A DNA stretch of 64,000 nucleotides from positions 1-64,000 of the forward strand of contig NZ_CADIJW010000002.1 of the NCBI RefSeq assembly GCF_902859745.1, in the 5' to 3' direction. The number at the start of each line of letters is the position of its first letter. The stretch's first letter is position 1. This DNA comes from Achromobacter dolens. Its GTDB lineage: Bacteria; Pseudomonadota; Gammaproteobacteria; Burkholderiales; Burkholderiaceae_B. The notes under the pieces were generated by a model. It worked only from the letters and a program-made list of their open reading frames with translations. It did no database searches and was not told the DNA's origin. Both the position numbers and the translations under genes were made by a program. Below are positions 1-64,000 of this stretch, piece by piece.

Positions 1-61
1 CTAGCGCGCTCTTGCGCTTGGCCGTCCAGCGTTTGATGTCGTCTTCCATCTTCATGCTCAT
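1..61 (-). CDS. IS transposase OrfA, N-terminal 20 codons only (DUF1153-like)
   Basis: The minus strand from 61 translates to a short start ending MEDDIKRWTAKRKSAL. This matches the opening of the small DUF1153/HTH OrfA found in IS3-like elements, where the motif IKRW(T)A(K/R)RK begins the helix-turn-helix. Three in-frame ATG codons are present (61, 55, 49); I chose the first. The rest of the gene lies to the left of the window. In this family OrfA supplies DNA binding and OrfB the DDE integrase core. Family assignment is from memory of the N-terminal signature and is therefore moderate. Confidence 0.6.
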   Translation of the reverse strand, partial: MSMKMEDDIKRWTAKRKSAL

Positions 62-111
62 CGTCAATTCCCTCGATTATGACGTGAGCAGGTTTTCACT
101 GGGTCATTACA
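1..111 (-). mobile_element. Terminal part of an IS element (IS3-like), left part outside window
   Basis: The window opens inside an insertion sequence read on the minus strand. A transposase OrfA start lies at 61, and upstream of it (towards 111) the minus strand begins TGTAATGACCCAGTGAAAAC, which has the 5'-TG end typical of IS3-family elements. I place the element boundary at 111 because a truncated plus-strand reading frame becomes coherent immediately after it. The exact terminus and target duplication cannot be confirmed because the other end of the element is outside the window. Confidence 0.5.
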
Positions 112-370
112 GAGCGTCCCTATTCGGTTTGCTGATCTTCGGAAAATAGAACGGGCTTGCCTGGGCATCTGGGCCATCGCCCGGATTGTGGGGAACAGCG
201 CGACGGAACCCGAGAGCACCGGGGCGGCGCCACTGGAGCCTTGGGTCAGCGCCAACTTGCTGGGCGGCATTGAGAGCCTCTGCGATCACATTGTGGATCT
301 TGCAGAGTCGGCTATGGACGGGGCACGGTTGGATATTGGGGTGGCGATGACGGAAGGGTCATTGCATTGA
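112..370 (+). pseudogene. 3' fragment of a conserved hypothetical gene cut by the IS
   Basis: From about 113 the plus strand carries an open frame with no good start of its own, reading through FADLRKIERACLGIWAIAR and later EPWVSANLLGGIESLCDH to a TGA at 368-370. The composition (amphipathic helices, codon use like a real gene) and the lack of a start next to the IS end suggest that the 5' part was removed or separated by the insertion. I do not know the function of the parent gene. A TTG/GTG inside the fragment (188) could in principle start a short remnant. Between 371 and 483 I see only a short proline-rich frame with no convincing coding signal. Confidence 0.4.
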
Positions 371-483
371 TTGGCGCGGTTGCGATGTGCTTGGCGCCAT
401 CGGGATGCCAGCACGTCGCAAGCGTGGGCAACCGACAGGATGCCGGACTACTAGCCACGCCACCGCCTACGCTTAGCTATCGC

Positions 484-696
484 TCAATCACCCGAGCTTC
501 TGCGCAACCGATCGGTCGATGCCTTGTTCAGGCGTTTCGCCTCGGATTCCGCGTACTCTTCCTCGCCCGGCTCATACTTGCCGTCATACATGCAACTGCT
601 GCGGTTCCAGCGGCATTCGTTGGTCAGGGAACAGCCGCAAGTCAGCGCGGCGAGAAACAGAACGACACCGCAACGGCCTAGGGTTTGAATCGACAT
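484..696 (-). CDS. Small predicted lipoprotein, function unknown
   Basis: This 70-residue protein has a hydrophobic signal (VVLFLAALTCGC) ending in a lipobox-like cysteine, so it is probably an outer- or inner-membrane lipoprotein. The mature part is short and charged, with two further cysteines (ECRW and SSCMY) and an acidic stretch EPGEEEYAESEAKRLN. I chose the ATG at 696 because AAGGA stands five bases upstream; the frame is open further upstream, but that would bury the signal peptide. It sits just outside the AT-rich cassette, and its codon use is GC-rich like the backbone. No function is recognised. Confidence 0.6.
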   Translation of the reverse strand: MSIQTLGRCGVVLFLAALTCGCSLTNECRWNRSSCMYDGKYEPGEEEYAESEAKRLNKASTDRLRRSSGD

Positions 697-759
697 GGGG
701 TTCCTTGGTTGTCGGAGAAGTGTACGACATAGACGCGAACGAAGATGCCATCTCACCCT

Positions 760-804
760 ATAAAAAGCCTCCTAACGATCGATAAAAAAGCCTCCTAACG
801 ATCG
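760..804. repeat. Tandem 22/23-bp direct repeat at edge of AT-rich cassette
   Basis: Two adjacent copies of ATAAAAAGCCTCCTAACGAT plus CG occupy 760-781 and 782-804; the second has one additional A in the A-run. The repeat lies exactly between the GC-rich lipoprotein gene and the downstream end of the AT-rich three-gene cassette. It could be an integration scar or attachment-site duplication. Read on the minus strand, each copy also contains GGAGGC followed by a T-run, so a role in transcription termination is an alternative. Confidence 0.7.
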
Positions 805-831
805 TCATTAATTTTCACAAAATCTCAGTTT

Positions 832-1476
832 TTATTTGGTTTTCTTGCGCGAGGCCTTATCAATTCGAATACACACTGCGGCACTCGCGTATGCACTTCC
901 CTTATCCATTGCTATACTACTCAAAATTATTCTTTGACCTTGCTTTTCTACCAATTTCTGACACCTACCACCTATCTCATCCAGCAAACGATTGAGCCTA
1001 TCTTCGGCACCAACCTGAACATTTTTTCGAACGAATAAGGCAAGGAATCCGGACTGAAGGCAATTTCTCTCTCCACCTCTTGCCAATACCGCAGAGAGAC
1101 GTTTTACGTCACGCTCAATTCTATGAAATGATCCCACCGGATGCTTCACCTCAACAAGAAAACGTGGTTTCTCGTTTTTTTTATGGACAACCATATCAAA
1201 CCGACCATTACCGCGGATATCCTTCGGCACAACGCCAGTAGAAATCGCCCCGCTATTGATTAGCGTCTCTTTTACTGATTTCTCAAGATCAATTAGAACA
1301 CCCAATCTCCCAACCTGAACGGCTATAGACGTCGTCAAAAAATACTCAGGAGCCGCATCCAGAGAAAGTCCTGAAATTTTAGGGTAGGCGCCAGCTGCTT
1401 TTTTTATACCTGCCACTATGGCGTTTTGGACAACTAAAACTGACACCGGACCACCAGAATAGTCAGTAAATTTCAC
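832..1476 (-). CDS. PD-(D/E)xK nuclease-like protein of an AT-rich cassette
   Basis: The 214-residue product has the spacing of a PD-(D/E)xK nuclease core: an acidic residue in an early helix (E44 region, APEYF), then RFDMVVH with D94, then the strand FLVEVKH with E109 and K111, followed by a basic helix IERDVKRLSAVL. Similar cores occur in restriction and defence nucleases. The start is a GTG at 1476, preceded by a five-codon mini-frame. It is transcribed in the same direction as the flavoprotein gene 96 bp upstream. Base composition is far more AT-rich than the surrounding chromosome, indicating horizontal acquisition. Nuclease activity is inferred from the motif alone; a non-catalytic DNA-binding or sensor role is possible. 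Confidence 0.6.
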   Translation of the reverse strand: MKFTDYSGGPVSVLVVQNAIVAGIKKAAGAYPKISGLSLDAAPEYFLTTSIAVQVGRLGVLIDLEKSVKETLINSGAISTGVVPKDIRGNGRFDMVVHKKNEKPRFLVEVKHPVGSFHRIERDVKRLSAVLARGGERNCLQSGFLALFVRKNVQVGAEDRLNRLLDEIGGRCQKLVEKQGQRIILSSIAMDKGSAYASAAVCIRIDKASRKKTK

Positions 1477-1490
1477 GCCAATAATCCCAT
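1473..1490 (-). promoter_or_regulatory. Five-codon leader frame overlapping the GTG start of the nuclease-like gene
   Basis: On the minus strand a strong AGGAG (1503-1499) stands eight bases before an ATG at 1490. That frame encodes only MGLLA and stops at a TGA (1475-1473) which overlaps the GTG start of the downstream gene as GTGA. The strong ribosome site therefore fits the mini-frame, not the GTG, which suggests translational coupling or reinitiation. It could instead be chance in an A/T-rich leader. Confidence 0.4.
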
Positions 1491-1572
1491 TATTTTTTTC
1501 TCCTACAGATATATCATCTAGAAATAATCAAAAAAAAATAAATCATATATCAAACACAAAAATACTCAAGGC

Positions 1573-2991
1573 CTACACCACGGGATCAAGATTCATCGGA
1601 ATTCCTTGAAAAGCAAGGCGTCGCAACAGATCCTCCGACCCTGCCGTTCCCACTTGCTCCTGCTTGCTCACGCTAGAAAACCCGATCCGGCGTAACTCAA
1701 CATCAGGCGCCTCATTACCGAAGCTTCTGATCATTTCAGAGGTCTTTCTAAACAATGAGGCACGCCCAGAACCCTTAACGGACAATCGAATTAGTAGCCC
1801 TACCAACCAACGATTAAGGCCATACACCTTCTTGCTGAATTTCAATTCATCCACAAGCTCAATTTCAATTTCGACTTTTCGCACAACCCTTTCATACCAA
1901 GCCTTGAGAGCTGCTGGCGCCAAATTATTCAATTCTTCCATTTCTCGCCAATATATTTGATCCAATTCCTGATATACACAACCGTCCTCATAACCCCACA
2001 TCGACGCGCGAACGGCTTGATCCTCTGCGGATTGAATGCGCCCACACATCTGCGCCCAATGCGCCCCATGATTTGCATGTCGTAGAATTTCTCGCAGCTC
2101 ATTCACGCAACCACCAAGATCATGCCAATTCGGGTCGAGACAGAATCTGAGAGCCTCCTGCAACCCTCCATCTCCTCCCCCAAAAATTCGAATCTTCCCT
2201 TTACCATTGAGCGCCTTATTAATGTCACTTTCCAACTCGTTATAGGAAAAAAAATCTCTCGCAGCGAGAGTTTGCTCATTACTTTTACCCAAGCCGAATC
2301 CGATAGCAAATATGACTATTTGCGCATTTAAATTTCTTACACCCCCCTTACCATAAACATCGACCCGCACTCTTCCGCTCGCTTCATTCACGGCGACATC
2401 ATCCATGCTATGAAGGCTATGTTCATATATTATTTCAATATTATCTCTATACTTCTCTTTATATTTATCCAGCTGCAACAGGAAAGATTTTCGCATTTCC
2501 GCTCCCGTTTTGGGAACATCCGGAAAACGCAGCACCGCAGCCTTCTTTTTAAGATTTGAGATAGTTTCCTTATTCCGAAGAGGCTCCATATAGGGAAAGG
2601 AGTGCCCACCACTATGTTCATGGGGCCAATCGTATACTGTCGCACTAAATAGTCTATCGCTACCCAATCCTAAAAGGGAAAAACACGCAGACGTCGACTC
2701 TACAAGTTGCACTGTTAGCCCTAGTTCACACGCCATGAGAGCGGCAGATACACCACCGACACCTCCCCCAACAACAATTATATTTGGACTCCCGTTCGCC
2801 AGGCTCCTGCCTGGGTTAACAAGACCCGCTTTCGCAGCAGCCAGTACTAACGTACGCCCGCGTATCAATTGATCTTTCATACTTATAAATTGCAAGTCCC
2901 GATTCAGATCGAATTGCAAGGCTTGGACTTTAAAAGCCAATATTGCAAGGCCGTCCTTAGTTCCTGGCCTTAGAGAATTAACGGCATCCAT
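1573..2991 (-). CDS. Two-Rossmann FAD/NAD(P)-binding oxidoreductase-like protein (cassette core)
   Basis: This 472-residue protein carries a dinucleotide-binding motif IIVVGGGVGGVSAAL (GGGVGG at 75-80, acidic end of strand 2 at E98), a second glycine-rich motif IRIFGGGDGGLQEAL (271-276) and an intervening IVIFAIGFG strand. This is the layout of flavoprotein reductases that bind FAD and then NAD(P)H. The first 65 residues are an extension of unknown role, and the C-terminal 180 residues are helical with no family I recognise. Its ATG shares one base with the stop of the upstream gene (TAATG), so translation is coupled. The AT-rich composition matches its neighbours. Substrate is unknown; the motifs suggest NAD(P) or redox sensing, or nucleotide consumption, rather than a housekeeping enzyme. 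Confidence 0.65.
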   Translation of the reverse strand: MDAVNSLRPGTKDGLAILAFKVQALQFDLNRDLQFISMKDQLIRGRTLVLAAAKAGLVNPGRSLANGSPNIIVVGGGVGGVSAALMACELGLTVQLVESTSACFSLLGLGSDRLFSATVYDWPHEHSGGHSFPYMEPLRNKETISNLKKKAAVLRFPDVPKTGAEMRKSFLLQLDKYKEKYRDNIEIIYEHSLHSMDDVAVNEASGRVRVDVYGKGGVRNLNAQIVIFAIGFGLGKSNEQTLAARDFFSYNELESDINKALNGKGKIRIFGGGDGGLQEALRFCLDPNWHDLGGCVNELREILRHANHGAHWAQMCGRIQSAEDQAVRASMWGYEDGCVYQELDQIYWREMEELNNLAPAALKAWYERVVRKVEIEIELVDELKFSKKVYGLNRWLVGLLIRLSVKGSGRASLFRKTSEMIRSFGNEAPDVELRRIGFSSVSKQEQVGTAGSEDLLRRLAFQGIPMNLDPVV

Positions 2992-3413
2992 TAAAAACTA
3001 ACCTCCTGCAACAGCCCCACATCCGCCGTAGCAAGGTCTCGCTGAATTAAAAAAACCGAACTCCTTGCCAGAGACTTCACATCTTCAAATTGTTTCATAA
3101 TGTCGATCAGATTCTGGGGCTCGACTATAGAAACCGCTGAACGCCCACTATATTCGACCGGGAGATTTTCAATTGAATCGGAATATTTGTTCGGCCTGTA
3201 ATAATAGACTCCGGGCCTAACTCGCTCCAGCATCCGCGCTCTTACTAATGCACGGAAGCCGCTACTGATTTCGGATAAAATCTTCGAAAGCGGATTACCC
3301 GCATACAAAAAATCGGGAGCTAGATCATCTCTAACTTTCTTAACCTCAACGATATCACCATCAGAATAGTTATCATTTAAGTATCTATTGAGAGCTGTTT
3401 TTATGTCTTCCAT
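2991..3413 (-). CDS. Small winged-helix-like protein, first gene of AT-rich cassette
   Basis: The 140-residue product starts at an ATG with GAGG a few bases upstream. Residues about 5-75 look like a winged helix: two helices, then FRALVRARMLERVRPGVYYY, in which the GVYYY strand resembles a wing. The C-terminal half is mixed and ends in a helix before the one-base overlap with the flavoprotein gene. It probably either regulates the cassette or is the specificity or adaptor subunit of the flavoprotein. The 274 bp upstream (3414-3687) contain the presumed cassette promoter and also the leader of the divergent gene; I see no further gene there. No family is recognised with certainty. Confidence 0.55.
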   Translation of the reverse strand: MEDIKTALNRYLNDNYSDGDIVEVKKVRDDLAPDFLYAGNPLSKILSEISSGFRALVRARMLERVRPGVYYYRPNKYSDSIENLPVEYSGRSAVSIVEPQNLIDIMKQFEDVKSLARSSVFLIQRDLATADVGLLQEVSF

Positions 3414-3687
3414 ACATCCTCACAAGAAGTTCAGAGCCGACTTCTAACTCAAGCCTCCATCCATTGGTCTTGGTACTTATCAGCATTACGTCGTAAATCT
3501 CTCCGCTATCTAGATAACGGATCCCAGACGGTAGCCACCTGACCTGTTCAGACCTCAGACCCGAAGGATCATATTACATTTCGAAATGGAAATTTATCAT
3601 CCTCCCGCTCCATCGTGAATTTGCTTCAATAATCAAGCGTTATTCCGACCCCTACAGGTCGCTCCGCATTTAACGACAGGTAGATCC

Positions 3688-5700
3688 TTGCGCACGCTCA
3701 CCACCATCCGCCAAGACCTCCGCACCCTGGTCCAATCCCGCGCGTTTTCCCAAATCGACGCCTACTACGCCGACCTGGAACAACAGGATTGGTCGCTCCC
3801 TGCCAGCCAGATTTCCGCGTACTCCGAAGCCGCCCTCTCCGGCACCCTCTTCGACTACAGCACTGTCCCCTACCCCCAAGCCGCCGACTTTCTCCAGGCC
3901 TGGATCGCCGCCTGCCCCGACTCCTACCACGCACACCTGGTCCTGGGTAACTTCTGCTTCGGCCGCGCCGCGGATATCCGCGGCTTTGGCTGGGCGGACA
4001 GCGTGACGCAGGATCGCTGGATCGGCGCCGCCCTGGCCTGCGAAACCGCCGCCGCCGCGCTGTTGAAAGCCATGACGCTGTCGCCGCGTCCCGTCGCGGC
4101 CTGCGTGACCATGATGCAAATGGCGGCGCATTTCAAAGAGCCGTATTGGCTGCGCCAGTTGTTCGAAGGCAATCCTCCGGAAACCATTACCCACGACGAT
4201 GTCGAGGAACCCGGCCTGATGGACGCCGCGCTGGCGCATCTGGCGGAATACGGCGTGCCGCGCCTGCAACCGGATCAGGCGCCGCGGTCCCTGCCCGCAT
4301 GGCTCGCGCCGCGCGCCGAGCATGAAATGGAACAGGGCAAGGATTACTGGCTGCTGCGCGCGCTGGAATTGCGCCCCGGCCACCTGGAAACGCTGATCGG
4401 GTATGCGCAGTATCTGCAACCGCGTTGGGGCGGCAGTTACGAGGATATCGACGGCCTGGCCAGCGGCCCGCTGTGCGAGACGCTGACGGAACCGCAGCGC
4501 AACGCGATCCGCTGGATCGGCCTGTGGGACGAGCTGAGCGATTTTCCAGAATCTGAAGAAACGCAGGCGGTGCAAGCCCATCGCCAGGCCTTCGAATCGT
4601 TCCTGCAACGCGATCTGCGGCCCCAGGAACGCGGCGAGGCGCTCGGTCGATTCGCGAATTTCGTCAGTTATTCGCTGGGAGACCATGCGCGTGCCCGCGC
4701 GCTGCACGCGCAGAGCGTGGCGGCGTTCCCGGGAAATATGTATTTTGGCGAAGTGGACGGGCCATTCCGCAGTTTCGCGCACGTGACGCTGATTCACCAC
4801 ATCCCGGACGACGACGGCGCGTTCAAGCGCGTGCTCGAGCGCATGAGCGGCTGGGACCAGTTGGCGACACCGCTGGGGTTGGTGGCGGTGGCGCATCAGT
4901 TCGGGCTGTGGGGGTTTGAAAAGGATCCGGCCAAGGCGCAACAACTGCTGGATCGCGCCGCCGAACTTGGCCGCGACCAGACGGACGACAGTTTCAATGT
5001 GCTGGCGGCGGCCGCAATGCTGTGGGATGGCGGCGCGCACGAGGAAGGTTATTTCCTGACACGCCAGTTGGCGGATCGGCGTTTTCCCGACGCGGCCAGC
5101 AGCATGTACGACATTCACCGCGGTTTCCGCGACAACACGCCCGACCATTATCTGGACGAGGCGGTGCGCGACGAATGGCTGCAACGCGCGGTGGACGATG
5201 GTTCGCCGCTGGCCAAGTACAACATGGCGCATCGGCACCTGTTCGACGGCAAGATGGATTTCTCGCGCCGCGAGAATGTCGAGACGGTATTGCGGCTGTT
5301 GCAGGAGTCGCGCGAAGAACCTCGCGCCGACGGCCTGGCGCGCTTGCGCATCGGGGTGCTGCTGCGCGACCACGGCACCGACGCGGAAAAACAGAGCGGC
5401 GTGCGCGATTATCTACGGCCGCTGGTCGACGAAGACGACGACTGGCGCGCCGCCCGCGCCAGCGCCGAAATCGGATTGGCCTATGCGCGCGGCCACGGCG
5501 CCAAGAAGAACCGTTTTGCCGCCATCGAATGGGTCGGACACGCCAGCAAGCTGCAACCGGACGACGAAGGTATCGACGAGATCCATGGCGAGGTGATGAA
5601 CTCGCATAGTCTGGTCAAGACCATCGGCACGGTGTTCGGGGCGTATCTGGGACGGGGCGGCGTGACGGCGGAGGATCTGCCGCCGAAGCCGGCTGAATAA
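3688..5700 (+). CDS. DUF4034-type protein with Sel1/TPR-like repeats
   Basis: The 670-residue protein opens with LRTLVQSRAFSQIDAYYADL, the signature of the DUF4034 family. It continues as helical repeats typical of TPR/Sel1 solenoids (for example AQQLLDRAAELG and later ARASAEIGLAYARGHGAKKN). It has no signal peptide, so it is probably a cytoplasmic scaffold. The start is a TTG with AGG about seven bases upstream; no better in-frame ATG exists before conserved sequence. The codon use is backbone-like and GC-rich, unlike the divergent AT-rich cassette. A good intrinsic terminator follows. Members of this family are uncharacterised, and proximity to a leucine-rich-repeat gene hints at a linked protein-interaction function. 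Confidence 0.7.
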   Translation: MRTLTTIRQDLRTLVQSRAFSQIDAYYADLEQQDWSLPASQISAYSEAALSGTLFDYSTVPYPQAADFLQAWIAACPDSYHAHLVLGNFCFGRAADIRGFGWADSVTQDRWIGAALACETAAAALLKAMTLSPRPVAACVTMMQMAAHFKEPYWLRQLFEGNPPETITHDDVEEPGLMDAALAHLAEYGVPRLQPDQAPRSLPAWLAPRAEHEMEQGKDYWLLRALELRPGHLETLIGYAQYLQPRWGGSYEDIDGLASGPLCETLTEPQRNAIRWIGLWDELSDFPESEETQAVQAHRQAFESFLQRDLRPQERGEALGRFANFVSYSLGDHARARALHAQSVAAFPGNMYFGEVDGPFRSFAHVTLIHHIPDDDGAFKRVLERMSGWDQLATPLGLVAVAHQFGLWGFEKDPAKAQQLLDRAAELGRDQTDDSFNVLAAAAMLWDGGAHEEGYFLTRQLADRRFPDAASSMYDIHRGFRDNTPDHYLDEAVRDEWLQRAVDDGSPLAKYNMAHRHLFDGKMDFSRRENVETVLRLLQESREEPRADGLARLRIGVLLRDHGTDAEKQSGVRDYLRPLVDEDDDWRAARASAEIGLAYARGHGAKKNRFAAIEWVGHASKLQPDDEGIDEIHGEVMNSHSLVKTIGTVFGAYLGRGGVTAEDLPPKPAE

Positions 5701-5746
5701 ACTGTCTGGCGGGAAAACGGAGGCGCCTTTCACGGCGCCGCCAAAA

Positions 5747-5793
5747 CAGAACGGAAATCCGGCTCGCCCGGCATTGCCGTTCTGCTTTATTGT
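5747..5793 (+). terminator. Rho-independent terminator after the DUF4034 gene
   Basis: An exact 8-bp inverted repeat, CAGAACGG (5747-5754) and CCGTTCTG (5777-5784), is followed by CTTTATTGTT. A second, stronger small hairpin, GGCGCC-TTTCAC-GGCGCC, lies just before it at 5722-5739. Together they separate the DUF4034 gene from the following leucine-rich-repeat gene. Confidence 0.65.
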
Positions 5794-5868
5794 TCTACCC
5801 TTCGACCATGCCTGTCCCGCTGTCGCCATGCTCGCGCTGCCGACAGACGTAATGACTCCGGAGCCCGT

Positions 5869-6741
5869 ATGTCGCCAGTTTCGTTTTCAACGCCCCAACC
5901 CGGCCGCGACAAGCGATGGCTGTTGATGCACAGCCGCCAAGCCGCGCAGGCGCATGGCTCGGATCAAGTGCTTTTCTACGATGCGCCGCCGGACCCGGCC
6001 ACGCTGGCGACGATCGAATACGTCCATCTATGGGCGCCACCTTTGGACCCGGTGCTGGAACTGCCGGACTTAATCTCCCGACTACCCGCCCTGACGCATC
6101 TGTCCATCGGACCCGGCAATATCCAAGCCTCGGTGGTCAAGAACCTGCGCGCCGAGATGCTGCCGGCCAGCCTGCGGCATCTGTCGATTTTTGATTGCCC
6201 GGGGTCATATACCTGGTCGGCCGGGCTGATGCCGCAGTTGGAGTCGCTGGAGGTCAACGTTCCGATGCGGTTCAAGGCGGAGGATTTTCCGGCGCTGAAG
6301 TCGCTGTCGATGTTGCCGGACAAACCCGGCAAACTGCTCGATCAGGCCTTGCGGCTGCCGCTGCAGGAATTGAATCTGTTCAATGTCCCGTTCGATGAAT
6401 CGCTGTTTCACCGCATCGCGGCGTTGCCCCTGTTATCGCTGGGCCTGATGGCGGGGCGCTCATTGAAAACGCTGGCGGGAATCGAACAGCTTTCCGGACT
6501 GCGTTCATTGCGGCTCAAGAATCAAGGCCTATTGGAAACCATTGGCCCGATTGCCGCCCTGCCTGCGTTGGAACAATTGAATATCCAATATTGCAAGCGA
6601 ATCACGGATATCGACGTGCTGGGAGAGCTTGCGGGATTGCAGGAGATGACATTGGTGGGTTGCGGCGATATAGGGCTACGCGATTGGGAAGCCAAATTAC
6701 GCGCACAAATCCCGCGAGTGAATATCGGGGCAACAACTTAG
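5869..6741 (+). CDS. Leucine-rich-repeat protein, function unknown
   Basis: The 290-residue product is built of irregular leucine-rich repeats: LPALTHLSI, LPASLRHLSIFD, MPQLESLEV, FPALKSLSML, LPLQELNLFN, LSGLRSLRLKN, LPALEQLNIQYC, LAGLQEMTLVGC, recurring about every 20-25 residues. This is a curved solenoid for protein binding. There is no signal peptide or membrane segment. The ATG at 5869 has GGAG six bases upstream. Cytoplasmic bacterial LRR proteins of this size are sometimes immunity or sensor components, but nothing in the sequence shows a partner. GC content drops somewhat towards the end of the gene. Confidence 0.7.
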   Translation: MSPVSFSTPQPGRDKRWLLMHSRQAAQAHGSDQVLFYDAPPDPATLATIEYVHLWAPPLDPVLELPDLISRLPALTHLSIGPGNIQASVVKNLRAEMLPASLRHLSIFDCPGSYTWSAGLMPQLESLEVNVPMRFKAEDFPALKSLSMLPDKPGKLLDQALRLPLQELNLFNVPFDESLFHRIAALPLLSLGLMAGRSLKTLAGIEQLSGLRSLRLKNQGLLETIGPIAALPALEQLNIQYCKRITDIDVLGELAGLQEMTLVGCGDIGLRDWEAKLRAQIPRVNIGATT

Positions 6742-6806
6742 AGTCGCGCTAAAGGATGTCGGCTCAGATCCGATTCGCTTGTAAAGAGGGCTAAGCCCCC
6801 TGCCCT

Positions 6807-8447
6807 CTAGACCAGGATCTTTGCCTCGATACCCGCATGCTCTCTAAGCAGATACAACAACCCGCCTCCGTCAATCAATTCAATGGGCTTGTCCTGAGAA
6901 AACTTGTAGGCGTCGACTCCATAGCCGCTTGTGCATACGAGGATACCTTTGGTCGCGCCTTCGTTCATCATCGTGCCGAAAAGGTCTCGTACCGCTGCCA
7001 CGCCAACTGTGTCGCGATACCGTTTAGCCTGGATCACGACCTTGCCCCCCAGGATCGGGCGCGTATCAAAGGCAACGGCATCGACGCCTCCATCCCGAGA
7101 CGCCCGGGTGAGCTTGGTATCCAGTCCCATGCTGCTGAACAGGTTCGACACCAGCACCTCAAATTCACCAGGGGTCAGGTCCAGCAGATTAGGCCTCGAC
7201 TCCAGATCGCTGAGCACGTCTCCTTGCTCGATGAAACGTTTGTCGACCATATCGAACTCAACGATCGGCTTGATAGCCTGCAGTTCGTCGGGACGGCTCG
7301 ACACGTGTGCCCCCAGATTGCGCAAGCAGGCGATCATGTCGACACGATCCAGAAGCAATTCTTGAAACTCGGATTTCTCTGCCCTCACGGAGACTACTGG
7401 AACACGGACCTCCCGCCCGTTGGATGGATCTATGGTATCCACGATGCCATTGAAGGTCACAAGCGCGAGCGCATCGGCTTGATCCGCTTCGAACAATTCA
7501 TGCAGGGTTCGCAGCGTTATCGCTGCTATGACGCCTTGGTATAGGCGTTTGATATCCGCGGGCTTTCGCGCTTTGGTGTCAATCTGGTCTCGGGTCTTGA
7601 CGTAGCGATGCTCCAACTCCGTAGGCACGACGGATATATGGGGTAGTTCATACTCCACAACCAACGTCTTGTTCTCTTCGAGATAGGTCATTCGGAATTT
7701 CTGCGGAAACCCTTCCTCGGGGTATTCCGAGCGAACCAAGACCATCTCGTTGTACGCAATGACGGCATCACCCTCGCGCGCCTGATAGGCCGCTTGAAAC
7801 TCGTCGACCTCAGCATTGCGCCGAGCCATCTCGGCATCGTATGCAGATTTTTTTTGGAGATACTGGTCACGCAGCGTGGCAACCTGTGCCCGCTTATCCT
7901 CTTCCCATAACTCGAACGATTCCAACCGCTGTTGGTTCTGTATCCTGGCCTTCTCCTTGGCCAGTTGGTGCCTTTTTCCGGCCCCAGGGATCAGCCGCTT
8001 CAAACCCGAAGGAGCTGGAACCGTGATCAACGGAGGCGACTCTGCAGGCCGGAGTTCTGCGGCGATCTCAAAAGGTGCGAATGGCTCGAAATGCCGCAGG
8101 CTATCGAAGTCAATGACGTCATCACGCCTGAGTGTGTGCGGAAGGATATCTTCCAACGCCTCGACCTGTTCGCTCAATTCGGCATTGAGGTCGTCTGTTT
8201 CAGCTTGCCGATCAAGAAGGTACTGCGCCTTCAGCGCCCTTTCGGCTTCGCGGTCTTCCCGGGCCTGCTGCGCGGCCAGTCTTCGCTCATCGCGATGACG
8301 CTGCGCCGTATCCCTGCGTTCATCGCGCTCGACTTGTCTGGCATACGCAAGCTGCATCCGGGCAGCGCGATTACGCTCTCGCTCGGACGCTGCGGCCGCA
8401 CGCGCCGCTGCTCTGATAAATGCTCCGAAACCGCTACGGCGTGCCAT
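6807..8447 (-). CDS. Coiled-coil restriction endonuclease, Mrr-type catalytic domain
   Basis: The 546-residue protein has an Arg/Glu-rich coiled coil in its first 110 residues (RQVERDERRDTAQRH and similar), a middle region of unknown fold, and a C-terminal Mrr_cat domain. The last 110 residues contain LTPGEFEVLVSNLF, the catalytic RDGGVDAVAF aspartate and VVIQAKRY, the QxK form of the PD-(D/E)xK motif typical of Mrr. Mrr enzymes cleave modified foreign DNA; here the coiled coil may drive oligomerisation. I chose ATG 8447 (MARRSGFGAF) over the GTG at 8495 because the 16 extra residues are not basic or helical like the rest and this start begins the conserved helix. It is next to a NYN nuclease gene on the same strand. 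Confidence 0.8.
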   Translation of the reverse strand: MARRSGFGAFIRAAARAAAASERERNRAARMQLAYARQVERDERRDTAQRHRDERRLAAQQAREDREAERALKAQYLLDRQAETDDLNAELSEQVEALEDILPHTLRRDDVIDFDSLRHFEPFAPFEIAAELRPAESPPLITVPAPSGLKRLIPGAGKRHQLAKEKARIQNQQRLESFELWEEDKRAQVATLRDQYLQKKSAYDAEMARRNAEVDEFQAAYQAREGDAVIAYNEMVLVRSEYPEEGFPQKFRMTYLEENKTLVVEYELPHISVVPTELEHRYVKTRDQIDTKARKPADIKRLYQGVIAAITLRTLHELFEADQADALALVTFNGIVDTIDPSNGREVRVPVVSVRAEKSEFQELLLDRVDMIACLRNLGAHVSSRPDELQAIKPIVEFDMVDKRFIEQGDVLSDLESRPNLLDLTPGEFEVLVSNLFSSMGLDTKLTRASRDGGVDAVAFDTRPILGGKVVIQAKRYRDTVGVAAVRDLFGTMMNEGATKGILVCTSGYGVDAYKFSQDKPIELIDGGGLLYLLREHAGIEAKILV

Positions 8448-8610
8448 GCTGCCCCCAAAATCTACTAAGCCAAGGATTGAATGGTTCAGGTCCACCTCAC
8501 CTCGGACGGATATATCGGCCCGAGGTTAATGTATGCAAATATTACCTGAACTCAAAATACCCCTGATCCTAGAACAGCACGAAGCCATCGCGACACCCGA
8601 CTTCTCTGCT

Positions 8611-9321
8611 TTACTTTCGTTTCAGCCGAATGTGCATATTCGTGATGACGGATGGATCCCCGACTTCTTTTATCTCGATATAAGGTTGGGCACGCACGAG
8701 CCCGCCCAGCTTGGCAAAACCATAATTGCGGGAATCAAAAGACGCGTTATTTTTGACGATATACGACCCGACCGCTCCCAAAGGTGCCCATCCGTTGTCA
8801 CGGGCAGTGTTTTCAATGGCCCTCGCCAGCAACACCTTCAACTCCCCGCTCTCAGCAGCTTCGGCATCGGCTTTCGGCAGGTCATGCAACACCTCGAAGA
8901 AGATGAACTTGTCGCAGGCCGCGATGAAGGCCTCCGGCGTCTTTCTTTCGCCCAACCCATAAACCACCTTACCCGCCTCTCGCAGCCGGGTCGCGAGCCG
9001 CGTGAAGTCACCGTCGGAGGACACCAATACGAACCCGTCCACGTTACCCGCGTAAAGCAGGTCCATGGCGTCAATGATGAATGCGGAATCGGTGGAGTTC
9101 TTCCCGGAGGTATAAGCGAATTGCTGAATGGGCTGGACTGCGTGCCGATGTAGCTGAGCTTTCCAGCCGGCCAGATTTGAAGTGGTCCAGTCTCCATATG
9201 CGCGCTTCACCGTCGCAGTCCCGTATTTAGAGACCTCGCCCAGCAGATCTTGAATCACCTTCGCCGAGGCATTGTCCGCATCGACGAGCACCGCCAATCT
9301 GCTCACATCACCATTGGCCAT
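8611..9321 (-). CDS. NYN-domain ribonuclease-like protein with OST-HTH/LOTUS domain
   Basis: The 236-residue protein has an N-terminal NYN (PIN-like) domain: LAVLVDADNASA near residue 14, STDSAFIIDAMDLLY and FVLVSSDGDFTRLA carry the metal-binding aspartates. The C-terminal GELKVLLARAIENTARDNGW segment and the following helix-turn-helix match an OST-HTH/LOTUS RNA-binding domain. Proteins of this arrangement (LabA/DUF88 group) are thought to be RNA-processing nucleases. The ATG has a strong AGGAG. It precedes the Mrr-type gene in transcription order with a 163-bp gap that has no obvious terminator. It might be stand-alone; a joint role with the Mrr enzyme is inference. Confidence 0.8.
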   Translation of the reverse strand: MANGDVSRLAVLVDADNASAKVIQDLLGEVSKYGTATVKRAYGDWTTSNLAGWKAQLHRHAVQPIQQFAYTSGKNSTDSAFIIDAMDLLYAGNVDGFVLVSSDGDFTRLATRLREAGKVVYGLGERKTPEAFIAACDKFIFFEVLHDLPKADAEAAESGELKVLLARAIENTARDNGWAPLGAVGSYIVKNNASFDSRNYGFAKLGGLVRAQPYIEIKEVGDPSVITNMHIRLKRK

Positions 9322-9509
9322 GGTCTTCTCCTCCTGTTATGGATGTCGGATTCGATCAAATGCAGCCTGCCAAAAACACTCGCTATTGATTGCTTTACTC
9401 AGGATCGACCCGATTCTAGTGGATTGCCAATGCAGTTAGCCTTCGTGAAGGATATAGACTAGATCGCGGAGGATGCCGGCCAATTTATCCAATCATTATC
9501 CCACCCGCC

Positions 9510-11687
9510 TCACCACTGATACCCCACCTTCAAACTGACCACCCTCCCCGCCCCCGCGAAGCAGCCGTTATCCAGGTCATAGCATCCCCCGCTATACCGC
9601 TTGTCCGTCAAGTTCGACACATTCAACTGCACCTTCGTCCCTTTCAAGCTGGGCACCTGCCGCCCCAGGTCGTAATGCAGTTGCGCATCCACCAAGGTGT
9701 ATCCCGGCACGCGGAAATCCTGCAACGTCTGGTACCCGCCCCAGCTTCCCCCGTTATGCCGCACCCCCAGCGCCGCGCCCAGGCCGGAGGGCGCATCCCA
9801 CGCCAGCCAGACGCCGCCAAAGCGCGTCGGCACGCGCGAGGGCGTCCTGCCCACTTCGTTGGCATTGCCTTTGGTGTATTCGACGTTCTGCCACGTATAG
9901 GCCGCGATCACGCTCCACTGGGGCGACAGCCGCGCATGCGCTTCCAGCTCCAGCCCGCGCGAGCGGACCTCGCCCGACTGCACGGATAGGCGCGGGTTGG
10001 CGGGGTCGGCGCTCAGCACGTTGGTCTGGGTCAGGTGGTAGATCGCCGCGGAGAACAGGGCGTCCCAGTTCTCCGGCTGGTACTTGAGGCCGGTTTCGAA
10101 CAGTTCGCCCCGGGTCGGCTTGAACGGCTCGCCGCTGGCGGACAGGCTGTTCACGGGCTCGAAGGACTGCGCGTAGGTGGCATACGGCGCCAGGCCATTG
10201 CCGAAGCGATACAGCGTGCCGACGCGCACGGTGGTTGCCTGGTCCTTCTGCGTGAAGCCGCTGTGCCAGAGCCTGTCGGTGGAATCGATGGTCGACCAGT
10301 CCTGGCGCACGCCGATGGTGGTGTGCCAGTTGCCCAGCGCGATCTGGTCCTGCACGTAAAGGCCGGTCAGCGTCGAGCGCATGCCCTTGTCCATGACCGT
10401 GGGCGGGACGGGCTGCGGCGCGCCGTAGACGGGGTTGTAGAGGTCCAGCTTGGTGCCGTTGTAGGTCGTGCGGTAGTCGCCGTCGCCGCGCATCTGCTCC
10501 CACACCAGGCCGGCCAGCAGTTCGTGGCGCGCGGCGCCGGTGGCGAAGCGGCCTTTCAACTGGTTGTCCAGGGTGAGGCTGTCGTAGCGCTCGGTGGAAC
10601 CGAGCACCTGGCGGTCGATGGTGCGCAGGTCCGGTTGCAAGGCGGCCAGGACCACGGCGTCATAGTCGCTGTCGACGCGGGTGTAGCGGCCGTTCAGGCT
10701 CATCGACCAGTCGCCCGCCAGCTTCTGGTCGAACTGGTAGCCCACGGCGCGGATGGTGCGCGCGAACGTGTCGTAGCCCGGCTCGCCCACGTTGAAGCGG
10801 GGCGGCAGCTGGCCGTGTGGGTTGGACAGCACGCTGCCGATGCCCGGCACCGACGAGATCATGCCCAGGCCGGGATCGTCCTGGTAGCGCGCGTACAGCG
10901 TCAAGCGGGTGGCAGCGCTGGGTTGCCAGGTCAGCGAGGGCGCGACCGCGCGGCGGCGCAGCCAGGTGCCGTCCAGTTGGCCATCGCTGTTCATGGCGGT
11001 GCCGACGACCCGGAACAGCAGCGTGCCGCGTTCGTCGGCCTTGCCGCCCAGGTCGAACGAGCCGCGACGGTAGCGGCTGGTGCCGCCCTCAAGCTCGATG
11101 AGGCGCACGGCGTCTTCGCGCGGCAGCTTGCTGGTCAGCGCAATGACGCCGCCGGGCGTGGAGGTGCCGTACAGCACCGAGGCGGGGCCGCGCAGCACTT
11201 CCATGCGTTCGAGCAGGAAAGGATCGACCTGCTGGCCGCCGAAGACGACGCCGCGGTTCAGGCGCATGCCGTCCAGGAAGGTGTCGACGGGGCCGTTGCC
11301 CGTGCTGAAGCCGCGGATGCTCATGTCGTCATAGGCGGTGACGGCGCCCCAGGATTCTGTGGCGACGCCGGGCGCGTAGCGGAAGGCCTCGTTGACCGAG
11401 CGCACGTTGCGCGCGTCCATCTGCTCGCGGGTGACCACCGAGAGGGACTGCGGCGTCTCGATCAGGGGCGTGTCGGTGCGCGTGGCGGAACTGGAGCGAC
11501 GCGGCACCACGCCGTCGTCCTGCGGGATGCCGACGACCTCGACGGACGGCAAAGTGCGCGCGTCCCCCGCCGTGGCCGCTGCGGCCGCCTGCGCCGCGCC
11601 GGGCTGGGTCCAGGCCAGCAGCAGCAAATGAAATCCGACGGTAAGAACCCGGGGCGATGCGCATCTGGCGCGGGATTGGAAGATCAT
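9510..11687 (-). CDS. TonB-dependent siderophore receptor (copy 1 of a duplicated pair)
   Basis: The 725-residue outer-membrane receptor has a signal peptide (LTVGFHLLLLAW...AAQA), a plug domain with the TonB-box-proximal region, IETPQSLSVVTREQM, and MEVLRGPASVLYGTSTPGG, and a 22-strand barrel ending in the aromatic C-terminus KVGYQW. It imports an Fe(III)-siderophore using TonB energy; the ligand cannot be told. I chose ATG 11687 (MIFQSRAR) because its paralogue downstream has the same start with a similarly placed GGA; the frame stays open far upstream. It diverges from an AraC regulator gene with 166 bp between. No N-terminal signalling (STN) domain is present, consistent with AraC-type rather than sigma-factor control. 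Confidence 0.9.
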   Translation of the reverse strand: MIFQSRARCASPRVLTVGFHLLLLAWTQPGAAQAAAAATAGDARTLPSVEVVGIPQDDGVVPRRSSSATRTDTPLIETPQSLSVVTREQMDARNVRSVNEAFRYAPGVATESWGAVTAYDDMSIRGFSTGNGPVDTFLDGMRLNRGVVFGGQQVDPFLLERMEVLRGPASVLYGTSTPGGVIALTSKLPREDAVRLIELEGGTSRYRRGSFDLGGKADERGTLLFRVVGTAMNSDGQLDGTWLRRRAVAPSLTWQPSAATRLTLYARYQDDPGLGMISSVPGIGSVLSNPHGQLPPRFNVGEPGYDTFARTIRAVGYQFDQKLAGDWSMSLNGRYTRVDSDYDAVVLAALQPDLRTIDRQVLGSTERYDSLTLDNQLKGRFATGAARHELLAGLVWEQMRGDGDYRTTYNGTKLDLYNPVYGAPQPVPPTVMDKGMRSTLTGLYVQDQIALGNWHTTIGVRQDWSTIDSTDRLWHSGFTQKDQATTVRVGTLYRFGNGLAPYATYAQSFEPVNSLSASGEPFKPTRGELFETGLKYQPENWDALFSAAIYHLTQTNVLSADPANPRLSVQSGEVRSRGLELEAHARLSPQWSVIAAYTWQNVEYTKGNANEVGRTPSRVPTRFGGVWLAWDAPSGLGAALGVRHNGGSWGGYQTLQDFRVPGYTLVDAQLHYDLGRQVPSLKGTKVQLNVSNLTDKRYSGGCYDLDNGCFAGAGRVVSLKVGYQW

Positions 11688-11780
11688 GAGCGTGGTCCGT
11701 TTGTTTGATGGCATGCATCCCGAGACCCGGCGCGTGTCGCCGGCGCGATGTATGGGCATTGCTTGGAAGCCGCTCCATTT

Positions 11781-11799
11781 AATATTGCGTCTCATTCCT
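11781..11799. promoter_or_regulatory. Possible Fur box between receptor 1 and AraC 1
   Basis: AATATTGCGTCTCATTCCT matches about 10 of 19 positions of the Fur consensus GATAATGATAATCATTATC, with the half-site CTCATT well kept. It lies in the 166-bp divergent region, so it could repress both genes in iron-replete cells. The match is partial. Confidence 0.4.
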
Positions 11800-11853
11800 T
11801 TAACTACCCGGATCGGGTCGTCAACCCCGAAACGGGTCCCCCGGCATCGCTTC

Positions 11854-12840
11854 ATGAAGACCCATCCCGACGCGCCGCGCCACGGCGCCATTTCCTCCCT
11901 GCCCGATGTGCCCACGTCCTCGATGTTCGACACGGACTTCCTGGCGCACTACCTGTCAGGACAACGACATCGGTTGGTGTACGCGGAAGTGGCGGATGGC
12001 ATCGAGCTGTGCCATTGGCAAAGCGCATTCGAGCAGCCCTTCACCGTGCACACGCGTGACGACGGCGACCGCGTATTGCTGTCGTACCAATTGCGCGGCG
12101 AGACCGATTGCTGGCTGGAAGGCGGCGTCGCCGGACAGGGCGAGGCCATCAGGGAAACGTCGGGTTGCTTGTACTACACGCCAGATCGCCGTGGACACTT
12201 TGCCCAACATGGGGTGTGCGAGAGCCTGACCGTTGCGCTGCGGCCGGACGTGCTGCGCACGTGGATCGAGGACGAAGAGGACGCGGCGCTGCGGCGCTCA
12301 CTGGACTCCGGCAGTTGCTTTCGCACCGGCTACCGCGGCGAAAAGCTGCATCAAGCCGCGCTCGCCATCAGCCGCGAGTTGAAGCACCTGCGCACGCCTG
12401 CCTGCGACACGCCCGGCGCGCGGCTGATCCGCGAAGCGCAGGCCATGATGCTCACCGGCCTGTTTCTCGAAACCGGCCACGCGGACCCGCGCCGTGCCAA
12501 TGCCGCCACGCCGCAACGGCAACGCCTGATGGCGGCGCGCGACTATCTGCTGGCCGACCTCGCCCATCCGCCCACGCTGGCGCAGATGGCCGCGGAAACG
12601 GGCTTGAGCGCCATGCGCATCAAGCGCGGATTCCGCGAGTTGTTCGGGCACAGCGTCTATGGCTTGTTCCAGCAGGCGCGGATGCGCGAGGCGCAGCAGC
12701 GGCTGCGGGCGGGCAAGGTGACGGTGATGGAGGTGGCCTTCGATATGGGGTACTCGAATCCCAGCCACTTCGCGGCGGCGTTCCGGAAGGAGTTTGGCGT
12801 GGGGCCGGGGGAATATAAGCGCAGGGCGGCGGGCGTCTGA
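11854..12840 (+). CDS. AraC-family transcriptional activator, siderophore-responsive type (copy 1)
   Basis: The 328-residue protein has an N-terminal sensor region (about 230 residues) and a C-terminal AraC double helix-turn-helix: LAQMAAETGLSAMRIKRGF, FGHSVYGLFQQARM and the hallmark VMEVAFDMGYSNPSHFAAAF followed by GVGPGEYKR. The layout is that of the PchR/AlcR group, which bind intracellular siderophore and activate the cognate receptor. It is divergent from receptor 1. I chose ATG 11854 (MKTHPDA) because the longer frame would run through the receptor promoter; ATG 11923 is also possible. It is clearly paralogous to the regulator at 15226. Confidence 0.85.
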   Translation: MKTHPDAPRHGAISSLPDVPTSSMFDTDFLAHYLSGQRHRLVYAEVADGIELCHWQSAFEQPFTVHTRDDGDRVLLSYQLRGETDCWLEGGVAGQGEAIRETSGCLYYTPDRRGHFAQHGVCESLTVALRPDVLRTWIEDEEDAALRRSLDSGSCFRTGYRGEKLHQAALAISRELKHLRTPACDTPGARLIREAQAMMLTGLFLETGHADPRRANAATPQRQRLMAARDYLLADLAHPPTLAQMAAETGLSAMRIKRGFRELFGHSVYGLFQQARMREAQQRLRAGKVTVMEVAFDMGYSNPSHFAAAFRKEFGVGPGEYKRRAAGV

Positions 12841-12878
12841 AGCGCCGGCGTCGCCTCGCAATGCCGGCCCCGTCCCGG

Positions 12879-15059
12879 TTACCACTGATACGCCAAAGTC
12901 AGATTCACCTGCCGGCCCAACCCAGGGAAGCAACCCGTGCCCATGTCATAGCAACCCGCCACGTGGCGCTTGTTGGTCAGGTTGGCAACGTTAAGCTGCA
13001 GCCGGGCGCCCTTCATGGATGGCGATTGCCGTCCGAAATCGTAGTGCAGTTGCGCATCGAACAGCGTGAATGACGGCGCGCGGAATTCCTCCACCTGCAT
13101 GCCGCCGGCGGTATTGCCGTGGTAGCGCGCGCCCAGCGCCGCACCGAGGCCCGACGGCGCATCCCATGCCAGCCAAACGCCGCCGAATTGAGCCGGCACG
13201 CGCACGGGCCGCTTGCCGACGATATCCGCACTGCCCTTGGTGTATTCAACCTGTTGCCAGGTGTAGGCGGCGATCACGCTCCATTGCGCGGCGAGGCGCG
13301 CACGGGCTTCCAGTTCCAGGCCTCGGGAACGCATCTCGCCTTCTTGGATACGTTGCCATGGATTGGCGGGGTCTGGGATGAGCACGTTGGCTTGCGTCAG
13401 GTTGTAAAGGGCGGCGGTAAACAGCGCGTCCCACTCCAGTGGCTGGTATTTGAGGCCCGCCTCGAACAATTCTCCCCGACTGGGCTTGAACGGCGTGCCG
13501 CTGGCCGAAAGCTGATTGATGGGCTGGAACGACTGCGCGTAGGTGGCAAAGGGCGCCAAACCGTTCTCGAAACGATAGAGCGTGCCGATGCGACCAGTAG
13601 TGGCGTGATCACGCTGCGTAAAGTCGTTGTGCCAACGAAAGTCCACGGTGTCGATGGTGGAGCGGTCATGCCGCAGGCCGAGCATGGTGTGCCAACCGCC
13701 GAGCGACAACTGGTCTTGCAGGTAGAAGCCCATCTGCGTCGAGCGCACGCGATTGTCCATGCCCACGGGCAAGGCGGCGGGGATGGGCATCCCGTACGCC
13801 GGTTCGAAGATGTCCAGCGACGGGATGTCCAGCGACGGCGGCTTGCCCTTTCTGAAGTCGCCACGACCCCGCAGTTGTTCCCAGCTTATGCCGGCCAGCA
13901 GTTCGTGTTGCAAGACCCCGGTGGCGAAGCGTCCGCGCACCTGGTTATCGAGCGCGAGGGTGTTATAGCGTTCGTCCGACGCGTTGGCGTAGCGATCGAT
14001 GGTGCGCAGGTCCGGCCGCAAGCCTGTCATGCGCACGGCGGCGTACTGCACGTCGATATCGGCGTAGCGGCCGTTCAGCGACAGCGACCAGTCGTCGGCC
14101 AGACGCTGGTCGAATTGATAGCCCGCCGCGCGCTGGGTGCGAGAGAAGCGATCATACGAAGGCTCGCCCGTGTTGAAGCGCATTGGCAGCCGACCGTGCG
14201 GGTTGGGTAGCATCGTGCCCTGCGCGGGCAGCGAACCGATCATGCCGGACTGGGGGTCCCCCTGATAACGCGCGTACAACGTAAAGCGGGTGGCCGCGCT
14301 CGGTTGCCAGGTCAACGACGGAGCGACCGCGCGGCGACGAACCGGCGCGCCGTCCATGTGGCCGTCGCTGTTCATGGCCGTGCCGACGACGCGAAACAGC
14401 AGCGTGCCGCTCGCATCGGCCATGCCGCCCAGGTCGAAGGAAGCGCGCCGGTTGCCATACGAGCCCCCCTCCAGCTCGACCCGCCGGATGGCCTGATCGC
14501 GCGGCAATTTGCTGGTCAGGACCACCACCCCGCCGGGGTTGGCCCTGCCATACAACACCGATGCCGGACCGCGCAGAACCTCCATGCGTTCGAGTAGAAA
14601 TGCGTCGACCTGCTGCGATCCGAAGACCAGGCCTTCGCCCATGCGCAAGCCGTCCAGAAAGGTGTCCGCCATATCGTTGGTCGACGTGAAACCACGGATG
14701 GTGAGCTCATCATATCCGCTGACGCCACCCCAGGCTTCTGTCGCGATGCCGGGCGCATAGCGGAAGGCCTCGTTGACCGAATGGACGCCTTGCGCATCCA
14801 TTTGAGAGCGCGTGACCACTGAGATGGACTGCGGGATCTCGACTAGCGGCGTACTGTTGCGAGTCGCCGCGCTGGCGCGCCGGGGCACGAGGCCGTCGTC
14901 CTCGGCCGGCGCGGCGACTTCGATGACGGGCAACGTGGCGGCCTCGCCAGCATTGGCCGATTGCGCGACGCCCGGTTGGGTCCACGCCAATAGCAGCAGG
15001 GGAAATCCGACGCCGAGAAGTCGGGACGTCGCATATGGGGAGCGGAATTGGAAGATCAT
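12879..15059 (-). CDS. TonB-dependent siderophore receptor (copy 2 of duplicated pair)
   Basis: The 726-residue receptor parallels the one at 9510: same start MIFQ, near-identical signal LLLLAWTQPGVAQ, plug motifs VEIPQSISVVTRSQM and MEVLRGPASVLYGRANPGG, and C-terminus LTLAYQW. The two are close enough to be a recent tandem duplication but differ throughout the loops, which suggests different ligands. It ends 38 bp from the AraC 1 stop, convergently. Its own start is 166 bp from the ATG of a second AraC gene. No Fur-like site comparable to copy 1 was seen upstream. TonB-dependent import of a ferric siderophore is the expected role. Confidence 0.9.
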   Translation of the reverse strand: MIFQFRSPYATSRLLGVGFPLLLLAWTQPGVAQSANAGEAATLPVIEVAAPAEDDGLVPRRASAATRNSTPLVEIPQSISVVTRSQMDAQGVHSVNEAFRYAPGIATEAWGGVSGYDELTIRGFTSTNDMADTFLDGLRMGEGLVFGSQQVDAFLLERMEVLRGPASVLYGRANPGGVVVLTSKLPRDQAIRRVELEGGSYGNRRASFDLGGMADASGTLLFRVVGTAMNSDGHMDGAPVRRRAVAPSLTWQPSAATRFTLYARYQGDPQSGMIGSLPAQGTMLPNPHGRLPMRFNTGEPSYDRFSRTQRAAGYQFDQRLADDWSLSLNGRYADIDVQYAAVRMTGLRPDLRTIDRYANASDERYNTLALDNQVRGRFATGVLQHELLAGISWEQLRGRGDFRKGKPPSLDIPSLDIFEPAYGMPIPAALPVGMDNRVRSTQMGFYLQDQLSLGGWHTMLGLRHDRSTIDTVDFRWHNDFTQRDHATTGRIGTLYRFENGLAPFATYAQSFQPINQLSASGTPFKPSRGELFEAGLKYQPLEWDALFTAALYNLTQANVLIPDPANPWQRIQEGEMRSRGLELEARARLAAQWSVIAAYTWQQVEYTKGSADIVGKRPVRVPAQFGGVWLAWDAPSGLGAALGARYHGNTAGGMQVEEFRAPSFTLFDAQLHYDFGRQSPSMKGARLQLNVANLTNKRHVAGCYDMGTGCFPGLGRQVNLTLAYQW

Positions 15060-15225
15060 AGTCGTACATCCGGTGGGTTGACGGCAAGGCACCCGCGCGG
15101 CGACAGAAGCCATTCCTCGGACGCGCATGGATGCTGTTTCAAGCCACCTCATTGGATGTGGCGTGCCCTGCCCGGCCACACCTGAATCAAGTCCATTCCA
15201 CCCGCATCGGATCACCATCGACACA

Positions 15226-16245
15226 ATGACGCCCAGCCAACTGCCCGCCCCGTCCGAAGTACACATGTCGGCCATGCTCGATCCGGCCCGCCTGGCGACG
15301 CTGCTGGCGCGGCAACGCCACCGCCTGGTCTCCCTGCCCGCCAGCGACGGTATCGAACTGCACTATTGGCAGAGCGCGTTCAAGGAACCGGTGACATTGG
15401 ACGCGCGAGGCGATCATCATCGCGTGCTATTCACATACCAATTGCGCGGCCGCACCCAATGCTGGCTGGATCGGGGGACGGCAAGCCGAGGCGAATACAT
15501 GCGTGAGAACGCTGGCAGCATCCAATTCGCGCCGGGCCGGCACAGCCGTTTTCATCAACAGGGAGCGTGCGAGAGTGTCTCGGTTGCGGTGCGTCCGGAC
15601 ATGCTGCAAGACTGGATCGGCGAGCTGGACCGACCATTGCGGCGATCGGTGGAATCCGGCGCGTGCTTCATGGCGGGCTATCGCGGCGCCCGGCTACACG
15701 AGGCGGCCTATACCCTCAGCCGTGCGCTCAAACATGCCGCGACGACGACACCGGTGACGGCGGGCGCCAGCCTGGTTCGCGAAGGCCACGCCTTGCTATT
15801 GGTGGGTCACTTCCTGGAGACCGGGCGCGCCAGCGGCGGGCGCCAGGGTCGGGTCGTAACGCATCGCCAGCAACTGCTAGCCGCCCGCGATCACCTGCTC
15901 GCCGATCTGGCCCGTCCCCCCACCTTGGCACAGATGGCGCTTGAAGCTGGCATCAGCGCCATACGCATCCAGCGCGGATTCCGGGAATTGTTCGGGCACA
16001 GCGTGTACGGGCTGTTCCAGCAGGAACGGATGCGCGAGGCGCGTCGGCGCCTGCGGGCAGGCGGGGTGACCGTCATGGAGGTGGCATTCGGGCTCGGGTA
16101 CTCGAACCCCAGTCATTTCGCGGTGGCGTTCCGCAAGCAATTCGGCGTTGGCCCTGGCGAATACAAGCGCAACCAGCCCCCTACCCCCGCTGGCTCAACG
16201 CCTTGGCAATCCGATGCCGCCCCACCGTCGTCTTCGGCACCTTGA
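15226..16245 (+). CDS. AraC-family transcriptional activator, siderophore-responsive type (copy 2)
   Basis: The 339-residue product aligns with the AraC protein at 11854 over nearly its full length (ARQRHRLVSL, IELHYWQSAF, RGFRELFGHSVYGLFQQ, VMEVAFGLGYSNPSHF). It diverges from receptor 2 and presumably activates it when the matching siderophore is inside the cell. The start ATG 15226 (MTPSQLPAP) was chosen by analogy with copy 1. The C-terminus is about 20 residues longer than in copy 1 and proline/serine-rich. This tail overlaps the 3' end of the convergent radical-SAM gene by 65 bp. Confidence 0.85.
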   Translation: MTPSQLPAPSEVHMSAMLDPARLATLLARQRHRLVSLPASDGIELHYWQSAFKEPVTLDARGDHHRVLFTYQLRGRTQCWLDRGTASRGEYMRENAGSIQFAPGRHSRFHQQGACESVSVAVRPDMLQDWIGELDRPLRRSVESGACFMAGYRGARLHEAAYTLSRALKHAATTTPVTAGASLVREGHALLLVGHFLETGRASGGRQGRVVTHRQQLLAARDHLLADLARPPTLAQMALEAGISAIRIQRGFRELFGHSVYGLFQQERMREARRRLRAGGVTVMEVAFGLGYSNPSHFAVAFRKQFGVGPGEYKRNQPPTPAGSTPWQSDAAPPSSSAP

Positions 16246-18094
16246 ACGGAAACCAGCTACGCACGTCCTCGTCCAGCCCGATCCCGTGCATGTAGTTATA
16301 GATCGCCTTTTTCAACGCCCGTCCCAGCGCGTCGTGATCCACCCCGGTCGGGTCGTCGAAGCCGATGTCGTTCTTGGCGAACGTCACGTCCGGCAGCGGC
16401 CGCAGCGTCACGCCGTATTCCTCGGGGTTCAGCCCCACCGGGGAATGCACCGTACAGGCGAAGCGGTGGAAGAACCCGCTCTGGATACAGCCGTTTTCGA
16501 ACAACTGGCGCACGTATTCCAGCGCGTCGACCGTGTCCTGCACGGTCTGCGTGGGAAAGCCGTACATCAGGTAGGCGTGCACCAGGACGCCGGCGTCGCT
16601 GAAGGCGCGCGTGACGCGCGCCACCTGGTCGACCGACACGCCCTTCTTCATCAGGTTCAGCAGGCGGTCCGAGGCGACCTCCAGGCCGCCCGAGACGGCG
16701 ATGCAGCCGCTGTCGGCCAGCAGTTCGCACAGCTCGGGGGTGAAGGTCTTCTCGAAGCGAATGTTGCCCCACCACGAGATGCCGGCGTTGCGGTCGATCA
16801 GTTCCGTGGCCAGGGCCTTGAGGGACTTGGGCGGCGCGGCCTCGTCGACGAAGTGAAATCCCGTCTGCCCGGTTTCCTGCACGATGGCCTCGATGCGGTC
16901 GGCCAGCACGGTGGCCGAGGCGCCTTCGTAACGGCCGATGTAGTCCAGGCTGACATCACAGAAGCTGCACTTCTTCCAGTAGCAGCCGTGGGCCACGGTC
17001 AGCTTGTTCCAGCGGCCGTCGCTCCACAGGCGGTGCATGGGGTTGAGCATGTCCAGCAGCGACAGGTAGCGGTCCAGCGGCAGGCCGTCCCAGGTGGGCG
17101 TGCCGACTTCGGCGAAGGCGACGTCGGGCTCGACCAGGTTGACGTAGCGCACCGCGCCGCTGTCGGCGTCGCGCAGGAAGGTGCGCACCAGGCGCTGGCG
17201 CGAGCGCTTGCCTTCGACGTGTTCCATCAGCGCCAGCAAGGGGCGCTCGCCGGCGTCGAGGCTGACGAAGTCGAAATAGTCGAAGACGCGCGGGTCTTTC
17301 AGTTCGCGCAGCTCGGTGTTGACGAAGCCGCCGCCCAGCACGGTGATGATCCTGCGATCTTGCGCCTTGATGGCCTGGGCGATGCGGAAGGCGGCGTAGA
17401 CGGCGCCGGGGAACGGCACCGACAGCAGCACCATGGTGGGCTGGTGGCGCGCCAACGCTTCCAGGGTCAGGTCGCGCAGGGTATCGTCGACCAGGTTCAG
17501 CGGCGCGGCCAGCGCTTCGGCCAACGGGTCGAAGGTCGGCTGGCTGCCGGCCAGCGATTCGGCGTAGCGCACGAATTCAAAACGCGGATCGATGGCGTCG
17601 CGCAGCACGTCGGCCAGGTCGTTCAGATACAGCGTGGCCAGGTGCTTGGCGCGGTCCTGCAGGCCCAGGGCGCCGAAGGCCCAGCCCAGCGGATCGCCGC
17701 CCTCGTCGTCGACGTACACGTCCAGCGAAGCGAAGCGCGGGCCTTCAGGCAGGAAGTTACGGCCAACGATGCGGTGGGCCAGCGTCGCGTCGCGCCCCTG
17801 CAGGAAGGCGATCACCGGGCCGATGGTGGCCAGGTAGCGCGGCTGCATGGCGACGAAGGCCTGGATCGCGGGGGTGTGCTTGTCCAGCGGCAACGCGTCC
17901 ACCTTGGCCGCCACGGCGCGCAGGCCGTCGGGCGACAACAGGCGCAAGACCAGCGCCAACGCCAAGTCTTCCTGCGTGGCCGTGACGCCGCGGGAGCGCA
18001 GGAAGCCGGTCAGGTAGGCGGTGGACGGGTATGGCGTATTGAGCTGCGTCATCGGCGGGATGACGGACAGCACGCGAAGGGGCGTGGCGGACAT
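16181..18094 (-). CDS. B12-binding domain radical SAM protein
   Basis: This 637-residue protein has a region resembling a cobalamin-binding Rossmann domain (MVLLSVPFPGAVYAAF, IITVLGGGFVNTELREL, about 215-285) followed by a radical-SAM barrel. The cluster motif is GCYWKKCSFCD, with cysteines at 371, 376 and 379, that is CX4CX2C rather than the usual CX3CX2C. Later FHFVDEAAPP and AVSGGLEVASDRLL fit the SAM-binding strands. Such enzymes do radical methylations or rearrangements; the substrate is unknown. The gene is monocistronic and has no strong ribosome site. The first 210 residues are longer than a bare B12 domain and contain no motif I know. Confidence 0.8.
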   Translation of the reverse strand: MSATPLRVLSVIPPMTQLNTPYPSTAYLTGFLRSRGVTATQEDLALALVLRLLSPDGLRAVAAKVDALPLDKHTPAIQAFVAMQPRYLATIGPVIAFLQGRDATLAHRIVGRNFLPEGPRFASLDVYVDDEGGDPLGWAFGALGLQDRAKHLATLYLNDLADVLRDAIDPRFEFVRYAESLAGSQPTFDPLAEALAAPLNLVDDTLRDLTLEALARHQPTMVLLSVPFPGAVYAAFRIAQAIKAQDRRIITVLGGGFVNTELRELKDPRVFDYFDFVSLDAGERPLLALMEHVEGKRSRQRLVRTFLRDADSGAVRYVNLVEPDVAFAEVGTPTWDGLPLDRYLSLLDMLNPMHRLWSDGRWNKLTVAHGCYWKKCSFCDVSLDYIGRYEGASATVLADRIEAIVQETGQTGFHFVDEAAPPKSLKALATELIDRNAGISWWGNIRFEKTFTPELCELLADSGCIAVSGGLEVASDRLLNLMKKGVSVDQVARVTRAFSDAGVLVHAYLMYGFPTQTVQDTVDALEYVRQLFENGCIQSGFFHRFACTVHSPVGLNPEEYGVTLRPLPDVTFAKNDIGFDDPTGVDHDALGRALKKAIYNYMHGIGLDEDVRSWFPFKVPKTTVGRHRIAKALSQRG

Positions 18095-18314
18095 GAGACA
18101 CGGCGGGAAATGCCGTCAAAGCGGGGATCGAGGGGGGATTATAGTTATCGGCGAGTTCTCATCGGCGTAACACGGGAAATCAAGGGGCATAACGTGGGCA
18201 ACCGGCTTCCCCATTCCTCCCTCGACCACAAGGAGTGTTTCGTGCCGAACCGGGAACGACATAAAGACAGCGATTTATGATCCTGCATTGGAAACAGAGG
18301 CGAGCAGCCGAGAT

Positions 18315-18713
18315 ATGAAACCACTCACCGTTGTATCAGTAGAAAGATACGCACCAGACGACGATGCCGCCTCGGTCACGCTTCGCAGCGACCAAGGGGA
18401 AGTCACCGTTTTCTGCTGGCCCTGCTCCGTCAAGGCCGGTGACGTCGTCATGAATCGCCTGTCTGCAATGGATGGTGAAGTCGGCGGCGCCTACGGAGTT
18501 GACTGGCCTCAGGGTGAGAAAGACGCCGCGTCGGCGGAACAACTGGAGCGTACCGGACATTACGCCTATCGAGGCCGCGGGCGCGTAGCCAAGGCATCTG
18601 AAGGCTTGGTTGAAACGATGGGATTCTTGATCGAATTCGGAGAAACACCCGAGACCGGACACGTCGAATTTGATATTGCCCGGCTCGATTGCGGGTGCGA
18701 TACCCTCGATTGA
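18315..18713 (+). CDS. Conserved hypothetical protein, lower-GC patch
   Basis: The product is 132 residues from ATG 18315 (MKPLTVVSVE); an upstream in-frame ATG at 18288 would add nine residues but has a poorer context. The sequence has alternating strands (LTVVSVERYA, VTVFCWPCSV, FLIEFGE, VEFDIARLD), cysteines in FCWPC and DCGCD, and no signal peptide. It is probably a small beta-rich cytoplasmic protein. GC content is lower than in the backbone, like the next gene, which suggests recent acquisition. No function is recognised. It ends 18 bp before the convergent gene at 18732. Confidence 0.6.
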   Translation: MKPLTVVSVERYAPDDDAASVTLRSDQGEVTVFCWPCSVKAGDVVMNRLSAMDGEVGGAYGVDWPQGEKDAASAEQLERTGHYAYRGRGRVAKASEGLVETMGFLIEFGETPETGHVEFDIARLDCGCDTLD

Positions 18714-18731
18714 CGCACCCTAACTCTCTCG

Positions 18732-19553
18732 CTATTCGTACAGGACTTCCCGTCGTTTCAATTCATGCTGTATTTGACGATACTGCAGCAGTAGGGATTC
18801 GGTACTCACGCGAGTCAGATCTGCGTCACCCATCGACGACCCAAGCCCTTCAAGAATCGAGCCATAATTTTTGAACAGGAGTTGATCCAAAAATGCAGGG
18901 GTGATGCCAAGCGGTTTGCATACATCCTGCGCGAGAAGAGTCTCGACGGCGGCATATGAGGTTGCAGGTACCTTTGTTGGAAGTTCAGGAACGATTCTGT
19001 TCACCACTCCCATGACCCGGCTATCCAATGCAATGCGATCAGTGGCCAGACCAAAGCCGGATGTAAGAAAGTCACGCGCTCCCTTGTTCTTGACATAGGC
19101 CAGAGACTTCGCAACATATTGCCAGCGTTCCTCTGACGTTTTCAGCGCCACCACGTAGCGTATGAAACCGCTCGGCCCGCCTTTGTACGCCTTAAGAAAG
19201 GCGAAGTTCTTTATCAGGGCAAGGACCTTTGGCGAAAGCTCCGGATTAACGTCGGACACATAGCGCGCACCTATTTCACGCAACACTTCGCCAAGCACCA
19301 TTGCCACCTGGGCTTCGGGCATGGCACATAGACGTTCGTAGTTCAATTTTTCCCGGATGGCGGCCTCGGAAAGCCGCTTGGCGGGATCGGATTTTCCCAC
19401 CACGACAACCTGGCTTACGACGCGGATCCAAATATCGGTATCGGACATCGTTTTCCAATGATCCGCTGGCGGCAGTCGGATATCGTGCCCAAAGCGTTCG
19501 CATATCCATCGGAACTTGCCGACTTGTTCTTCCGTAAGCGTAGGGAGCTGCAT
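18732..19553 (-). CDS. Helix-hairpin-helix DNA glycosylase-like protein
   Basis: The 273-residue protein is all-helical. It contains SDTDIWIRVVSQVVVVGKS, a long helical middle and then KNKGARDFLTSGFGLATDR followed by IALDSRVMGVVNRIV. This order (a K-x-GAR helix-hairpin-helix, then an aspartate about 15 residues on) resembles the HhH-GPD core of base-excision glycosylases such as Ogg/AGOG. The likely lysine is in KNKGARDFL and the likely catalytic aspartate in ALDSR. The ATG at 19553 opens on MQLPTLTEEQ. GC content is clearly below the flanking genes. The family call is a motif-level inference; a non-enzymatic DNA-binding relative is possible. Confidence 0.45.
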   Translation of the reverse strand: MQLPTLTEEQVGKFRWICERFGHDIRLPPADHWKTMSDTDIWIRVVSQVVVVGKSDPAKRLSEAAIREKLNYERLCAMPEAQVAMVLGEVLREIGARYVSDVNPELSPKVLALIKNFAFLKAYKGGPSGFIRYVVALKTSEERWQYVAKSLAYVKNKGARDFLTSGFGLATDRIALDSRVMGVVNRIVPELPTKVPATSYAAVETLLAQDVCKPLGITPAFLDQLLFKNYGSILEGLGSSMGDADLTRVSTESLLLQYRQIQHELKRREVLYE

Positions 19554-19665
19554 AACCTTGCATTATTAGGAAAGCGAGCAATCTTACACTGCCAACATCT
19601 AAGCGCTATGGAATTCCCATTATCAGGCAGATAACGGTATCTGTTCGCCATTCGCGCCTAAAACC

Positions 19666-20121
19666 TCAATTTCCCCCGCCAAACAAATCCGCCCCCCGCG
19701 CCTCCGCCGGCTCCACCACATACCCAATCTCCCCCGCCACCTCACGCAGAATCCCATGCGCCAGATTGAACGCGGTATTGGCCGCCGGCACGCCCGCGTA
19801 GATCGCGTTCTGCAGCAGCACTTCCTTCAGTTCATCCGGACTCAGCCGCGATTCGTCCTTCGCCGTCAGCGCGGCGCGCACGTGCAGCTCGAATTCCTCC
19901 CACCGCCCTAAGGACAAGGTCACCGCCAGCACCATCATGCGCCGCGCCTTGTGCGGCAGGCCCGGGCGGCTCCAGATGTCGTGCCAGGCGTAGCGGGTGA
20001 TCAGGTTCTGGTAGTCGGCGGTGAAGGTGGTGGCGCGGTCCAGCGAGCGCTGCACCCATTCTTCTCCCAGCACGGCGCGGCGGTTGGCCAGGCCGCGCTC
20101 GAAATCGTCTTCCCGGCTCAT
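19666..20121 (-). CDS. Carboxymuconolactone decarboxylase family protein (PcaC-like)
   Basis: The 151-residue protein matches the PcaC group: SREDDFERGLANRRAVLGEEWVQ at the start, LPHKARRMMVLAVTLSLGRWEEFELHVRAAL, and LKEVLLQNAIYAGVPAANTAF. PcaC removes CO2 from 4-carboxymuconolactone in protocatechuate degradation. Here it is the last gene of a five-gene operon (CitE-like, CaiB, cyclase, Bug), so it may act on another ring-cleavage product. GGGGAG lies eight bases before the ATG. The family usually also has a Cys-X2-Cys in AhpD-type members, which is absent here, in line with decarboxylase-type members. Confidence 0.85.
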   Translation of the reverse strand: MSREDDFERGLANRRAVLGEEWVQRSLDRATTFTADYQNLITRYAWHDIWSRPGLPHKARRMMVLAVTLSLGRWEEFELHVRAALTAKDESRLSPDELKEVLLQNAIYAGVPAANTAFNLAHGILREVAGEIGYVVEPAEARGADLFGGGN

Positions 20122-20186
20122 TGCGGCATCTCCCCTTGGGTGTTTGCGTCGGCGGGGCGGGCAACGGCGCTGCCCGCCCCGGCCGA

Positions 20187-21173
20187 TCAGTTCACGGTGA
20201 TGTTATTGGTTTTCACGACCTCGGCCCAGCGGACCTGTTCAGCGTCGACGAACTTGGCGAAGTCCGCGGCGCTGCTGCCGACCGGGGTCAGGCCGAGCTT
20301 GGCGAGCTTGTCTCGGGTTTCGGGGCGGGCCAGCGCCTTCTGCACCAGGTCCTGCAGCTTGGCGACGACCTGCGGATCGGCGCCGGCCGGCAGGAAGAAG
20401 CCATTCCATTCGACGACGTCGAAGGCATTGACGCCGCCTTCGCTGACGGTGGGCACGTTGGGCAGGTCGGGCATGCGCGCGGCCGACGAGACGGCCAGCG
20501 CCTTGAGCTTGCCGGTGCTGACGTAGTTCAGGCTGGACGCGGCGTTGGCGAAGTACACGTCGACCTGCCCGCCCATGACGTCGACGATGGCGGGCGCGCC
20601 GCCCTTGTACGGCACGTGCACGATGTCGATCTTGGCGTCCTTCTTGAGCAGTTCGGCGGCCATCTGCGCCAGGCTGCCCGGACCGTACGAGGCGTAGGTG
20701 TAGCGGCCGGGGTTGGCGCGCGCGGCCTTGACGAAGTCGGGCAGGCTGTTGAAGGCCGAACCGGTGGCGGCGACCAGGATGTTGGGCACGCTGACGGCCT
20801 GCGAGACGGGAATGAAGTCCTTCTTGGCGTCGTAGGGCAGCTTGCGCAGCACGGGGTTGATGGAGAACGCGGAGGCGTCGTACAGCACGGTGTAGCCATC
20901 TGGTTTGGCGCGGGCCACGTAGGCGGCGCCGATGGAGCCGCTGGCGCCGCCCTTGTTTTCGATGACGACGCTCTGGCCGGCGACTTCACCCATGCCCTGG
21001 GCGATGATGCGCGCGGCGTTGTCGGCGCCGCCGCCGGCCGAGTACGGCACCACCACGGTGATGGGCTGGTCGGGGTAACCGGCGGCGTGGGCCGCGCCCA
21101 GGGTGCCGGCCAGGGCCAATGCGGCGGCCACGGGGCGCAGTGCGGCCAGGGCCGCGTGACGGGTTTTCTTCAT
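20187..21173 (-). CDS. Bug/TctC-family tripartite tricarboxylate-type periplasmic binding protein
   Basis: The 328-residue product has a signal peptide ending AAHAAG, then the hallmark YPDQPITVVVPYSAGGGADNAARI, VIENKGGASGSIGAAYVA, and the conserved YASYGPGSLAQMAAELL and VPYKGGAPAIVDVM segments. Bug proteins capture carboxylated substrates in the periplasm; only some have TctAB membrane partners, and none is encoded in this operon. A good AGGAG precedes the ATG. Its place between a cyclase gene and a PcaC-like gene suggests that it binds the operon's aromatic or carboxylic acid substrate. Confidence 0.9.
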   Translation of the reverse strand: MKKTRHAALAALRPVAAALALAGTLGAAHAAGYPDQPITVVVPYSAGGGADNAARIIAQGMGEVAGQSVVIENKGGASGSIGAAYVARAKPDGYTVLYDASAFSINPVLRKLPYDAKKDFIPVSQAVSVPNILVAATGSAFNSLPDFVKAARANPGRYTYASYGPGSLAQMAAELLKKDAKIDIVHVPYKGGAPAIVDVMGGQVDVYFANAASSLNYVSTGKLKALAVSSAARMPDLPNVPTVSEGGVNAFDVVEWNGFFLPAGADPQVVAKLQDLVQKALARPETRDKLAKLGLTPVGSSAADFAKFVDAEQVRWAEVVKTNNITVN

Positions 21174-21243
21174 GTGTGCTCCTCACGTCTCCCCTGCGGG
21201 GGATGTTGAATGGATCAAGGATCGTGGCGCGGTCCGTCCGAGG

Positions 21244-22242
21244 TCAGACGGTCGCGATGGGGTTGACCGGCGCGCCCACCAGGCCGGGCACGTACATCGG
21301 TGCGGCGGTCAGGAAGAAGGCGTGGCGGTCGTGCTGGCGCAACCAGTGCGCCAGCGGGGTCAGGTGCCAGAGTTCGCCCAGCGGCAAACCCAGCTTGAAC
21401 AGGCATTGTTCGTGCAGCGGCAGGAGCGGCCCGCTGCCGCTCTCCAGATGATGATTGCGCAATTCCACCGCGTGGTTGTCGGCGGCGATGGCGGCGATGC
21501 GGCTGTCTCTGATCCAGGCCAGCAATTGCGCGTCGGCGCCGTCCAGCACGCAGCAACTGGTCTTGAGCCGGTCCTGCTCGTCATCGCCCAGCGTGAGCGC
21601 GAGGTCGGCCAGGCCGGTATGCAGGCACAGGATGTCGCCGGGGCGCACCTGCACGCCGTCGGCATGCATCACGTCCATCAGGTCCTGGTACGAGACCTTG
21701 CGATGCGCGTCGCCGAAGCGGGCGCGCAGGTCGACCATGACGCCGCGCCCCTGGATGCCGTGCCGCGCCATGGGCGCGATGGACAGGTCCTGGGTGCCGG
21801 TGAAGCCGTCGGCGCGCGGTTCGCTGACGGTAAAACCGTTGTAGCCGGTCGGCTGCGGCTGGCCGGTGCCGTGGGCGTCATACATCGCGCCGACGTGGCC
21901 CAGGGCGTCCCATTGGGTGGAGTACTGCGGCGACAGCGTGACGCGGTCGTCGCTGACGACGTCGGTGGCGCCCGGCACGTCGCGCGCCAGCGGATAGCGG
22001 TACACCGGCACGCCGTTCTTTTCGGCGGGCTGGATCACGGGGCCCTTGCGCCGTGGGTTGAGCACGGGCGCGCGCGGCACCGTCAGCGGCAGGCTCAGGG
22101 AAAACGACAGGCCTTCGCGGATTTCCGCGACGGCGGCCAGGCGCGCCTGGCGGCCCAGGTGGTTCAGGGTGCCGAGCTGGTCGTCGTCGCCGAAGTCGCC
22201 CCAGTTGGAGCCGTCGGGACGCTGCTGGTAGCGTGGACGCAT
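21244..22242 (-). CDS. Cyclase family protein (kynurenine formamidase-like fold)
   Basis: The 332-residue protein is a member of the cyclase/kynurenine formamidase superfamily (PF04199). It has an opening NWGDFGDDDQLGTLNHL, the metal-site strand STQWDALGHVGAMYDA in which the histidine and aspartate recur, HGIQGRGVMVDLRA, and GDILCLHTGL towards the end, with SRIAAIAADNHAVE. These enzymes hydrolyse amide, lactone or enol esters using a metal. It is cotranscribed with CoA-transferase and CitE-like genes, so it probably opens or hydrolyses a ring-derived intermediate. AGGAG precedes the ATG by about nine bases. Confidence 0.8.
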   Translation of the reverse strand: MRPRYQQRPDGSNWGDFGDDDQLGTLNHLGRQARLAAVAEIREGLSFSLSLPLTVPRAPVLNPRRKGPVIQPAEKNGVPVYRYPLARDVPGATDVVSDDRVTLSPQYSTQWDALGHVGAMYDAHGTGQPQPTGYNGFTVSEPRADGFTGTQDLSIAPMARHGIQGRGVMVDLRARFGDAHRKVSYQDLMDVMHADGVQVRPGDILCLHTGLADLALTLGDDEQDRLKTSCCVLDGADAQLLAWIRDSRIAAIAADNHAVELRNHHLESGSGPLLPLHEQCLFKLGLPLGELWHLTPLAHWLRQHDRHAFFLTAAPMYVPGLVGAPVNPIATV

Positions 22243-22293
22243 TTTCTTGTCTCCTCGTTCTGTCTCGGACGAGTCTTATGATCGTTGTGGCGG

Positions 22294-23586
22294 CTATTGC
22301 ACCACCGAGGATTGCCGTAATTGGGCAATTTCGGACGCGGTGTATCCCAGGGTGGACAGAATTTTTTCGCTGTGTTCGCCCAGACCGGGCGCGCCGCGCC
22401 CTGCTCGGGACTCGCTACACCCTGCCCGGGACTCGTCGCGCGCTGCCTCGGACCCACCGCGCCCTGCTCCAGATTCGCCGCGCCCCTCCCCCGACTCATC
22501 GGCAGGCGCTTGCGCGGCGCCGCCGAAGTGGGCCCATTGCGCCAGGCCCAGGTAGTCGCCGGCCTGCGGGTTGTGGTACGGCCGCATGAGCCCCATGGCC
22601 TCGACCTGGGGATGGTCGAACATGTCCTCGACCGGGCGCACTTCGGCGCAAGGCACGCTCTGGCCAAAGCGCTCGGCCCATTCGCGCGCCGAGGCGCGCG
22701 CCAGCGCCTGGCGCACCCGGGGCACCAGCACGGCGGCCTGGGCGGCGCGTTTCTTGACGGAGTCGTAGTCAGGGTGTTCGGCCAGCTCCGGCAGGTCCAG
22801 GTGGCCGCACAGCGCGCGCCAGAAGTGCGGCGTGTTGGCCGACAGGTACAGGTAGCCGTCGCGGGTGGGATGGATGCCGGTGATGCCGCCCGAGCGCATG
22901 TCGCGCTCGATGTGGCGCGGTTCGCCATCGGCCCAGACCAGGCGGGCCGACTGCATCGCCAGCGCGCTGCCCAACAGCGAGACCTCGATCGCCTGGCCAC
23001 GGCCGGTCTTCTCGCGGCGGTAGAGGGCCGCCGCCACGCTGTTGGAAATCAGCGCGGCGCCGTAGTAGTCGACCACCGAGCCGTACAGCACTTCGGGCGG
23101 ACCGTCGGCCTTGGCCTGGGCGGCGCACATGCCGGTCATCGATTGCAGCACCTGGTCGTAGCCGGCGTGGCGCGCCATCGGGCCGACCGCGCCATAACCG
23201 GTCATGGCGCAATAGACCAGGCGCGGGTTGACCGCCGACAGCGTGGCGAAGTCGATGCGCAGGCGCTCGGGCACGCCCGGCCGGAAGTTGTGGACCAGCA
23301 CGTCGGCCTCGCGCACCAGGCGCAGCAGGATCTCGTGGCCGGCGGCTTCCTTCAGGTTCAGGCACAGGCCGCGCTTGTTGCGGTTGATGCCCAGGAAGGC
23401 GCGGCTTTCGCTGGCCAGCGTCGACGGGTACTTGCGCAGGTTGTCGCCTTCGGGCGGCTCGACCTTGATGACGTCGGCGCCCATGTCGCCCAAGAGGGCG
23501 CAGCCATAGGGGCCGGCGATGTAGGCGCTCAGGTCCAGGACCTTGATGCCGGCCAGCGGCAGGTCGGCGGGGGATGCTTGTTGCAT
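22294..23586 (-). CDS. CaiB/BaiF CoA-transferase with a repetitive C-terminal insert
   Basis: The 430-residue protein has class III CoA-transferase signatures: IKVLDLSAYIAGPYGCALLGDMGADVIKVE with the catalytic-loop region, AFLGINRNKRGLCLNL, NFRPGVPERL and YCAMTGYG. It transfers CoA between a thioester and a carboxylate, activating the operon's acid. I chose ATG 23586 (MQQASPADL); an in-frame TTG at 23601 is the only extension. Between the usual domain end (QWAHFGGAAQAP) and the final helix (EKILSTLGYTASEIAQL) it has an about 35-residue insert of heptads such as ESGAGRG and ESRAGRG that other family members lack. Confidence 0.85.
   Translation of the reverse strand: MQQASPADLPLAGIKVLDLSAYIAGPYGCALLGDMGADVIKVEPPEGDNLRKYPSTLASESRAFLGINRNKRGLCLNLKEAAGHEILLRLVREADVLVHNFRPGVPERLRIDFATLSAVNPRLVYCAMTGYGAVGPMARHAGYDQVLQSMTGMCAAQAKADGPPEVLYGSVVDYYGAALISNSVAAALYRREKTGRGQAIEVSLLGSALAMQSARLVWADGEPRHIERDMRSGGITGIHPTRDGYLYLSANTPHFWRALCGHLDLPELAEHPDYDSVKKRAAQAAVLVPRVRQALARASAREWAERFGQSVPCAEVRPVEDMFDHPQVEAMGLMRPYHNPQAGDYLGLAQWAHFGGAAQAPADESGEGRGESGAGRGGSEAARDESRAGCSESRAGRGAPGLGEHSEKILSTLGYTASEIAQLRQSSVVQ
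22393..22497. repeat. Five degenerate 21-bp tandem repeats inside a CoA-transferase gene
   Basis: Five consecutive 21-bp units (22393, 22414, 22435, 22456, 22477) of the form GCCGCGCCCTGCTCGGGACTC occupy the region coding for the heptad insert. Unit length is a multiple of three, so the frame is preserved as the array changes in size. The copies differ at several positions, so the array is not freshly expanded. Confidence 0.75.
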
Positions 23587-23620
23587 TGCGGATTCACTCA
23601 AAATCGGTAGCGCGGCCGCG

Positions 23621-24466
23621 TCAGGCGGCGCGGCCGGCGGCCAGCAGCACGTCCTGGGCGCGCCGCACGAAGGGGGCGTCGATCATCTTGCCGTCGAGCA
23701 CGAAGGCGCCGACGCCGTCATGCTCGCGGCTGGCGGACACGATGCGCTCGGCCTCGGCGATCTCGTCCGCGCTGAAGCCGAACACTTCGTTGGCGATGGC
23801 GATCTGGCTGGGATGCACGCAGGACTTGCCCAGGAACCCGAGCGAGCGCGCCAGTTGCGCCTCGGCCCGAAAGCCCTCGGCATCGCGCACGCGGGCGTAG
23901 GCCGCGTCCATGGCGTACTTGCCAGCGCAGCCGGCGGCCAGGCGCAGGGACAGCATCACCGCGCGCAGCGTGTCGGGCTGGTAACGCTCGATGCCGAGCG
24001 GCTCGAACAGGTCGGCCAGGCCCAGTTGCAGGCCGGCGACGCGCGGATGGGCCGCCGCCAGTTGCGCGGCGTCGGCCAGCGCGAGCGGAGTTTCGATGGT
24101 GACCAGGAATTCACCGGCGAAGCCGGCGTCCATGGCCTCGTCGATCGCGGCGCGCAGCGCGGCGGCGCTTTCGACCTTGGGCAGGTTCAGCACGTCGATG
24201 GGCAGGCCGCGCAGCGCGGCCAGGTCGGCGGCAAAGTCGGGCGTGTCGGCGGCGTTGACGCGGACGATAATTTTCTTGGGATGTTGTTCACGGACGGCGG
24301 CGAACGCGGGCGCGGCCAGCCAGGCCGCCAAGGCGGCGCGGGCTTCCTGCTTGCGGCTCGGCGCGACCGCGTCCTCCAGGTCGAAGGACAGCGCGTCGGC
24401 CGCGCTGGCCAGGGCCTTGTCGAACAGTTCCGGGCGCGAGGCGGGAACGAAAAGCTTGCTTCTCAT
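23621..24466 (-). CDS. HpcH/HpaI aldolase/citrate lyase beta (CitE)-like protein
   Basis: The 281-residue product starts MRSKLFVPASRPELFDKAL and has LSFDLEDAVAPSRKQEAR, in which Asp/Glu lie next to the metal site, IIVRVNAADTPDF, DVLNLPKVESAAALR, and FLVTIETPLALADAAQLAA. These match the CitE-like branch of the TIM-barrel HpcH/HpaI family, which cleaves malyl-CoA, citramalyl-CoA or related thioesters. It is the first gene of the operon facing the LysR gene, with AGGAG before the ATG at 24466. The frame remains open for 90 codons upstream, but that would cross the LysR promoter. Confidence 0.85.
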   Translation of the reverse strand: MRSKLFVPASRPELFDKALASAADALSFDLEDAVAPSRKQEARAALAAWLAAPAFAAVREQHPKKIIVRVNAADTPDFAADLAALRGLPIDVLNLPKVESAAALRAAIDEAMDAGFAGEFLVTIETPLALADAAQLAAAHPRVAGLQLGLADLFEPLGIERYQPDTLRAVMLSLRLAAGCAGKYAMDAAYARVRDAEGFRAEAQLARSLGFLGKSCVHPSQIAIANEVFGFSADEIAEAERIVSASREHDGVGAFVLDGKMIDAPFVRRAQDVLLAAGRAA

Positions 24467-24533
24467 TGATGTCTCCTGGCCGCATTGTGGCGCTGGAGAC
24501 GTGCGATCGGGGACAGCCAAATTACGATAAGAC

Positions 24534-24548
24534 GATAGAATATCTATC
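24534..24548. promoter_or_regulatory. LysR-type palindromic operator
   Basis: GATAGAATATCTATC is an inverted repeat (GATAG/CTATC, five-base centre) with the T-N11-A form of LysR binding sites. It lies immediately before the ATG of the LysR gene and about 70 bp from the divergent operon start, suiting autoregulation and activation of the minus-strand operon. Confidence 0.55.
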
Positions 24549-24551
24549 ATC

Positions 24552-25433
24552 ATGAACACCGACTTCTTGCACACGCTGGCCGCCGTGGCGCGCCATGGCT
24601 CCATGGCCGAAGCCGCCCGCCGCCTGGGGCTGACCCACGGCGCCGTGGCGCAGCAGATCCGCAAGCTGGAACAGGAGCTGGGCGTGGCGCTGGTGGCGCG
24701 CGCCGGCCGCACCGTGCACCTGACCGCAAAGGCCACCGAACTGATCGGGCCGATGCGCGAGGTGCTGGAACGGATCGAGAAGATCCGCTACCTGGCCCGT
24801 TCCGACGAGATGATGGGCGAGCTGCGGCTCGGGGCCGGCAATACGGCGCTCAATTCGATGGTGCCGGCCATCCTGGAACACCTGGTGCGGCGCCATCCGC
24901 TCATCAACGTCGAGATCCAGCCGGGCCATTCGGCGCGCTTCTACCCCGCCATCGAAAGCGGCGAACTGGACGCCGCCATCGCGCTGCAAGCGCCCTACCC
25001 GCTGTCCAAGAGCCTGGGCTGGCAGTTGCTGCGCGAAGAACCCTACGTGCTGGCGGCGGCGCCGCGCCATGCCGGTCGGCACCCGCACAGCCTGCTGACG
25101 GCGGAGCCCTTCATCCGCTATCAGCGCAGCGACTGGGGCGGCCAGCACATCGACGATTACCTGCGGCGCGTCGGCATCACGCCGCGCGAGCGCTTCGAGC
25201 TGAACGCCATCGAATCCATCGCGGTGATGGTCAGCCGCGACCTGGGGGTGGCGATCCTGCCGCGCTCCACCAACGGCGCGATCGAACGGCTCGGCCTGCT
25301 CGCCCTGCCGTTGCCCGAGCCCTGCGAGCCGCGCCGCTTCGGCCTGATCTGGTCGCGCGGGTCGCCACGGCTGGCGCTGATCCGCGCCTTTCGCGACATT
25401 GCCGTTGTAGAGTATGCCAACGCGGGCGCCTGA
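24552..25433 (+). CDS. LysR-family regulator of the adjacent catabolic operon
   Basis: The 293-residue protein has the LysR N-terminal winged helix-turn-helix (FLHTLAAVARHGSMAEAARRLGLTHGAVAQQIRKLEQELGV, split here as a signature), followed by a periplasmic-binding-fold sensor domain (LRLGAGNTALNSMVPAIL, VMVSRDLGVAILPRS). It diverges from the CitE-like gene with 85 bp between, and a palindrome lies in that gap. The most probable role is inducer-dependent activation of the 19.7-24.5 kb operon. The next plus-strand gene starts 23 bp after its stop, so it could be cotranscribed. Confidence 0.85.
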   Translation: MNTDFLHTLAAVARHGSMAEAARRLGLTHGAVAQQIRKLEQELGVALVARAGRTVHLTAKATELIGPMREVLERIEKIRYLARSDEMMGELRLGAGNTALNSMVPAILEHLVRRHPLINVEIQPGHSARFYPAIESGELDAAIALQAPYPLSKSLGWQLLREEPYVLAAAPRHAGRHPHSLLTAEPFIRYQRSDWGGQHIDDYLRRVGITPRERFELNAIESIAVMVSRDLGVAILPRSTNGAIERLGLLALPLPEPCEPRRFGLIWSRGSPRLALIRAFRDIAVVEYANAGA

Positions 25434-25456
25434 CCCGCGCTCTACAAGGGGAAAGC

Positions 25457-26320
25457 ATGAAGAAGACCATTCTGTCGACGCTCGTCGGCTGCTCGATGTT
25501 CGCACTGCCGCTGGCCGCCAGCGCGGCCGGCCAGATCGGCTACCTGGGGCCCGCGGGTTCCTGGACGCACCAGGCCTGCCTGGATCTGTTCGGCCCCGCT
25601 GACCTGGTGCCGCTGACGCGCGACGACCTGTTCAAGGGCTACCAGTCCGGCAAGATCGAGCGCGCCTGCGTGCCCGTAACCACGTCGGTGGTGGGCGTGA
25701 CGCCGTACCTGGATGCCGTGCTGGACCTGCCGGACGTGATGATCGTGGCCGAGTATCCGAAGATGCTCGGCTACAGCCTGCTGGCCAAGCCGGGCACCAA
25801 ACTGGCGGACGTCACGGAGGTGCTGGCGCACCCGGTGGCGTTCGAGGAGGTCAAGCCGTGGGTCGACCGCGAGATGCCCAAGGTCAAGCGCACCGAGGCC
25901 GCCAGCGGCGGCGCCGCCGCCAAGACGGTGGCCGACAGCCCGGGCCATGACAAGGCGTCGTTCGGCCCCAAGGTCGGCGCGTCGGTCTATTCGCTGGTAT
26001 CGCTGGTGGACGGCATCGAGCAAGGGCCGCACAACGTGACCCGTTGGTGGGTGCTGGGCCGCGCGATGCCGGCGCCGACGGGGCGCGACAAGACCTCGCT
26101 GCTGGTCGACACATCCGACGACAGGTTCAACGACACGTTGGCGGCGCTGGTCGATGCCAAGGTGCCGGTGCTGACGATCTACGAGCGGCCCAGCAAGAAG
26201 ACGCTGGACACGCATCGCTACGTGATCGAGGTGGCCGGCCATGCCCGGCAGGAGCCGCTGGCGTCCCTGCTGGCGGCCCATCCGGGGATACGGCTGCTGG
26301 GCTCATATCCCCGCCAGTGA
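25457..26320 (+). CDS. Exported prephenate dehydratase-like protein with ACT domain
   Basis: The 287-residue protein begins with a clear signal peptide (MKKTILSTLVGCSMFALPLA, AXA at the end of ASAAG). The mature part aligns with monofunctional prephenate dehydratase: GYLGPAGSWTHQACLDLFG, a shared PVTTSVVGVTPYLDAVL strand, and HNVTRWWVLGR at the TRF position. It is followed by a full ACT domain (KTSLLVDTSDD, VLTIYERPSKKTLDTHRYVI, LLGSYPRQ). Prephenate dehydratase normally makes phenylpyruvate in the cytoplasm; here the enzyme should work in the periplasm. The TRF phenylalanine is tryptophan. Gene order places it after a LysR gene with RBS AAGGGG. Confidence 0.75.
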   Translation: MKKTILSTLVGCSMFALPLAASAAGQIGYLGPAGSWTHQACLDLFGPADLVPLTRDDLFKGYQSGKIERACVPVTTSVVGVTPYLDAVLDLPDVMIVAEYPKMLGYSLLAKPGTKLADVTEVLAHPVAFEEVKPWVDREMPKVKRTEAASGGAAAKTVADSPGHDKASFGPKVGASVYSLVSLVDGIEQGPHNVTRWWVLGRAMPAPTGRDKTSLLVDTSDDRFNDTLAALVDAKVPVLTIYERPSKKTLDTHRYVIEVAGHARQEPLASLLAAHPGIRLLGSYPRQ

Positions 26321-26439
26321 TCCCCGCGCTCGCCGATGGGGCGAAAGATCCGGTTGCACTTTATTGGGGACATACGCAAATCCGCCCTTGATAATGCGGA
26401 CCTTCCCTCGGCAGCGCGTGCGCGCAACGTTGCCGGGCA

Positions 26440-26468
26440 ATAAAAAGCGCCGGGCCCGCGGGCCCGGC
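26440..26468 (-). terminator. GC hairpin with U-run on the minus strand
   Basis: A perfect 20-bp palindrome, GCCGGGCCCGCGGGCCCGGC (26449-26468), is preceded on the plus strand by AATAAAAAGC, so on the minus strand the hairpin is followed by GCTTTTTATT. It is an intrinsic terminator for minus-strand transcription, yet both flanking genes are on the plus strand. Confidence 0.6.
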
Positions 26469-26490
26469 CAGCAACCCGGGATCCCGTTCA

Positions 26491-26934
26491 ATGAGCCGTA
26501 TTTTTCCAGGCGACCTCTGGTCCGTGGGCGAAGCCCGCATCAACGATCTGTTGGTCGTGGTCCGCTTGCGCACCGGCCTGCCGCCGGCGCCCACACGCCA
26601 GGTCAATGAGAACCTGGTCATCATTTCCTGGCCGTACACGGGCATCGAAAACGGCATGCCCAATGAAGAAGACAAGCAAAGCACCAACCGCTTCGAAGAA
26701 GCCATCGAACAGGCGTTCGACGACTCCGACATCGGCGTGCAGGTGGCTTGCCTGACCGGCAATCACCAGAAGGAATGGCGTTTCTACACGCACGACGTCG
26801 AAGCGTTCCTGGATGCGTTCAATGCCTGCCTGGCGGGGCATCCGGTCTATCCCATCCGACTGGGCACGTACAAGGATCCCGATTGGAATGGCCTGGCGGA
26901 ACTACAGCCGGAAGGCTCCGACCAGCTTCACTGA
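26491..26934 (+). CDS. DUF695-domain protein
   Basis: The 147-residue product matches the DUF695 pattern: LVIISWPYTG, NRFEEAIEQAFDDSDIGVQVACLTGNHQKEWRFYT, then FLDAFNACLAGHPVYPI. Cytoplasmic, no signal peptide. The family is uncharacterised but widespread, and is sometimes found near toxin or antitoxin genes. The ATG has no strong ribosome site (GGGATCCC at about ten bases). It lies 170 bp after the exported prephenate dehydratase gene, with the minus-strand terminator between. Confidence 0.75.
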   Translation: MSRIFPGDLWSVGEARINDLLVVVRLRTGLPPAPTRQVNENLVIISWPYTGIENGMPNEEDKQSTNRFEEAIEQAFDDSDIGVQVACLTGNHQKEWRFYTHDVEAFLDAFNACLAGHPVYPIRLGTYKDPDWNGLAELQPEGSDQLH

Positions 26935-26991
26935 AAGGCCAACCGGCCGCGCCATCGATCAGGCCGGTCGCCACCTGCAGAGGATATTATT

Positions 26992-27594
26992 TTGAAGTTC
27001 AAAGCCGCACTCCTGATCTCCGCCATCACCGCCGTGGTTGCCGCCCCCGCGAATGCCGAGCCGCCGCGCTCGGTCGATGCCCGGAGTTTCGACATCGCCG
27101 GCGTCAAGACGGGCATGGACTACGACGAAGCGGTCGCCGCCGCGGCGAAGAATTTCGGCGTGGGCAAGAATCAGATCAAGGCGGGTTACCCGACGCTGAA
27201 CCCCGTCACCAACACCAAGCAGCCGCAGAATTTCAGCTACGAAAAAGATGGCGTTCGGCTGGTGGTGCATTTCGAGCCGCGCGTGCCGGTCGACAAGCAG
27301 CGGCCGCTGGCGGTGTCCCAGGTCCGCTACGAAATGCCGTGGACGCCGGCCAACAAGGACGCCATGGCGCAGGCCGTGGTGCAGAAATACGGCAAGCAGT
27401 CGAACTTTCCCAACCAGTTGAACCTGGAGTGGTGCCAGAAGCCCAGCACCAATCCCGGCATGGGTTGCTCGACCGACATGACGCAAGCGGTGCTGAAATA
27501 CAGCGGCGTCAGCGTGCAGTTGTATGACCCGGCCTGGACCAACGCGCGGATCGAGTTCATCAACCAGTCGAACAGCCGCAAGCCGAGCTTCTGA
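26992..27594 (+). CDS. Secreted hypothetical protein
   Basis: The 200-residue protein has a signal peptide (MKFKAALLISAITAVVAAPA, cleaved at ANAEP) and no lipobox, so it is probably periplasmic. Mature features: SFDIAGVKTGMDYDEAVAAAA near the start, and a pair of cysteines (EWCQKP and GMGCSTD) that may form a disulphide. The start is TTG, but AGAGGA stands seven bases upstream and the signal peptide begins there. No ATG occurs between it and the signal core. No function is recognised. It ends 83 bp from the convergent siderophore receptor gene. Confidence 0.65.
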   Translation: MKFKAALLISAITAVVAAPANAEPPRSVDARSFDIAGVKTGMDYDEAVAAAAKNFGVGKNQIKAGYPTLNPVTNTKQPQNFSYEKDGVRLVVHFEPRVPVDKQRPLAVSQVRYEMPWTPANKDAMAQAVVQKYGKQSNFPNQLNLEWCQKPSTNPGMGCSTDMTQAVLKYSGVSVQLYDPAWTNARIEFINQSNSRKPSF

Positions 27595-27649
27595 CCGGGC
27601 CCGGCGCCCGCGGTAGGCATGACGGGCGCCGTCTCCAGGACGATGAGTC

Positions 27650-27672
27650 AGCCCGGCCGAACCGGCCGGGCT
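27650..27672. terminator. Strong hairpin between convergent genes
   Basis: AGCCCGGCCG, a three-base loop AAC, and CGGCCGGGCT form an uninterrupted 10-bp stem between the secreted hypothetical (+) and the receptor gene (-). No U-run follows on either strand, so termination may be partial. Confidence 0.45.
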
Positions 27673-27677
27673 CGCGC

Positions 27678-29873
27678 TCAATACTGATACCGCATCGTCA
27701 ACGTCGCGCTACGCCCCGCCGCCCACGCGCCCTGGCTGTAGAAGCCGATCTGCGAGTAGTACTTGCGGTCCATCAGGTTGTTGATATTCAACTGCGCCGA
27801 CAGGCTCTTGTCGAACCGGTAGCGCGCCATCAGGTTGACCAGCGCATAGCTGCCCTGCCCCACGCGCTCCTCGCCATTGGGGCCGTTGGCGATCGTGTAG
27901 ACGTGGCTCTGCCAGTTGACGCCCCCGCCCACCGTCAACCGGTTCCAGTCGCCCGGCAATCGGTAGGTGGTGAACAAGCGCACCAGGCTGCGCGGCTGGT
28001 CTGTCTGGATGGGGCTGCCGTCGCCGTCGCGCGCGGTCCAGTGCGACCATCCCGCCGCCACGTTCCAGCCGGGCGAGACTTCCCCCGACACTTCCAGGTC
28101 GAAGCCCCGGCTGCGCGTGCCATTGGCGGCGCGCGAGGCCTGGTTGAGCGTGCCGGGCACCAGATAGCCGACGTCGTCCTGCGCCAGATTGTCCTGGTTG
28201 ATCTGGAATACCGCCGCCGAGGCATTCAGGCGGCCTTCGAGGAATTCACCCTTGATGCCGGCCTCGTAGGCCTTGCCCTCCAGCGGATCGAGCCAGTTGC
28301 CGTTGCGGTCCTGCTTGTCCTGCGGATTGAAGATCTCGGTATAGCTGACGTACGCCGTATAGTTCTCGTTGATGTCGTACAGCAGGCCGGCGTACGGCAC
28401 GAAGGCGTCCTTGTCGAACGCCTGCCGGCTGCTGCCGCCCCACCCTACCGCATCCGTCTTCCACGTGCTGTAGCGGCCGCCGACGATCAGCTTGAGCGGA
28501 TCAGCCAGGCTGAAGCGCAGCGCGCCGTACCAACCGGCCTGCTTGGTGGTGTAGCGGCTGGCCAGGGTGGAGGTGTCGCTCCACTGCGGTTCGGGATACG
28601 AGCCGTCCCAGTCCAGGAAATTGCCGATGGGCGCCGGCGAGACCGCGCCACGGTTGCGGAAATCGGCGTATTGGCGGGTGAAGCTGGCGCCGACCACCGC
28701 TTCGTGCTGGCGGCCGAACAATGAGAAAGGGCCGGAAGCCTTGAGGTCCAGGCTGTTCTGCTTGCGGTCGCCGTAGTAGCGCTGGGCCGAGGCGCCCATG
28801 CCCAGGCCGGTGTTGCGGTCGGGCCAGCCATACAGGTAGAGCAGCTTGCCGTCCATTTCGTGCTTGGAGTGCGAACCGACGGCCTGCACGCGCCAGCCGT
28901 TATCGAAGCGGTGCTCCAGGCTGGCAAAGGCGCCTTCGGTGGTGCTGGCCCACTTGGTCCAGTCGGCGCCGGTGTTGAGCGAGCGTTTCCAGTCGGTGCG
29001 GCCGCCGTCGGCGTACCACAGCGGGAAACCGCCCCAACTGCTGCGTTGCGGGTCGTTGTCCTGATAGTTGAAGCCGACGCTCAAGGTGGTGCGGGCGGTC
29101 AGGTCGGCGTCCACCACGCCATAGAAGACCTTCTTGCGGTTCTGGTAGCCATCCAGGTACGAGTGGTTGTCCTGGTAGGCCGAGACGATGCGGCCGCGCA
29201 CGCTGCCGCTGGCGTTCAGCGGCGACGACAGGTCGGCGCTGGCACGGTAGGTGTCCCAGGTGCCGGCGCTGACGCTCAGGTCGGCGGTGAATTCGCGGCT
29301 GGTGGCGTGCTTGCGCACCAGGTTGACGGACGCGGACGGGTTGCCGGTGCCGGTCAGCAGGCCGGTGGCGCCGCGCACCACCTCGACGCGGTCATAGATG
29401 ATGGAGTCCAACGAAGATTCACCGCCGGCATAGCCGATATCGAAACTGGTGGGCACGCCGTCGTACAGATAGTTGCTGATGGCGAAGCCGCGCGAGCTGA
29501 AGGTGTAGCGTTCGCTGTCGTAGTTCTGCACCGAGATGCCGGGCGTGTTGCCCAGGATGTCGGTCAGCGAGCGCATGTCCTGGTCTTCGATGCGCTGGCG
29601 CGTGACCACGGTGACCGATTGCGGGGTTTCGCGCAGCGTCAGCGGCAGACCAGTGCTGGCGGCCGTGGCGCGCGGGGTGTAGGAACCCGTGCCCTCGGTG
29701 GTGGTGGGGTCGCCGTCTGCCTGGACCTGCACGGCGGGCAAGGTGGCGACGCCCGACTCCTGCGCCAGCGCTGTGCCGCTGGCCAGCGCCATCAGCACCA
29801 GGCTGGTGGTGCGCCGCAGGGCGAGGCGTGGACGAACGGGGAAAATCAGGCTGGCGGGCCGCGGGTCTTGCAT
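27678..29873 (-). CDS. TonB-dependent siderophore receptor (third)
   Basis: The 731-residue receptor has a signal peptide (TTSLVLMALASGTALAQE), plug motifs LRETPQSVTVVTRQRI and VEVVRGATGLLTGTGNPSASVN, and a barrel ending in SATLTMRYQY. The plug is like the FpvA/FhuE/FoxA group of hydroxamate and pyoverdine-type receptors, but the ligand is not determined. ATG 29873 is chosen because AAGGA lies six bases upstream and the signal peptide starts there; the upstream ATG at 29912 is inside the regulatory region. A Fur-like site lies about 45 bp upstream. No regulator gene is adjacent, unlike the two earlier receptors. Confidence 0.9.
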   Translation of the reverse strand: MQDPRPASLIFPVRPRLALRRTTSLVLMALASGTALAQESGVATLPAVQVQADGDPTTTEGTGSYTPRATAASTGLPLTLRETPQSVTVVTRQRIEDQDMRSLTDILGNTPGISVQNYDSERYTFSSRGFAISNYLYDGVPTSFDIGYAGGESSLDSIIYDRVEVVRGATGLLTGTGNPSASVNLVRKHATSREFTADLSVSAGTWDTYRASADLSSPLNASGSVRGRIVSAYQDNHSYLDGYQNRKKVFYGVVDADLTARTTLSVGFNYQDNDPQRSSWGGFPLWYADGGRTDWKRSLNTGADWTKWASTTEGAFASLEHRFDNGWRVQAVGSHSKHEMDGKLLYLYGWPDRNTGLGMGASAQRYYGDRKQNSLDLKASGPFSLFGRQHEAVVGASFTRQYADFRNRGAVSPAPIGNFLDWDGSYPEPQWSDTSTLASRYTTKQAGWYGALRFSLADPLKLIVGGRYSTWKTDAVGWGGSSRQAFDKDAFVPYAGLLYDINENYTAYVSYTEIFNPQDKQDRNGNWLDPLEGKAYEAGIKGEFLEGRLNASAAVFQINQDNLAQDDVGYLVPGTLNQASRAANGTRSRGFDLEVSGEVSPGWNVAAGWSHWTARDGDGSPIQTDQPRSLVRLFTTYRLPGDWNRLTVGGGVNWQSHVYTIANGPNGEERVGQGSYALVNLMARYRFDKSLSAQLNINNLMDRKYYSQIGFYSQGAWAAGRSATLTMRYQY

Positions 29874-29913
29874 GACGCTTCCTTGCAGGGTTGGTGAATA
29901 ATTGGCAAGCAAG

Positions 29914-29932
29914 TGTAATGCGAACTCTTATC
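29914..29932. promoter_or_regulatory. Possible Fur box upstream of the third receptor
   Basis: The 19 bases from 29914 match 12 of 19 positions of the Fur consensus, with TAATG and TTATC as kept half-sites. Location just upstream of the receptor start fits iron repression. Between 29933 and 30073 I see nothing further. Confidence 0.5.
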
Positions 29933-30073
29933 ATGTGCATTTGTGTTGCGAATATGCACAATAGGGATAGCCCCGATTTGGCCAGGCCTTGTAGGGGTTT
30001 TCGACGCGTGGCACGCGCGCGTCCGGGCTATGGCGCCGCTGTCCTGGCCGCGTCGGGCCTGGCTTGGCGGGAA

Positions 30074-30652
30074 CTACTTCCCAACACCCGTCGGAACAAA
30101 TAATGCGTGCGCGCCATTGGCCAGGTATGCCCCGTTCACGCCGTCGAATCTGCGTGCCGCGTCCGGCCATGCAATGAATTTCCGGTCGACCCTGGTTCCG
30201 CGCTGACCGGTGGCCGCGTCGATGGATACCAACTTCTCCGCGCGCGCCCTTGCCTCGCGCAGCACGATCGCCACGAATGCCTCGGTATCCTCGTCACCCG
30301 CCGGAATTGACGCCCGCAGCTCGCCGTTGAGAAGGGAATCCGGGAGAAAATCCGCGGTTCTTGACCTCAAAAGGCTGACCAGCCCTGACCCGACCAGCGC
30401 GTAGATCCAGCCCTTTCCCGAGGGATGACGTTTCACATAGCGATTGTGAAAATCCGCTTCGGAGATGATGGAGGAATCCACGATCGTCACGTGGACCCCG
30501 CCACACACATCGATTCGATTCTTGTATCCCGGCCGCTCGACGTCCGGCTGCTCCTGCATGTTGATGAACCGGACCGAGGGGCGGGCTTTCATGAGCGCGC
30601 CGGCGAATTCAGCCTCATCCACTGAAGTCATGAATAAGCACTGTTGAATCAT
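30074..30652 (-). CDS. Hypothetical protein, no recognised family
   Basis: The product is 192 residues from ATG 30652; a GTG at 30667 (AGGG upstream) and an ATG at 30631 are alternatives. It has no signal peptide or membrane segment. Features: FINMQEQPDVERPGYKNRIDV, HVTIVDSSIISEADFHNRYV, a short glycine-containing segment WIYALVGSGLVSLL and a charged helix EAFVAIVLREARARAEKL. Codon use is less GC-rich than the neighbours. I do not recognise a function. The position between two siderophore-related and orphan genes gives no useful context. Confidence 0.5.
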   Translation of the reverse strand: MIQQCLFMTSVDEAEFAGALMKARPSVRFINMQEQPDVERPGYKNRIDVCGGVHVTIVDSSIISEADFHNRYVKRHPSGKGWIYALVGSGLVSLLRSRTADFLPDSLLNGELRASIPAGDEDTEAFVAIVLREARARAEKLVSIDAATGQRGTRVDRKFIAWPDAARRFDGVNGAYLANGAHALFVPTGVGK

Positions 30653-30731
30653 CTTGGAGCCGGCCACGGGTCGCCCTATTCCGGTTGCGCAATGGATGCC
30701 TGCGCCAGGATCACCGGCATGAACCCTGCCC

Positions 30732-31406
30732 TCACCGATCCACCGATTTCATGTCGCAGGTCGTTTCCTGCACGTCGCACAGTCCCCGGAACCACGCCCG
30801 CCCCGCCAGTCGTTCGCCCTTGGCGCGCTCGACGATCTCGTCCTGCGGCGAGCGCTTGCGGTCCACCAGGTAATCCAGCAGCACCCAGTCCTCGTGGCAG
30901 GCGCGGATGCCCTGGATCTTGCCCATTTCGGTCAGCCAGTCGCTGCCCAGGTCCACCAACCGCTGGCTGGCGGCGTCGGGCCTGGCATAGCCGCGCGCGG
31001 ACTGGATGCCGACCCGCGCATCGTCGGCGCGGATCCAGCCTTCGCCCTTGTAGAGCTTGCGCGGCGCACGCTCCGGATATTCCTCCTCGTTGTAAGCGTC
31101 GCTGGCGTTGGCGATCCTGAGCCAGCCGTCCTTCGTTTCCTTCACGTCGAAGGTGACGCTGTACGAATACTCCGGCTCGCCGGCGGCGGGCCTGGCGGGG
31201 ATCTGGCCCAGGGCCTTGGCGCTGGCGGACGGCGCGTCGCGCACGGTGATCGACGGCTTGTCGTAGTTGGCCCAGGCGCTGAAGGCGCACGCGGTCGCGC
31301 CCGCGGGGGCTTCGGGTTGGACAGGGGCGGCGATGACCGGCGGCGCGGCCAGCAGCGCCAGCGTCAGCGCGGCGATCGAAGCGGTCAGACGGGGACGAAT
31401 GTGCAT
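30732..31406 (-). CDS. Secreted SH3-like domain hypothetical protein
   Basis: The 224-residue protein has a signal peptide (LTLALLAAPPVIAAP). The segment PSITVRDAPSASAKALGQIPA is like the start of a bacterial SH3 domain, followed by YSYSVTFDVKETKDGWLRI and GEGWIRADDARVGIQS, the GW and WI features being typical of the fold. Three cysteines (TACAFS, GLCDV, TTCDM) sit in the mature part, with a fourth in RACHEDW. Bacterial SH3 domains bind cell-wall peptide or protein ligands. ATG 31406 has GGAG six bases upstream. The context, with an alpha-hydroxy-acid dehydrogenase gene upstream, is not informative. Confidence 0.65.
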   Translation of the reverse strand: MHIRPRLTASIAALTLALLAAPPVIAAPVQPEAPAGATACAFSAWANYDKPSITVRDAPSASAKALGQIPARPAAGEPEYSYSVTFDVKETKDGWLRIANASDAYNEEEYPERAPRKLYKGEGWIRADDARVGIQSARGYARPDAASQRLVDLGSDWLTEMGKIQGIRACHEDWVLLDYLVDRKRSPQDEIVERAKGERLAGRAWFRGLCDVQETTCDMKSVDR

Positions 31407-31560
31407 GAAAACTCCAAAGCGTCGACGATCCGGGCCCGGCTGGTCCCCGACATCCCACAAGCCGGATTGCTATCCAACTGACGAGCGGCGGTCCACCGGC
31501 GTGGGGTTCTGTTTATCGGGCAGTTCCGCGACTGTATCAAACCCGCCGCCAGCGGCCGCT

Positions 31561-32706
31561 TCAGCGGAACCGCAGGTGCCGCCGCTGCAGCTCTGCCACC
31601 GTCCGGCAACCCATCAGCTTCATCGCGCGCTCGATCTCCACGCGCATCTGTTCCAGCGCCCGTTCCACGCCGGGCCGTCCGGCGGCAGCCAGCGGGAACA
31701 GGTAGTAGCGGCCCAGCCCCACGGCCTTGGCGCCCAGCGCCAGCGCCTTGAGCACGTGCGTGCCGCGCTGCACGCCGCCGTCCATCATCACGTCGATGCG
31801 GTCGCCGACGGCGTCGACGATCTCGGCGAGCTGGTCGAAGGCGCTGCGCGAGCCGTCGAGCTGGCGGCCACCGTGGTTGGACAGCACGATGCCGGTGCAG
31901 CCGATGTCGACGGCGCGCCTGGCGTCCTCGACCGACATGATGCCCTTCAGGCAGAACTGGCCGCCCCACTCGCGCACCATGGCGGCGACGTCGTCCCAGG
32001 TCATGGCGGGATCGAGCATCTCGGTGAAATAGCGGCTGATGGACATGGCGCCGCCGCCCATGTCGACGTGGCCGTCGAGCTGCGGCAGGCGGAAGCGTTC
32101 GTGGGTGGCGTAGTTGATGGCCCAGGCGGGCTTGATGGCGAACTGGGCGATGCCGGCCAGGTTCAGGCGGAACGGGATGGCAAAGCCGGTGCGCTTGTCG
32201 CGCTCGCGGTTGCCGCCGGTGATGCTGTCGACGGTCAGCATCATGACCTGCACGCCGGCGGCCTTGGCGCGCGCCATCATGTCGCGGTTCAGGCCGCGGT
32301 CCTTGTGGAAGTAGAACTGGTAGACCTGCGGGCCGCCGCTGATCCGGCGCGCCTCTTCCAGGCTGACGGTGCCCAGCGACGACACCCCGAACATGGTGCC
32401 GAACTTGCCGGCGGCGGCGGCCACGGCGCGTTCGCCGTCGTGGTGGAACAGGCGTTGCAGCGCGGTGGGCGAGCAATAGACCGGCATGGCCAGCTTCTGT
32501 CCCATGACGGTGACGGACATGTCCACATCCGCCACGCCGCGCAGCACGTCGGGCACCAGGTCGCAGGCCTCGAAGGCCTCGGTGTTGCGGCGGTAGGTGG
32601 TCTCATCGTCGGCGGCGCCGTCGATGTAGTTGAAGATCGGGCCGGGCAGCCGCTGGCGCGCCATGCGGCGAAAGTCGTGGAAATTCTGGCACTGGTTCAG
32701 GCGCAT
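31561..32706 (-). CDS. FMN-dependent alpha-hydroxy-acid dehydrogenase/oxidase
   Basis: The 381-residue protein matches the L-lactate dehydrogenase/mandelate dehydrogenase family: FRRMARQRLPGPIFNYIDGAA, FGVSSLGTVSLEEARR, MMLTVDSITGGNRERD, FCLKGIMSVEDARRAV, the active-site GIVLSNHGGRQLDG with catalytic histidine, and a flavin phosphate strand DVMMDGGVQRG. It oxidises a 2-hydroxy acid to the 2-oxo acid with FMN. I chose ATG 32706 (MRLNQ) with AAAGG upstream. It diverges from the CaiB operon at 32889, and the shared regulatory motif lies in the intergenic region. The substrate is unknown, but the neighbours suggest a hydroxy-acid metabolite. Confidence 0.85.
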   Translation of the reverse strand: MRLNQCQNFHDFRRMARQRLPGPIFNYIDGAADDETTYRRNTEAFEACDLVPDVLRGVADVDMSVTVMGQKLAMPVYCSPTALQRLFHHDGERAVAAAAGKFGTMFGVSSLGTVSLEEARRISGGPQVYQFYFHKDRGLNRDMMARAKAAGVQVMMLTVDSITGGNRERDKRTGFAIPFRLNLAGIAQFAIKPAWAINYATHERFRLPQLDGHVDMGGGAMSISRYFTEMLDPAMTWDDVAAMVREWGGQFCLKGIMSVEDARRAVDIGCTGIVLSNHGGRQLDGSRSAFDQLAEIVDAVGDRIDVMMDGGVQRGTHVLKALALGAKAVGLGRYYLFPLAAAGRPGVERALEQMRVEIERAMKLMGCRTVAELQRRHLRFR

Positions 32707-32800
32707 CGGGGGACCTTTGTCTACGCTGCACGGACTACCGGAATGCCCCTTGCGACCCGGGCATGATGGGCCGAATTGTACCGGGGACGGCGTCCCATCA

Positions 32801-32856
32801 CGCATAACAGCTTTGCCATCCGGGTGGAGCCTGCCGCGGCGCGGAAATCCTAGACT
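32801..32856 (+). promoter_or_regulatory. Motif CGCATAACAGC and -10 element before CoA-transferase gene
   Basis: CGCATAACAGCTTTGCC begins at 32801, and TAGACT, a -10-like hexamer, begins at 32851, 50 bp on. The same motif with the same 50-bp spacing to a -10-like hexamer occurs at 34957-35012 in front of the second CoA-transferase gene. It is probably an activator site for the LysR protein encoded at 39668. Confidence 0.5.
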
Positions 32857-32888
32857 GGCCGCACTTCACAGCAGTCAAGGAGAAGGCG

Positions 32889-34109
32889 TTGCAGCCGCTG
32901 TTATCAAACCTGAAAGTGCTCGACCTGAGCCGCGTGCTGGCCGGCCCCTGGGCCAGCCAGATCCTGGCCGACCTGGGCGCCGATGTCATCAAGGTCGAGC
33001 GGCCCGGCCAGGGCGACGACACCCGGTCCTGGGGGCCGCCTTTCCTGAAGGACGAGCAGGGCCAGGACACGGCGGACGGCGCCTATTTCGTGGCCACCAA
33101 CCGGGGCAAGCGCTCGATCACGCTGGACCTGCAGACAGCCGAGGGCCAGGCGCTGGTCAAGCAGTTGTGCCGCGACGCGGACGTGGTGCTGGAGAACTAC
33201 AAGGTCGGCACGCTGGCGCGGCTGGGGCTGGACTATGCGTCGCTGTCGGCGATCAACCCGCGCCTGGTGTATTGCTCGGTGACGGGGTTCGGCCAGACCG
33301 GGCCGCGCGCGGCCGAGCCGGCCTACGACTTCCTGATCCAGGCCATGGGCGGGCTGATGAGCGTGACCGGCGAGCGCGACGACCGGCCGGGCGGCGGGCC
33401 GCAGAAGGTGGGCGTGCCGATCGTCGACCTGACCACCGGCGTGTACGCGGCGCTGGGCATCGTGGCCGCCCTGCTGCGGCGCGCGCAGACCGGCCAGGGC
33501 GAGTACATCGACGTGGCCATGCTGGACGTGCAGGTGGGCCTCCTGGCCAACCAGGCCATGAACTTCCTGCTGGGCGGACGGGTGCCGCGCCGAACCGGCA
33601 CCGCGCACCCGAATATCCAGCCGCAGCGCACCTTTGCCTGCGCCGATGGCGACATCGTCATCGTGGTGGGCAACGACGCGCAGTTCGCCACCCTGTGCGA
33701 GGCGCTGGGCCAGCCCGGCCTGGCGCGCGATCCGCGCTATGTCAGCAACAGCCAGCGCGTGAAGAACCTGGACACGCTCGATCCGCTGCTGGACGCCATT
33801 TTCATCCGCGAGCCGCGCGCCCACTGGCTGGACCTGCTCAAGCGGGCCGGGGTGCCGGCCGGCTCGATCAACACGGTGCCCGAGGTGTTCGAGGACCCGC
33901 AGGTGCTGCACCGCGGCATGCTGCGGCGCCTGCCCCATCCCGCCGCCGGCGAGGTGCCGCAGGTGATGAACCCGCTGCGCTTTGGCCAATCGGCGCTGCG
34001 GGTGGACCGCGCGCCAGCACTGCTGGGCCAGCACACCGACGAGGTGCTGGCCGAACTGGGACTGAGCGCGGCGCAGATCCAGGACTACCGCGACCGCAAG
34101 ATCATCTGA
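32889..34109 (+). CDS. CaiB/BaiF CoA-transferase, first gene of plus-strand catabolic operon
   Basis: The 406-residue protein has the class III CoA-transferase pattern: LKVLDLSRVLAGPWASQILADLGADVIKVERPG, FVATNRGKRSITLDL, VLENYKVGTLARLGLDY, YCSVTGFGQTGPRA and the later GEYIDVAMLDVQVGL. It probably forms the CoA thioester of the pathway's acid. The start is TTG with AAGGAG upstream; no ATG comes before LSNLKVLDL. It is followed 35 bp later by an enoyl-CoA hydratase gene. It is a paralogue of the product encoded at 35038. Confidence 0.85.
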   Translation: MQPLLSNLKVLDLSRVLAGPWASQILADLGADVIKVERPGQGDDTRSWGPPFLKDEQGQDTADGAYFVATNRGKRSITLDLQTAEGQALVKQLCRDADVVLENYKVGTLARLGLDYASLSAINPRLVYCSVTGFGQTGPRAAEPAYDFLIQAMGGLMSVTGERDDRPGGGPQKVGVPIVDLTTGVYAALGIVAALLRRAQTGQGEYIDVAMLDVQVGLLANQAMNFLLGGRVPRRTGTAHPNIQPQRTFACADGDIVIVVGNDAQFATLCEALGQPGLARDPRYVSNSQRVKNLDTLDPLLDAIFIREPRAHWLDLLKRAGVPAGSINTVPEVFEDPQVLHRGMLRRLPHPAAGEVPQVMNPLRFGQSALRVDRAPALLGQHTDEVLAELGLSAAQIQDYRDRKII

Positions 34110-34144
34110 CCGGCCCCACAGACCGGACCACAAGGAGACACACC

Positions 34145-34942
34145 ATGACCATGCCGGAAAACCTGGCCGGGCCCTACACCGCGCTGGACGTCAGCCTCGA
34201 CGGCGGCGTCGCCACCATCCTGCTGGCCAATCCCCCCGTCAACGCGCTCAGCACCGAGATGATGAACGAGCTGTCGTGGGTGCTGGACCGCATTTCCGAG
34301 ACGCCCGAGGTGCGGGCGGTGGTGTTGTCGGGCCAGGGCAAGACCTTCTGCGCCGGCGCCGACCTGAAGAACCGCGCCGCCGCCATCAAGGGGCCGGGCG
34401 ACCTGCCGCAGCACTCGCGCCGCACGCGCGAGTGCTTCCATGCCATCCGCGAATGCGCCAAGCCGGTGGTGGGCGCCATCAACGGCGCCGCGCTGGGCGC
34501 GGGGCTGGCCATCGTGGCCTCGTGCGACATCCTGCTGGCGGCGTCCGACGCGGTGGTGGGCCTGCCCGAGATCAACGTTGGGCTGCTGGGCGGCGGCCGC
34601 CATGGCATGCGGCTGTTCGGCCATTCGCGGCTGCGGCGCATGATGCTGACCGGGCTGCGGGTGGACGGCAACGAGCTGTACCGGCTCGGCGTGGTCGAGG
34701 AAGCGCTGCCGGCGGACGCGCTGATGCCGCGCGCGCTGGAACTGGCGCGCGAGCTGGCGTCCAAGAGCCCGCTGGCGACCATGCTGGCCAAACAGACGCT
34801 CAACGCCATCGAGGACATGAGCCTGCGCGACGGCTATCGCTACGAGCAGGACATGACGGCGGCCATCGCCAAGACCGAGGACGCCATGGAGGCGCGCCGC
34901 GCCTTCCTGGAAAAGCGCGCGCCGGTGTTCCAGGGCCGTTAG
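34145..34942 (+). CDS. Enoyl-CoA hydratase/isomerase family protein
   Basis: The 265-residue protein has the crotonase core: VATILLANPPVNALSTEMM, VVLSGQGKTFCAGADLKN for the oxyanion loop, and VGAINGAALGAGLAIVASCD with VGLPEINVGLLGG where the catalytic acidic residue is expected. It likely hydrates an enoyl-CoA made by the acyl-CoA dehydrogenase in the same operon. ATG 34145 has AAGGAG seven bases upstream; a longer upstream frame overlaps the CoA-transferase and is not real. The C-terminus has the usual helical trimerisation region (MEARRAFLEKRAPVFQG). Confidence 0.9.
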   Translation: MTMPENLAGPYTALDVSLDGGVATILLANPPVNALSTEMMNELSWVLDRISETPEVRAVVLSGQGKTFCAGADLKNRAAAIKGPGDLPQHSRRTRECFHAIRECAKPVVGAINGAALGAGLAIVASCDILLAASDAVVGLPEINVGLLGGGRHGMRLFGHSRLRRMMLTGLRVDGNELYRLGVVEEALPADALMPRALELARELASKSPLATMLAKQTLNAIEDMSLRDGYRYEQDMTAAIAKTEDAMEARRAFLEKRAPVFQGR

Positions 34943-34956
34943 CGGCACGGACCCCG

Positions 34957-35012
34957 CGCATAACAGCTATTGCGGCGGCGCCGTAGGTGCAAGGCCCGGC
35001 GCTGCCTACACT
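34957..35012 (+). promoter_or_regulatory. Second copy of the CGCATAACAGC motif with -10-like element
   Basis: CGCATAACAGCTATTGC begins at 34957 and TACACT, a -10-like hexamer, begins at 35007, again 50 bp on. The start codon at 35038 follows AAGGAG. Same spacing as the copy at 32801 indicates an internal, coordinately controlled promoter. Confidence 0.5.
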
Positions 35013-35037
35013 TCGCAAAAAAAGACAAGGAGACGAC

Positions 35038-36261
35038 ATGACGAGCGCGTTGGACGGCGTGAAGGTGCTGGACCTGAGCCGGGTGTTTTCGGGGCCGTGG
35101 GCGGCGCAGATGCTGGCCGACTTCGGCGCCGACGTGATCAAGGTCGAGCGCCCCGGGCGCGGCGACGACGTGCGCCACCAGGGCTATCCGCTGCCTGGCC
35201 GCGACGGCGCGCCGAGCCCGCAGACCTCGTCGTTCGTGGCCATGAACCGGGGCAAGAAGTCGCTGACCATCGACATCTCCCGGCCCGAGGGCCAGGCGCT
35301 GGTGCGGCGGCTGGCGCAGCAGGCCGACATCGTCATCGAGAACTTCAAGGCCGGCGACCTGCGCCGCTACGGGCTGGACTACGCCGCGCTGGCGGCGCTC
35401 AATCCGCGCCTGGTGTATTGCTCGATCACCGGCTTCGGCCAGAGCGGGCCCTACAGCCACCTGCCGGGCTATGACCCGATCTTCCAGTCCATGAGCGGAC
35501 TGATGAGCGTGACCGGCGTGCCCGACGGCGAGCCGGGCGCGGGGCCGGTCAAGGCGGGCTACTCGGTGTCGGACCTGACGGCGGGCTTCTATGCGGTATG
35601 CGCCATCCTGGCGGCACTGCGGCACCGCGACCAGGTGTCGGGCGCGGGCCAGCACATCGACCTGGCGCTGCTGGACGCACAGATCGCCGCGCTGTCGCAC
35701 ATCGGCATGAACTACCTGGCCAGCGGCCAGTTGCCGGCGCGCATGGGTTCGGCCTCGCAGATCACCGCGCCGTTCCGCGCCTTCGAATGCAGTGACGGCC
35801 ACCTGATGGTGGCGGTGGGCAACGACTCGCAGTTCCGCGCCTTCTGCGAGGTGATCGGGCTGCCCGAGCTGGGGCGCGATGCGCGCTTCGATACCAACCC
35901 CAAGCGCGCCGCCGCGCAGCCCGAACTGTCGCGGCTGATCGAGCCGGCGATGCGCGCCCGCGGCGTGCGGGACTGGAATCAGGCGCTGGCGGCGGCCAAC
36001 GTGCCTTGCGGGCCGATCTACACCATGGACCAGGTGTTCGAGGATCCGCAGGTGCGCCACCGCGGCGTGCTGGGCAGCGTCGAGCATCCTCGATTGGGCG
36101 CCCTGCCGGTCATCCGCAACCCGATCCATTTTTCCGGCACGCCGATCGCGGGCGGCCTGCCGCCGCCCCTGCTGGGCGAGCACACGGCCGAGATCCTGCG
36201 CGCCGAACTGGGGCTGTCCGACGACGAAATCGCCCGGCTGCGGGCGGAGGGCATCGTATGA
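35038..36261 (+). CDS. CaiB/BaiF CoA-transferase, second in the operon
   Basis: The 407-residue product is a paralogue of the one encoded at 32889: VKVLDLSRVFSGPWAAQMLADFGADVIKVERPG, FVAMNRGKKSLTIDI, IENFKAGDLRRYGLDY, YCSITGFGQSGPYSHLPGYD, and QHIDLALLDAQIAAL. ATG 35038 with AAGGAG is preferred to an earlier in-frame start at 34987, which would include promoter sequence. Its stop overlaps the ATG of the fused acyl-CoA dehydrogenase gene by four bases (ATGA), so the two are translationally coupled. Probably activates the acid or exchanges CoA after a later step. Confidence 0.85.
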   Translation: MTSALDGVKVLDLSRVFSGPWAAQMLADFGADVIKVERPGRGDDVRHQGYPLPGRDGAPSPQTSSFVAMNRGKKSLTIDISRPEGQALVRRLAQQADIVIENFKAGDLRRYGLDYAALAALNPRLVYCSITGFGQSGPYSHLPGYDPIFQSMSGLMSVTGVPDGEPGAGPVKAGYSVSDLTAGFYAVCAILAALRHRDQVSGAGQHIDLALLDAQIAALSHIGMNYLASGQLPARMGSASQITAPFRAFECSDGHLMVAVGNDSQFRAFCEVIGLPELGRDARFDTNPKRAAAQPELSRLIEPAMRARGVRDWNQALAAANVPCGPIYTMDQVFEDPQVRHRGVLGSVEHPRLGALPVIRNPIHFSGTPIAGGLPPPLLGEHTAEILRAELGLSDDEIARLRAEGIV

Positions 36262-38588
36262 GCGGCGTCGACCATGACCTGATCGAAGAGATCCGCGACA
36301 GCGCGCGCGACTTCCTGCAGCGGCGCGACCAGCGCCAGCGCAAGCGCGCCGAGGCGCCGCCGGACCGCGACTATTGGCGCGAAATTGCCGGGGTCGGCTG
36401 GCTCGGCATGAGCGTGCCCGAGACGCTGGGCGGCCTGGGCCTGGGCTGGCGGGCGATGGCGGCGGTGCTGGAGGAAGCGGGCCGCGCACAGTTGCCCGAG
36501 CCGCTGGTCGGCGCCGGCGTGCTGCCGGCGGCGCTGCTGGCGCGGATCGCGCCCGTCGATGCGGCGCGGCGCGACGCGCTGCTGCAGGCCGTGTGCGGCG
36601 GCGAAACGCTGCTGGGGCTGGCCTGGCAGGAAACCGAGGGCCAGTTGGAGGCCGGCGAGGCCGCCACGGCCTTCGGCGTCAGCGTGATCGAACGCGAGGG
36701 CGCGTATGTGCTCAATGGCGAGAAGCGCCACGTGGTGCCGGGGGCCGGCGTCGATGGCTGGCTGGTCACGGCCGATGGCGAGCGCGGCACCGCCCTCTTC
36801 TTCGTCGCGGCCGGCACGCCGGGCGTGACCGCGCAGGTCCACCCGCGCGCCGACGGCGCCGCCGCCTGCCACCTGGCGATCGAGTCGGCCGTGGTGCCGG
36901 CGGACGCGCTGCTGGCGCGCGACGGCGTGCTGGACGCGGTCGACGAGGCGCTGGACCTGGGCCGCCTGATGCAGTCGGCGGAACTGGTGGGCGTGGCGCG
37001 GCAGGTGTTGGCCGATTCGGTGGCCTATCTGAACACGCGCCAGCAGTTCGGCCGGCCGCTGGCGTCGTTCCAGGCCTTGCAGCACCGGCTGGTGGACGCC
37101 GCCATGCAGGTCGAGCTGGCAGCCAACAGCCTGCTGGATGCGCTCGATACACTGGCCGCGCAACCGGACGACGCCACCCTGCGCAAGACGCTGGCCAGCC
37201 GCGCCAAGGCCCGCGCCGCGCGCGCCGGCCTGGAGGCGGCGCGGCTGGCGATCCAACTGCACGGCGCCATCGGCTACACCGAGGAATGCGACGTCAGCCT
37301 GTACTTCCGCAGCGCGCTGCACCTGGCGGCCTGGCTGGGCAATGCCGCCGCCCATCGCCAGCGCTACGGCGCGCTGGCGGCGCTGCCCGCGCCCAGCGCC
37401 GATGACGACGACGCCACGCCCATCACGGACTTCCCGCGCGAGGCCGACTGGAACGGCATGCCGGAAGCCGACTTCCGCCGGCTGGTGCGCGGCTTCTTCC
37501 GCGCCCACTACCCCGAGCACCTGCGCCACGTGCCGTGGCGGCTGCATTGGGACGAAATCAAGGACTGGTATTTCACGCTGTCGCGCCAGGGCTGGATCGC
37601 GCCGTCGTGGCCGCGCGAGCACGGCGGCATGGCGCTGTCGCCGGCGCGCCAGATCGCCTTCATCGAGGAAGCCGAACGCCACGGCGTGGCGCGCGCGCCG
37701 GACCAGGGGCTGGTGATGCTGGGGCCGATCCTGATCCGCCACGGCACCGAGGAACAGCGCGCGCGCTTCCTGCCGGGCATCCTGTCGGGCGAGGCGGTGT
37801 GGGCGCAGGGTTATTCGGAGCCGAACGCCGGCTCGGACCTGGCTTCACTGCGCTGCGAGGCGCTGGTGGACGGCGACGACCTGATCGTGAGCGGCCAGAA
37901 GACCTGGTCGACGCTGGCGCAGGACGCGACCCACATGTTCATGCTGGTGCGCACCGACAAGACGGTCAAGAAGCAGGCCGGCATCAGCTTCCTGCTGGTG
38001 GACCTGGCCAGCCCGGGCGTGAGCCGCCGTCCCATCCGCACGCTGTCGGGGCACGAGGAGTTCTGCGAGGTGTTCTTCGACCAGGTGCGCGTGCCGCGCG
38101 CCAACGTCGTTGGAGAGCTGAACGCCGGCTGGGGCATCGCCAAGGCGTTGCTGGGCTTCGAGCGCCTGTTCAGCGGCAGCCCCAAGCACGCCAACCATGC
38201 CCTGCAGCAGATCTTCAGCATCGCGCGCCAGCGCGGCCTGCTGACCGACCCGGCGTTCGCCGACCGGCTGGCCGAGCTGCGGCTGGACGCGGCCGACCTG
38301 ACCGCCATGTACAGCGTCTTCGCCGAGCTGGCCAAGGCCGGCCGGCCGCTGCCGCCCGAGCTGTCGCTGCTGAAGGTCTGGGCCACCGAGACGCACGAAC
38401 GGCTGGGCGCCCTGCTGATCCAGATCGCCGAGGAATACGGCGGCGCGGCGATGCGGCTGGGCTATGGCAACGGCCAGGTGCACGCGCTGGCGCCATACGT
38501 CAACGCGCTGGCGGCGACCATTTTCAGCGGCACCAACGAGATCCAGCGCAATATCTACGCCAAGCAGTTGGGGCTGGAAGGCGCATGA
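36258..38588 (+). CDS. Fused tandem acyl-CoA dehydrogenase (two ACAD halves)
   Basis: The 776-residue protein is two acyl-CoA dehydrogenase units in one chain. Residues 1-375 form the first, with YVLNGEKRHVVPGAGVDGW, LNTRQQFGRPLASFQALQH and QLHGAIGYTEECDVSLYF. Residues about 395-776 form the second, with EPNAGSDLASL, LIVSGQKTWSTLAQDATH, and TIFSGTNEIQRNIYAKQLGL. At the helix position where isovaleryl-type enzymes carry the catalytic glutamate, the second half has LGFERLF (E635) while the first has LDLGRLM (G235). The first half still has a glutamate at the medium-chain position (TEE, 342-343). It introduces a double bond in the acyl-CoA and feeds electrons to ETF. Start overlaps the upstream stop. 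Confidence 0.85.
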   Translation: MSGVDHDLIEEIRDSARDFLQRRDQRQRKRAEAPPDRDYWREIAGVGWLGMSVPETLGGLGLGWRAMAAVLEEAGRAQLPEPLVGAGVLPAALLARIAPVDAARRDALLQAVCGGETLLGLAWQETEGQLEAGEAATAFGVSVIEREGAYVLNGEKRHVVPGAGVDGWLVTADGERGTALFFVAAGTPGVTAQVHPRADGAAACHLAIESAVVPADALLARDGVLDAVDEALDLGRLMQSAELVGVARQVLADSVAYLNTRQQFGRPLASFQALQHRLVDAAMQVELAANSLLDALDTLAAQPDDATLRKTLASRAKARAARAGLEAARLAIQLHGAIGYTEECDVSLYFRSALHLAAWLGNAAAHRQRYGALAALPAPSADDDDATPITDFPREADWNGMPEADFRRLVRGFFRAHYPEHLRHVPWRLHWDEIKDWYFTLSRQGWIAPSWPREHGGMALSPARQIAFIEEAERHGVARAPDQGLVMLGPILIRHGTEEQRARFLPGILSGEAVWAQGYSEPNAGSDLASLRCEALVDGDDLIVSGQKTWSTLAQDATHMFMLVRTDKTVKKQAGISFLLVDLASPGVSRRPIRTLSGHEEFCEVFFDQVRVPRANVVGELNAGWGIAKALLGFERLFSGSPKHANHALQQIFSIARQRGLLTDPAFADRLAELRLDAADLTAMYSVFAELAKAGRPLPPELSLLKVWATETHERLGALLIQIAEEYGGAAMRLGYGNGQVHALAPYVNALAATIFSGTNEIQRNIYAKQLGLEGA

Positions 38589-38632
38589 CAACGACGCGCC
38601 GGCCCCGAGCCGGCGCCACAGGAGAGAGACAG

Positions 38633-39604
38633 ATGAAAAACGCTACCGCACTGACGGCGGCCGCCCTGCTGCTGGGCGCCGCCTTTGCCGCCCCGGGCCA
38701 GGCCGCCGCGCCCTGGCCGAGCCAGCCGATCCGGCTGATCGTGCCCTACCCGCCCGGCGGCTCGGTCGACAACCTGGCGCGGCTGCTGGCGCCGGCGCTG
38801 GGCCAGCGGCTGGGCCAGACCATCGTGATCGAGAACAAGGCCGGCGCCAGCGGCACCATCGGCGTGGACGCCACGGTGCGCGCCACGCCCGACGGCAACA
38901 CCTTCGGCTTCGGCGTGCCGGGCGCCATCACCGGCCTGCCGCACGTCATGAAGGTGCCGTACGACGTGTCCAGGATCCAGTACGTGTCGCTGGTGGCGCG
39001 CATCCCGCTGGTCATCGTGGTCAACCCGTCCCTGCCCGACGCCACGCTGGCCGACTTCGTCGCCAGCGCCAAGCGCCAGCCCGGCAAGTACAACTATGGC
39101 TCGGCCGGCAACGTCACCACGCCGCACCTGGGCGGCGAGCTGCTCAAGCAGCAGACCGGCATCGACATCATGCACGTGCCGTACAAGGGCGCCTCGCCCG
39201 CGGTGACGGCGCTGCTGTCCAACGAGGTGCAGATGTTCCCCGGCGACGCCTCGGCGGTGCTGGGCTTCATCAAGGCCGGCAAGCTGCGCACGCTGGCGGT
39301 GGCCAGCCCGACGCGCTTCGAGGGCCTGCCGGACGTGCCGACCACCAAGGAGGCGGGTTTTCCCGGTGTGATCGTGGAATCGAACTACGGCATCATCGCC
39401 CCCACCGGCACGCCGCCGGAGATGGTGCAGAAGATGTCGCAAGCCATCGCCGAGACGCTGGCCGAACCGGCCCTGCGGCAGAAGATGATCGACCAGGGCG
39501 CCATTCCCACGGCCACCACGCCCGAGGCCTACCAGGCGCTGATGCAGGCCGAATCGAAGAAATGGGGCGAGGTGATCCGGCGCGGCAAGCTGGGGCTGGA
39601 ATAG
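38633..39604 (+). CDS. Bug/TctC-family periplasmic binding protein
   Basis: The 323-residue protein has a signal peptide ending in GQAAAPW, then WPSQPIRLIVPYPPGGSVDNLAR, VIENKAGASGTIGVDATVRA, GKYNYGSAGNVTTPHLGGELL, HVPYKGASPAVTALL and a final KKWGEVIRRG. It binds the operon's extracellular carboxylate in the periplasm. No TctAB-type transporter is encoded nearby. AGGAGAG precedes the ATG. It follows the dehydrogenase gene by 44 bp and is presumably part of the same transcript. Confidence 0.9.
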   Translation: MKNATALTAAALLLGAAFAAPGQAAAPWPSQPIRLIVPYPPGGSVDNLARLLAPALGQRLGQTIVIENKAGASGTIGVDATVRATPDGNTFGFGVPGAITGLPHVMKVPYDVSRIQYVSLVARIPLVIVVNPSLPDATLADFVASAKRQPGKYNYGSAGNVTTPHLGGELLKQQTGIDIMHVPYKGASPAVTALLSNEVQMFPGDASAVLGFIKAGKLRTLAVASPTRFEGLPDVPTTKEAGFPGVIVESNYGIIAPTGTPPEMVQKMSQAIAETLAEPALRQKMIDQGAIPTATTPEAYQALMQAESKKWGEVIRRGKLGLE

Positions 39605-39667
39605 TCCCATGCCGGCCCGCTTTTGCCGTACCCTTATGCCGTCTCTTTCGTTGCCGCCTTATCCATC

Positions 39668-40630
39668 ATGCCGCCTGCCAAAGCCACGGGCCTGAGCCTG
39701 GACGTCACCGCCGACCTGCACAAGTGGCGGGCCTTCCTGGCGATCGCGGAACTGGGCAGCATCTCGCGCGCCGCCCTCTACCTGGACCAGGACCAGTCGG
39801 TGCTGAGCCGCCGCATCAACGCGCTGGAACGCGAGTGCAACGCGCGGCTGTTCAACCGCACCGGCCGCGGCGTGCACCTGTCGGAAGTGGGCGAACGCCT
39901 GTTTCCGCTGGTGCGCACGCTGCTGGGCGACGCCGAGCGGCTGGAACTGGAGCTGAACGGCGAGGCGCGCGAGCCGGCCGGCGAGGTCACGCTGGGGCTG
40001 CTGCCGTCCACCGCGCATCCGCTGATCCGGCGGCTGTTCTCGCGGCTGCGCAAGCAGTTTCCCAAGGTGCACCTGAAAATCCTGGAAGGCTCCAGCGGCC
40101 AGATCGAGGAATGGCTGACCGACAGCCGCGTCGACATCGCCATCCTGTACCGCTATGGCGACAAATGCCCGCCGGGCGAACAGGCGCTGGCCTCGGTCGA
40201 TTCGTACCTGGTGGGCGCGGCCGGCGACCCGCTGACGCGCGGCGGCGAGGTCGCCTTCGAACAACTGGACGGCCTGCCCTTCATCCTGCCCGGCGCGCCC
40301 AACGGCCTGCGCAATGCGCTGGACGGGCTGGCGCGGGCGCGCAAGATCAGCATCGCGCCGCTGATCGAGGCCGATTCGCTGCCGCTGATGAAGTCCATCG
40401 TCGAGCACGAACACATGTACACGGTGCTGCCGCTGCACGCGGTCTGGCAGGAGGTGCAGGAAGGCCGCCTGGGCATCGCGGCGCTGCGCGATCCGGCCAT
40501 GGGACGCATCATCTCGATGGCCTTCGCCCGCGCCAAGGGGCCGGGCCGCACCGTCACCGAGGTGGCCGCGCAGATCCAGAGCCTGGTGCGCGAGATCGGC
40601 GGCGAAGGCGTGTGGCACGCCAGCCCCTGA
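39668..40630 (+). CDS. LysR-family regulator
   Basis: The 320-residue protein has a LysR DNA-binding domain (LHKWRAFLAIAELGSISRAAL, DQSVLSRRINALERECNARLF) and a sensor domain (VTLGLLPSTAHPLIRRLF, VDIAILYRYGDK, IEADSLPLMKSIVEHEHMYTVLPL). ATG 39668 (MPPAKATG) is chosen; an earlier in-frame start at 39623 adds 15 hydrophobic residues. No strong ribosome site is seen. The gene lies at the end of the plus-strand operon, 13 bp from the convergent minus-strand operon. It is the obvious candidate to bind the CGCATAACAGC motifs, although this is inference. Confidence 0.8.
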   Translation: MPPAKATGLSLDVTADLHKWRAFLAIAELGSISRAALYLDQDQSVLSRRINALERECNARLFNRTGRGVHLSEVGERLFPLVRTLLGDAERLELELNGEAREPAGEVTLGLLPSTAHPLIRRLFSRLRKQFPKVHLKILEGSSGQIEEWLTDSRVDIAILYRYGDKCPPGEQALASVDSYLVGAAGDPLTRGGEVAFEQLDGLPFILPGAPNGLRNALDGLARARKISIAPLIEADSLPLMKSIVEHEHMYTVLPLHAVWQEVQEGRLGIAALRDPAMGRIISMAFARAKGPGRTVTEVAAQIQSLVREIGGEGVWHASP

Positions 40631-40643
40631 CGGGGCCGGCGCT

Positions 40644-41552
40644 TCAATCGAAGCCGTAGAGCCGCGCGGGATTGTCGACCCAGACCTTGCGGCGCATGGC
40701 GTCATCGCCCAGCCAGCGCTGCGCCACCGCCACCAGGGCGTCGGCGGACGGCGCAGACGCGCCCATGCGCACGAACGGCCAGTCGGAGCCCCACAGCACC
40801 TGGTCGGGGTTGGCGGCGACGAAGGCGTCGTGGAGGAAGCGCGCATTCTCGTAGTCCGGCGCGCTGCCGACGCGGCACAGCGTCAGCTTCATCCACAGGC
40901 GGCCGTCGGCCAGCAGGCCGCGCAGCAACTGGAACGCCGGGTCCTGGTCGCCACGCGCCGGGACCAGGCTGCCCAGGTGGTCGATCACCAGCGGCAGGTC
41001 CAGCTTCGCCAGCGCCGGCAGGTGGCGCAGATAGGTATCGCACGGCGCCCACAACTGTGCATGCAGGCCGTGGTGTTTCATGCGCGGGGCCAGCGCGGCG
41101 ACCTGGTCGAACCCCACGCTGCCCGGAAACAGATTGCCGGCGGGGTCGCGCGCCTCGACGAAGCGCAGCCCGCGCACGCCGCCGTCATACAGGGCCCGCA
41201 GTTGCGCGTCGCTGGCCGACGGGTCGGCCACCGCGATGCCGCGCAGGCGGTCGCCGCCCTGCGCCAACGCGTCCAGCAAGGCATCGGGATGCGTGCCGTA
41301 GGGCGCGGGCTGCACCAGCACGCCGCGCGCGGCGCCCAGGGTGTCCAGCATGCGCAGATAGCGCTGCGCCGGCGCGTCGGGCGCGGCGTAAGAGGACGGA
41401 TGCCACAGCGGGAAGCGCTCGTAGGGGCCGAACACGTGGCAATGCGTGTCGCAGGCAAGAGGCGGCAACGGTTCGGTGGGCGCTTGTGGCATGCGCGGCG
41501 TCTCGACGCTGTCGGGCACGTAGGGTTGCGTGGAGTCGGCGGGCGCGGTCAT
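40644..41552 (-). CDS. Amidohydrolase-2 family protein (LigI/2-pyrone-dicarboxylate lactonase-like)
   Basis: The 302-residue product has the amidohydrolase-2 metal and catalytic motifs: LACDTHCHVFGPYERFP, LPLVIDHLGSL, and QVLWGSDWPFVRM with the last aspartate. The closest named relatives by motif are LigI-type lactonases that open 2-pyrone-4,6-dicarboxylate in aromatic meta-cleavage, and related hydrolases. ATG 41552 overlaps the stop of the upstream carboxymuconolactone-like gene by four bases (ATGA), so the pair is coupled. It is the last gene of the minus-strand operon. Confidence 0.8.
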   Translation of the reverse strand: MTAPADSTQPYVPDSVETPRMPQAPTEPLPPLACDTHCHVFGPYERFPLWHPSSYAAPDAPAQRYLRMLDTLGAARGVLVQPAPYGTHPDALLDALAQGGDRLRGIAVADPSASDAQLRALYDGGVRGLRFVEARDPAGNLFPGSVGFDQVAALAPRMKHHGLHAQLWAPCDTYLRHLPALAKLDLPLVIDHLGSLVPARGDQDPAFQLLRGLLADGRLWMKLTLCRVGSAPDYENARFLHDAFVAANPDQVLWGSDWPFVRMGASAPSADALVAVAQRWLGDDAMRRKVWVDNPARLYGFD

Positions 41553-42163
41553 GCCTTGCCCTCCCCGGCCAGCGGCGCCAGCCGGCTCAGCGCCGGCCAG
41601 CCGTCCTGTTGCGGCGCGTCCAGCGGCGCGGGCGCGTCGTCCGGCATCGGGATCTCGTGCGCGTTCAGCGTCATCGACACCATGGTGTAGTAGCCGATGA
41701 CGGCGGTCAGTTCGACCACGCCGACGGCGGCCCAGCGCTGCACCGCCTCGGCGTACAGGGCGGGCTCGACCTGGCCGGTCTCCTGCAGTTGGCGGGCGTA
41801 GGCGTAGACGATCTCGTCGTCGCGGTTGTCGAATACGGGTTCGCGCCGGGCCTGGATGGCGTCCAACACCGCGTCGGCAATGCCGGCGGCGCGGGCGGCC
41901 TGGGCGTGGATGTGCCATTCGATCTGGCTGTTCCAGCGGCGCGCGGTGACCACGATGGCCAGTTCGCTGACGCGCGGCGGCAGGCTGGTGCCAAAGCGCA
42001 GCAAGGCGCCCAGCGCCTGCCAGCGCTCGGCCAGTTCGGGGTTGTGCAGCGCGGCGCGCAAGGGGCCGACCAGCCGGCCGCGCGGGCCGGAGACGATGCG
42101 TTCGTAGACGCGCTTCTGGTCGTCGCTCATGCTGTCGGGCGTGGGCAGTGGGATGCGGCTCAT
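41549..42163 (-). CDS. Carboxymuconolactone decarboxylase/AhpD-fold protein
   Basis: The 204-residue protein has a CMD-like helical fold: GPLRAALHNPELAERWQALGALLRFGTSLPPRVSELAIVVTARRW, then EWHIHAQAARAAGI, and VVELTAVIGYYTMVSM. It lacks the Cys-X2-Cys of AhpD peroxiredoxin partners, so a decarboxylase or hydrolase-type role is likely. Two ATG codons are adjacent; 42163 has AGGA five bases upstream. Coupled by overlap to the amidohydrolase gene; the pair probably handles a ring-fission lactone. Confidence 0.8.
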   Translation of the reverse strand: MSRIPLPTPDSMSDDQKRVYERIVSGPRGRLVGPLRAALHNPELAERWQALGALLRFGTSLPPRVSELAIVVTARRWNSQIEWHIHAQAARAAGIADAVLDAIQARREPVFDNRDDEIVYAYARQLQETGQVEPALYAEAVQRWAAVGVVELTAVIGYYTMVSMTLNAHEIPMPDDAPAPLDAPQQDGWPALSRLAPLAGEGKA

Positions 42164-42176
42164 CATCGTCCTTCGC

Positions 42177-42791
42177 TCAAGGCGTTTCGTCGGGTTGGCT
42201 GCGCGCAACCGAGGGCCGCGCGCTGAAGTCCTGGTGCCAGGCGGCCAGCGCCGGATGGCCGTCGCGCCAGGCCAGGTCCGGGAAACGATAGTCCAGATAC
42301 GACAACGCGCAACCGATGGCGATCAGGCCCAGGTCGAAGCGGCTGGCGCGCAGGGCCGGCGCCTCGGCCTCCAGCACGGCCAGCACCGCGCGGGTCTTCA
42401 GCGCGAAGGCGTCGAGCCAGGCCTGGGTCTGCTTCTCGACCGGCTTGTTGCGTTCCTGCCGGTACAACAGCAGCGCGTCCAGGAAACCGTCGCCCAGCGC
42501 CTGGCGCCGCTCGGCCAGCAGCCGCGCGGCCGGGTCCGCCGGCAGCAGGCCGGCGCCGGCCAGGCCGTCCAGATAGGCGCAGATGACGCGCGAGTCGTAG
42601 ACCGGCGTGCCGTCGTCCAGCACCAGCGTCGGCAGCTTGATCAGCGGGTTGTCGGCCACCAGGTCGAGGTTGGGCTTGTCCATGGCGACCGGCGTGCGCA
42701 CCAGCGTCACGCGGTCGGCGATGCCGGCTTCGTACAGGACGATCATCACCTTGCGCACGAAGGGCGAGCGCGGCGACCAATGCAGTTTCAT
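42177..42791 (-). CDS. Glutathione S-transferase family protein
   Basis: The 204-residue protein starts MKLHWSPRSPFVRKVMIVL, which is a thioredoxin-fold GST N-domain, with NPLIKLPTLVLDDGTPVYDSRVICAYLD as the glutathione-binding cis-proline and Asp-Ser motif. The C-terminal domain is all-helical. ATG 42791 has GGAG seven bases upstream; the longer frame upstream is antisense to real coding. Such GSTs in catabolic operons often do maleylpyruvate isomerisation, dehalogenation or conjugation. Here the substrate is not known. Confidence 0.85.
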   Translation of the reverse strand: MKLHWSPRSPFVRKVMIVLYEAGIADRVTLVRTPVAMDKPNLDLVADNPLIKLPTLVLDDGTPVYDSRVICAYLDGLAGAGLLPADPAARLLAERRQALGDGFLDALLLYRQERNKPVEKQTQAWLDAFALKTRAVLAVLEAEAPALRASRFDLGLIAIGCALSYLDYRFPDLAWRDGHPALAAWHQDFSARPSVARSQPDETP

Positions 42792-42828
42792 CAAGAGGCT
42801 CCCAGGAAATTTGAAATCGTGACGCGGT

Positions 42829-43473
42829 TCAATGGCCTTGCGCGGGCCGCACCGCCGGATCGTTGGCGGCGTCCGGCGCGCGCATCTGGAACAGGTCGCT
42901 GGTGTGCGCGTACCAGCCGGCGCCGTGCATGCGGCCCAGCAGGCGCAGCGCGGGGGTGTCCACATGGAAGCGCTGCGCGTCCAGCAGCGCGTCGTCGCGC
43001 AGGTACAGCGCCACCACCCGCGCCAGCACGATGACGCGCTGTGGCGCGGCATCCAGCACCTGCCACACGCGGCATTCCAGCGCCGCCGGGCTGAGCGCGA
43101 TGCGCGGCGGCGCGACCACCCGCGAGGGAGCGGTCGCCAGCCCGGCGCGGGTCAGCTCATCGACGTCGGCCACGTAGTCCAGGCTGGTGTGGTTCATCTG
43201 CGCGGCCAGTTCGGCCGACACCAGGTTGATGACGAACTCGCCGGTCTCCAGGATGTTGCGCGAGGTGTCCTTCAACTGCCCGCCGCGCGGGCCGATGCCC
43301 AGCGCCACGATGGGCGGGTCGCTGCTGACCACGTTGAAGAACGAGAACGGCGCGGCGTTGCGCTGCCCCTGCGCCGACTGGCTCACCACCCAGGCGATGG
43401 GGCGCGGCACCACCACGCTGGAGAGCAGCTTGAAGGCGTTGGTGGCGCTGAGTTCGCTGAAATCGAAGTTCAT
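42829..43473 (-). CDS. Flavin reductase family (FMN-binding split barrel) protein
   Basis: The 214-residue protein has the flavin-reductase-like pattern: KLLSSVVVPRPIAWVVSQ, NAAPFSFFNVVSSDPPIVALGIG, TSRNILETGEFVINLV. It either reduces free FMN for a partner monooxygenase or is an independent FMN-dependent enzyme. No monooxygenase gene lies in this operon. Start ATG 43473. It is transcribed after the Bug gene (43559) with an 85-bp gap. Confidence 0.85.
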   Translation of the reverse strand: MNFDFSELSATNAFKLLSSVVVPRPIAWVVSQSAQGQRNAAPFSFFNVVSSDPPIVALGIGPRGGQLKDTSRNILETGEFVINLVSAELAAQMNHTSLDYVADVDELTRAGLATAPSRVVAPPRIALSPAALECRVWQVLDAAPQRVIVLARVVALYLRDDALLDAQRFHVDTPALRLLGRMHGAGWYAHTSDLFQMRAPDAANDPAVRPAQGH

Positions 43474-43558
43474 GGATGCGTTCCTGGTGGCCGGCGCCGC
43501 GTCCGCGCCTGGCCGACGGCCGTGCGCATGCGTGGTCGTGTGTCCGGTGACCCTGTGT

Positions 43559-44524
43559 TCATTTGGCCAGCAAGCCCAGCGTGCCCAGCAGCCTGCGCAT
43601 GTCGGCCAGGTCCTTGGCGACGTAGGCGTCCGCTTCCCGCGGCGACAGCGCCATCAACGCTATCGCCTGCTCCTGCATGACGCGGCGGTAGTCGGGATCA
43701 TCGTTCACGGCCCGGACGGCGTCGCTCAGGGTGCGCACGATGTCCGCGGGCGTGCCGGCCGGCGCGGCCAGGCTGTACCAGGTGGCCGCGTCCGCGCCCG
43801 CCACGCCGGCCTCGGCCAGCGTCGGCACGTCCGGCAGCAGCGGAGAGCGCTTGTCCGACGCATAGGCCAGCGCCAGCAGGCGCCCCTGGCGGATGAACGG
43901 CAGGCTGGCCGACAGGTTCAGCATGGCCAGGTCGGTCTGGCCGCCCACCACGTCGTTGACGGCGGGCGAGGCGCCGGCATAGGGAATGTGGTTCAACTGC
44001 ACGCCGGCAACCTGCTGGAACAGTTCGGCGCCCAGGTGCGTGGCGCCCCCCACCCCGGCCGAGCCGTAGCTCCACTTGCCGGGTTCGGCCTTGGCGCGGG
44101 CGATCAGCTCGGACACCGAGCGGATGCCGCGCGACGGATTGACCACCAGCATGATGGGCTGCACCGCCACCACCGAGCAGAAGGCGAAGCCCTTAACGCC
44201 GTCGTACGCGGTCTTCTGCATCAGCGGCGTGACCACGTGGCCGGCCGAGGTGCCCAGCAGCAGCGTGTAGCCGTCCGGCTTGGCGCGCGCCACGAAGCCG
44301 GTGCCGATGGAGGCGCCGCCGCCGGGCTTGTTCTCCACCACCACCGGCTGGCCCAGGCGCTTTTCCAGCGCCCGCGCCAGGCTGCGCGCCACCACGTCGG
44401 CGGGGCCGCCGGCGGCGTAGGGATTGACCACGATGACGGGCCGGTCTGGATAGGCCGCCGCCGCGGACGCGGCGCCGATGGACAGGGCCACCGCCGCCAG
44501 CAGGGATCGAAGCATCAATCGCAT
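43559..44524 (-). CDS. Bug/TctC-family periplasmic binding protein (one of adjacent pair)
   Basis: The 321-residue protein has a signal peptide (LLAAVALSIGAASAAAA), then YPDRPVIVVNPYAAGGPADVVARSL, VVVENKPGGGASIGTGFVA, GKWSYGSAGVGGATHLGAELF and HIPYAGASPAVNDVV. AAGGAA lies seven bases before the ATG at 44524. It follows another Bug gene by 50 bp; both would be exported and probably bind related carboxylates. No transporter membrane subunits are present in the operon. Confidence 0.9.
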   Translation of the reverse strand: MRLMLRSLLAAVALSIGAASAAAAYPDRPVIVVNPYAAGGPADVVARSLARALEKRLGQPVVVENKPGGGASIGTGFVARAKPDGYTLLLGTSAGHVVTPLMQKTAYDGVKGFAFCSVVAVQPIMLVVNPSRGIRSVSELIARAKAEPGKWSYGSAGVGGATHLGAELFQQVAGVQLNHIPYAGASPAVNDVVGGQTDLAMLNLSASLPFIRQGRLLALAYASDKRSPLLPDVPTLAEAGVAGADAATWYSLAAPAGTPADIVRTLSDAVRAVNDDPDYRRVMQEQAIALMALSPREADAYVAKDLADMRRLLGTLGLLAK

Positions 44525-44574
44525 GGGATTTCCTTCCAGGGGCCCGGCCGCGGGGCGGGCCGGGAGCCGAGGCC

Positions 44575-45555
44575 TCAATCGGCGCGCGCGCCGGACTGTT
44601 CGATGATGCGCGCCCATTTCGCCGTATCGACGCGGATGCGTTCGGCGAAGGCTTCGGGCGTGCTGTGGGTGGTCTGGATGCCGTAGCCGGCCATGCGCTC
44701 GACCATCCGCGGCGACGTCATCACCGCCTTGATGTCGGCGTTCAGGCGGTCGATGACGGGACGCGGCGTGCCCGCCGGCGCCAGCACGCCGGACCACAGG
44801 CTGACCTCGTAGTCCTCGAAACCCGGCGTCTCCGACATCGACGGCACGTCGGGCAGCGCCGCCAGCCGCTGGCGGCTGGTCACGGCCAGCGCCCGCACCT
44901 TGCCCTGCCGGACCTGCTCGATGAAGTTGGACGAGGTGTCGATCATCATCGAGATGCGGCCGGCCAGGAAGTCGTTGATGGCGCCCGAGGTGCCCTTGTA
45001 GGGAATATGGCGGATGTCGGCATGCGCCGCCGTCTTGAACATCTCGCCGGCCAGGTGGCTGGTGGTGCCGTTGCCCGAGGAGCTGAAGGTCAGCTCGCCC
45101 GGCCGCTGCCGCGCCAGTTCGGCCAGTTCGGCGACCGAGCTGACCTTCAGGTCGGGGTTGACCACCAGCAGGTTGGAGGTCAGGTTGGTCATCGACACCG
45201 GCGCGAAGCTGCGCTGCGGGTCGTAGCGCAGCTTGGGGTACAGCGACGGGTTGATGGTCAGCACGCCCATGGTGGAGTACAGCAGCGTGTAGCCGTCGGG
45301 CGCGGCGCTGGCCACGGCCTCGGCGCCGATGGTGCCCCCCGCCCCGCCGCGGTTCTCCACCACCACGGTCTGGCCCAGCTTTTCGCCCAGGCCCTGCGCC
45401 AGCGAGCGCGCCATCAGGTCGGTGGCGCCGCCGGCCGGGAACGGCACGATCAATTTGACCGGCCGGTCGGGATAGGCCCCGGCCGCCACGGCCGCCGATA
45501 TCAGGCCCGCGCCGAGCCACAGGCTGACCGCGGTCAGCGCACTTGCCATTCTCAT
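44575..45555 (-). CDS. Bug/TctC-family periplasmic binding protein (first gene of minus-strand operon)
   Basis: The 326-residue protein has signal peptide WLGAGLISAAVAAG, YPDRPVKLIVPFPAGGATDLMAR, VVVENRGGAGGTIGAEAVA, GELTFSSSGNGTTSHLAGEMF and HIPYKGTSGAINDFL. ATG 45555 with GGAG upstream. It heads a six-gene minus-strand operon (Bug, Bug, flavin reductase, GST, CMD-like, amidohydrolase). A dyad TATGCG-N6-CGCATA lies 63-80 bp upstream and is the probable regulator site. Confidence 0.9.
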   Translation of the reverse strand: MRMASALTAVSLWLGAGLISAAVAAGAYPDRPVKLIVPFPAGGATDLMARSLAQGLGEKLGQTVVVENRGGAGGTIGAEAVASAAPDGYTLLYSTMGVLTINPSLYPKLRYDPQRSFAPVSMTNLTSNLLVVNPDLKVSSVAELAELARQRPGELTFSSSGNGTTSHLAGEMFKTAAHADIRHIPYKGTSGAINDFLAGRISMMIDTSSNFIEQVRQGKVRALAVTSRQRLAALPDVPSMSETPGFEDYEVSLWSGVLAPAGTPRPVIDRLNADIKAVMTSPRMVERMAGYGIQTTHSTPEAFAERIRVDTAKWARIIEQSGARAD

Positions 45556-45617
45556 GCTGTCTCCACCCTGGGGGTTCTTGTGTTTGCAGCATGGTAGGCG
45601 CGGGGCGGCGATGGCGC

Positions 45618-45647
45618 TATGCGCGGGATCGCATATCTGCTTTGTGC
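45618..45647. promoter_or_regulatory. Dyad TATGCG-N6-CGCATA and related CGCATATCTGC motif
   Basis: A perfect 6-bp inverted repeat TATGCG/CGCATA occupies 45618-45635. Its right arm continues as CGCATATCTGCTTTG, 9 of 11 bases identical to the CGCATAACAGC motif found before both CoA-transferase genes and followed by the same TTTG. It stands upstream of the minus-strand operon, suggesting one regulator for both convergent operons. Confidence 0.45.
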
Positions 45648-45758
45648 GGACACCGCGCGGGCCGGCGCCCGCAGGCCTGGGTAACGGATGCCCCTGAACG
45701 GCGCGCGGCCGGGATCGGGTATCGTCTGAACCTGGCCCATCCGCCCGCGCCGTTCGCA

Positions 45759-46181
45759 ATGCCCCAACGCCCCAACCTGTTCTCGCCCCCTTCCCGCCAG
45801 CGCGCCGCCCGCGCCAATTCACTGCTGTGGATCCTCGACCCGCTCGAGCGTGATCCCGGCTATCTGCGCCGCAAGATGTTCGGCTGCGACGCCGCCTACC
45901 TGGACGGCGCGCTGTACCTGGTGGTGGCCGACCGCGACATCCCCTGGAACGGCGTGATGGTGTGCACCTCGCATGACCGCCACGCGGCGCTGCTGGCCGA
46001 TATGCCGAGCCTGCTGCCGCACCCGGAACTGGGCAAGTGGCTGTACCTGCCGCAGACCGACGAGGCGTTCGAGACGCTGGCGGCCCGGTTGGTGGAACTG
46101 GCGTTGGCGCGCGATCCGCGCCTGGGCGTGGCGCCCAAGCCGCGGGCGCGGCGGCGCAAGTCCTGGCGGGGCGAGGAATAA
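45759..46181 (+). CDS. TfoX/YjbR-like small protein
   Basis: The 140-residue protein contains LRRKMFGCDAAYLDGALYLVVADRDIPWNGVMVCTS, reminiscent of the TfoX N-terminal/YjbR fold in which MFG-G starts a beta sheet, then HPELGKWLYLPQTDEAFETLA. There is no signal peptide, and the C-terminus is Arg/Lys-rich (PRARRRKSWRG). The family role is unclear: TfoX itself regulates competence, YjbR may bind DNA. ATG 45759 was chosen because the longer frame crosses the divergent operon promoter. It has no strong ribosome site. Confidence 0.55.
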   Translation: MPQRPNLFSPPSRQRAARANSLLWILDPLERDPGYLRRKMFGCDAAYLDGALYLVVADRDIPWNGVMVCTSHDRHAALLADMPSLLPHPELGKWLYLPQTDEAFETLAARLVELALARDPRLGVAPKPRARRRKSWRGEE

Positions 46182-46293
46182 AGCGCGCCGGCGCGCCCTT
46201 GCGCCGCGCGGCATGCCCTGACGGCTGCCAACATGGCGACGGGCGTGAAATCATCCGAACGCTGCGGTGAAACGATAAAGCGGCCGAATTGGC

Positions 46294-47097
46294 TCACATC
46301 GATCCGGCCCGGACGCCAAACACCTCGCGCCAGGGCCGCGACAGCGCATCGGCGTCCGCCGTCGACAGGTATTGCGGCGCCCCCCGCGCCATGGCGGCGA
46401 ACAGCAAGGCGTCGCTGGCCCCGTCCCACGGCGCCGCGAGCGACTCGTCGACCTCGCCGTCCTCGTCCACTTCGCGAATGAACGCGGCGTCGCCATCGAC
46501 GGCCTGGGCGCGTTGCCGCAGCAGGCCGTGGATCTGCAGCAAGCCGCCATGCACGGGCGAACGCGCCCCGCCCCGACGGCTCGCGGCGGCCAGCACGCCA
46601 TACCATTCCGATTGCGGCGGCGCATCGGCAGGCGTGGGGACACCCTCTTCGTCTTTCGACCAGCGCTCCCAGGCGCGACCGTAGCGGTCCCAGCCGTCGG
46701 CAGGCAGATCGGCGCCCAACGCCCGCGCCTGTTCGCGCGTCAGTTCGGGAATGCGGGCCAGGATGTCGACCACCGCCTCGCCGTGCGGGCCGAACAGCGC
46801 GCCCAGCGGCAGCGGTTGCAGCAGTTCGATCGCGGCGGCGCGCCAGTAGCCGGGTTGCGCCACCAGTCCGGACATGTCGCCCAGTTGTGTCACGCGCACG
46901 CGCCACAACTGCCCGGGCCAGCGGCGGCCCAGCGTCATGGTGGCAATGGATTGATCGACGACCAGCCAGGGCGGCTCGGCGCGCGCCAGGCGGACATGGT
47001 TGCCGGCGCGTTCAAGCGCCATGTCGGGATCGGCGGCGTCGAACCAGAAACCGTCGCGGTCGGAGGAAGCGGGCGTGGAAGTCGTCATGGCCGTCAT
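46294..47097 (-). CDS. Hypothetical protein, no recognised family
   Basis: The 267-residue product from ATG 47097 (GGA six bases upstream) is hydrophilic and mostly helical: FWFDAADPDMALERAGNHVRL, LWRVRVTQLGDMSGL, ALFGPHGEAVVDILARIPEL, and acidic FIREVDEDGEVDESL. No signal peptide or membrane segment. I do not recognise the function. It lies downstream of the diguanylate cyclase gene on the same strand with a 98-bp gap and could be cotranscribed. Confidence 0.6.
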   Translation of the reverse strand: MTAMTTSTPASSDRDGFWFDAADPDMALERAGNHVRLARAEPPWLVVDQSIATMTLGRRWPGQLWRVRVTQLGDMSGLVAQPGYWRAAAIELLQPLPLGALFGPHGEAVVDILARIPELTREQARALGADLPADGWDRYGRAWERWSKDEEGVPTPADAPPQSEWYGVLAAASRRGGARSPVHGGLLQIHGLLRQRAQAVDGDAAFIREVDEDGEVDESLAAPWDGASDALLFAAMARGAPQYLSTADADALSRPWREVFGVRAGSM

Positions 47098-47195
47098 TAT
47101 CGGTCCAAAGCGTCGACGCAAAGCATAGGCCCGTCCCTGAACGGCCCCGGGCGTTTCGCCGCGCGGGCCGCGCCACTGGCCGCGACGGCGGCGCC

Positions 47196-48371
47196 TCAGT
47201 CCGCGGCGGCGCGCTCCGGCGCCAGGGCCGCTTCCAGCCGGTTGCCGCCCAGGGACTTGGCGCGATACAGCGCCAGGTCCGCACGCGACAGCGCATCGGC
47301 CAGCGGCGGCACGTCCTCGTCGAAATAGGCCAGGCCGATGCTGACCGTGGCGGCGATGCCCAGGCCGTCGGCCGGGTTGGCGATGGTGGTGGCGAAGCGG
47401 CGGGCCGCCGCCGCCCCCAATTGATGGGCGCGGCGGGCGTCATCGCCCGCCAGCAGCGCGGCGAATTCCTCGCCGCCAAGGCGCGCCAGGATGACCTGCG
47501 GCCCGAGCGCGTCGCGGGCCACGGTGGCGAACGCCGCCAGCACCAGGTCGCCGGTATGGTGGCCGTAGCGGTCGTTGATGGCCTTGAACTGGTCCAGGTC
47601 GAACGCCAGCACGGCGACAGGCTCACGCCCCGCGCTGGCCGCGATGAGGCGCGCGCCCTGCTCGAAGAACCAGCGGCGGTTGCCCAGCCGCGTCAGGTAG
47701 TCGGTCTGCGACTCGTGCACCAGTTGCACGTGGGTTTCCTCGCGGATCAGCTTGATCAGCGTCATCGGCAGCAGCACCGAATACAGCACCCCTTCGTACA
47801 TGGTGATGTTGCTGGCCAGCAGTTGCACCCAGGGCCCCTCGGCGGCCACCCACCACGGCAGCAGGAAGGCGCGGCCGAAATAGATCAGCGCGTGCACGCC
47901 GGCCACCGCCACGGCGAAGTTGCGGGTTTTCGGCATCCCCATGGAATCGCAGCGCAGCAGTTCCCACGCGGTCAGGGCGCTGACGAGGGCGATGGGCAAG
48001 GCGCTGACGTATTTCCACACCACGTCCTGCCCCGGCACGCCGGCCGCCAGCCAGATCAGCGCCATGACCGCCAGCAAGCCCATCGAACGCTTGCGGTAAT
48101 GGCGCCCGCTCAGCGAGGCGACGCTGTCCAGCACCAGCAGGTAACCGCCGAGGATCACCAGGTTGCTCAGCGGCGCGCCGATCGCGGCCGGCAGATCGGC
48201 GCGGAACAAGGCGCAGATACAGCCCAGCGCCAGCGTGCCGAAGCCGACCGCCAGGATGCCCAGCGAGCGGCTGCGGTGGGGGTGGGTTCGATACTCCCAG
48301 AACGTCAGGCCGGCACTGGCCAGCAGCGTCCCGATGGTAATGAAGTACAGGGTGAGGAGATCGACGTGCAT
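47196..48371 (-). CDS. Membrane-bound diguanylate cyclase (GGDEF domain)
   Basis: The 391-residue protein has six or more predicted membrane helices in its first 210 residues, then a GGDEF domain: TDYLTRLGNRRWFFEQG, AFDLDQFKAINDRYGHHTGDLVL, and the active-site GGEEF at 299-303. The RxxD inhibitory site five residues before GGEEF is absent (VILARLGGEEF). It makes cyclic di-GMP from two GTP, with the membrane part as sensor. The start at 48371 (MHVDLL) leads straight into the first helix. Confidence 0.85.
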   Translation of the reverse strand: MHVDLLTLYFITIGTLLASAGLTFWEYRTHPHRSRSLGILAVGFGTLALGCICALFRADLPAAIGAPLSNLVILGGYLLVLDSVASLSGRHYRKRSMGLLAVMALIWLAAGVPGQDVVWKYVSALPIALVSALTAWELLRCDSMGMPKTRNFAVAVAGVHALIYFGRAFLLPWWVAAEGPWVQLLASNITMYEGVLYSVLLPMTLIKLIREETHVQLVHESQTDYLTRLGNRRWFFEQGARLIAASAGREPVAVLAFDLDQFKAINDRYGHHTGDLVLAAFATVARDALGPQVILARLGGEEFAALLAGDDARRAHQLGAAAARRFATTIANPADGLGIAATVSIGLAYFDEDVPPLADALSRADLALYRAKSLGGNRLEAALAPERAAAD

Positions 48372-48513
48372 CTCGGCCGGAAAGAGGTGGCACGCCAGAA
48401 GGAAATTGCGGCGGCGTTCGCAATTTTAGGGGGAAATCCGCCGCGGATAGGTGACGGGAAAGCGGTCGCCCGGGGTCATAAGTCCCCAATTTGACCGCGC
48501 TCCCGGCGGGACG

Positions 48514-50679
48514 TCAGAACCGGTAGGTCACGCTCCCGATCACCGTGCGGCGGGTGCCGAAGAAGCAATCGCCGCGGGCAAGGCAGGTACCCACGTACTG
48601 TTTGTCGAACAGGTTGGTGACGTTCAGCGCCAGGCGCATGGGGCCCGCGTCGTAGGCCAGCACGGCGTCATAGAGGGTGACGGCGGGCACGCCGTTCTGG
48701 CCGGTGCCGTCATCGCTGCTGCCGTTGTAGCGCACGCCCGCCCCCGCCAGGAAGCCCGGGGTTCCCATCACGCTGAAGCGGTAGTTGGCCCAGAACGACG
48801 CCATGTGCCGGGGAATGCTGGCCAGTTGGCGCCCCTGTTCGGCCGGCGTGCCCTTGGCCACCTTGGCGTCCAGGAAGGTGTAGGTGGCCACCAGATCGAC
48901 ATTGCCCAGCGACGCCAGCGCCTCCAGTTCGGCGCCCTTGGTGCGGGCCTCGCCCACTTGCACGGTGTCGGCAATGCCGTTGACCACGCCGGCGACCTTG
49001 CGGTTTTTCTCGGTCATGTCGAACACGCTGGCGGTGACCGTCAGGTTTTCGCCCGGCGGCTGGTACTTCAGGCCGGCCTCCCATTGCTTGCCGCGCAGCG
49101 GCTTGAACGCCTGGTTGGCACGGTTGAAGCCGGCCAGGCCCTGGAACGATTCCGAGTAGCTCAGATAGGGATTGAGGCCGGCCTCGGAGCGATACATCAG
49201 GCCAAAGCGCTTGCTCATTTCGCTGTCATCGCGCGACCCGGACGGCGTATCGTCCACCGACGCGCGCGAGCGGTCATGGCGCAGCCCCAGCATCAGCAGC
49301 CAACGCTCCCATTCGAGCTGGTCCTGCATGTAGAGGCCCAACTGGTTGCCGCGCGAGGTCGGCGCGCTGACCGTCGAGGTGGGCGGCGTGAAGTTGCCGT
49401 ACACGGGGTTGTGCACGTCGATGGGCGCGACCGTGCCGCCCACTCCCTGGCGCGCATCCAGCACGGAGCGCTGGTAATCGATGCCGGTCAGCAGGGTGTG
49501 GCGGATCGGGCCGGTCTGGAACTTGAACTGGCCCTGGGTGTCGACCACGAACTGCTTGAGGGTCGGCTGGTTCTGGTAGATCACGCGGCGCAGCAGCGTG
49601 TCGCTGCCCGGCACCCAGCCGTGGCCGGCGCCGTTGAAGCCGGCGGTGTAGATGCTGCGATAGTCGACCTCGCTGTGCGTGTAGCGCAGGTTCTGCCGCA
49701 CCGTGACGTTGTCGTTGAAGGCGTGCTCGAACTGGTAGCCCACCGCACTCTGCCTGGCGGTGTACTTGTCGAAGTCGGGTTCGCTGACGAAGAAGTCCTG
49801 CGGGATGCGGCCGGCCGGCGTGCTGGTGAGCGTGCCGCGCCACGGGAAGAAACCGACCATCGACCCGCTATTGTCTTTCTGGAAATTGGCCAGCAGCGTC
49901 AACGAGGTGGCGGCGCTGGGCCGCCAGGTCAACGACGGCGCGATGAAATAGCGATCGTCGTCGACGTATTTGACCGAGCTGTCGCTGTCGCGCCCCAGCG
50001 CGACCACGCGATACAGCCACTTGCCGTCTTCGTCGATCGGGCCGGTGAGGTCGGCCTGGATCTGCTTGCGATTGTGGTTGCCGTAGCTGACGCCGATCTC
50101 GCGCATCGCTTCGGGCTGCGGCCGCTTGCTGATCTGGTTGACGATGCCGCCGATGGCGCCCTGCCCGTACAGCATGCCCGACGGCCCGCGCAGGATCTCG
50201 ATGCGCTCCAGCGCGTAGGGATCGGGCCGGGTGTTGTTGTAGGACCCCACGGCGTTGAGCAGGCCGTCGAGGTATTGGGTGGAATCGGTGCCGCGGATCT
50301 TGATGGAGTCGCCGCGATTGTCCGGCCCGAACGCGCCGGCCGTGACCCCGGCGGTATAGCCCGCCGCCTGCTGCACCGACTGGGCGCCCTGCAGCGTCAT
50401 GCGATCCTGGGTGATGACGCTGATCGACTGCGGCGTTTCCATCACCGGCGTGTCGGTCTTGGTGGCGGTGGCGGCGCGCTTGGCGACAAAGCCCTGCACG
50501 GGGCCGACCGCGGTCTGTTCGACATCGCTGCCCGTGACGGTGACGGCGGGCAAGTGGACCTCGGCAGGGGCGGACTGCGCCAGGACGGCGCCCGGCAGGC
50601 CCAGGCCGAATACGATCAAAGGCAATTGCCGGGCCCGGAAATGCACCGGGCACCGGCGGGATGAAAGGCTTACAGCCAT
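48514..50679 (-). CDS. TonB-dependent siderophore receptor (fourth), FhuA-like
   Basis: The 721-residue receptor has a signal peptide (LIVFGLGLPGAVLAQS), a TonB-box-proximal AVGPVQGFVAKRAATATKTDT, plug motifs METPQSISVITQDRM and IEILRGPSGMLYGQGAIGG, and barrel end VIGSVTYRF, the classic aromatic C-terminus. The VGPVxGFVAKRSATATKTDT stretch is typical of FhuA-group (ferrichrome) receptors. A near-perfect Fur box lies 27 bp upstream of the ATG at 50679. There is a cysteine-rich loop near the end (GTCLARGDCFFG). Confidence 0.9.
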   Translation of the reverse strand: MAVSLSSRRCPVHFRARQLPLIVFGLGLPGAVLAQSAPAEVHLPAVTVTGSDVEQTAVGPVQGFVAKRAATATKTDTPVMETPQSISVITQDRMTLQGAQSVQQAAGYTAGVTAGAFGPDNRGDSIKIRGTDSTQYLDGLLNAVGSYNNTRPDPYALERIEILRGPSGMLYGQGAIGGIVNQISKRPQPEAMREIGVSYGNHNRKQIQADLTGPIDEDGKWLYRVVALGRDSDSSVKYVDDDRYFIAPSLTWRPSAATSLTLLANFQKDNSGSMVGFFPWRGTLTSTPAGRIPQDFFVSEPDFDKYTARQSAVGYQFEHAFNDNVTVRQNLRYTHSEVDYRSIYTAGFNGAGHGWVPGSDTLLRRVIYQNQPTLKQFVVDTQGQFKFQTGPIRHTLLTGIDYQRSVLDARQGVGGTVAPIDVHNPVYGNFTPPTSTVSAPTSRGNQLGLYMQDQLEWERWLLMLGLRHDRSRASVDDTPSGSRDDSEMSKRFGLMYRSEAGLNPYLSYSESFQGLAGFNRANQAFKPLRGKQWEAGLKYQPPGENLTVTASVFDMTEKNRKVAGVVNGIADTVQVGEARTKGAELEALASLGNVDLVATYTFLDAKVAKGTPAEQGRQLASIPRHMASFWANYRFSVMGTPGFLAGAGVRYNGSSDDGTGQNGVPAVTLYDAVLAYDAGPMRLALNVTNLFDKQYVGTCLARGDCFFGTRRTVIGSVTYRF

Positions 50680-50705
50680 GGAAACTCCGCTCGCATGTGA
50701 ATGGC

Positions 50706-50724
50706 AATAAGAACCAGTCTTATT
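50706..50724. promoter_or_regulatory. Fur box upstream of FhuA-like receptor
   Basis: AATAAGA-ACCAG-TCTTATT is a perfect 7-bp inverted repeat with a five-base centre, 19 bp in all, as a Fur operator requires, located just before the receptor start. The regular form makes this the strongest Fur-site candidate in the window. Confidence 0.6.
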
Positions 50725-50938
50725 ACATGGTGAGGCGGAATTATAGTCACACTGTTTCAGCTAAATGCCAGGGACGGGCCGCCGCGCCAGAAATACCTGG
50801 TGGTAAATCGTGGCAGTCTGCAACCGTGCGCCAAGGCCGCCGCGGTTCAATAGCGCCACGCGGCGGCCTGCGCCGCATCCGTGCCGCGCCCTTCCCCGGA
50901 GCCGGCGTCCCGTTTCCCTTCCCACGCGCCGCGCCCCC

Positions 50939-51766
50939 ATGGCCAACCGATCCTATCTCTACAGCCTGAGCAATCGACCCGCCGCCTACGCCGACCGGCC
51001 CGAGACCATCACCGGGCTGTCCGAATGGCCCTACGCGGTGCCGTTCTCGTACCGCCTGCTGATGTCGGGCGATCCACAGTTGTGCGCCTCCCTGATCTCC
51101 GACGGCCTGGATAACGACGAACCGGAACAGCGCACCCCGCTGCACGCCATCAGCAGCCGCTTCGAGCCGGGGCTGGCGCGGATCAAGCGCTTTGCCGACA
51201 TCGTGCGGACGACCGTGGCGCCGGGCGGCGCATCGGCCCCCGCGCCCGCCGCGCAAGACGTGGCGCAGGACCCGGAGCCGTCACTGCTAGCGGGCCTGAA
51301 GCGCTTGTTCGCGCCGGCCCGCGCGAAGACCGAAACGGACACGCGGGCGCCGTCCGGACTGCTGGCGGCGCTGGACGAGACCATCGCCTTCCTGGAGGCG
51401 CATCGCAACGACTATCTGCTGCTGGAAACGGTCGAACTGGATCTGATGGCGGCAGCGGACAAAGCCGCGCTCAAGACCCAGGTGGAACGGGAGCTGGCGC
51501 GTTGCCGGCGCGCGGGCGAAGCGCTCGACGCCTTGCCGGCGGACCCGGCCGAGGCGGGCCGCCAATTGCTGGCGGCCACCCGCGAACGCGGCGCGGCGCC
51601 GCTGGACGCCTTCCATGGCCTGCGCCTGGATGACGGCTTCGACGGCGGCGGCAACCAGCGCGTGGATTACATCCTCGGGCTGGAATGGAGCGAGGTGCTG
51701 TACTTCGATCTGCACAACCGCGCGGAATTCGAAGCGCAGCGGCGGGAACCCGAAGCAGAGGCTTGA
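50939..51766 (+). CDS. Hypothetical protein MANRSYLY type, function unknown
   Basis: The 275-residue protein starts MANRSYLYSLSNRPAAYADR. It has no signal peptide, then a helical region LLAALDETIAFLEAHRNDYLLLETVELDLMA, and a final strand VDYILGLEWSEVLYFDLHN. Similar proteins of this start are found in many proteobacteria, but no function is known to me. ATG 50939 is chosen because the upstream frame is Arg/Pro rich shadow sequence. It diverges from the FhuA-like receptor; the Fur box is closer to the receptor. Confidence 0.6.
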   Translation: MANRSYLYSLSNRPAAYADRPETITGLSEWPYAVPFSYRLLMSGDPQLCASLISDGLDNDEPEQRTPLHAISSRFEPGLARIKRFADIVRTTVAPGGASAPAPAAQDVAQDPEPSLLAGLKRLFAPARAKTETDTRAPSGLLAALDETIAFLEAHRNDYLLLETVELDLMAAADKAALKTQVERELARCRRAGEALDALPADPAEAGRQLLAATRERGAAPLDAFHGLRLDDGFDGGGNQRVDYILGLEWSEVLYFDLHNRAEFEAQRREPEAEA

Positions 51767-51929
51767 TAGTCCGTGGATTGCCCGGCCCCGCCGAGGGGTC
51801 CGGGCCGGATGCGACATCATGTCCCTTCCGGCGCGGGCGCGGCGCGGCGTGACAAATCCGTCACTCATCTACAATCCGGGGTCACCTTGGCCGGCCCGCA
51901 TGGCGGCCGGTCCGTAGCCCCCAGGTAGC

Positions 51930-52838
51930 ATGACCCGCGCGAAGAAACCCGCTCCCAGAAAGAGAAGCTCCCCCTCCCGATCCCAAAGCCGCGCCGCCGG
52001 CCGCGTGCCGCGCTTCCTGCGCGCGCTGATCGTCACCTCGCTCGCCAGTTTCGGCGCCGCCACCTATGTGCTGCATCCGCAATGGAAGATGCCGGCGGCG
52101 GTTGGCGACATGCTGTCGCGCCTGGAATGGCCATCGCTGCAGCGCAGCGCGCCGGTGGCCCTGCCCGCGCCCAACGCGGCGCTGGTGCAGACCGCCTTCA
52201 GCGACTGTCCGCAGTTCTTCCCGAATGCCCAGCCGCCCGCGGTGCCCGCCGCGCAACGCTTGCGCGAAGTCTGTTTCTCCTCGTTCGCCATCCTGCACAA
52301 CGGCTCGACCAAGACGCCGGTGTTCGTGGCCGAGCGGCTGAACCGCGAGAACCTGGCGCAGGCCAAGGGACTGCACCGCACCGACAAGTTCTACGCCGAG
52401 GCGCGGGTGCCGCGCGCCGAGCGTTCGGAGCTGGATGACTACCGCGGCTCGGGCTACTCGCGCGGCCACATGGCGCCGGCCGGCGACATGGCCACGCCCG
52501 AGGCCATGGCGCAGAGTTTTTCGCTGGCCAACATGGTGCCGCAGGACCAGAGCCACAATGCCGGCCCCTGGAGCCGCATCGAGCAGGACACGCGCCAGTA
52601 TGTGATGCGGGCGGCCGGCGATGTGTACGTCTTCACCGGCCCGGTGTATGACGACCGTCCCAAGACCATCGGCGCCGGCGTGGCCGTGCCCACGTATCTA
52701 TACAAGGTCGTGTACGACGCCACCACGCACCGCTCGTGGGTGCATTGGCAGGCCAACAGCGCCAGCACCAAGGCCGGGCCGCCGATCGGCTACGACGAGT
52801 TCGTCAAGCGCACCGGGCTGCGGCTGCTGCCGCAATAA
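51930..52838 (+). CDS. DNA/RNA non-specific endonuclease, NucA type, membrane-anchored or exported
   Basis: The 302-residue protein has a basic N-terminus, a hydrophobic segment (FLRALIVTSLASFGAATYVL, residues 28-47), then a beta-beta-alpha-metal nuclease domain. The key motif is YSRGHMAPAGDM (usual DRGH, here SRGH), with catalytic histidine, and the metal asparagine in LANMVPQDQSHNAGPWSRIE. Secreted members degrade extracellular or competing DNA. The first basic residues followed by one hydrophobic helix suggest an inner-membrane anchor facing the periplasm, or an uncleaved signal. The first cysteine pair (SDCPQFF, EVCFSS) could form a disulphide. Confidence 0.85.
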   Translation: MTRAKKPAPRKRSSPSRSQSRAAGRVPRFLRALIVTSLASFGAATYVLHPQWKMPAAVGDMLSRLEWPSLQRSAPVALPAPNAALVQTAFSDCPQFFPNAQPPAVPAAQRLREVCFSSFAILHNGSTKTPVFVAERLNRENLAQAKGLHRTDKFYAEARVPRAERSELDDYRGSGYSRGHMAPAGDMATPEAMAQSFSLANMVPQDQSHNAGPWSRIEQDTRQYVMRAAGDVYVFTGPVYDDRPKTIGAGVAVPTYLYKVVYDATTHRSWVHWQANSASTKAGPPIGYDEFVKRTGLRLLPQ

Positions 52839-52989
52839 TCGCGGCCTGCACGCGGCCTGGCGCGGCGGATTGGTAACCGAAAGATTGCATCCGGCGCCGG
52901 CGTCGCCGCTTCAGGCAAAATGAGCCGCGCGCGGCCACGGCACGCCCCCGCCTGACGGCATGGCCGCCTTTCGGAGAACAAGGAGAATC

Positions 52990-53397
52990 ATGAAACACGC
53001 CACCCTGATGGCCAGGCTGGTCGCGGCGATGCTGTTGACCGGCCTTGCGGGCAACGCGATCGCGGCGTCCGATACCGCCGCCGCCCCGGCCGCGGCCGCG
53101 AAAGCCGCCCCCGCCAAACCGGCCGCGCCCGACGCAGCCATCGAGCCCGCCAACCACGGCCCCATGAGCGAGCAGGAATACCTGACCCGCATGGAAGCGG
53201 CGTTCAACAAGCAGGACATCAATGCCGACGGTTATCTGACCCGCGGCCCGCTGCTGCAGGAAGCCACGCCCGAGCAGATCACCGCGATGGACACGGATGG
53301 CGACGGCCGCATCAGCAAGGCCGAATTCCTCGCCTATGCCCTGAAGAATTTCCAGGCCCGGCCGAAGTATGAAAAGAACCACTACGCCAAGCCGTGA
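52990..53397 (+). CDS. Exported EF-hand calcium-binding protein
   Basis: The 135-residue product has a signal peptide (LVAAMLLTGLAGNAIAASD), an Ala/Pro-rich linker (APAAAAKAAPAKPAAPD) and two EF-hand loops: KQDINADGYLTRG (degenerate) and the canonical DTDGDGRISKAEF. It probably binds one calcium ion in the periplasm or at the surface. ATG 52990 has AGGAG six bases upstream. Confidence 0.8.
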   Translation: MKHATLMARLVAAMLLTGLAGNAIAASDTAAAPAAAAKAAPAKPAAPDAAIEPANHGPMSEQEYLTRMEAAFNKQDINADGYLTRGPLLQEATPEQITAMDTDGDGRISKAEFLAYALKNFQARPKYEKNHYAKP

Positions 53398-53576
53398 AGG
53401 CACGCGCGGGCGGCTCCCGACGCCGCCTGCGCTGCCAAGTTAACGATTGGATACACAAGACGGAAATCGCAATTACCCCGTCGCGGCCACGTGCTAAGTT
53501 ACGTCCCCAGTTGACGGCGCCACCGCCCGCGCGTCGGCGACAGCGCGCTTTCCCCCTTCCTTTCTTCACGACAATC

Positions 53577-54215
53577 ATGCACAAGAACCAAGATCGCGCC
53601 CCGGCCCTGGCCGGCAAGAAACGGATAGCCGGCCTGCTGGCGCTGGGCCTGGCCCTGGCCACCGCGGCCTCCGCCACGCTGGCGGGCGATCTGCCCCCGC
53701 GCGGCGGCGCCGCTGCCCAATCGCAGGGCCAGACGCAGATGCAGACCCAGCAGCCGCCCGCGCAGAACGACGGCCGCCTGCCGCCGCGCGGTTCGGCGCA
53801 GACGCAGAGCCAGGCGCCGGCGCAACCCCAGGCCCAGGGCGCGCAGAAAACCGAGATCAAGGACCAGGCCGCCTACGAGCGACTGCTGCATAACAGCGGC
53901 ATCAGCGTGCAATGGCTGTGGACCGACGCGCGCGGCAAGCTGAAGGCGGTGGACGAGAACGACGTGGTGCGCCTGGAAGGCGGCCACGCCAACGAAAATG
54001 GCTCGGTGACGATCAAGGGCCAGGTGCTGTCGATCTCGGCCGACCGCTTCACCTTCCGCGGCACCATCCTGATCGTGGATGCGCCGGACAAGGGCCGCCG
54101 CTGCGAACGCACCGGCGACTACGAGTTCCGCGCCACCGGCAAGCGCAAGTACTGGCGCCTGCAGCAGATGGAAGCGTGCGGCGGCCTGACCGACTACGTC
54201 GACATCTACTATTGA
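53577..54215 (+). CDS. Exported hypothetical protein with Gln-rich repeat linker
   Basis: The 212-residue protein has a signal peptide (AGLLALGLALATAASATLAG) and a low-complexity region with two LPPRG modules, each followed by Gln-rich sequence (LPPRGGAAAQSQGQTQMQ and LPPRGSAQTQSQ). The globular C-terminal domain contains ERLLHNSGISVQWLWTDARG and ends with CGGLTDYVDIYY, with cysteines at CERTGDY and EACGG. Function is unknown; the linker suggests a surface or periplasmic tethered domain. ATG 53577 (MHKNQ) is preferred to longer frames. Confidence 0.7.
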   Translation: MHKNQDRAPALAGKKRIAGLLALGLALATAASATLAGDLPPRGGAAAQSQGQTQMQTQQPPAQNDGRLPPRGSAQTQSQAPAQPQAQGAQKTEIKDQAAYERLLHNSGISVQWLWTDARGKLKAVDENDVVRLEGGHANENGSVTIKGQVLSISADRFTFRGTILIVDAPDKGRRCERTGDYEFRATGKRKYWRLQQMEACGGLTDYVDIYY

Positions 54216-54276
54216 TCGACGCGACGGCCTCGATGCGACGCCCCCGGCCTGCCACAGCAGGCCTGGCGTCCGCGTT

Positions 54277-55074
54277 TCACAGATGCCGGTGGCTGCATGC
54301 CATCGGCTGGTCGACCATCTGGCCGATCGCCCGCGCCAGCGCCTCGGCGCTGCCTTCTTCCAGGCAGTTGGCGCGGATCATGCGGAACCCCAGCGCCAGG
54401 CTGTAATGCCAGTCCAGGTCGAACAGATGGTATTCGCGCCCGTCCGCCGGGTTGCGCCAACGCACCGCCGGATCCTCGTACGCCACGCCGATGAAATCGA
54501 CGTGCGAGCCGAACGGCGGCAATTCCTCCAGCCGTTCATCCGAGCCCGGCAGGCTCGGCACTTCAAGGTTCTCGCCCACGCCGACATACGGCTCGGCCCC
54601 CTCGTAGGCCAGCATCACCACGCTGAACCCGGCCGGATCGGCGTCGTAATGCGCGCGCTGCGCGGGGTTGAGCAGTGCGCGGGCCGCCGGCCCCAGGCAG
54701 CAATACGGGCCGCGCCAGTTGCTGCGCTCATCGTCGAGCGACGCATCAGGCGCGACGCCGTGCGCCGCCAGCAATGCCAGCGTCTCTTCCATCGTGTCGT
54801 GATGACGCACCGGGATATCGGGCGGCAGATGGCCGGCGGACTGATAGAGCGCGATCACGTCGCCGGTGGTGCGCAGGCCGTGGCGATACTGGAACGAGCC
54901 TTCCTTCAAGCGCGCCAGCCGATGGCTCAGGTCGTCCAGGGCCTCGCGCGGCACGCGATCGCCGCGCGGCTCCAGCAGATAGCCCTCGGCCAGCAGGCGC
55001 GTCTGCAGCGCCGGCCAGTCGGGCGGCGGCAGATGGGGGTAACGGGGAAAGATGAACTGGTGATGTTCGGACAT
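54277..55074 (-). CDS. Hypothetical protein, no recognised family
   Basis: The 265-residue protein starts MSEHHQFIFPRYPHLPPPDW and has no signal peptide. Motif-like stretches: NWRGPYCCLGPAARALLNPAQ, GVGENLEVPSLPGSDERLEELPPFGSHVDFIGVAY, and HLFDLDWHYSLALGFRMIRANCLEEG. It looks like a soluble cytoplasmic protein. I do not recognise a function. Only a weak GAGG stands ten bases before the ATG. Confidence 0.6.
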   Translation of the reverse strand: MSEHHQFIFPRYPHLPPPDWPALQTRLLAEGYLLEPRGDRVPREALDDLSHRLARLKEGSFQYRHGLRTTGDVIALYQSAGHLPPDIPVRHHDTMEETLALLAAHGVAPDASLDDERSNWRGPYCCLGPAARALLNPAQRAHYDADPAGFSVVMLAYEGAEPYVGVGENLEVPSLPGSDERLEELPPFGSHVDFIGVAYEDPAVRWRNPADGREYHLFDLDWHYSLALGFRMIRANCLEEGSAEALARAIGQMVDQPMACSHRHL

Positions 55075-55135
55075 CCGGGGCGAACCTCGTAATAGCGTAT
55101 TCTCTGACGTTCAGGCAACAGCAAGGATATCTTGA

Positions 55136-55618
55136 ATGAACCCGACCGTAATCAAGTGGCTGACCAGCGTCGGCTTTGGCCTGGTCATTGGCCGCGCCGC
55201 CTACGGCGTCCTCAACTCACTGCTGCAGATGGCCTTCGGGCTGGACCAGCCCGACGCGCCGCTCGACCCGGTGGCGCTGGACCGCATGTTGATCACGGGC
55301 AGTGTGCTGTGCCTCGTGGTGGCGGTGGTGGTGGCGGCGGCGCTGCTGCGCGTGGCCGACAACCGGCGCCGCATTGCGTGGGGCTGCCTGGTGCTGGGCG
55401 TGACGCTGCTGCTGACGCTGCTGGCCGCCCTGCCGGGAATGGACCTGGGCGGGCATGCCGCCGGATCGGCCGAGGCGCGCGACGCCAAGACGGCGCTCTT
55501 CTTCTGGTTGCTGATCTTCGGCCTGCCCTACCTGGGCGGCGGCCTGGCGCTGACGATCGGCGGCGCGGTCATGCTGCGCAAGTTCCGCTCCCCGGCGAAC
55601 CGCGGCCCCTCGGCCTGA
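55136..55618 (+). CDS. Small inner-membrane protein, function unknown
   Basis: The 160-residue protein has four predicted membrane helices (TSVGFGLVIGRAAYGVL, ITGSVLCLVVAVVVAAALL, LVLGVTLLLTLLAALP, FFWLLIFGLPYLGGGLALTIGG). AAGGA lies eight bases before the ATG. No motif points to a role. Convergent with the DUF1801 gene 16 bp on. Confidence 0.65.
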   Translation: MNPTVIKWLTSVGFGLVIGRAAYGVLNSLLQMAFGLDQPDAPLDPVALDRMLITGSVLCLVVAVVVAAALLRVADNRRRIAWGCLVLGVTLLLTLLAALPGMDLGGHAAGSAEARDAKTALFFWLLIFGLPYLGGGLALTIGGAVMLRKFRSPANRGPSA

Positions 55619-55634
55619 AAACGGGAGGCGCCGC

Positions 55635-56066
55635 TCAGGCCGGCTTGGCGTGTTTGCGGGCGGCGGCGGGCGCCTTGCCGCCGGCGGCATTGAGCGCCGC
55701 GGCGGCGCGAATCAACGCCGTCAGCGCCTGCGCGTCGATGGCCTCGCCCTCGCGGATGTCGATGGCGCGGCGGGCGTTGCCCTGCAGACTGGCGTTGAAC
55801 AGGCCGGCGGGGTCGGGCAGCGCCGCGCCCTTGGGAAAAGTCAGCTTGACCGCGCGCTGGTAGGTTTCGCCGGTGCACAGGATGCCGCCCAGCGACCACA
55901 CCGGCACCTGCCACTTCCACTCTTCGATCACGCCGGGATCGGCCGCAAGGATCACCTCGCGCACCCGCGCCAGCAACGGGCCGCGCCAGTCGTGCAGCTC
56001 GCGGATGCGGGCATCGATCAACTGCGACGGGGCGTGCGCGTTCGTGACGGACTTGGCGCTGGGCAT
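55635..56066 (-). CDS. DUF1801 (YdhG-like) domain protein
   Basis: The 143-residue protein contains IRELHDWRGPLLARVREVIL, DPGVIEEWKWQVPVWSLGGILCTGETY, and VKLTFPKGAALPDPAGLFNASLQGNARRAIDIREGE, the DUF1801 pattern. It ends in a Lys/Ala-rich tail (KAPAAARKHAKPA). Family function is unknown, although a nucleic-acid or metabolite role is suggested. Start ATG 56066 with GGGAA upstream. Confidence 0.75.
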   Translation of the reverse strand: MPSAKSVTNAHAPSQLIDARIRELHDWRGPLLARVREVILAADPGVIEEWKWQVPVWSLGGILCTGETYQRAVKLTFPKGAALPDPAGLFNASLQGNARRAIDIREGEAIDAQALTALIRAAAALNAAGGKAPAAARKHAKPA

Positions 56067-56304
56067 GGCGATTCCCTGTGGGTGGCGCCGGGCGCGGCGC
56101 CTGCCGGTCTTTATACCGAAGCCGCCGGCATGCGTCCATGCGGCGGCGCGCCACGCCCTCCCCCGCGGCCGCGACGTCCGGTCACCCGGTTTGCAGTCTG
56201 ACACCATTTCCCCTGAGCACGGCCAACGCCCATCGGGCCATGCCGGTACAATTTCCCCCGCGTTTTCCCCTAGCCGTCCCACCTGTCGTCCAAGCTCCTC
56301 ACCC

Positions 56305-57606
56305 ATGTCCAATCTCATCGTCCACGGCGGCACCCCCCTGCGCGGCCGCGTCATCCCGTCGGCCAACAAGAACGCAGTGCTGCCGATCCTGTGCGCCACG
56401 CTGCTGACCGACCAGCCGCTGCGGCTGCATGGCGTGCCCGACATCACCGACGTGCGCAAGATCCTCGACATCTTCCGCACGCTGGGCAGCGAAGTGCGGC
56501 TGGATGAAAGCACCCGCACGCTGGACCTGCACCACCGCGACACCACCTTCGACGCCGCCCGCCACCGCCTGCCGGAAGAGATGCGCTCGTCCATCATGCT
56601 GGTGTCCCCGCTGCTGGCGCGCTTCGGCGTGGCGCGGCTGGAAGACAACGTCAAGGGCTGCACGCTGGGCGTGCGCGAGATCGATCCGCACGTGGACATC
56701 TTCCGCTCGTTCGGCGGCGAGGTCGAACGCGCCAGCGGCTCGCTGCTGGTGCGCAGCGCCGGCCCGCTCAAGCCGACCCATCACTGGCTCGACTACGCCT
56801 CGGTCACCACCACCGAGAACTTCGTGCTGTGCGCGGCCGCCGCGGCCGGCGAATCGACGCTGACCAATGCCGCGTCGGAGCCGCACGTGCAGGAGTTCTG
56901 CCGCTTCATGACGATGATGGGCGCCGACATCGACGGCATCGGCACCTCGCGCCTGACGGTGCGCGGCGGCGCCACGCTGCGCGGCGGCGAGTTCACCTTC
57001 GAGGAAGACTTCCACGAGATCACCACCTTCCTGGCGCTGGGCGCAATCACCGGCGGCGACGTGGTGGTGCGCAACAGCACGCCGGCCAACTTCCCCCTGA
57101 TCGACCGCACCTTCGCCAAGTTCGGCGTGAAGATCGTGCATGAAAACGGCTGGTCGCGCGCGCTGCGCGACGGCCCGCTGAAGGTGCAGACGCCCTTCAC
57201 CAGCAACGTGCTGACCAAGGTCGAGGCCGCGCCCTGGCCGTATTTCCCGGTGGACCTGCTGCCCATCTTCATCGCGCTGGGCGTTTGCGCCCAGGGCAAC
57301 GCGATGTTCTGGAACAAGGTCTACGACGGCGCGCTGGGCTGGACCGGCGAGCTGTCCAAGTTCGGCGCCCACGTGTTCTCGTCGGACCCGCACCGCGTCA
57401 TCACCTTCGGCGGCAATCCGCTGACGCCGGCGGTGGTCGAAAGCCCCTACATCATCCGCGTGGCGATCGCGCTGTTCATGATCGCCAGCAGCATCGAGGG
57501 ACGCTCCGAGATCCGCAACGCCACCCCGATCCGCCGCGCCCATCCGCGCTTTGTCGAGAACCTGCGCAGCCTGGGCGTGCAGGTCGAATGGACGGCCGAG
57601 GAATAG
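56305..57606 (+). CDS. MurA-family enolpyruvyl transferase (divergent paralogue)
   Basis: The 433-residue protein has the UDP-N-acetylglucosamine 1-carboxyvinyltransferase fold: PSANKNAVLPIL with K22-N23, MRSSIMLVSPLLARFG, then KGCTLGVREIDPH with catalytic-position C119 and the arginine that follows, and FPVDLLPIFIALG with an aspartate. MurA transfers enolpyruvate from PEP to UDP-GlcNAc, the first step of peptidoglycan synthesis. The loop motif is changed from the usual PGGC to VKGC, and the last third is distant from typical MurA. It may therefore be a second, specialised enzyme rather than the housekeeping copy, so no symbol is given. A hairpin-plus-T-run follows the stop. Confidence 0.75.
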   Translation: MSNLIVHGGTPLRGRVIPSANKNAVLPILCATLLTDQPLRLHGVPDITDVRKILDIFRTLGSEVRLDESTRTLDLHHRDTTFDAARHRLPEEMRSSIMLVSPLLARFGVARLEDNVKGCTLGVREIDPHVDIFRSFGGEVERASGSLLVRSAGPLKPTHHWLDYASVTTTENFVLCAAAAAGESTLTNAASEPHVQEFCRFMTMMGADIDGIGTSRLTVRGGATLRGGEFTFEEDFHEITTFLALGAITGGDVVVRNSTPANFPLIDRTFAKFGVKIVHENGWSRALRDGPLKVQTPFTSNVLTKVEAAPWPYFPVDLLPIFIALGVCAQGNAMFWNKVYDGALGWTGELSKFGAHVFSSDPHRVITFGGNPLTPAVVESPYIIRVAIALFMIASSIEGRSEIRNATPIRRAHPRFVENLRSLGVQVEWTAEE

Positions 57607-57644
57607 CGCGGGCGGTTTTCTATAATCCCGCGATTCCTCCAAAC

Positions 57645-57663
57645 GGCGCCACGGCGCCTTTTT
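57645..57663 (+). terminator. Rho-independent terminator after MurA homologue
   Basis: GGCGCC-AC-GGCGCC folds into a short GC stem (GGCGC/GCGCC with loop CACG) followed by TTTTT. A perfect TATAAT at 57621-57626 lies just before it, so a promoter with an immediate attenuator for the next gene is also imaginable. Confidence 0.55.
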
Positions 57664-57681
57664 GCTTCCCAGGATCCCTCC

Positions 57682-58476
57682 ATGTCGTCGATTGCCAGCC
57701 AGGATGTCCATGTGCCCACCCCGCAAGGCCGCCTGTTCGCGCGGCGCTGGGATCCGGCCGGGCGCGATGCGGACGCGGCGCCGATCGTGCTGCTGCATGA
57801 TTCGCTGGGCTGCGTCGAACTGTGGCGCGACTTTCCCGAGCGCCTGGCCCTGGCCACCGGCCGCGCCGTCATCGCCTATGACCGGTTGGGCTTCGGCCGC
57901 TCCGATCCCAACCCCGCCACGCTGGCCACGGGCTTCGTCGAAGCCGAGGCCGACGGCGGCTTCCAGGACCTGCGGCGGGCGCTCGACATCGGCCCCTTCA
58001 TCGCCTTCGGCCACAGCGTCGGCGGCGGCATGGGCATCTGCTGCGCGGCGGCCCATGCGGCCGATTGCCGGGCGCTGATCACCGAGTCGGCCCAGACCTT
58101 CGCCGAGGACCGCACGCTCGACGGCATCCGCGCGGCGCAACGCAACTTCGCCGAACCGGGCCAGTTGGACCGCCTGAAGAAGTATCACGGCGACAAGGCC
58201 GCCTGGGTCCTGAGCGCCTGGGTCGACACCTGGCTGTCGCCGGCCTTCGCGCACTGGAACCTCGATGACGCGCTGCGCCGGGTGCAATGCCCGGTGCTGG
58301 CGCTGCATGGCGAAGAGGACGAGTACGGCTCGTCCGCCCATCCCGGCATCATCGCGCGCCTGGCCGGCGGCCGGCAGGCGCTGCTGGAAAACTGCGGCCA
58401 CGTGCCGCACCGCGAGCAACCGCACATCGTGCTGGACCTGACCAGCCAGTGGCTGCGGGGCGCGCTGCCGGGCTGA
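57682..58476 (+). CDS. Alpha/beta hydrolase
   Basis: The 264-residue protein has the alpha/beta-hydrolase pattern: PIVLLHDSLGCVELWRDF for the oxyanion strand, VIAYDRLGFGRSD, the nucleophile elbow FGHSVGGGMG, an acidic residue in LHGEEDEYG, and the catalytic histidine in ENCGHVPHREQP. It hydrolyses an ester, amide or similar bond. The substrate is unknown. The family is large and no close named relative is evident. Confidence 0.85.
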   Translation: MSSIASQDVHVPTPQGRLFARRWDPAGRDADAAPIVLLHDSLGCVELWRDFPERLALATGRAVIAYDRLGFGRSDPNPATLATGFVEAEADGGFQDLRRALDIGPFIAFGHSVGGGMGICCAAAHAADCRALITESAQTFAEDRTLDGIRAAQRNFAEPGQLDRLKKYHGDKAAWVLSAWVDTWLSPAFAHWNLDDALRRVQCPVLALHGEEDEYGSSAHPGIIARLAGGRQALLENCGHVPHREQPHIVLDLTSQWLRGALPG

Positions 58477-58590
58477 TCCCTCCGGCCCTCGCCGGTCCCG
58501 ACGCCACGCCCTGGCGCCGCCCCCACGGCGTCCGCGCCTCCCGCCCGCTCCCCGCACGCGCCCACCGGAAGGGAAAACCCCAGGGGCGAT

Positions 58591-60171
58591 TTGGCGCAAA
58601 GGTTGTATACACTCTTTGCACACCATAGTACGCGCCAGGCTCCGTCCAAGTGTTGCTGCTGTATTGGTCGGCCCGGCTTCCTTTACGGCCATGCCCACAC
58701 GTGGGTCAGGGAGCTCGCCATCGATATCCGAAATCCGTCGCCCGGTCTCTACAACGAGGACCTGGCCCCCACCAAGGAGCGCCGCTGGGGCGCCTTCAGC
58801 ATCTTCAACGTCTGGACCTCGGACGTGCACAGCCTGTGGGGCTACTACCTGGCCGCCAGCCTGTTCCTGCTGTGCGGCAGCTTCGTCAACTTCCTGATCG
58901 CCATCGGCCTGAGCTCGCTGGTGATCTTCTTCCTGATGAACCTGATGGGCTATGCCGGCGAAAAGACCGGCGTGCCCTACCCGGTGCTGGCGCGCGCCTC
59001 GTTCGGCATCTGGGGCGCCAACCTGGCGGCGCTGGTGCGCGCGGTGGTGGCCTGTTTCTGGTACGGCGCGCAGACGGCGGCGGCCTCGGGCGCCATCGTG
59101 GCGCTGCTGGTGCGCAACGACAGCCTGCTGGCCTTCCACCAGAACACGCAATGGCTGGGGCATTCGGGGCTGGAGCTGATCTGTTACGTCGGCATCTGGG
59201 CGCTGCAACTGCTCATCATCCAGAAAGGCATGGAGACCGTGCGCCGCTTCCAGGACTGGGCCGGCCCGGCGGTGTGGATCGCCATGCTGGTGCTGGCCGT
59301 GGGGCTGTGCGTGAAGGCCGGCGGCTTCAGCCTGGACCACGGCATCCCGATGGACGTGCTGCTCGACAAGACGCGCGACGCGGGCGTGAACGGCGCGCCG
59401 GGCAGCTTCTGGGCGCTGATGGCGGTGGGCGCCACCTGGATCACCTACTTCGCGGCGCTGTACCTGAACTTCTGCGATTTCTCGCGCTATGCCCGCGACA
59501 GGCAGGCCGTCAAGCGCGGCAACCTGTGGGGCCTGCCGGTGAACCTGGTGGCGTTCTCCCTGGTGGCGGGCGTCACCACCATCGCCGCCTACAAGGTCTA
59601 TGGCGAAGTGCTGCTGCACCCCGAGCAGATCTCCACCAAGTTCGATAGCTGGGTGCTGGCGCTGCTGGCCGCCCTGACCTTCGCGGTGGCCACGCTGGGC
59701 ATCAACGTGGTGGCGAATTTCGTGTCGGCCGCGTTCGATATTTCGAACGTGTTCCCCAAGCGCATCGACTTCAAGCGCGGCGGCTACATCGCGGCGCTGA
59801 TCGCGCTGGTGCTGTATCCGTTCGCGCCGTGGGAAGGCGGCGCGGCGCACTTCGTCAACGCCATCGGCGCCACGATGGGGCCGCTGCTCGGCATCATCCT
59901 GGTGGACTATTACCTGGTGGCCAAGGGCCGCATCAATGTCGCGGCGCTGTACGACGAGCACGGCGAATACCGCTACCAGGGCGGCTGGAACATCAACGCG
60001 CTGATCGCCACCGGCATCGGCAGCGTGTTCTCGACCATCCTGCCCAACTTCACCGACCTGCTGCCGGCCTGGTGGGCCACCTACGGCTGGTTCTTCGGCG
60101 TGGGAATCGGCGGCGGCGTCTATTGGGTGCTGGCCACGCTGCGCCCGCGCGCGGTCCCGGCCCTGGCCTGA
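58591..60171 (+). CDS. NCS1-family nucleobase:cation symporter
   Basis: The conserved part (about 480 residues) has the NCS1 start NPSPGLYNEDLAPTKERRWGAFSIFNVWTSD and 12 membrane helices, with WYGAQTAAASGAIVALL and MAVGATWITYFAALYLNFCDFSRYAR as NCS1 landmarks. It imports a purine, pyrimidine or hydantoin-type compound with a cation. The first canonical start in frame is TTG 58591, but this would put 43 atypical residues including a CCCC run before the conserved sequence and overlap the operator-like site. AGGGAG stands six bases before an in-frame ATC at 58720, exactly where relatives begin. The true start is thus uncertain. Confidence 0.8.
   Translation: MAQRLYTLFAHHSTRQAPSKCCCCIGRPGFLYGHAHTWVRELAIDIRNPSPGLYNEDLAPTKERRWGAFSIFNVWTSDVHSLWGYYLAASLFLLCGSFVNFLIAIGLSSLVIFFLMNLMGYAGEKTGVPYPVLARASFGIWGANLAALVRAVVACFWYGAQTAAASGAIVALLVRNDSLLAFHQNTQWLGHSGLELICYVGIWALQLLIIQKGMETVRRFQDWAGPAVWIAMLVLAVGLCVKAGGFSLDHGIPMDVLLDKTRDAGVNGAPGSFWALMAVGATWITYFAALYLNFCDFSRYARDRQAVKRGNLWGLPVNLVAFSLVAGVTTIAAYKVYGEVLLHPEQISTKFDSWVLALLAALTFAVATLGINVVANFVSAAFDISNVFPKRIDFKRGGYIAALIALVLYPFAPWEGGAAHFVNAIGATMGPLLGIILVDYYLVAKGRINVAALYDEHGEYRYQGGWNINALIATGIGSVFSTILPNFTDLLPAWWATYGWFFGVGIGGGVYWVLATLRPRAVPALA
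58604..58611. promoter_or_regulatory. TGTATACA palindrome, possible GntR-type operator for the NCS1 gene
   Basis: TTGTATACACTC contains the perfect palindrome TGTATACA, the core of many GntR/FCD-family operators. It lies about 110 bases before the conserved start of the transporter protein, where a promoter is expected. Confidence 0.35.
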
Positions 60172-60306
60172 CGCGTCCTTGCCCGAGCCGGCCTCCAGGC
60201 GCCGGCGCGGGCAGCCGCGACTCGACGACCGGGCCGCGCTCGCGGTACCCTGCATGCGATATCCGCCCTACGTGGCATCGCACCCTTGCATGGAGACTCC
60301 GCCCCC

Positions 60307-61686
60307 ATGAGCCACCTGGTTTTGCTGCTGCTCGGTGTCGACTATCTGCACAAGCGCGCCCGCGCCCTGATGATCGGCGGTTGGCTGATGCTGGCCGCCG
60401 GCGCGTTCGTGTTCATCGACGCGCTCGATAATGCGCTCTACTTTCCGCTGAATTTCTTCGCCGCGCTGCTGGTGGTCGAAGGCATCGCCACCCTGGCGAT
60501 CGCCAAATCGGGGGTCGGCGGCCAGCGTGTGCTGCGCTACACCAAGGGCGTGTTCGTGCTGGCGGCCGGCACGCTGGTGCTGGCGGGCCAGCACCACGGG
60601 CATTTCGTGCTGTCGATGATCTTCGGGCTGCTGTTCCTGGTGGACGGGCTGATCCAGTGCATCGCCGCCTACGTGGTGCGCTACCAGCGCTGGCGCGTGG
60701 TGTTCGCCTCGGGCGTGGCCGAGGTGCTGCTGGCAATCTTCTTCTTCCAGCCCTACCCCACCCACTACGTCGGCACGGTGCCGTACTGCATCGGCCTGTT
60801 CCTGGCGATTTCGGGTGTGAAGCTGCTGTGGCTGGCGCGCCGCGTGCGCAGCCTCGATGCCAACCCGGCGCTGGCCGCCAATCCCGACCCCGCCTTCATG
60901 CCAACGCGCGCCGACGGCCCGGCGCAGAAAGTGTTCGATGGCCCGCCCCAGGCCAGCGAGCGCGCCCTGACCGTGCATGTATGGACGCCGTCGGGCTCGG
61001 CCAGGACCGAGACCCGCCACTACCCGGTGGTCGACCGCTACATCGCGGCCGTGGACATCAATGGCGTCGTGTCCACCGGCCATGCCGCGCTCGAATCGCC
61101 CGAAGGCATCTACATCAGCCTGTACCCCGCGGTGGAAATCGACCACTCGCCCGAACAGTTCGGCACGCTGCTGCGCGCCACCGCCGACAACAACGTGCCC
61201 GGCGTGTACCAGCCCGACTACGCCACCGAGTCCCAGGCCTGGTGCCCGTCGACCATGCAGGTGCGCATCCGCAATTACGACGCGGCCAAGCTGGCGGCCT
61301 TCTGGGACGAATACCGCAAGACCGAGATCTACAACCTGACCCACCGCAACTGTTCCAGCTCGGTCTCGGCTGCGCTGGAAGCGGCGCTGGATGGCGTGGT
61401 CGGCCGCCTGCATGGCCCGGATGCCGGCTGGGGGGTGATGTGGCGCCTGCTGTTCACGCCCGAGCTATGGGTGGCGGCGCAGATCCGCAAGCGCGCCCTG
61501 ACCATGGCCTGGACCCCGGGCCTGACGCTGGACTATGCGCGCGCGCTCAGCATGCTGGCCGACCCGCGCCCGTTCGGCTGGTGGAAGATGTCGCAGGCGG
61601 CGCTGCGCCAGATCGCCGCGCTGCGCGCCGGCTGGCGCCGCCAGGACCGCGAGGCCGTCGCCCGCAACGCCCAGACCCAGTCATGA
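60307..61686 (+). CDS. HdeD-like membrane protein fused to a His/Asn-Cys domain
   Basis: The 459-residue protein has six membrane helices in its first 190 residues of the HdeD/DUF308 type (ALMIGGWLMLAAGAFVFIDAL, GVFVLAAGTLVLAGQHHGHFV, SMIFGLLFLVDGLIQCIAAYV). A cytoplasmic or periplasmic domain follows, containing YISLYPAVEIDHSPEQFG, the signature NLTHRNCSSSVSAALEAAL and further helices. The HRNCSSSV motif looks like the Cys-containing helix of papain-like or DUF4105-type peptidases. ATG 60307 is preferred to 60286. Its stop overlaps the next ATG by four bases. Confidence 0.6.
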   Translation: MSHLVLLLLGVDYLHKRARALMIGGWLMLAAGAFVFIDALDNALYFPLNFFAALLVVEGIATLAIAKSGVGGQRVLRYTKGVFVLAAGTLVLAGQHHGHFVLSMIFGLLFLVDGLIQCIAAYVVRYQRWRVVFASGVAEVLLAIFFFQPYPTHYVGTVPYCIGLFLAISGVKLLWLARRVRSLDANPALAANPDPAFMPTRADGPAQKVFDGPPQASERALTVHVWTPSGSARTETRHYPVVDRYIAAVDINGVVSTGHAALESPEGIYISLYPAVEIDHSPEQFGTLLRATADNNVPGVYQPDYATESQAWCPSTMQVRIRNYDAAKLAAFWDEYRKTEIYNLTHRNCSSSVSAALEAALDGVVGRLHGPDAGWGVMWRLLFTPELWVAAQIRKRALTMAWTPGLTLDYARALSMLADPRPFGWWKMSQAALRQIAALRAGWRRQDREAVARNAQTQS

Positions 61687-62681
61687 CGGGGCTGCTGGCG
61701 GCCGTGGTGATCGCGGGCGCGCTGTGGGGCGCGCTGGCGCTGTGGTTCCAGTCGCCCGGCGGGGGCCGCGCGCGCTTGCTGGCGCCGCTGGCCTGGCTGG
61801 CACTGGCCGCCGCCGCGCTGGCCGGATTGGCCTGGGGATATCGGTTGCCCGCGGCGGTGTTCGCGGCAATGCTGCTGATTCTGCTGGCCTGGTGGATCTG
61901 GGGCATGCGGCCATCCAACGATCGCGACTGGATGCCGGAAGTGGCCCGCACCACCTACGGCGAGGTGGACGGCGACCGCCTGACGCTGCATAACGTGCGC
62001 AACTTCGACTGGCGTTCGCGCACCGACTTCGACGCGCGCTGGGAAACCCGCCGCTACGATCTGTCGAAGCTGGCCTCGGTGGACCTGGCGCTGTCGTATT
62101 GGGGCCGGCCGGCGATCGCGCATGCGCTGGTGTCGTTCGGGTTCACCGATGGCCAGTACGTGGTGTTCTCGGTGGAAATCCGGCGCAAGCGCAATGACAC
62201 ATTCTCGGAGATCGGCGGATTCTTCCGCCAGTACGAATTGTCGGTGCTGGCCTCGGCCGAGGAAGACAGCCTGCGCGTGCGCACCAACGTGCGCGGCGAG
62301 GACGGCTACCTTTACCGCGTGCGCATGCCGGCCGGCGCGCCGCGCAAACTGCTGCTGTCGTACGTGGAAACGGCCACGCGCCTGCGGCGCCAGCCGCGCT
62401 TCTACAACACGCTCACGGCCAACTGCATCACCATCGTGTACCGGCTGGCCGACAAGATCGTGCCGGGCCTGCCGCTGGACTACCGCCTGCTGCTGTCCGG
62501 GTACCTGCCGGAATATCTGTACCGGCTCGGGGCCCTGGCGGGCGCGGACAGCTTGCAGGCGTACCGCGACGCCGGCCGCTACACCGACCGCGCCCGCGCC
62601 ACGCGGGACGCGGCGCAGTATTCGCGCAACATCCGGCGCGGCGTGCCGGGCGTCGCGCAACCGTCGTCGGTGGAACAGTAA
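61683..62681 (+). CDS. DUF4105-domain membrane protein
   Basis: The 332-residue protein has three hydrophobic segments near the N-terminus (LAAVVIAGALWGALALWF, LAPLAWLALAAAALAGLAWGY, AVFAAMLLILLAWWIWGM), then the DUF4105 start RDWMPEVARTTYGEVDGDRLTLHNVRNFDWRS, SFGFTDGQYVVFSVEIRR, and FYNTLTANCITIVYRL with the cysteine helix. DUF4105 is proposed to be a papain-fold peptidase-like domain. It is translationally coupled to the preceding gene, and both carry such an Asn-Cys helix, so they may form a complex. Cell envelope location is likely. Confidence 0.75.
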   Translation: MTGLLAAVVIAGALWGALALWFQSPGGGRARLLAPLAWLALAAAALAGLAWGYRLPAAVFAAMLLILLAWWIWGMRPSNDRDWMPEVARTTYGEVDGDRLTLHNVRNFDWRSRTDFDARWETRRYDLSKLASVDLALSYWGRPAIAHALVSFGFTDGQYVVFSVEIRRKRNDTFSEIGGFFRQYELSVLASAEEDSLRVRTNVRGEDGYLYRVRMPAGAPRKLLLSYVETATRLRRQPRFYNTLTANCITIVYRLADKIVPGLPLDYRLLLSGYLPEYLYRLGALAGADSLQAYRDAGRYTDRARATRDAAQYSRNIRRGVPGVAQPSSVEQ

Positions 62682-62742
62682 TGGCGTCCGCCTCCCCGGC
62701 AGTTGTACGCAATGGCGCGAGAGACAGCCTCCCCCTTGCAGA

Positions 62743-63405
62743 TTACTTGGCGGCACGCCGGCGCGGCTGTCGACTGTCGCCCGCCAGGCTCTCGAGATAC
62801 GCGCACAGCATGTCGGCCAGCGCGTCCGCGTAGGTCTCGATCTCGGCCTCGGTGCGCGGGCTTTCCGAGAACTGCTTGCCGACGGCGCTGAGCGTGTGGG
62901 TGATGAGATCGCCGGCCAGCGCGCGGGTGGCGTCGCTGGCCTGAGGCAAGGCCTCGCCGAGAAAGGCGAGCACGACGCGGCCGCCCTCTTCCTTGGTGGC
63001 GCGCGCCTCGGGCGCATCGCGGTACAGCGGCGCGGCGTCGTTGAGGGCGACGCGCATCACGGCCTCTTCGCATTCCGAGCGCACGAAGGCATGCACCAGG
63101 TTGCGCAGCCGCCGGGGCGGCGCGTAGCGGGTGTCTTCGAGCAAACGCCGCAACAGGTCGGACGTCTGCTGCCATTCCTGCGTCTGCAGGCGGTACAGGA
63201 TGGCGGCCTTGTTGGGGAAGTATTGATAGAGCGAACCGATGCTGACGCCGGCCTTCTCGGCCACGCGGGCAGTGGTGAAGCGCGTGGCCCCCTCCTTGGC
63301 CAAAACCTGAGCCCCCGCCTGCAGGATGGCCGCGACCAGCTCGGCAGAACGGGCCTGCTGCGGCTGTTTTCTCTCGGAAAGCCGGGTGCTGCGGCGTGTG
63401 GTCAT
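62743..63405 (-). CDS. TetR-family transcriptional repressor
   Basis: The 220-residue protein has the TetR DNA-binding domain near its start (RSAELVAAILQAGAQVLAKEG, FTTARVAEKAGVSIGSLYQYFPNKAAIL) and a helical ligand-binding domain. It starts at ATG 63405 and diverges from the methyltransferase gene. A 14-bp perfect palindrome lies in the 83-bp gap and is presumably its operator. It would be autoregulated and would repress the O-methyltransferase gene. Ligand unknown. Confidence 0.85.
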   Translation of the reverse strand: MTTRRSTRLSERKQPQQARSAELVAAILQAGAQVLAKEGATRFTTARVAEKAGVSIGSLYQYFPNKAAILYRLQTQEWQQTSDLLRRLLEDTRYAPPRRLRNLVHAFVRSECEEAVMRVALNDAAPLYRDAPEARATKEEGGRVVLAFLGEALPQASDATRALAGDLITHTLSAVGKQFSESPRTEAEIETYADALADMLCAYLESLAGDSRQPRRRAAK

Positions 63406-63432
63406 GGCGGCGCGCGAAATGCGAATAGGGAA

Positions 63433-63452
63433 ATGCGACGAATTCGTCGTAT
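63433..63452. promoter_or_regulatory. TetR operator palindrome
   Basis: CGACGAATTCGTCG (63436-63449) is a perfect palindrome, extended to 20 bp with AT arms, in the middle of the 83-bp gap between the divergent TetR and methyltransferase genes. A TATTCT -10-like hexamer partly overlaps it on the plus strand. Confidence 0.65.
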
Positions 63453-63488
63453 TCTAAACCGGAGCCCTCCGACTGGAAACCCATCACC

Positions 63489-64000
63489 ATGACCAACACC
63501 CTGACTTCCGCGCCCCTGGCCTCGCTGCTCGACCGGCTGTTCACGCAGGCCGACGCCTCCTGGGCCAATGCCGGCCCCGCCCTGGCGAACATGTCCGACG
63601 CCGAACAGTCGCGGCTGATGCGCAGCAAGACCGAATACCGCGAGTTCTACGGCCGCATGAAGGACCTGCCGCTGGCCGTGTCTCCCGAGACCGGCACGCT
63701 GCTGTACATGCTGGCGCGCAGCACACAGGCCCGTTCCATCATCGAATTCGGCACCTCGTTCGGCATCTCGACGCTGCACCTGGCGGCGGCGCTGCGCGAC
63801 AACGGCGGCGGCCGGCTGATCACTACCGAATTCGAGCCTTCCAAGGTCTCGCTGGCCAGCGGCCACCTGGCCGAAGCCGGCCTGGCCGACCTGGTGGAAC
63901 TGCGCCAGGGCGACGCGCTGCAAACGCTCGCCACCGGGCTGCCGGACCGCATCGACCTGGTCCTGCTCGATGGCGCCAAGGCGCTCTATTCGGACGTCCT
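63489..64000 (+). CDS. SAM-dependent O-methyltransferase, N-terminal part (runs off window)
   Basis: From ATG 63489 the frame is open to the window end (170 codons). The translation has LLDRLFTQADASWANAG, then SPETGTLLYMLARS, the SAM-binding strand IIEFGTSFGISTLHLAAAL with a glycine-rich loop, LITTEFEPSKVSLASGHL, and IDLVLLDGAKALYSDV. This is the small-molecule O-methyltransferase (catechol or caffeoyl-CoA type) pattern, with the LLDGAK metal-site aspartate. The gene diverges from the TetR gene, which suggests control by an aromatic ligand. The 3' end is missing. Confidence 0.8.
   Translation, partial: MTNTLTSAPLASLLDRLFTQADASWANAGPALANMSDAEQSRLMRSKTEYREFYGRMKDLPLAVSPETGTLLYMLARSTQARSIIEFGTSFGISTLHLAAALRDNGGGRLITTEFEPSKVSLASGHLAEAGLADLVELRQGDALQTLATGLPDRIDLVLLDGAKALYSDV

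Follow-up and report, generated by a model that had tools for sequence, protein, structure and literature searches.

A two-Rossmann flavoprotein and its overlapping partner gene in a variable chromosomal slot of Achromobacter dolens: a candidate two-gene defence module

The described systems closest to the locus reported here are Lamassu (ABC-3C), in which the effector domains of LmuA include a double-Rossmann dehydrogenase domain (PMC10586767); PanAT, or NetFlax, where linear neutralising segments are known for PanA antitoxins (PMC10440598); and, as regards genomic setting, the core defence hotspots, in which transposases stand mostly at the borders (PMC10250203). In a further paper, on NTP-dependent conflict systems (PMC7159879), a term search returned none of FAD, flavo- or oxidoreductase. 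Here we describe an Achromobacter dolens cassette in the window, by which we mean the whole 64,000-nucleotide stretch of DNA analysed.

The cassette (832-3413) holds three genes, all on the minus strand. The first, g1 (2991-3413), encodes a 140-aa putative sensor or antitoxin and has a relative beside g2 in the nearest related locus, L007. The second, g2 (1573-2991), encodes a 472-aa two-Rossmann FAD/NAD(P) protein, a putative effector recognised from its ORF, Pfam, PADLOC and a family alignment, while g3 (832-1476), which begins with GTG, encodes a 214-aa PD-(D/E)xK-like protein whose relatives lie without g1 or g2 nearby. The layout given by the first-pass annotation was recovered: g1 and g2 overlap by one base (TAATG), AGGAGG stands immediately ahead of the g2 start, and g3 starts 96 bp further on. 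That the block is far more AT-rich than its surroundings was likewise borne out, its GC content being 0.445 vs 0.671 for the rest of the window, with the minimum of 1229 sliding windows (cassette-sized, step 50) falling at the cassette. Scripted gene calls were rough; several high-GC neighbours were antisense artefacts and the three cassette genes were missed. As a whole, the annotation is partly supported: the type of cargo, the flavoprotein and the PD-(D/E)xK label stand, but a three-gene module and a winged-helix protein find no support. Its remark that no named system has such a composition agrees with PADLOC (2023) and NCBIfam (2026), in which none was found, and literature searches, beyond whose reach most subscription papers lay, found the pair g1 and g2 described nowhere.

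Relatives of g2 were found in 29 other genomes or records, spanning Pseudomonadota to Planctomycetota, and 28 rows could be aligned, with proteins of 448-550 aa. The window protein is 54% identical to that of L007 and 18-25% identical to the other relatives. Counts over 27 loci cover L004 and 26 of the 27 collected loci, and the 27-row alignment (A3) comprises the window and those 26. L006, L034 and L022 are one locus; L012, whose frame is broken, is absent from the g2 alignments and the tree and contributes its upstream partner ORF alone; G1209 was found later and enters none of the counts. An initial scan of genome contigs, in which g2 was the sole query, was unproductive. No relatives appeared in viral contigs (four scans with g2 alignments or g3), in phage records, for which a g2 relative and g3 served as queries, or in plasmids queried with g1, with g3 and with g2 from L006. 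By eye, many g2 copies stand single among apparently ordinary genes; the Undibacterium copy adjoins Avs1c- and Avs1b-like pieces.

Pfam matched g2 to FAD_oxidored (1.5e-7) and Pyr_redox_2 (4.7e-6), and together Pfam and NCBIfam gave general FAD oxidoreductases only, no specific family being named in the NCBIfam scan; PDB chains matched the first Rossmann stretch only, among the matches listed (60 of 327). Both dinucleotide sites reported in the first reading are present with their key glycines invariant in 27/27 rows, and the label of two-Rossmann flavoprotein holds. The first site, GGGVGG (residues 75-80; 2752-2769, minus strand), has G75, G77 and G80 invariant, and the second, GGGDGG (residues 271-276; 2164-2181, minus strand), has G271, G273, D274 and G275 invariant, as are Q278 and R282, all in 27/27. 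Ahead of the first site lies a K/R-D-Q-x-x-R motif (residues 39-44; 2860-2877, minus strand) with D40, Q41 and R44 invariant in 27/27, and after it a Y-D-W-P motif (residues 120-123; 2623-2634, minus strand), in which Y120 is invariant and W122 and P123 occur in at least 90% of rows. G231, in a G-F turn, is invariant across the aligned rows. The succession of FAD site, G-F turn and NAD(P) site, which we take to be the order found in FMOs, can be read in g2, and on these motifs the protein is predicted to be FMO-like and to bind FAD and NAD(P)H. The canonical FMO motif is FxGxxxHxxx(Y/F/W); it was present in 0/28 rows of the family.

In PADLOC, the LmuA profile (PDLC03858) matched the window protein at 8.4e-12 and, in scans confined to the g2 family, all 27 of 27 rows, the best at 9.9e-33. 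Among the 10 members listed, the best stretch fell within profile positions 2-393 of 827, and in L010 the match was colinear over residues 55-403; g2 thus resembles the effector half of LmuA. No LmuB was found at the window slot, which has no room for one. A crude motif scan, in which 1 of 586 ORFs of at least 200 aa had both motifs at any spacing, gave no SMC-like pair across the 27 loci or in the window. A search of 250 genomes with the LmuA profile gave no match and carries no information, since the window's own g2 was missed too.

The cassette occupies a variable cargo slot (726-3685, unstranded) whose flanks are common to the congeners G378, G379 and G388. Between these flanks the window has g1, g2, g3 and short ORFs, and nothing else, while the congeners have 2.9-3.4 kb of other DNA, likewise AT-rich. 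In G378 the cargo is a SIR2_2 protein with an nSTAND-like NTPase stretch (the nSTAND match falls slightly below the Pfam cut-off, and PADLOC gave a weak GajB match only), in G379 it is AIPR/AbiU, and in G388 a DUF6119 protein to which the profile libraries searched give no role. PADLOC matched neither of the two G388 slot proteins nor the 304-aa G379 protein; in that scan 4 of the 5 sequences lacked the first codon, and Pfam was run on whole ORFs. Of the three congeners, two have cargo recognisable as defence-type, and the evidence from the slot is thin. Distribution is patchy: within the genus, 1/43 genomes was positive, and this is the genome from which the window comes. The earlier description of an AT-rich, defence-like cargo is supported. 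Its border with an IS end is only half right: an IS element end does lie at the contig end (1-111, unstranded; matches to plasmid DNA, confined to about bases 1-117, include several records annotated as transposase), but because bases 111-725 are chromosome shared with the congeners, element and cassette are not adjacent.

These results bear on whether the pair is metabolic and has no role in immunity, in which case g2 would be a monooxygenase or oxidase of FMO-like type, and g1 its carrier, regulator or a substrate placing its tail in the active site. The many solitary copies among apparently ordinary genes and the general character of the Pfam and NCBIfam matches would suit such a pair; its patchiness (a single genome of 43), the strong divergence of g2 from every relative except L007, the similarity to LmuA and the SIR2-type and AbiU/AIPR cargo that congeners carry in the slot all speak against it, and we consider it unlikely. 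Because g2 is related to LmuA and the slot holds defence-type genes in some relatives, we lean towards reading g1 and g2 as a two-gene defence module, probably undescribed, that would combine a sensor/antitoxin with a redox effector.

The recurring unit is the g1+g2 pair. In 24/27 loci an ORF on the strand of the g2 relative, 110 aa or longer, has its end between -25 and +50 bp of the start of that relative, vs 36/137 control genes, and in the 13-row group that includes the window the partner is present in 13/13. In the loci read, partners range from 86 to 286 residues; g1 is 37% identical to that of L007. Gaps between the two genes run from -11 to +2 bp in 11/11 loci whose partners carry the tail that we call tailA, and are -4 bp in L007 and -1 bp in the window. 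TailA is a C-terminal segment of about 30 residues common to 11 partners of the 13-row group, where it sits on at least two unrelated heads. In a leave-one-out HMM test, for which the 11 tails had been chosen by eye beforehand, the partner ranked first in 11/11 loci (E 5e-16 to 5e-9, the next match at 0.055 or above), and when profiles of large-head and small-head partners were compared, only the 30 tail columns aligned (E 3e-9).

The window and L007 carry a different tail. In g1 it occupies residues 112-136 (VKSLARSSVFLIQRDLA...; 3006-3080, minus strand), contains a block well conserved with L007 and is a candidate docking segment. A by-eye likeness to the sister-group tail was dropped as support because the tail HMM missed the window tail among 1015 ORFs and profile comparison of the two returned nothing. 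G1209 has an overlapping upstream ORF without tailA, and in the partners of the other 15 rows no common tail was detected. A motif for the whole family was also rejected, as its regular expression occurred in 4/11 tailA partners, 2/16 others, 0/2 for the window and L007, and 6/313 background genes. No profile bore out the reading of g1 as a winged-helix protein: Pfam, PADLOC, NCBIfam, PHROGs and PDB chains gave chance-level matches only, none of them to HTH or wHTH families.

Adjacent genes that overlap or nearly do so, as found here in 24/27 loci and throughout the window group (13/13), are a feature of type II toxin-antitoxin systems, and the pair could be a selfish one, an FMO-like toxin with a tail-type antitoxin, maintained through addiction rather than for immunity. 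Gene order, overlap, a small partner with differing heads and a conserved end, and the linear segments of PanA antitoxins all agree with this; the defence-type company in the slot of two of three congeners and an effector profile that is Lamassu's do not, and we regard addiction as quite improbable.

As for g3, the first-pass annotation placed it in one module with the other two and named it the effector. Its residues D94, E109 and K111 are present and, with E44 and R92, invariant in 4/4 aligned rows (E109-x-K111 at 1144-1152, minus strand), and the PD-(D/E)xK-type label is retained on the strength of this D...(D/E)xK pattern and the conserved helix Glu, E44, in the four rows. The Pfam family HSDR_N_2 was matched below cut-off in the window and in L039, and PDB sequences gave no match up to E 5. 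Relatives, 24-32% identical in the alignment, were found in 3/299 other genomes searched. One system of all three genes, with g1 as regulator, g2 as sensor and g3 as nuclease effector, would explain the common strand, the 96-bp spacing and the equally low GC, but the trio recurred nowhere among the loci examined: with E values of up to 1 allowed, the g3 HMM found none of the 3838 ORFs of the 27 g2 loci, the best g2 HMM hit in the three g3 loci (E 0.016) was at chance level, tblastn searches of those three loci with g1, g2 and every partner as query gave none at 1e-3, and L007 has g1 and g2 only. The three-gene unit was rejected as a candidate, and we think it very improbable. Probably, g3 is a separate passenger in the same slot, outside the module, as a solo PD-(D/E)xK-like protein and putative nuclease; the likelier effector is the flavoprotein, given its resemblance to the effector half of LmuA.

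For the two-gene defence module we propose the following course. The effector g2, binding FAD and NAD(P)H, would be kept silent by g1, translated just ahead of it, through the C-terminal tail, and the variable N-terminal head of g1 would sense infection or cell damage. Once the head is triggered, g2 would be released and would damage the cell, either because it uses up NAD(P)H, because it generates reactive oxygen or because it oxidises some cellular target, and the phage would fail as a result. Contact between the two proteins, inhibition, trigger, chemistry and phage resistance are all points that we infer. To our knowledge, killing by oxidative or NAD(P)H-draining chemistry has not yet been shown for any defence system. 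A wider version, in which sensor heads, exchanged so as to detect different infections, and a common locking tail act on one FMO-like redox effector family that kills the infected cell in this manner, is put forward more tentatively, as possible but doubtful. If true, one tail on different heads would offer a direct test of modular sensing, and an effector chemistry undescribed in the papers searched would become accessible in a two-gene system.

Among known systems, the core defence hotspots resemble the window slot in having fixed chromosomal flanks with strain-specific cargo (PMC10250203), but the slot is small (about 3 kb), four strains were compared and defence-type cargo was seen in only two of the three congeners; it is a place in this genus in which to seek further undescribed defence genes. 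With PanAT the pair shares a small overlapping neighbour gene, a modular partner and a short conserved terminal segment (PMC10440598); there, however, one antitoxin domain, Panacea, serves many toxins, whereas here one enzyme family goes with several partner heads, and neutralisation is putative. In Lamassu with a double-Rossmann LmuA, it is the N-terminal effector half of that protein that g2 resembles, while the C-terminal half, which docks LmuB/LmuC, has no counterpart in g2, and a small upstream partner stands in place of the SMC machine. The pair can thus be seen as a Lamassu-type redox effector domain separated from the SMC machine and joined instead to a small partner.

Three ORFs lie on the minus strand in the order g1 (3413-2991, 140 aa), g2 (2991-1573, 472 aa) and g3 (1476-832, 214 aa); one base is common to g1 and g2, an AGGAGG stands ahead of the g2 start, and g3 follows g2 after 96 bp, which confirms the same-strand arrangement, with its one-base overlap and 96-bp gap, described in the first-pass annotation. 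The AT-rich block reported there was also recovered: the GC content is 0.445 in 832-3413 vs 0.671 in the remaining window, and among 1229 sliding windows of equal length the one with the lowest GC is located at the cassette. The IS end said to border it does exist, at about bases 1-111, but bases 111-725 are DNA common to congeners. The 64-kb window lies at the start of a 324-kb contig in a 6.29-Mb genome.

The proposed unit of three genes, however, did not hold. A g3 HMM matched none of the 3838 ORFs of 27 g2 loci, and L007, the locus of the closest relative (Paracidovorax anthurii; g1 37% and g2 54% identical, same overlapping order), has g1 and g2 and no g3. Within the order, 3 of the 299 other genomes searched have a g3 relative (26-35% identity over the part that matches); in these loci tblastn of g1, g2 and all partner proteins gave nothing at 1e-3 and the g2 HMM no match better than E 0.016. 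Since neither set was found in the loci of the other, g3 is probably a separate, nuclease-like gene: its alignment (24-32% identity) keeps E44, R92, D94, E109 and K111 invariant, and its Pfam HSDR_N_2 match is under the cut-off. Two of the three g3 loci have, by eye, neighbours resembling WYL-type regulators.

Relatives of g2 occur in a total of 29 other genomes or records, in phyla including Pseudomonadota, Myxococcota, Acidobacteriota and Planctomycetota. A scan of genome contigs with a three-row alignment yielded the 27 g2 loci, among them that of G425 (L022), the one further genome added by a profile search; tblastn gave a single distant copy, carried by an Undibacterium plasmid, and a later search one extra relative, in G1209. 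Behind the plasmid copy (L004 9532-10150) lie an Avs1c gene and a remnant whose match is confined to the end of Avs1b. The family is rare in the groups searched: g2 is present in 1/43 genomes of the genus and at least 1/369 of the class (in both the window's own), at least 2/399 of the order (the window's own and G425), at least 1/299 of the family of L007 (its own) and at least 3/144 of the genus of L015 (those of L015 and L018, and G1209), lower bounds obtained with at most four candidates scored per genome in the class, three in the order, five in the L007 family and eleven in the L015 genus. Invariant in the 27 aligned rows are D40, Q41, R44, G75, G77, G80, R113, Y120 and P133, then G231, F247, G271, G273, D274, G275, Q278 and R282, and towards the C-terminus Y390, N393, R435 and G437.

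In 24/27 loci, an ORF of 110 aa or more on the strand of g2 ends between -25 and +50 bp from the g2 start; of the other genes in these loci, used as a control, 36/137 have such an ORF. In the unrooted g2 tree, the window and L007 (100/100) group with 11 rows (100/98 for all 13), separate from the remaining 15. All 11 partners of these rows end in a tail of about 30 residues, of the type E-[VIML]-[LV]-x-H-[P, S or A]-x-L-F, and a leave-one-out tail HMM ranked the true partner first in every one of the 11 loci (E 5e-16 to 5e-9; runner-up 0.055 or worse). The tail is carried by at least two head types: in a profile-profile comparison of the larger partners (230-279 aa; L004, L008, L021 and L030) with the smaller ones (141-165 aa; seven other loci), 30 tail columns align and nothing else (E 3e-9). 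Further head types may exist, because for some small partners, those of L015/L020 and L027, the mutual alignment is confined to the tail region (25 columns). Other results count against a role of the tail: the tail HMM, run over 1015 ORFs, did not find g1 of the window or of L007; partners of the other rows showed no common tail, and the 226-aa upstream ORF overlapping the G1209 relative lacks that of the 11. Twelve partner proteins, among them g1 of the window and P0001, were scanned against Pfam, and none reached a cut-off. Near their ends, the window and L007 g1 proteins have in common a block, LARSSxFLxQxDLA, in line with a docking role without proving it.

The cassette occupies a slot (726-3685) of variable cargo. 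The right flank is present in 10/43 genus genomes, the window's own counted, and the left flank also in G378, G379 and G388 (93, 92 and 76% identity, respectively), which hold 2.9-3.4 kb of other DNA (GC 0.42-0.47) between the flanks. G378 encodes there an 864-aa SIR2_2 protein with TPR-like repeats and an nSTAND-like stretch (33.7 bits, cut-off 34), for which PADLOC gave a weak GajB match and nothing else; the gene (L069 8498-11092, minus strand, 41% GC) is perhaps an Avs-like defence gene. G379 has an AIPR protein (Pfam 5e-28; PADLOC AbiU 2e-35) and a 304-aa protein, and G388 a two-gene cargo (L067 5885-8496) of a DUF6119 and a 287-aa protein; PADLOC matched neither the G388 pair nor the 304-aa protein. 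By the Pfam and PADLOC matches in G378 and G379, cargo of defence type is thus recognised in two of the three congeners. G393 and five other inspected congeners match the right flank only, and a more distant congener has a DUF4917 protein immediately left of it (L073 3738-4727). The left edge of the slot has a 19-base direct repeat (763-804, starts 763 and 786), not found in any of the other fetched loci outside this genome. Pseudomonas aeruginosa is known to carry core defence hotspots whose flanks are fixed (PMC10250203). A second variable stretch to the right (6807-9321) encodes an Mrr-type restriction protein (PADLOC mREase_IV 4.6e-82) and then an NYN-LOTUS protein, present in the window and G378 and missing at that place in G379 and G388. 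GC-rich genes enclose two ORFs of 141 and 273 aa at 18288-19553, where GC dips to 0.56-0.57.

Pfam and NCBIfam call g2 a general FAD oxidoreductase and nothing else, while PADLOC matches it to LmuA (8.4e-12). The LmuA profile PDLC03858, for which PADLOC's table gives no effector type, is matched by all 27 aligned rows, those of the window and 26 loci (best E 9.9e-33), and likewise by the Undibacterium copy. The profile has 827 positions; in ten members viewed singly the best stretch stays inside positions 2-393, and L010 g2 is colinear over residues 55-403. One of the N-terminal effector domains of LmuA is a double-Rossmann dehydrogenase, and LmuB is common to all Lamassu systems (PMC10586767). 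Between the common flanks the window has just g1, g2, g3 and short ORFs, hence no LmuB, and a crude scan saw no SMC-like motif pair in the 27 loci (both motifs, at any spacing, in 1/586 ORFs of at least 200 aa); for these reasons we do not classify this locus as a Lamassu system. The name Lamassu-Fmo exists. In the literature searched, both its words occur together in one paper, in passages that leave the name unexplained (PMC10286901).

We propose that g1 would act as a sensor keeping g2, a putative redox effector, silent, a model in which we infer cofactor binding by g2, g1:g2 contact, toxicity, chemistry and immunity. The order of FAD site, G-F turn (residues 231-232) and NAD(P) site in g2 resembles that of flavin monooxygenases, from which g2 differs in that 0/28 g2 rows hold their usual motif FxGxxxHxxx(Y/F/W). 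Antitoxins with separate linear neutralising segments, the head being thought to be the sensor, have been described (PMC10440598). With respect to Lamassu, g2 resembles the N-terminal effector part of LmuA and appears to be this domain in free-standing form; LmuB is absent from the slot in the window. The first-pass annotation knew no named system of this composition, and for the g1 and g2 pair none was found in PADLOC 2023, NCBIfam 2026, Pfam or the literature searched. The effector domain is already familiar from Lamassu, as is the two-gene layout from toxin-antitoxin modules; what is new, matching no named system in these sources, is the pairing of a Lamassu-type effector domain with a small partner.
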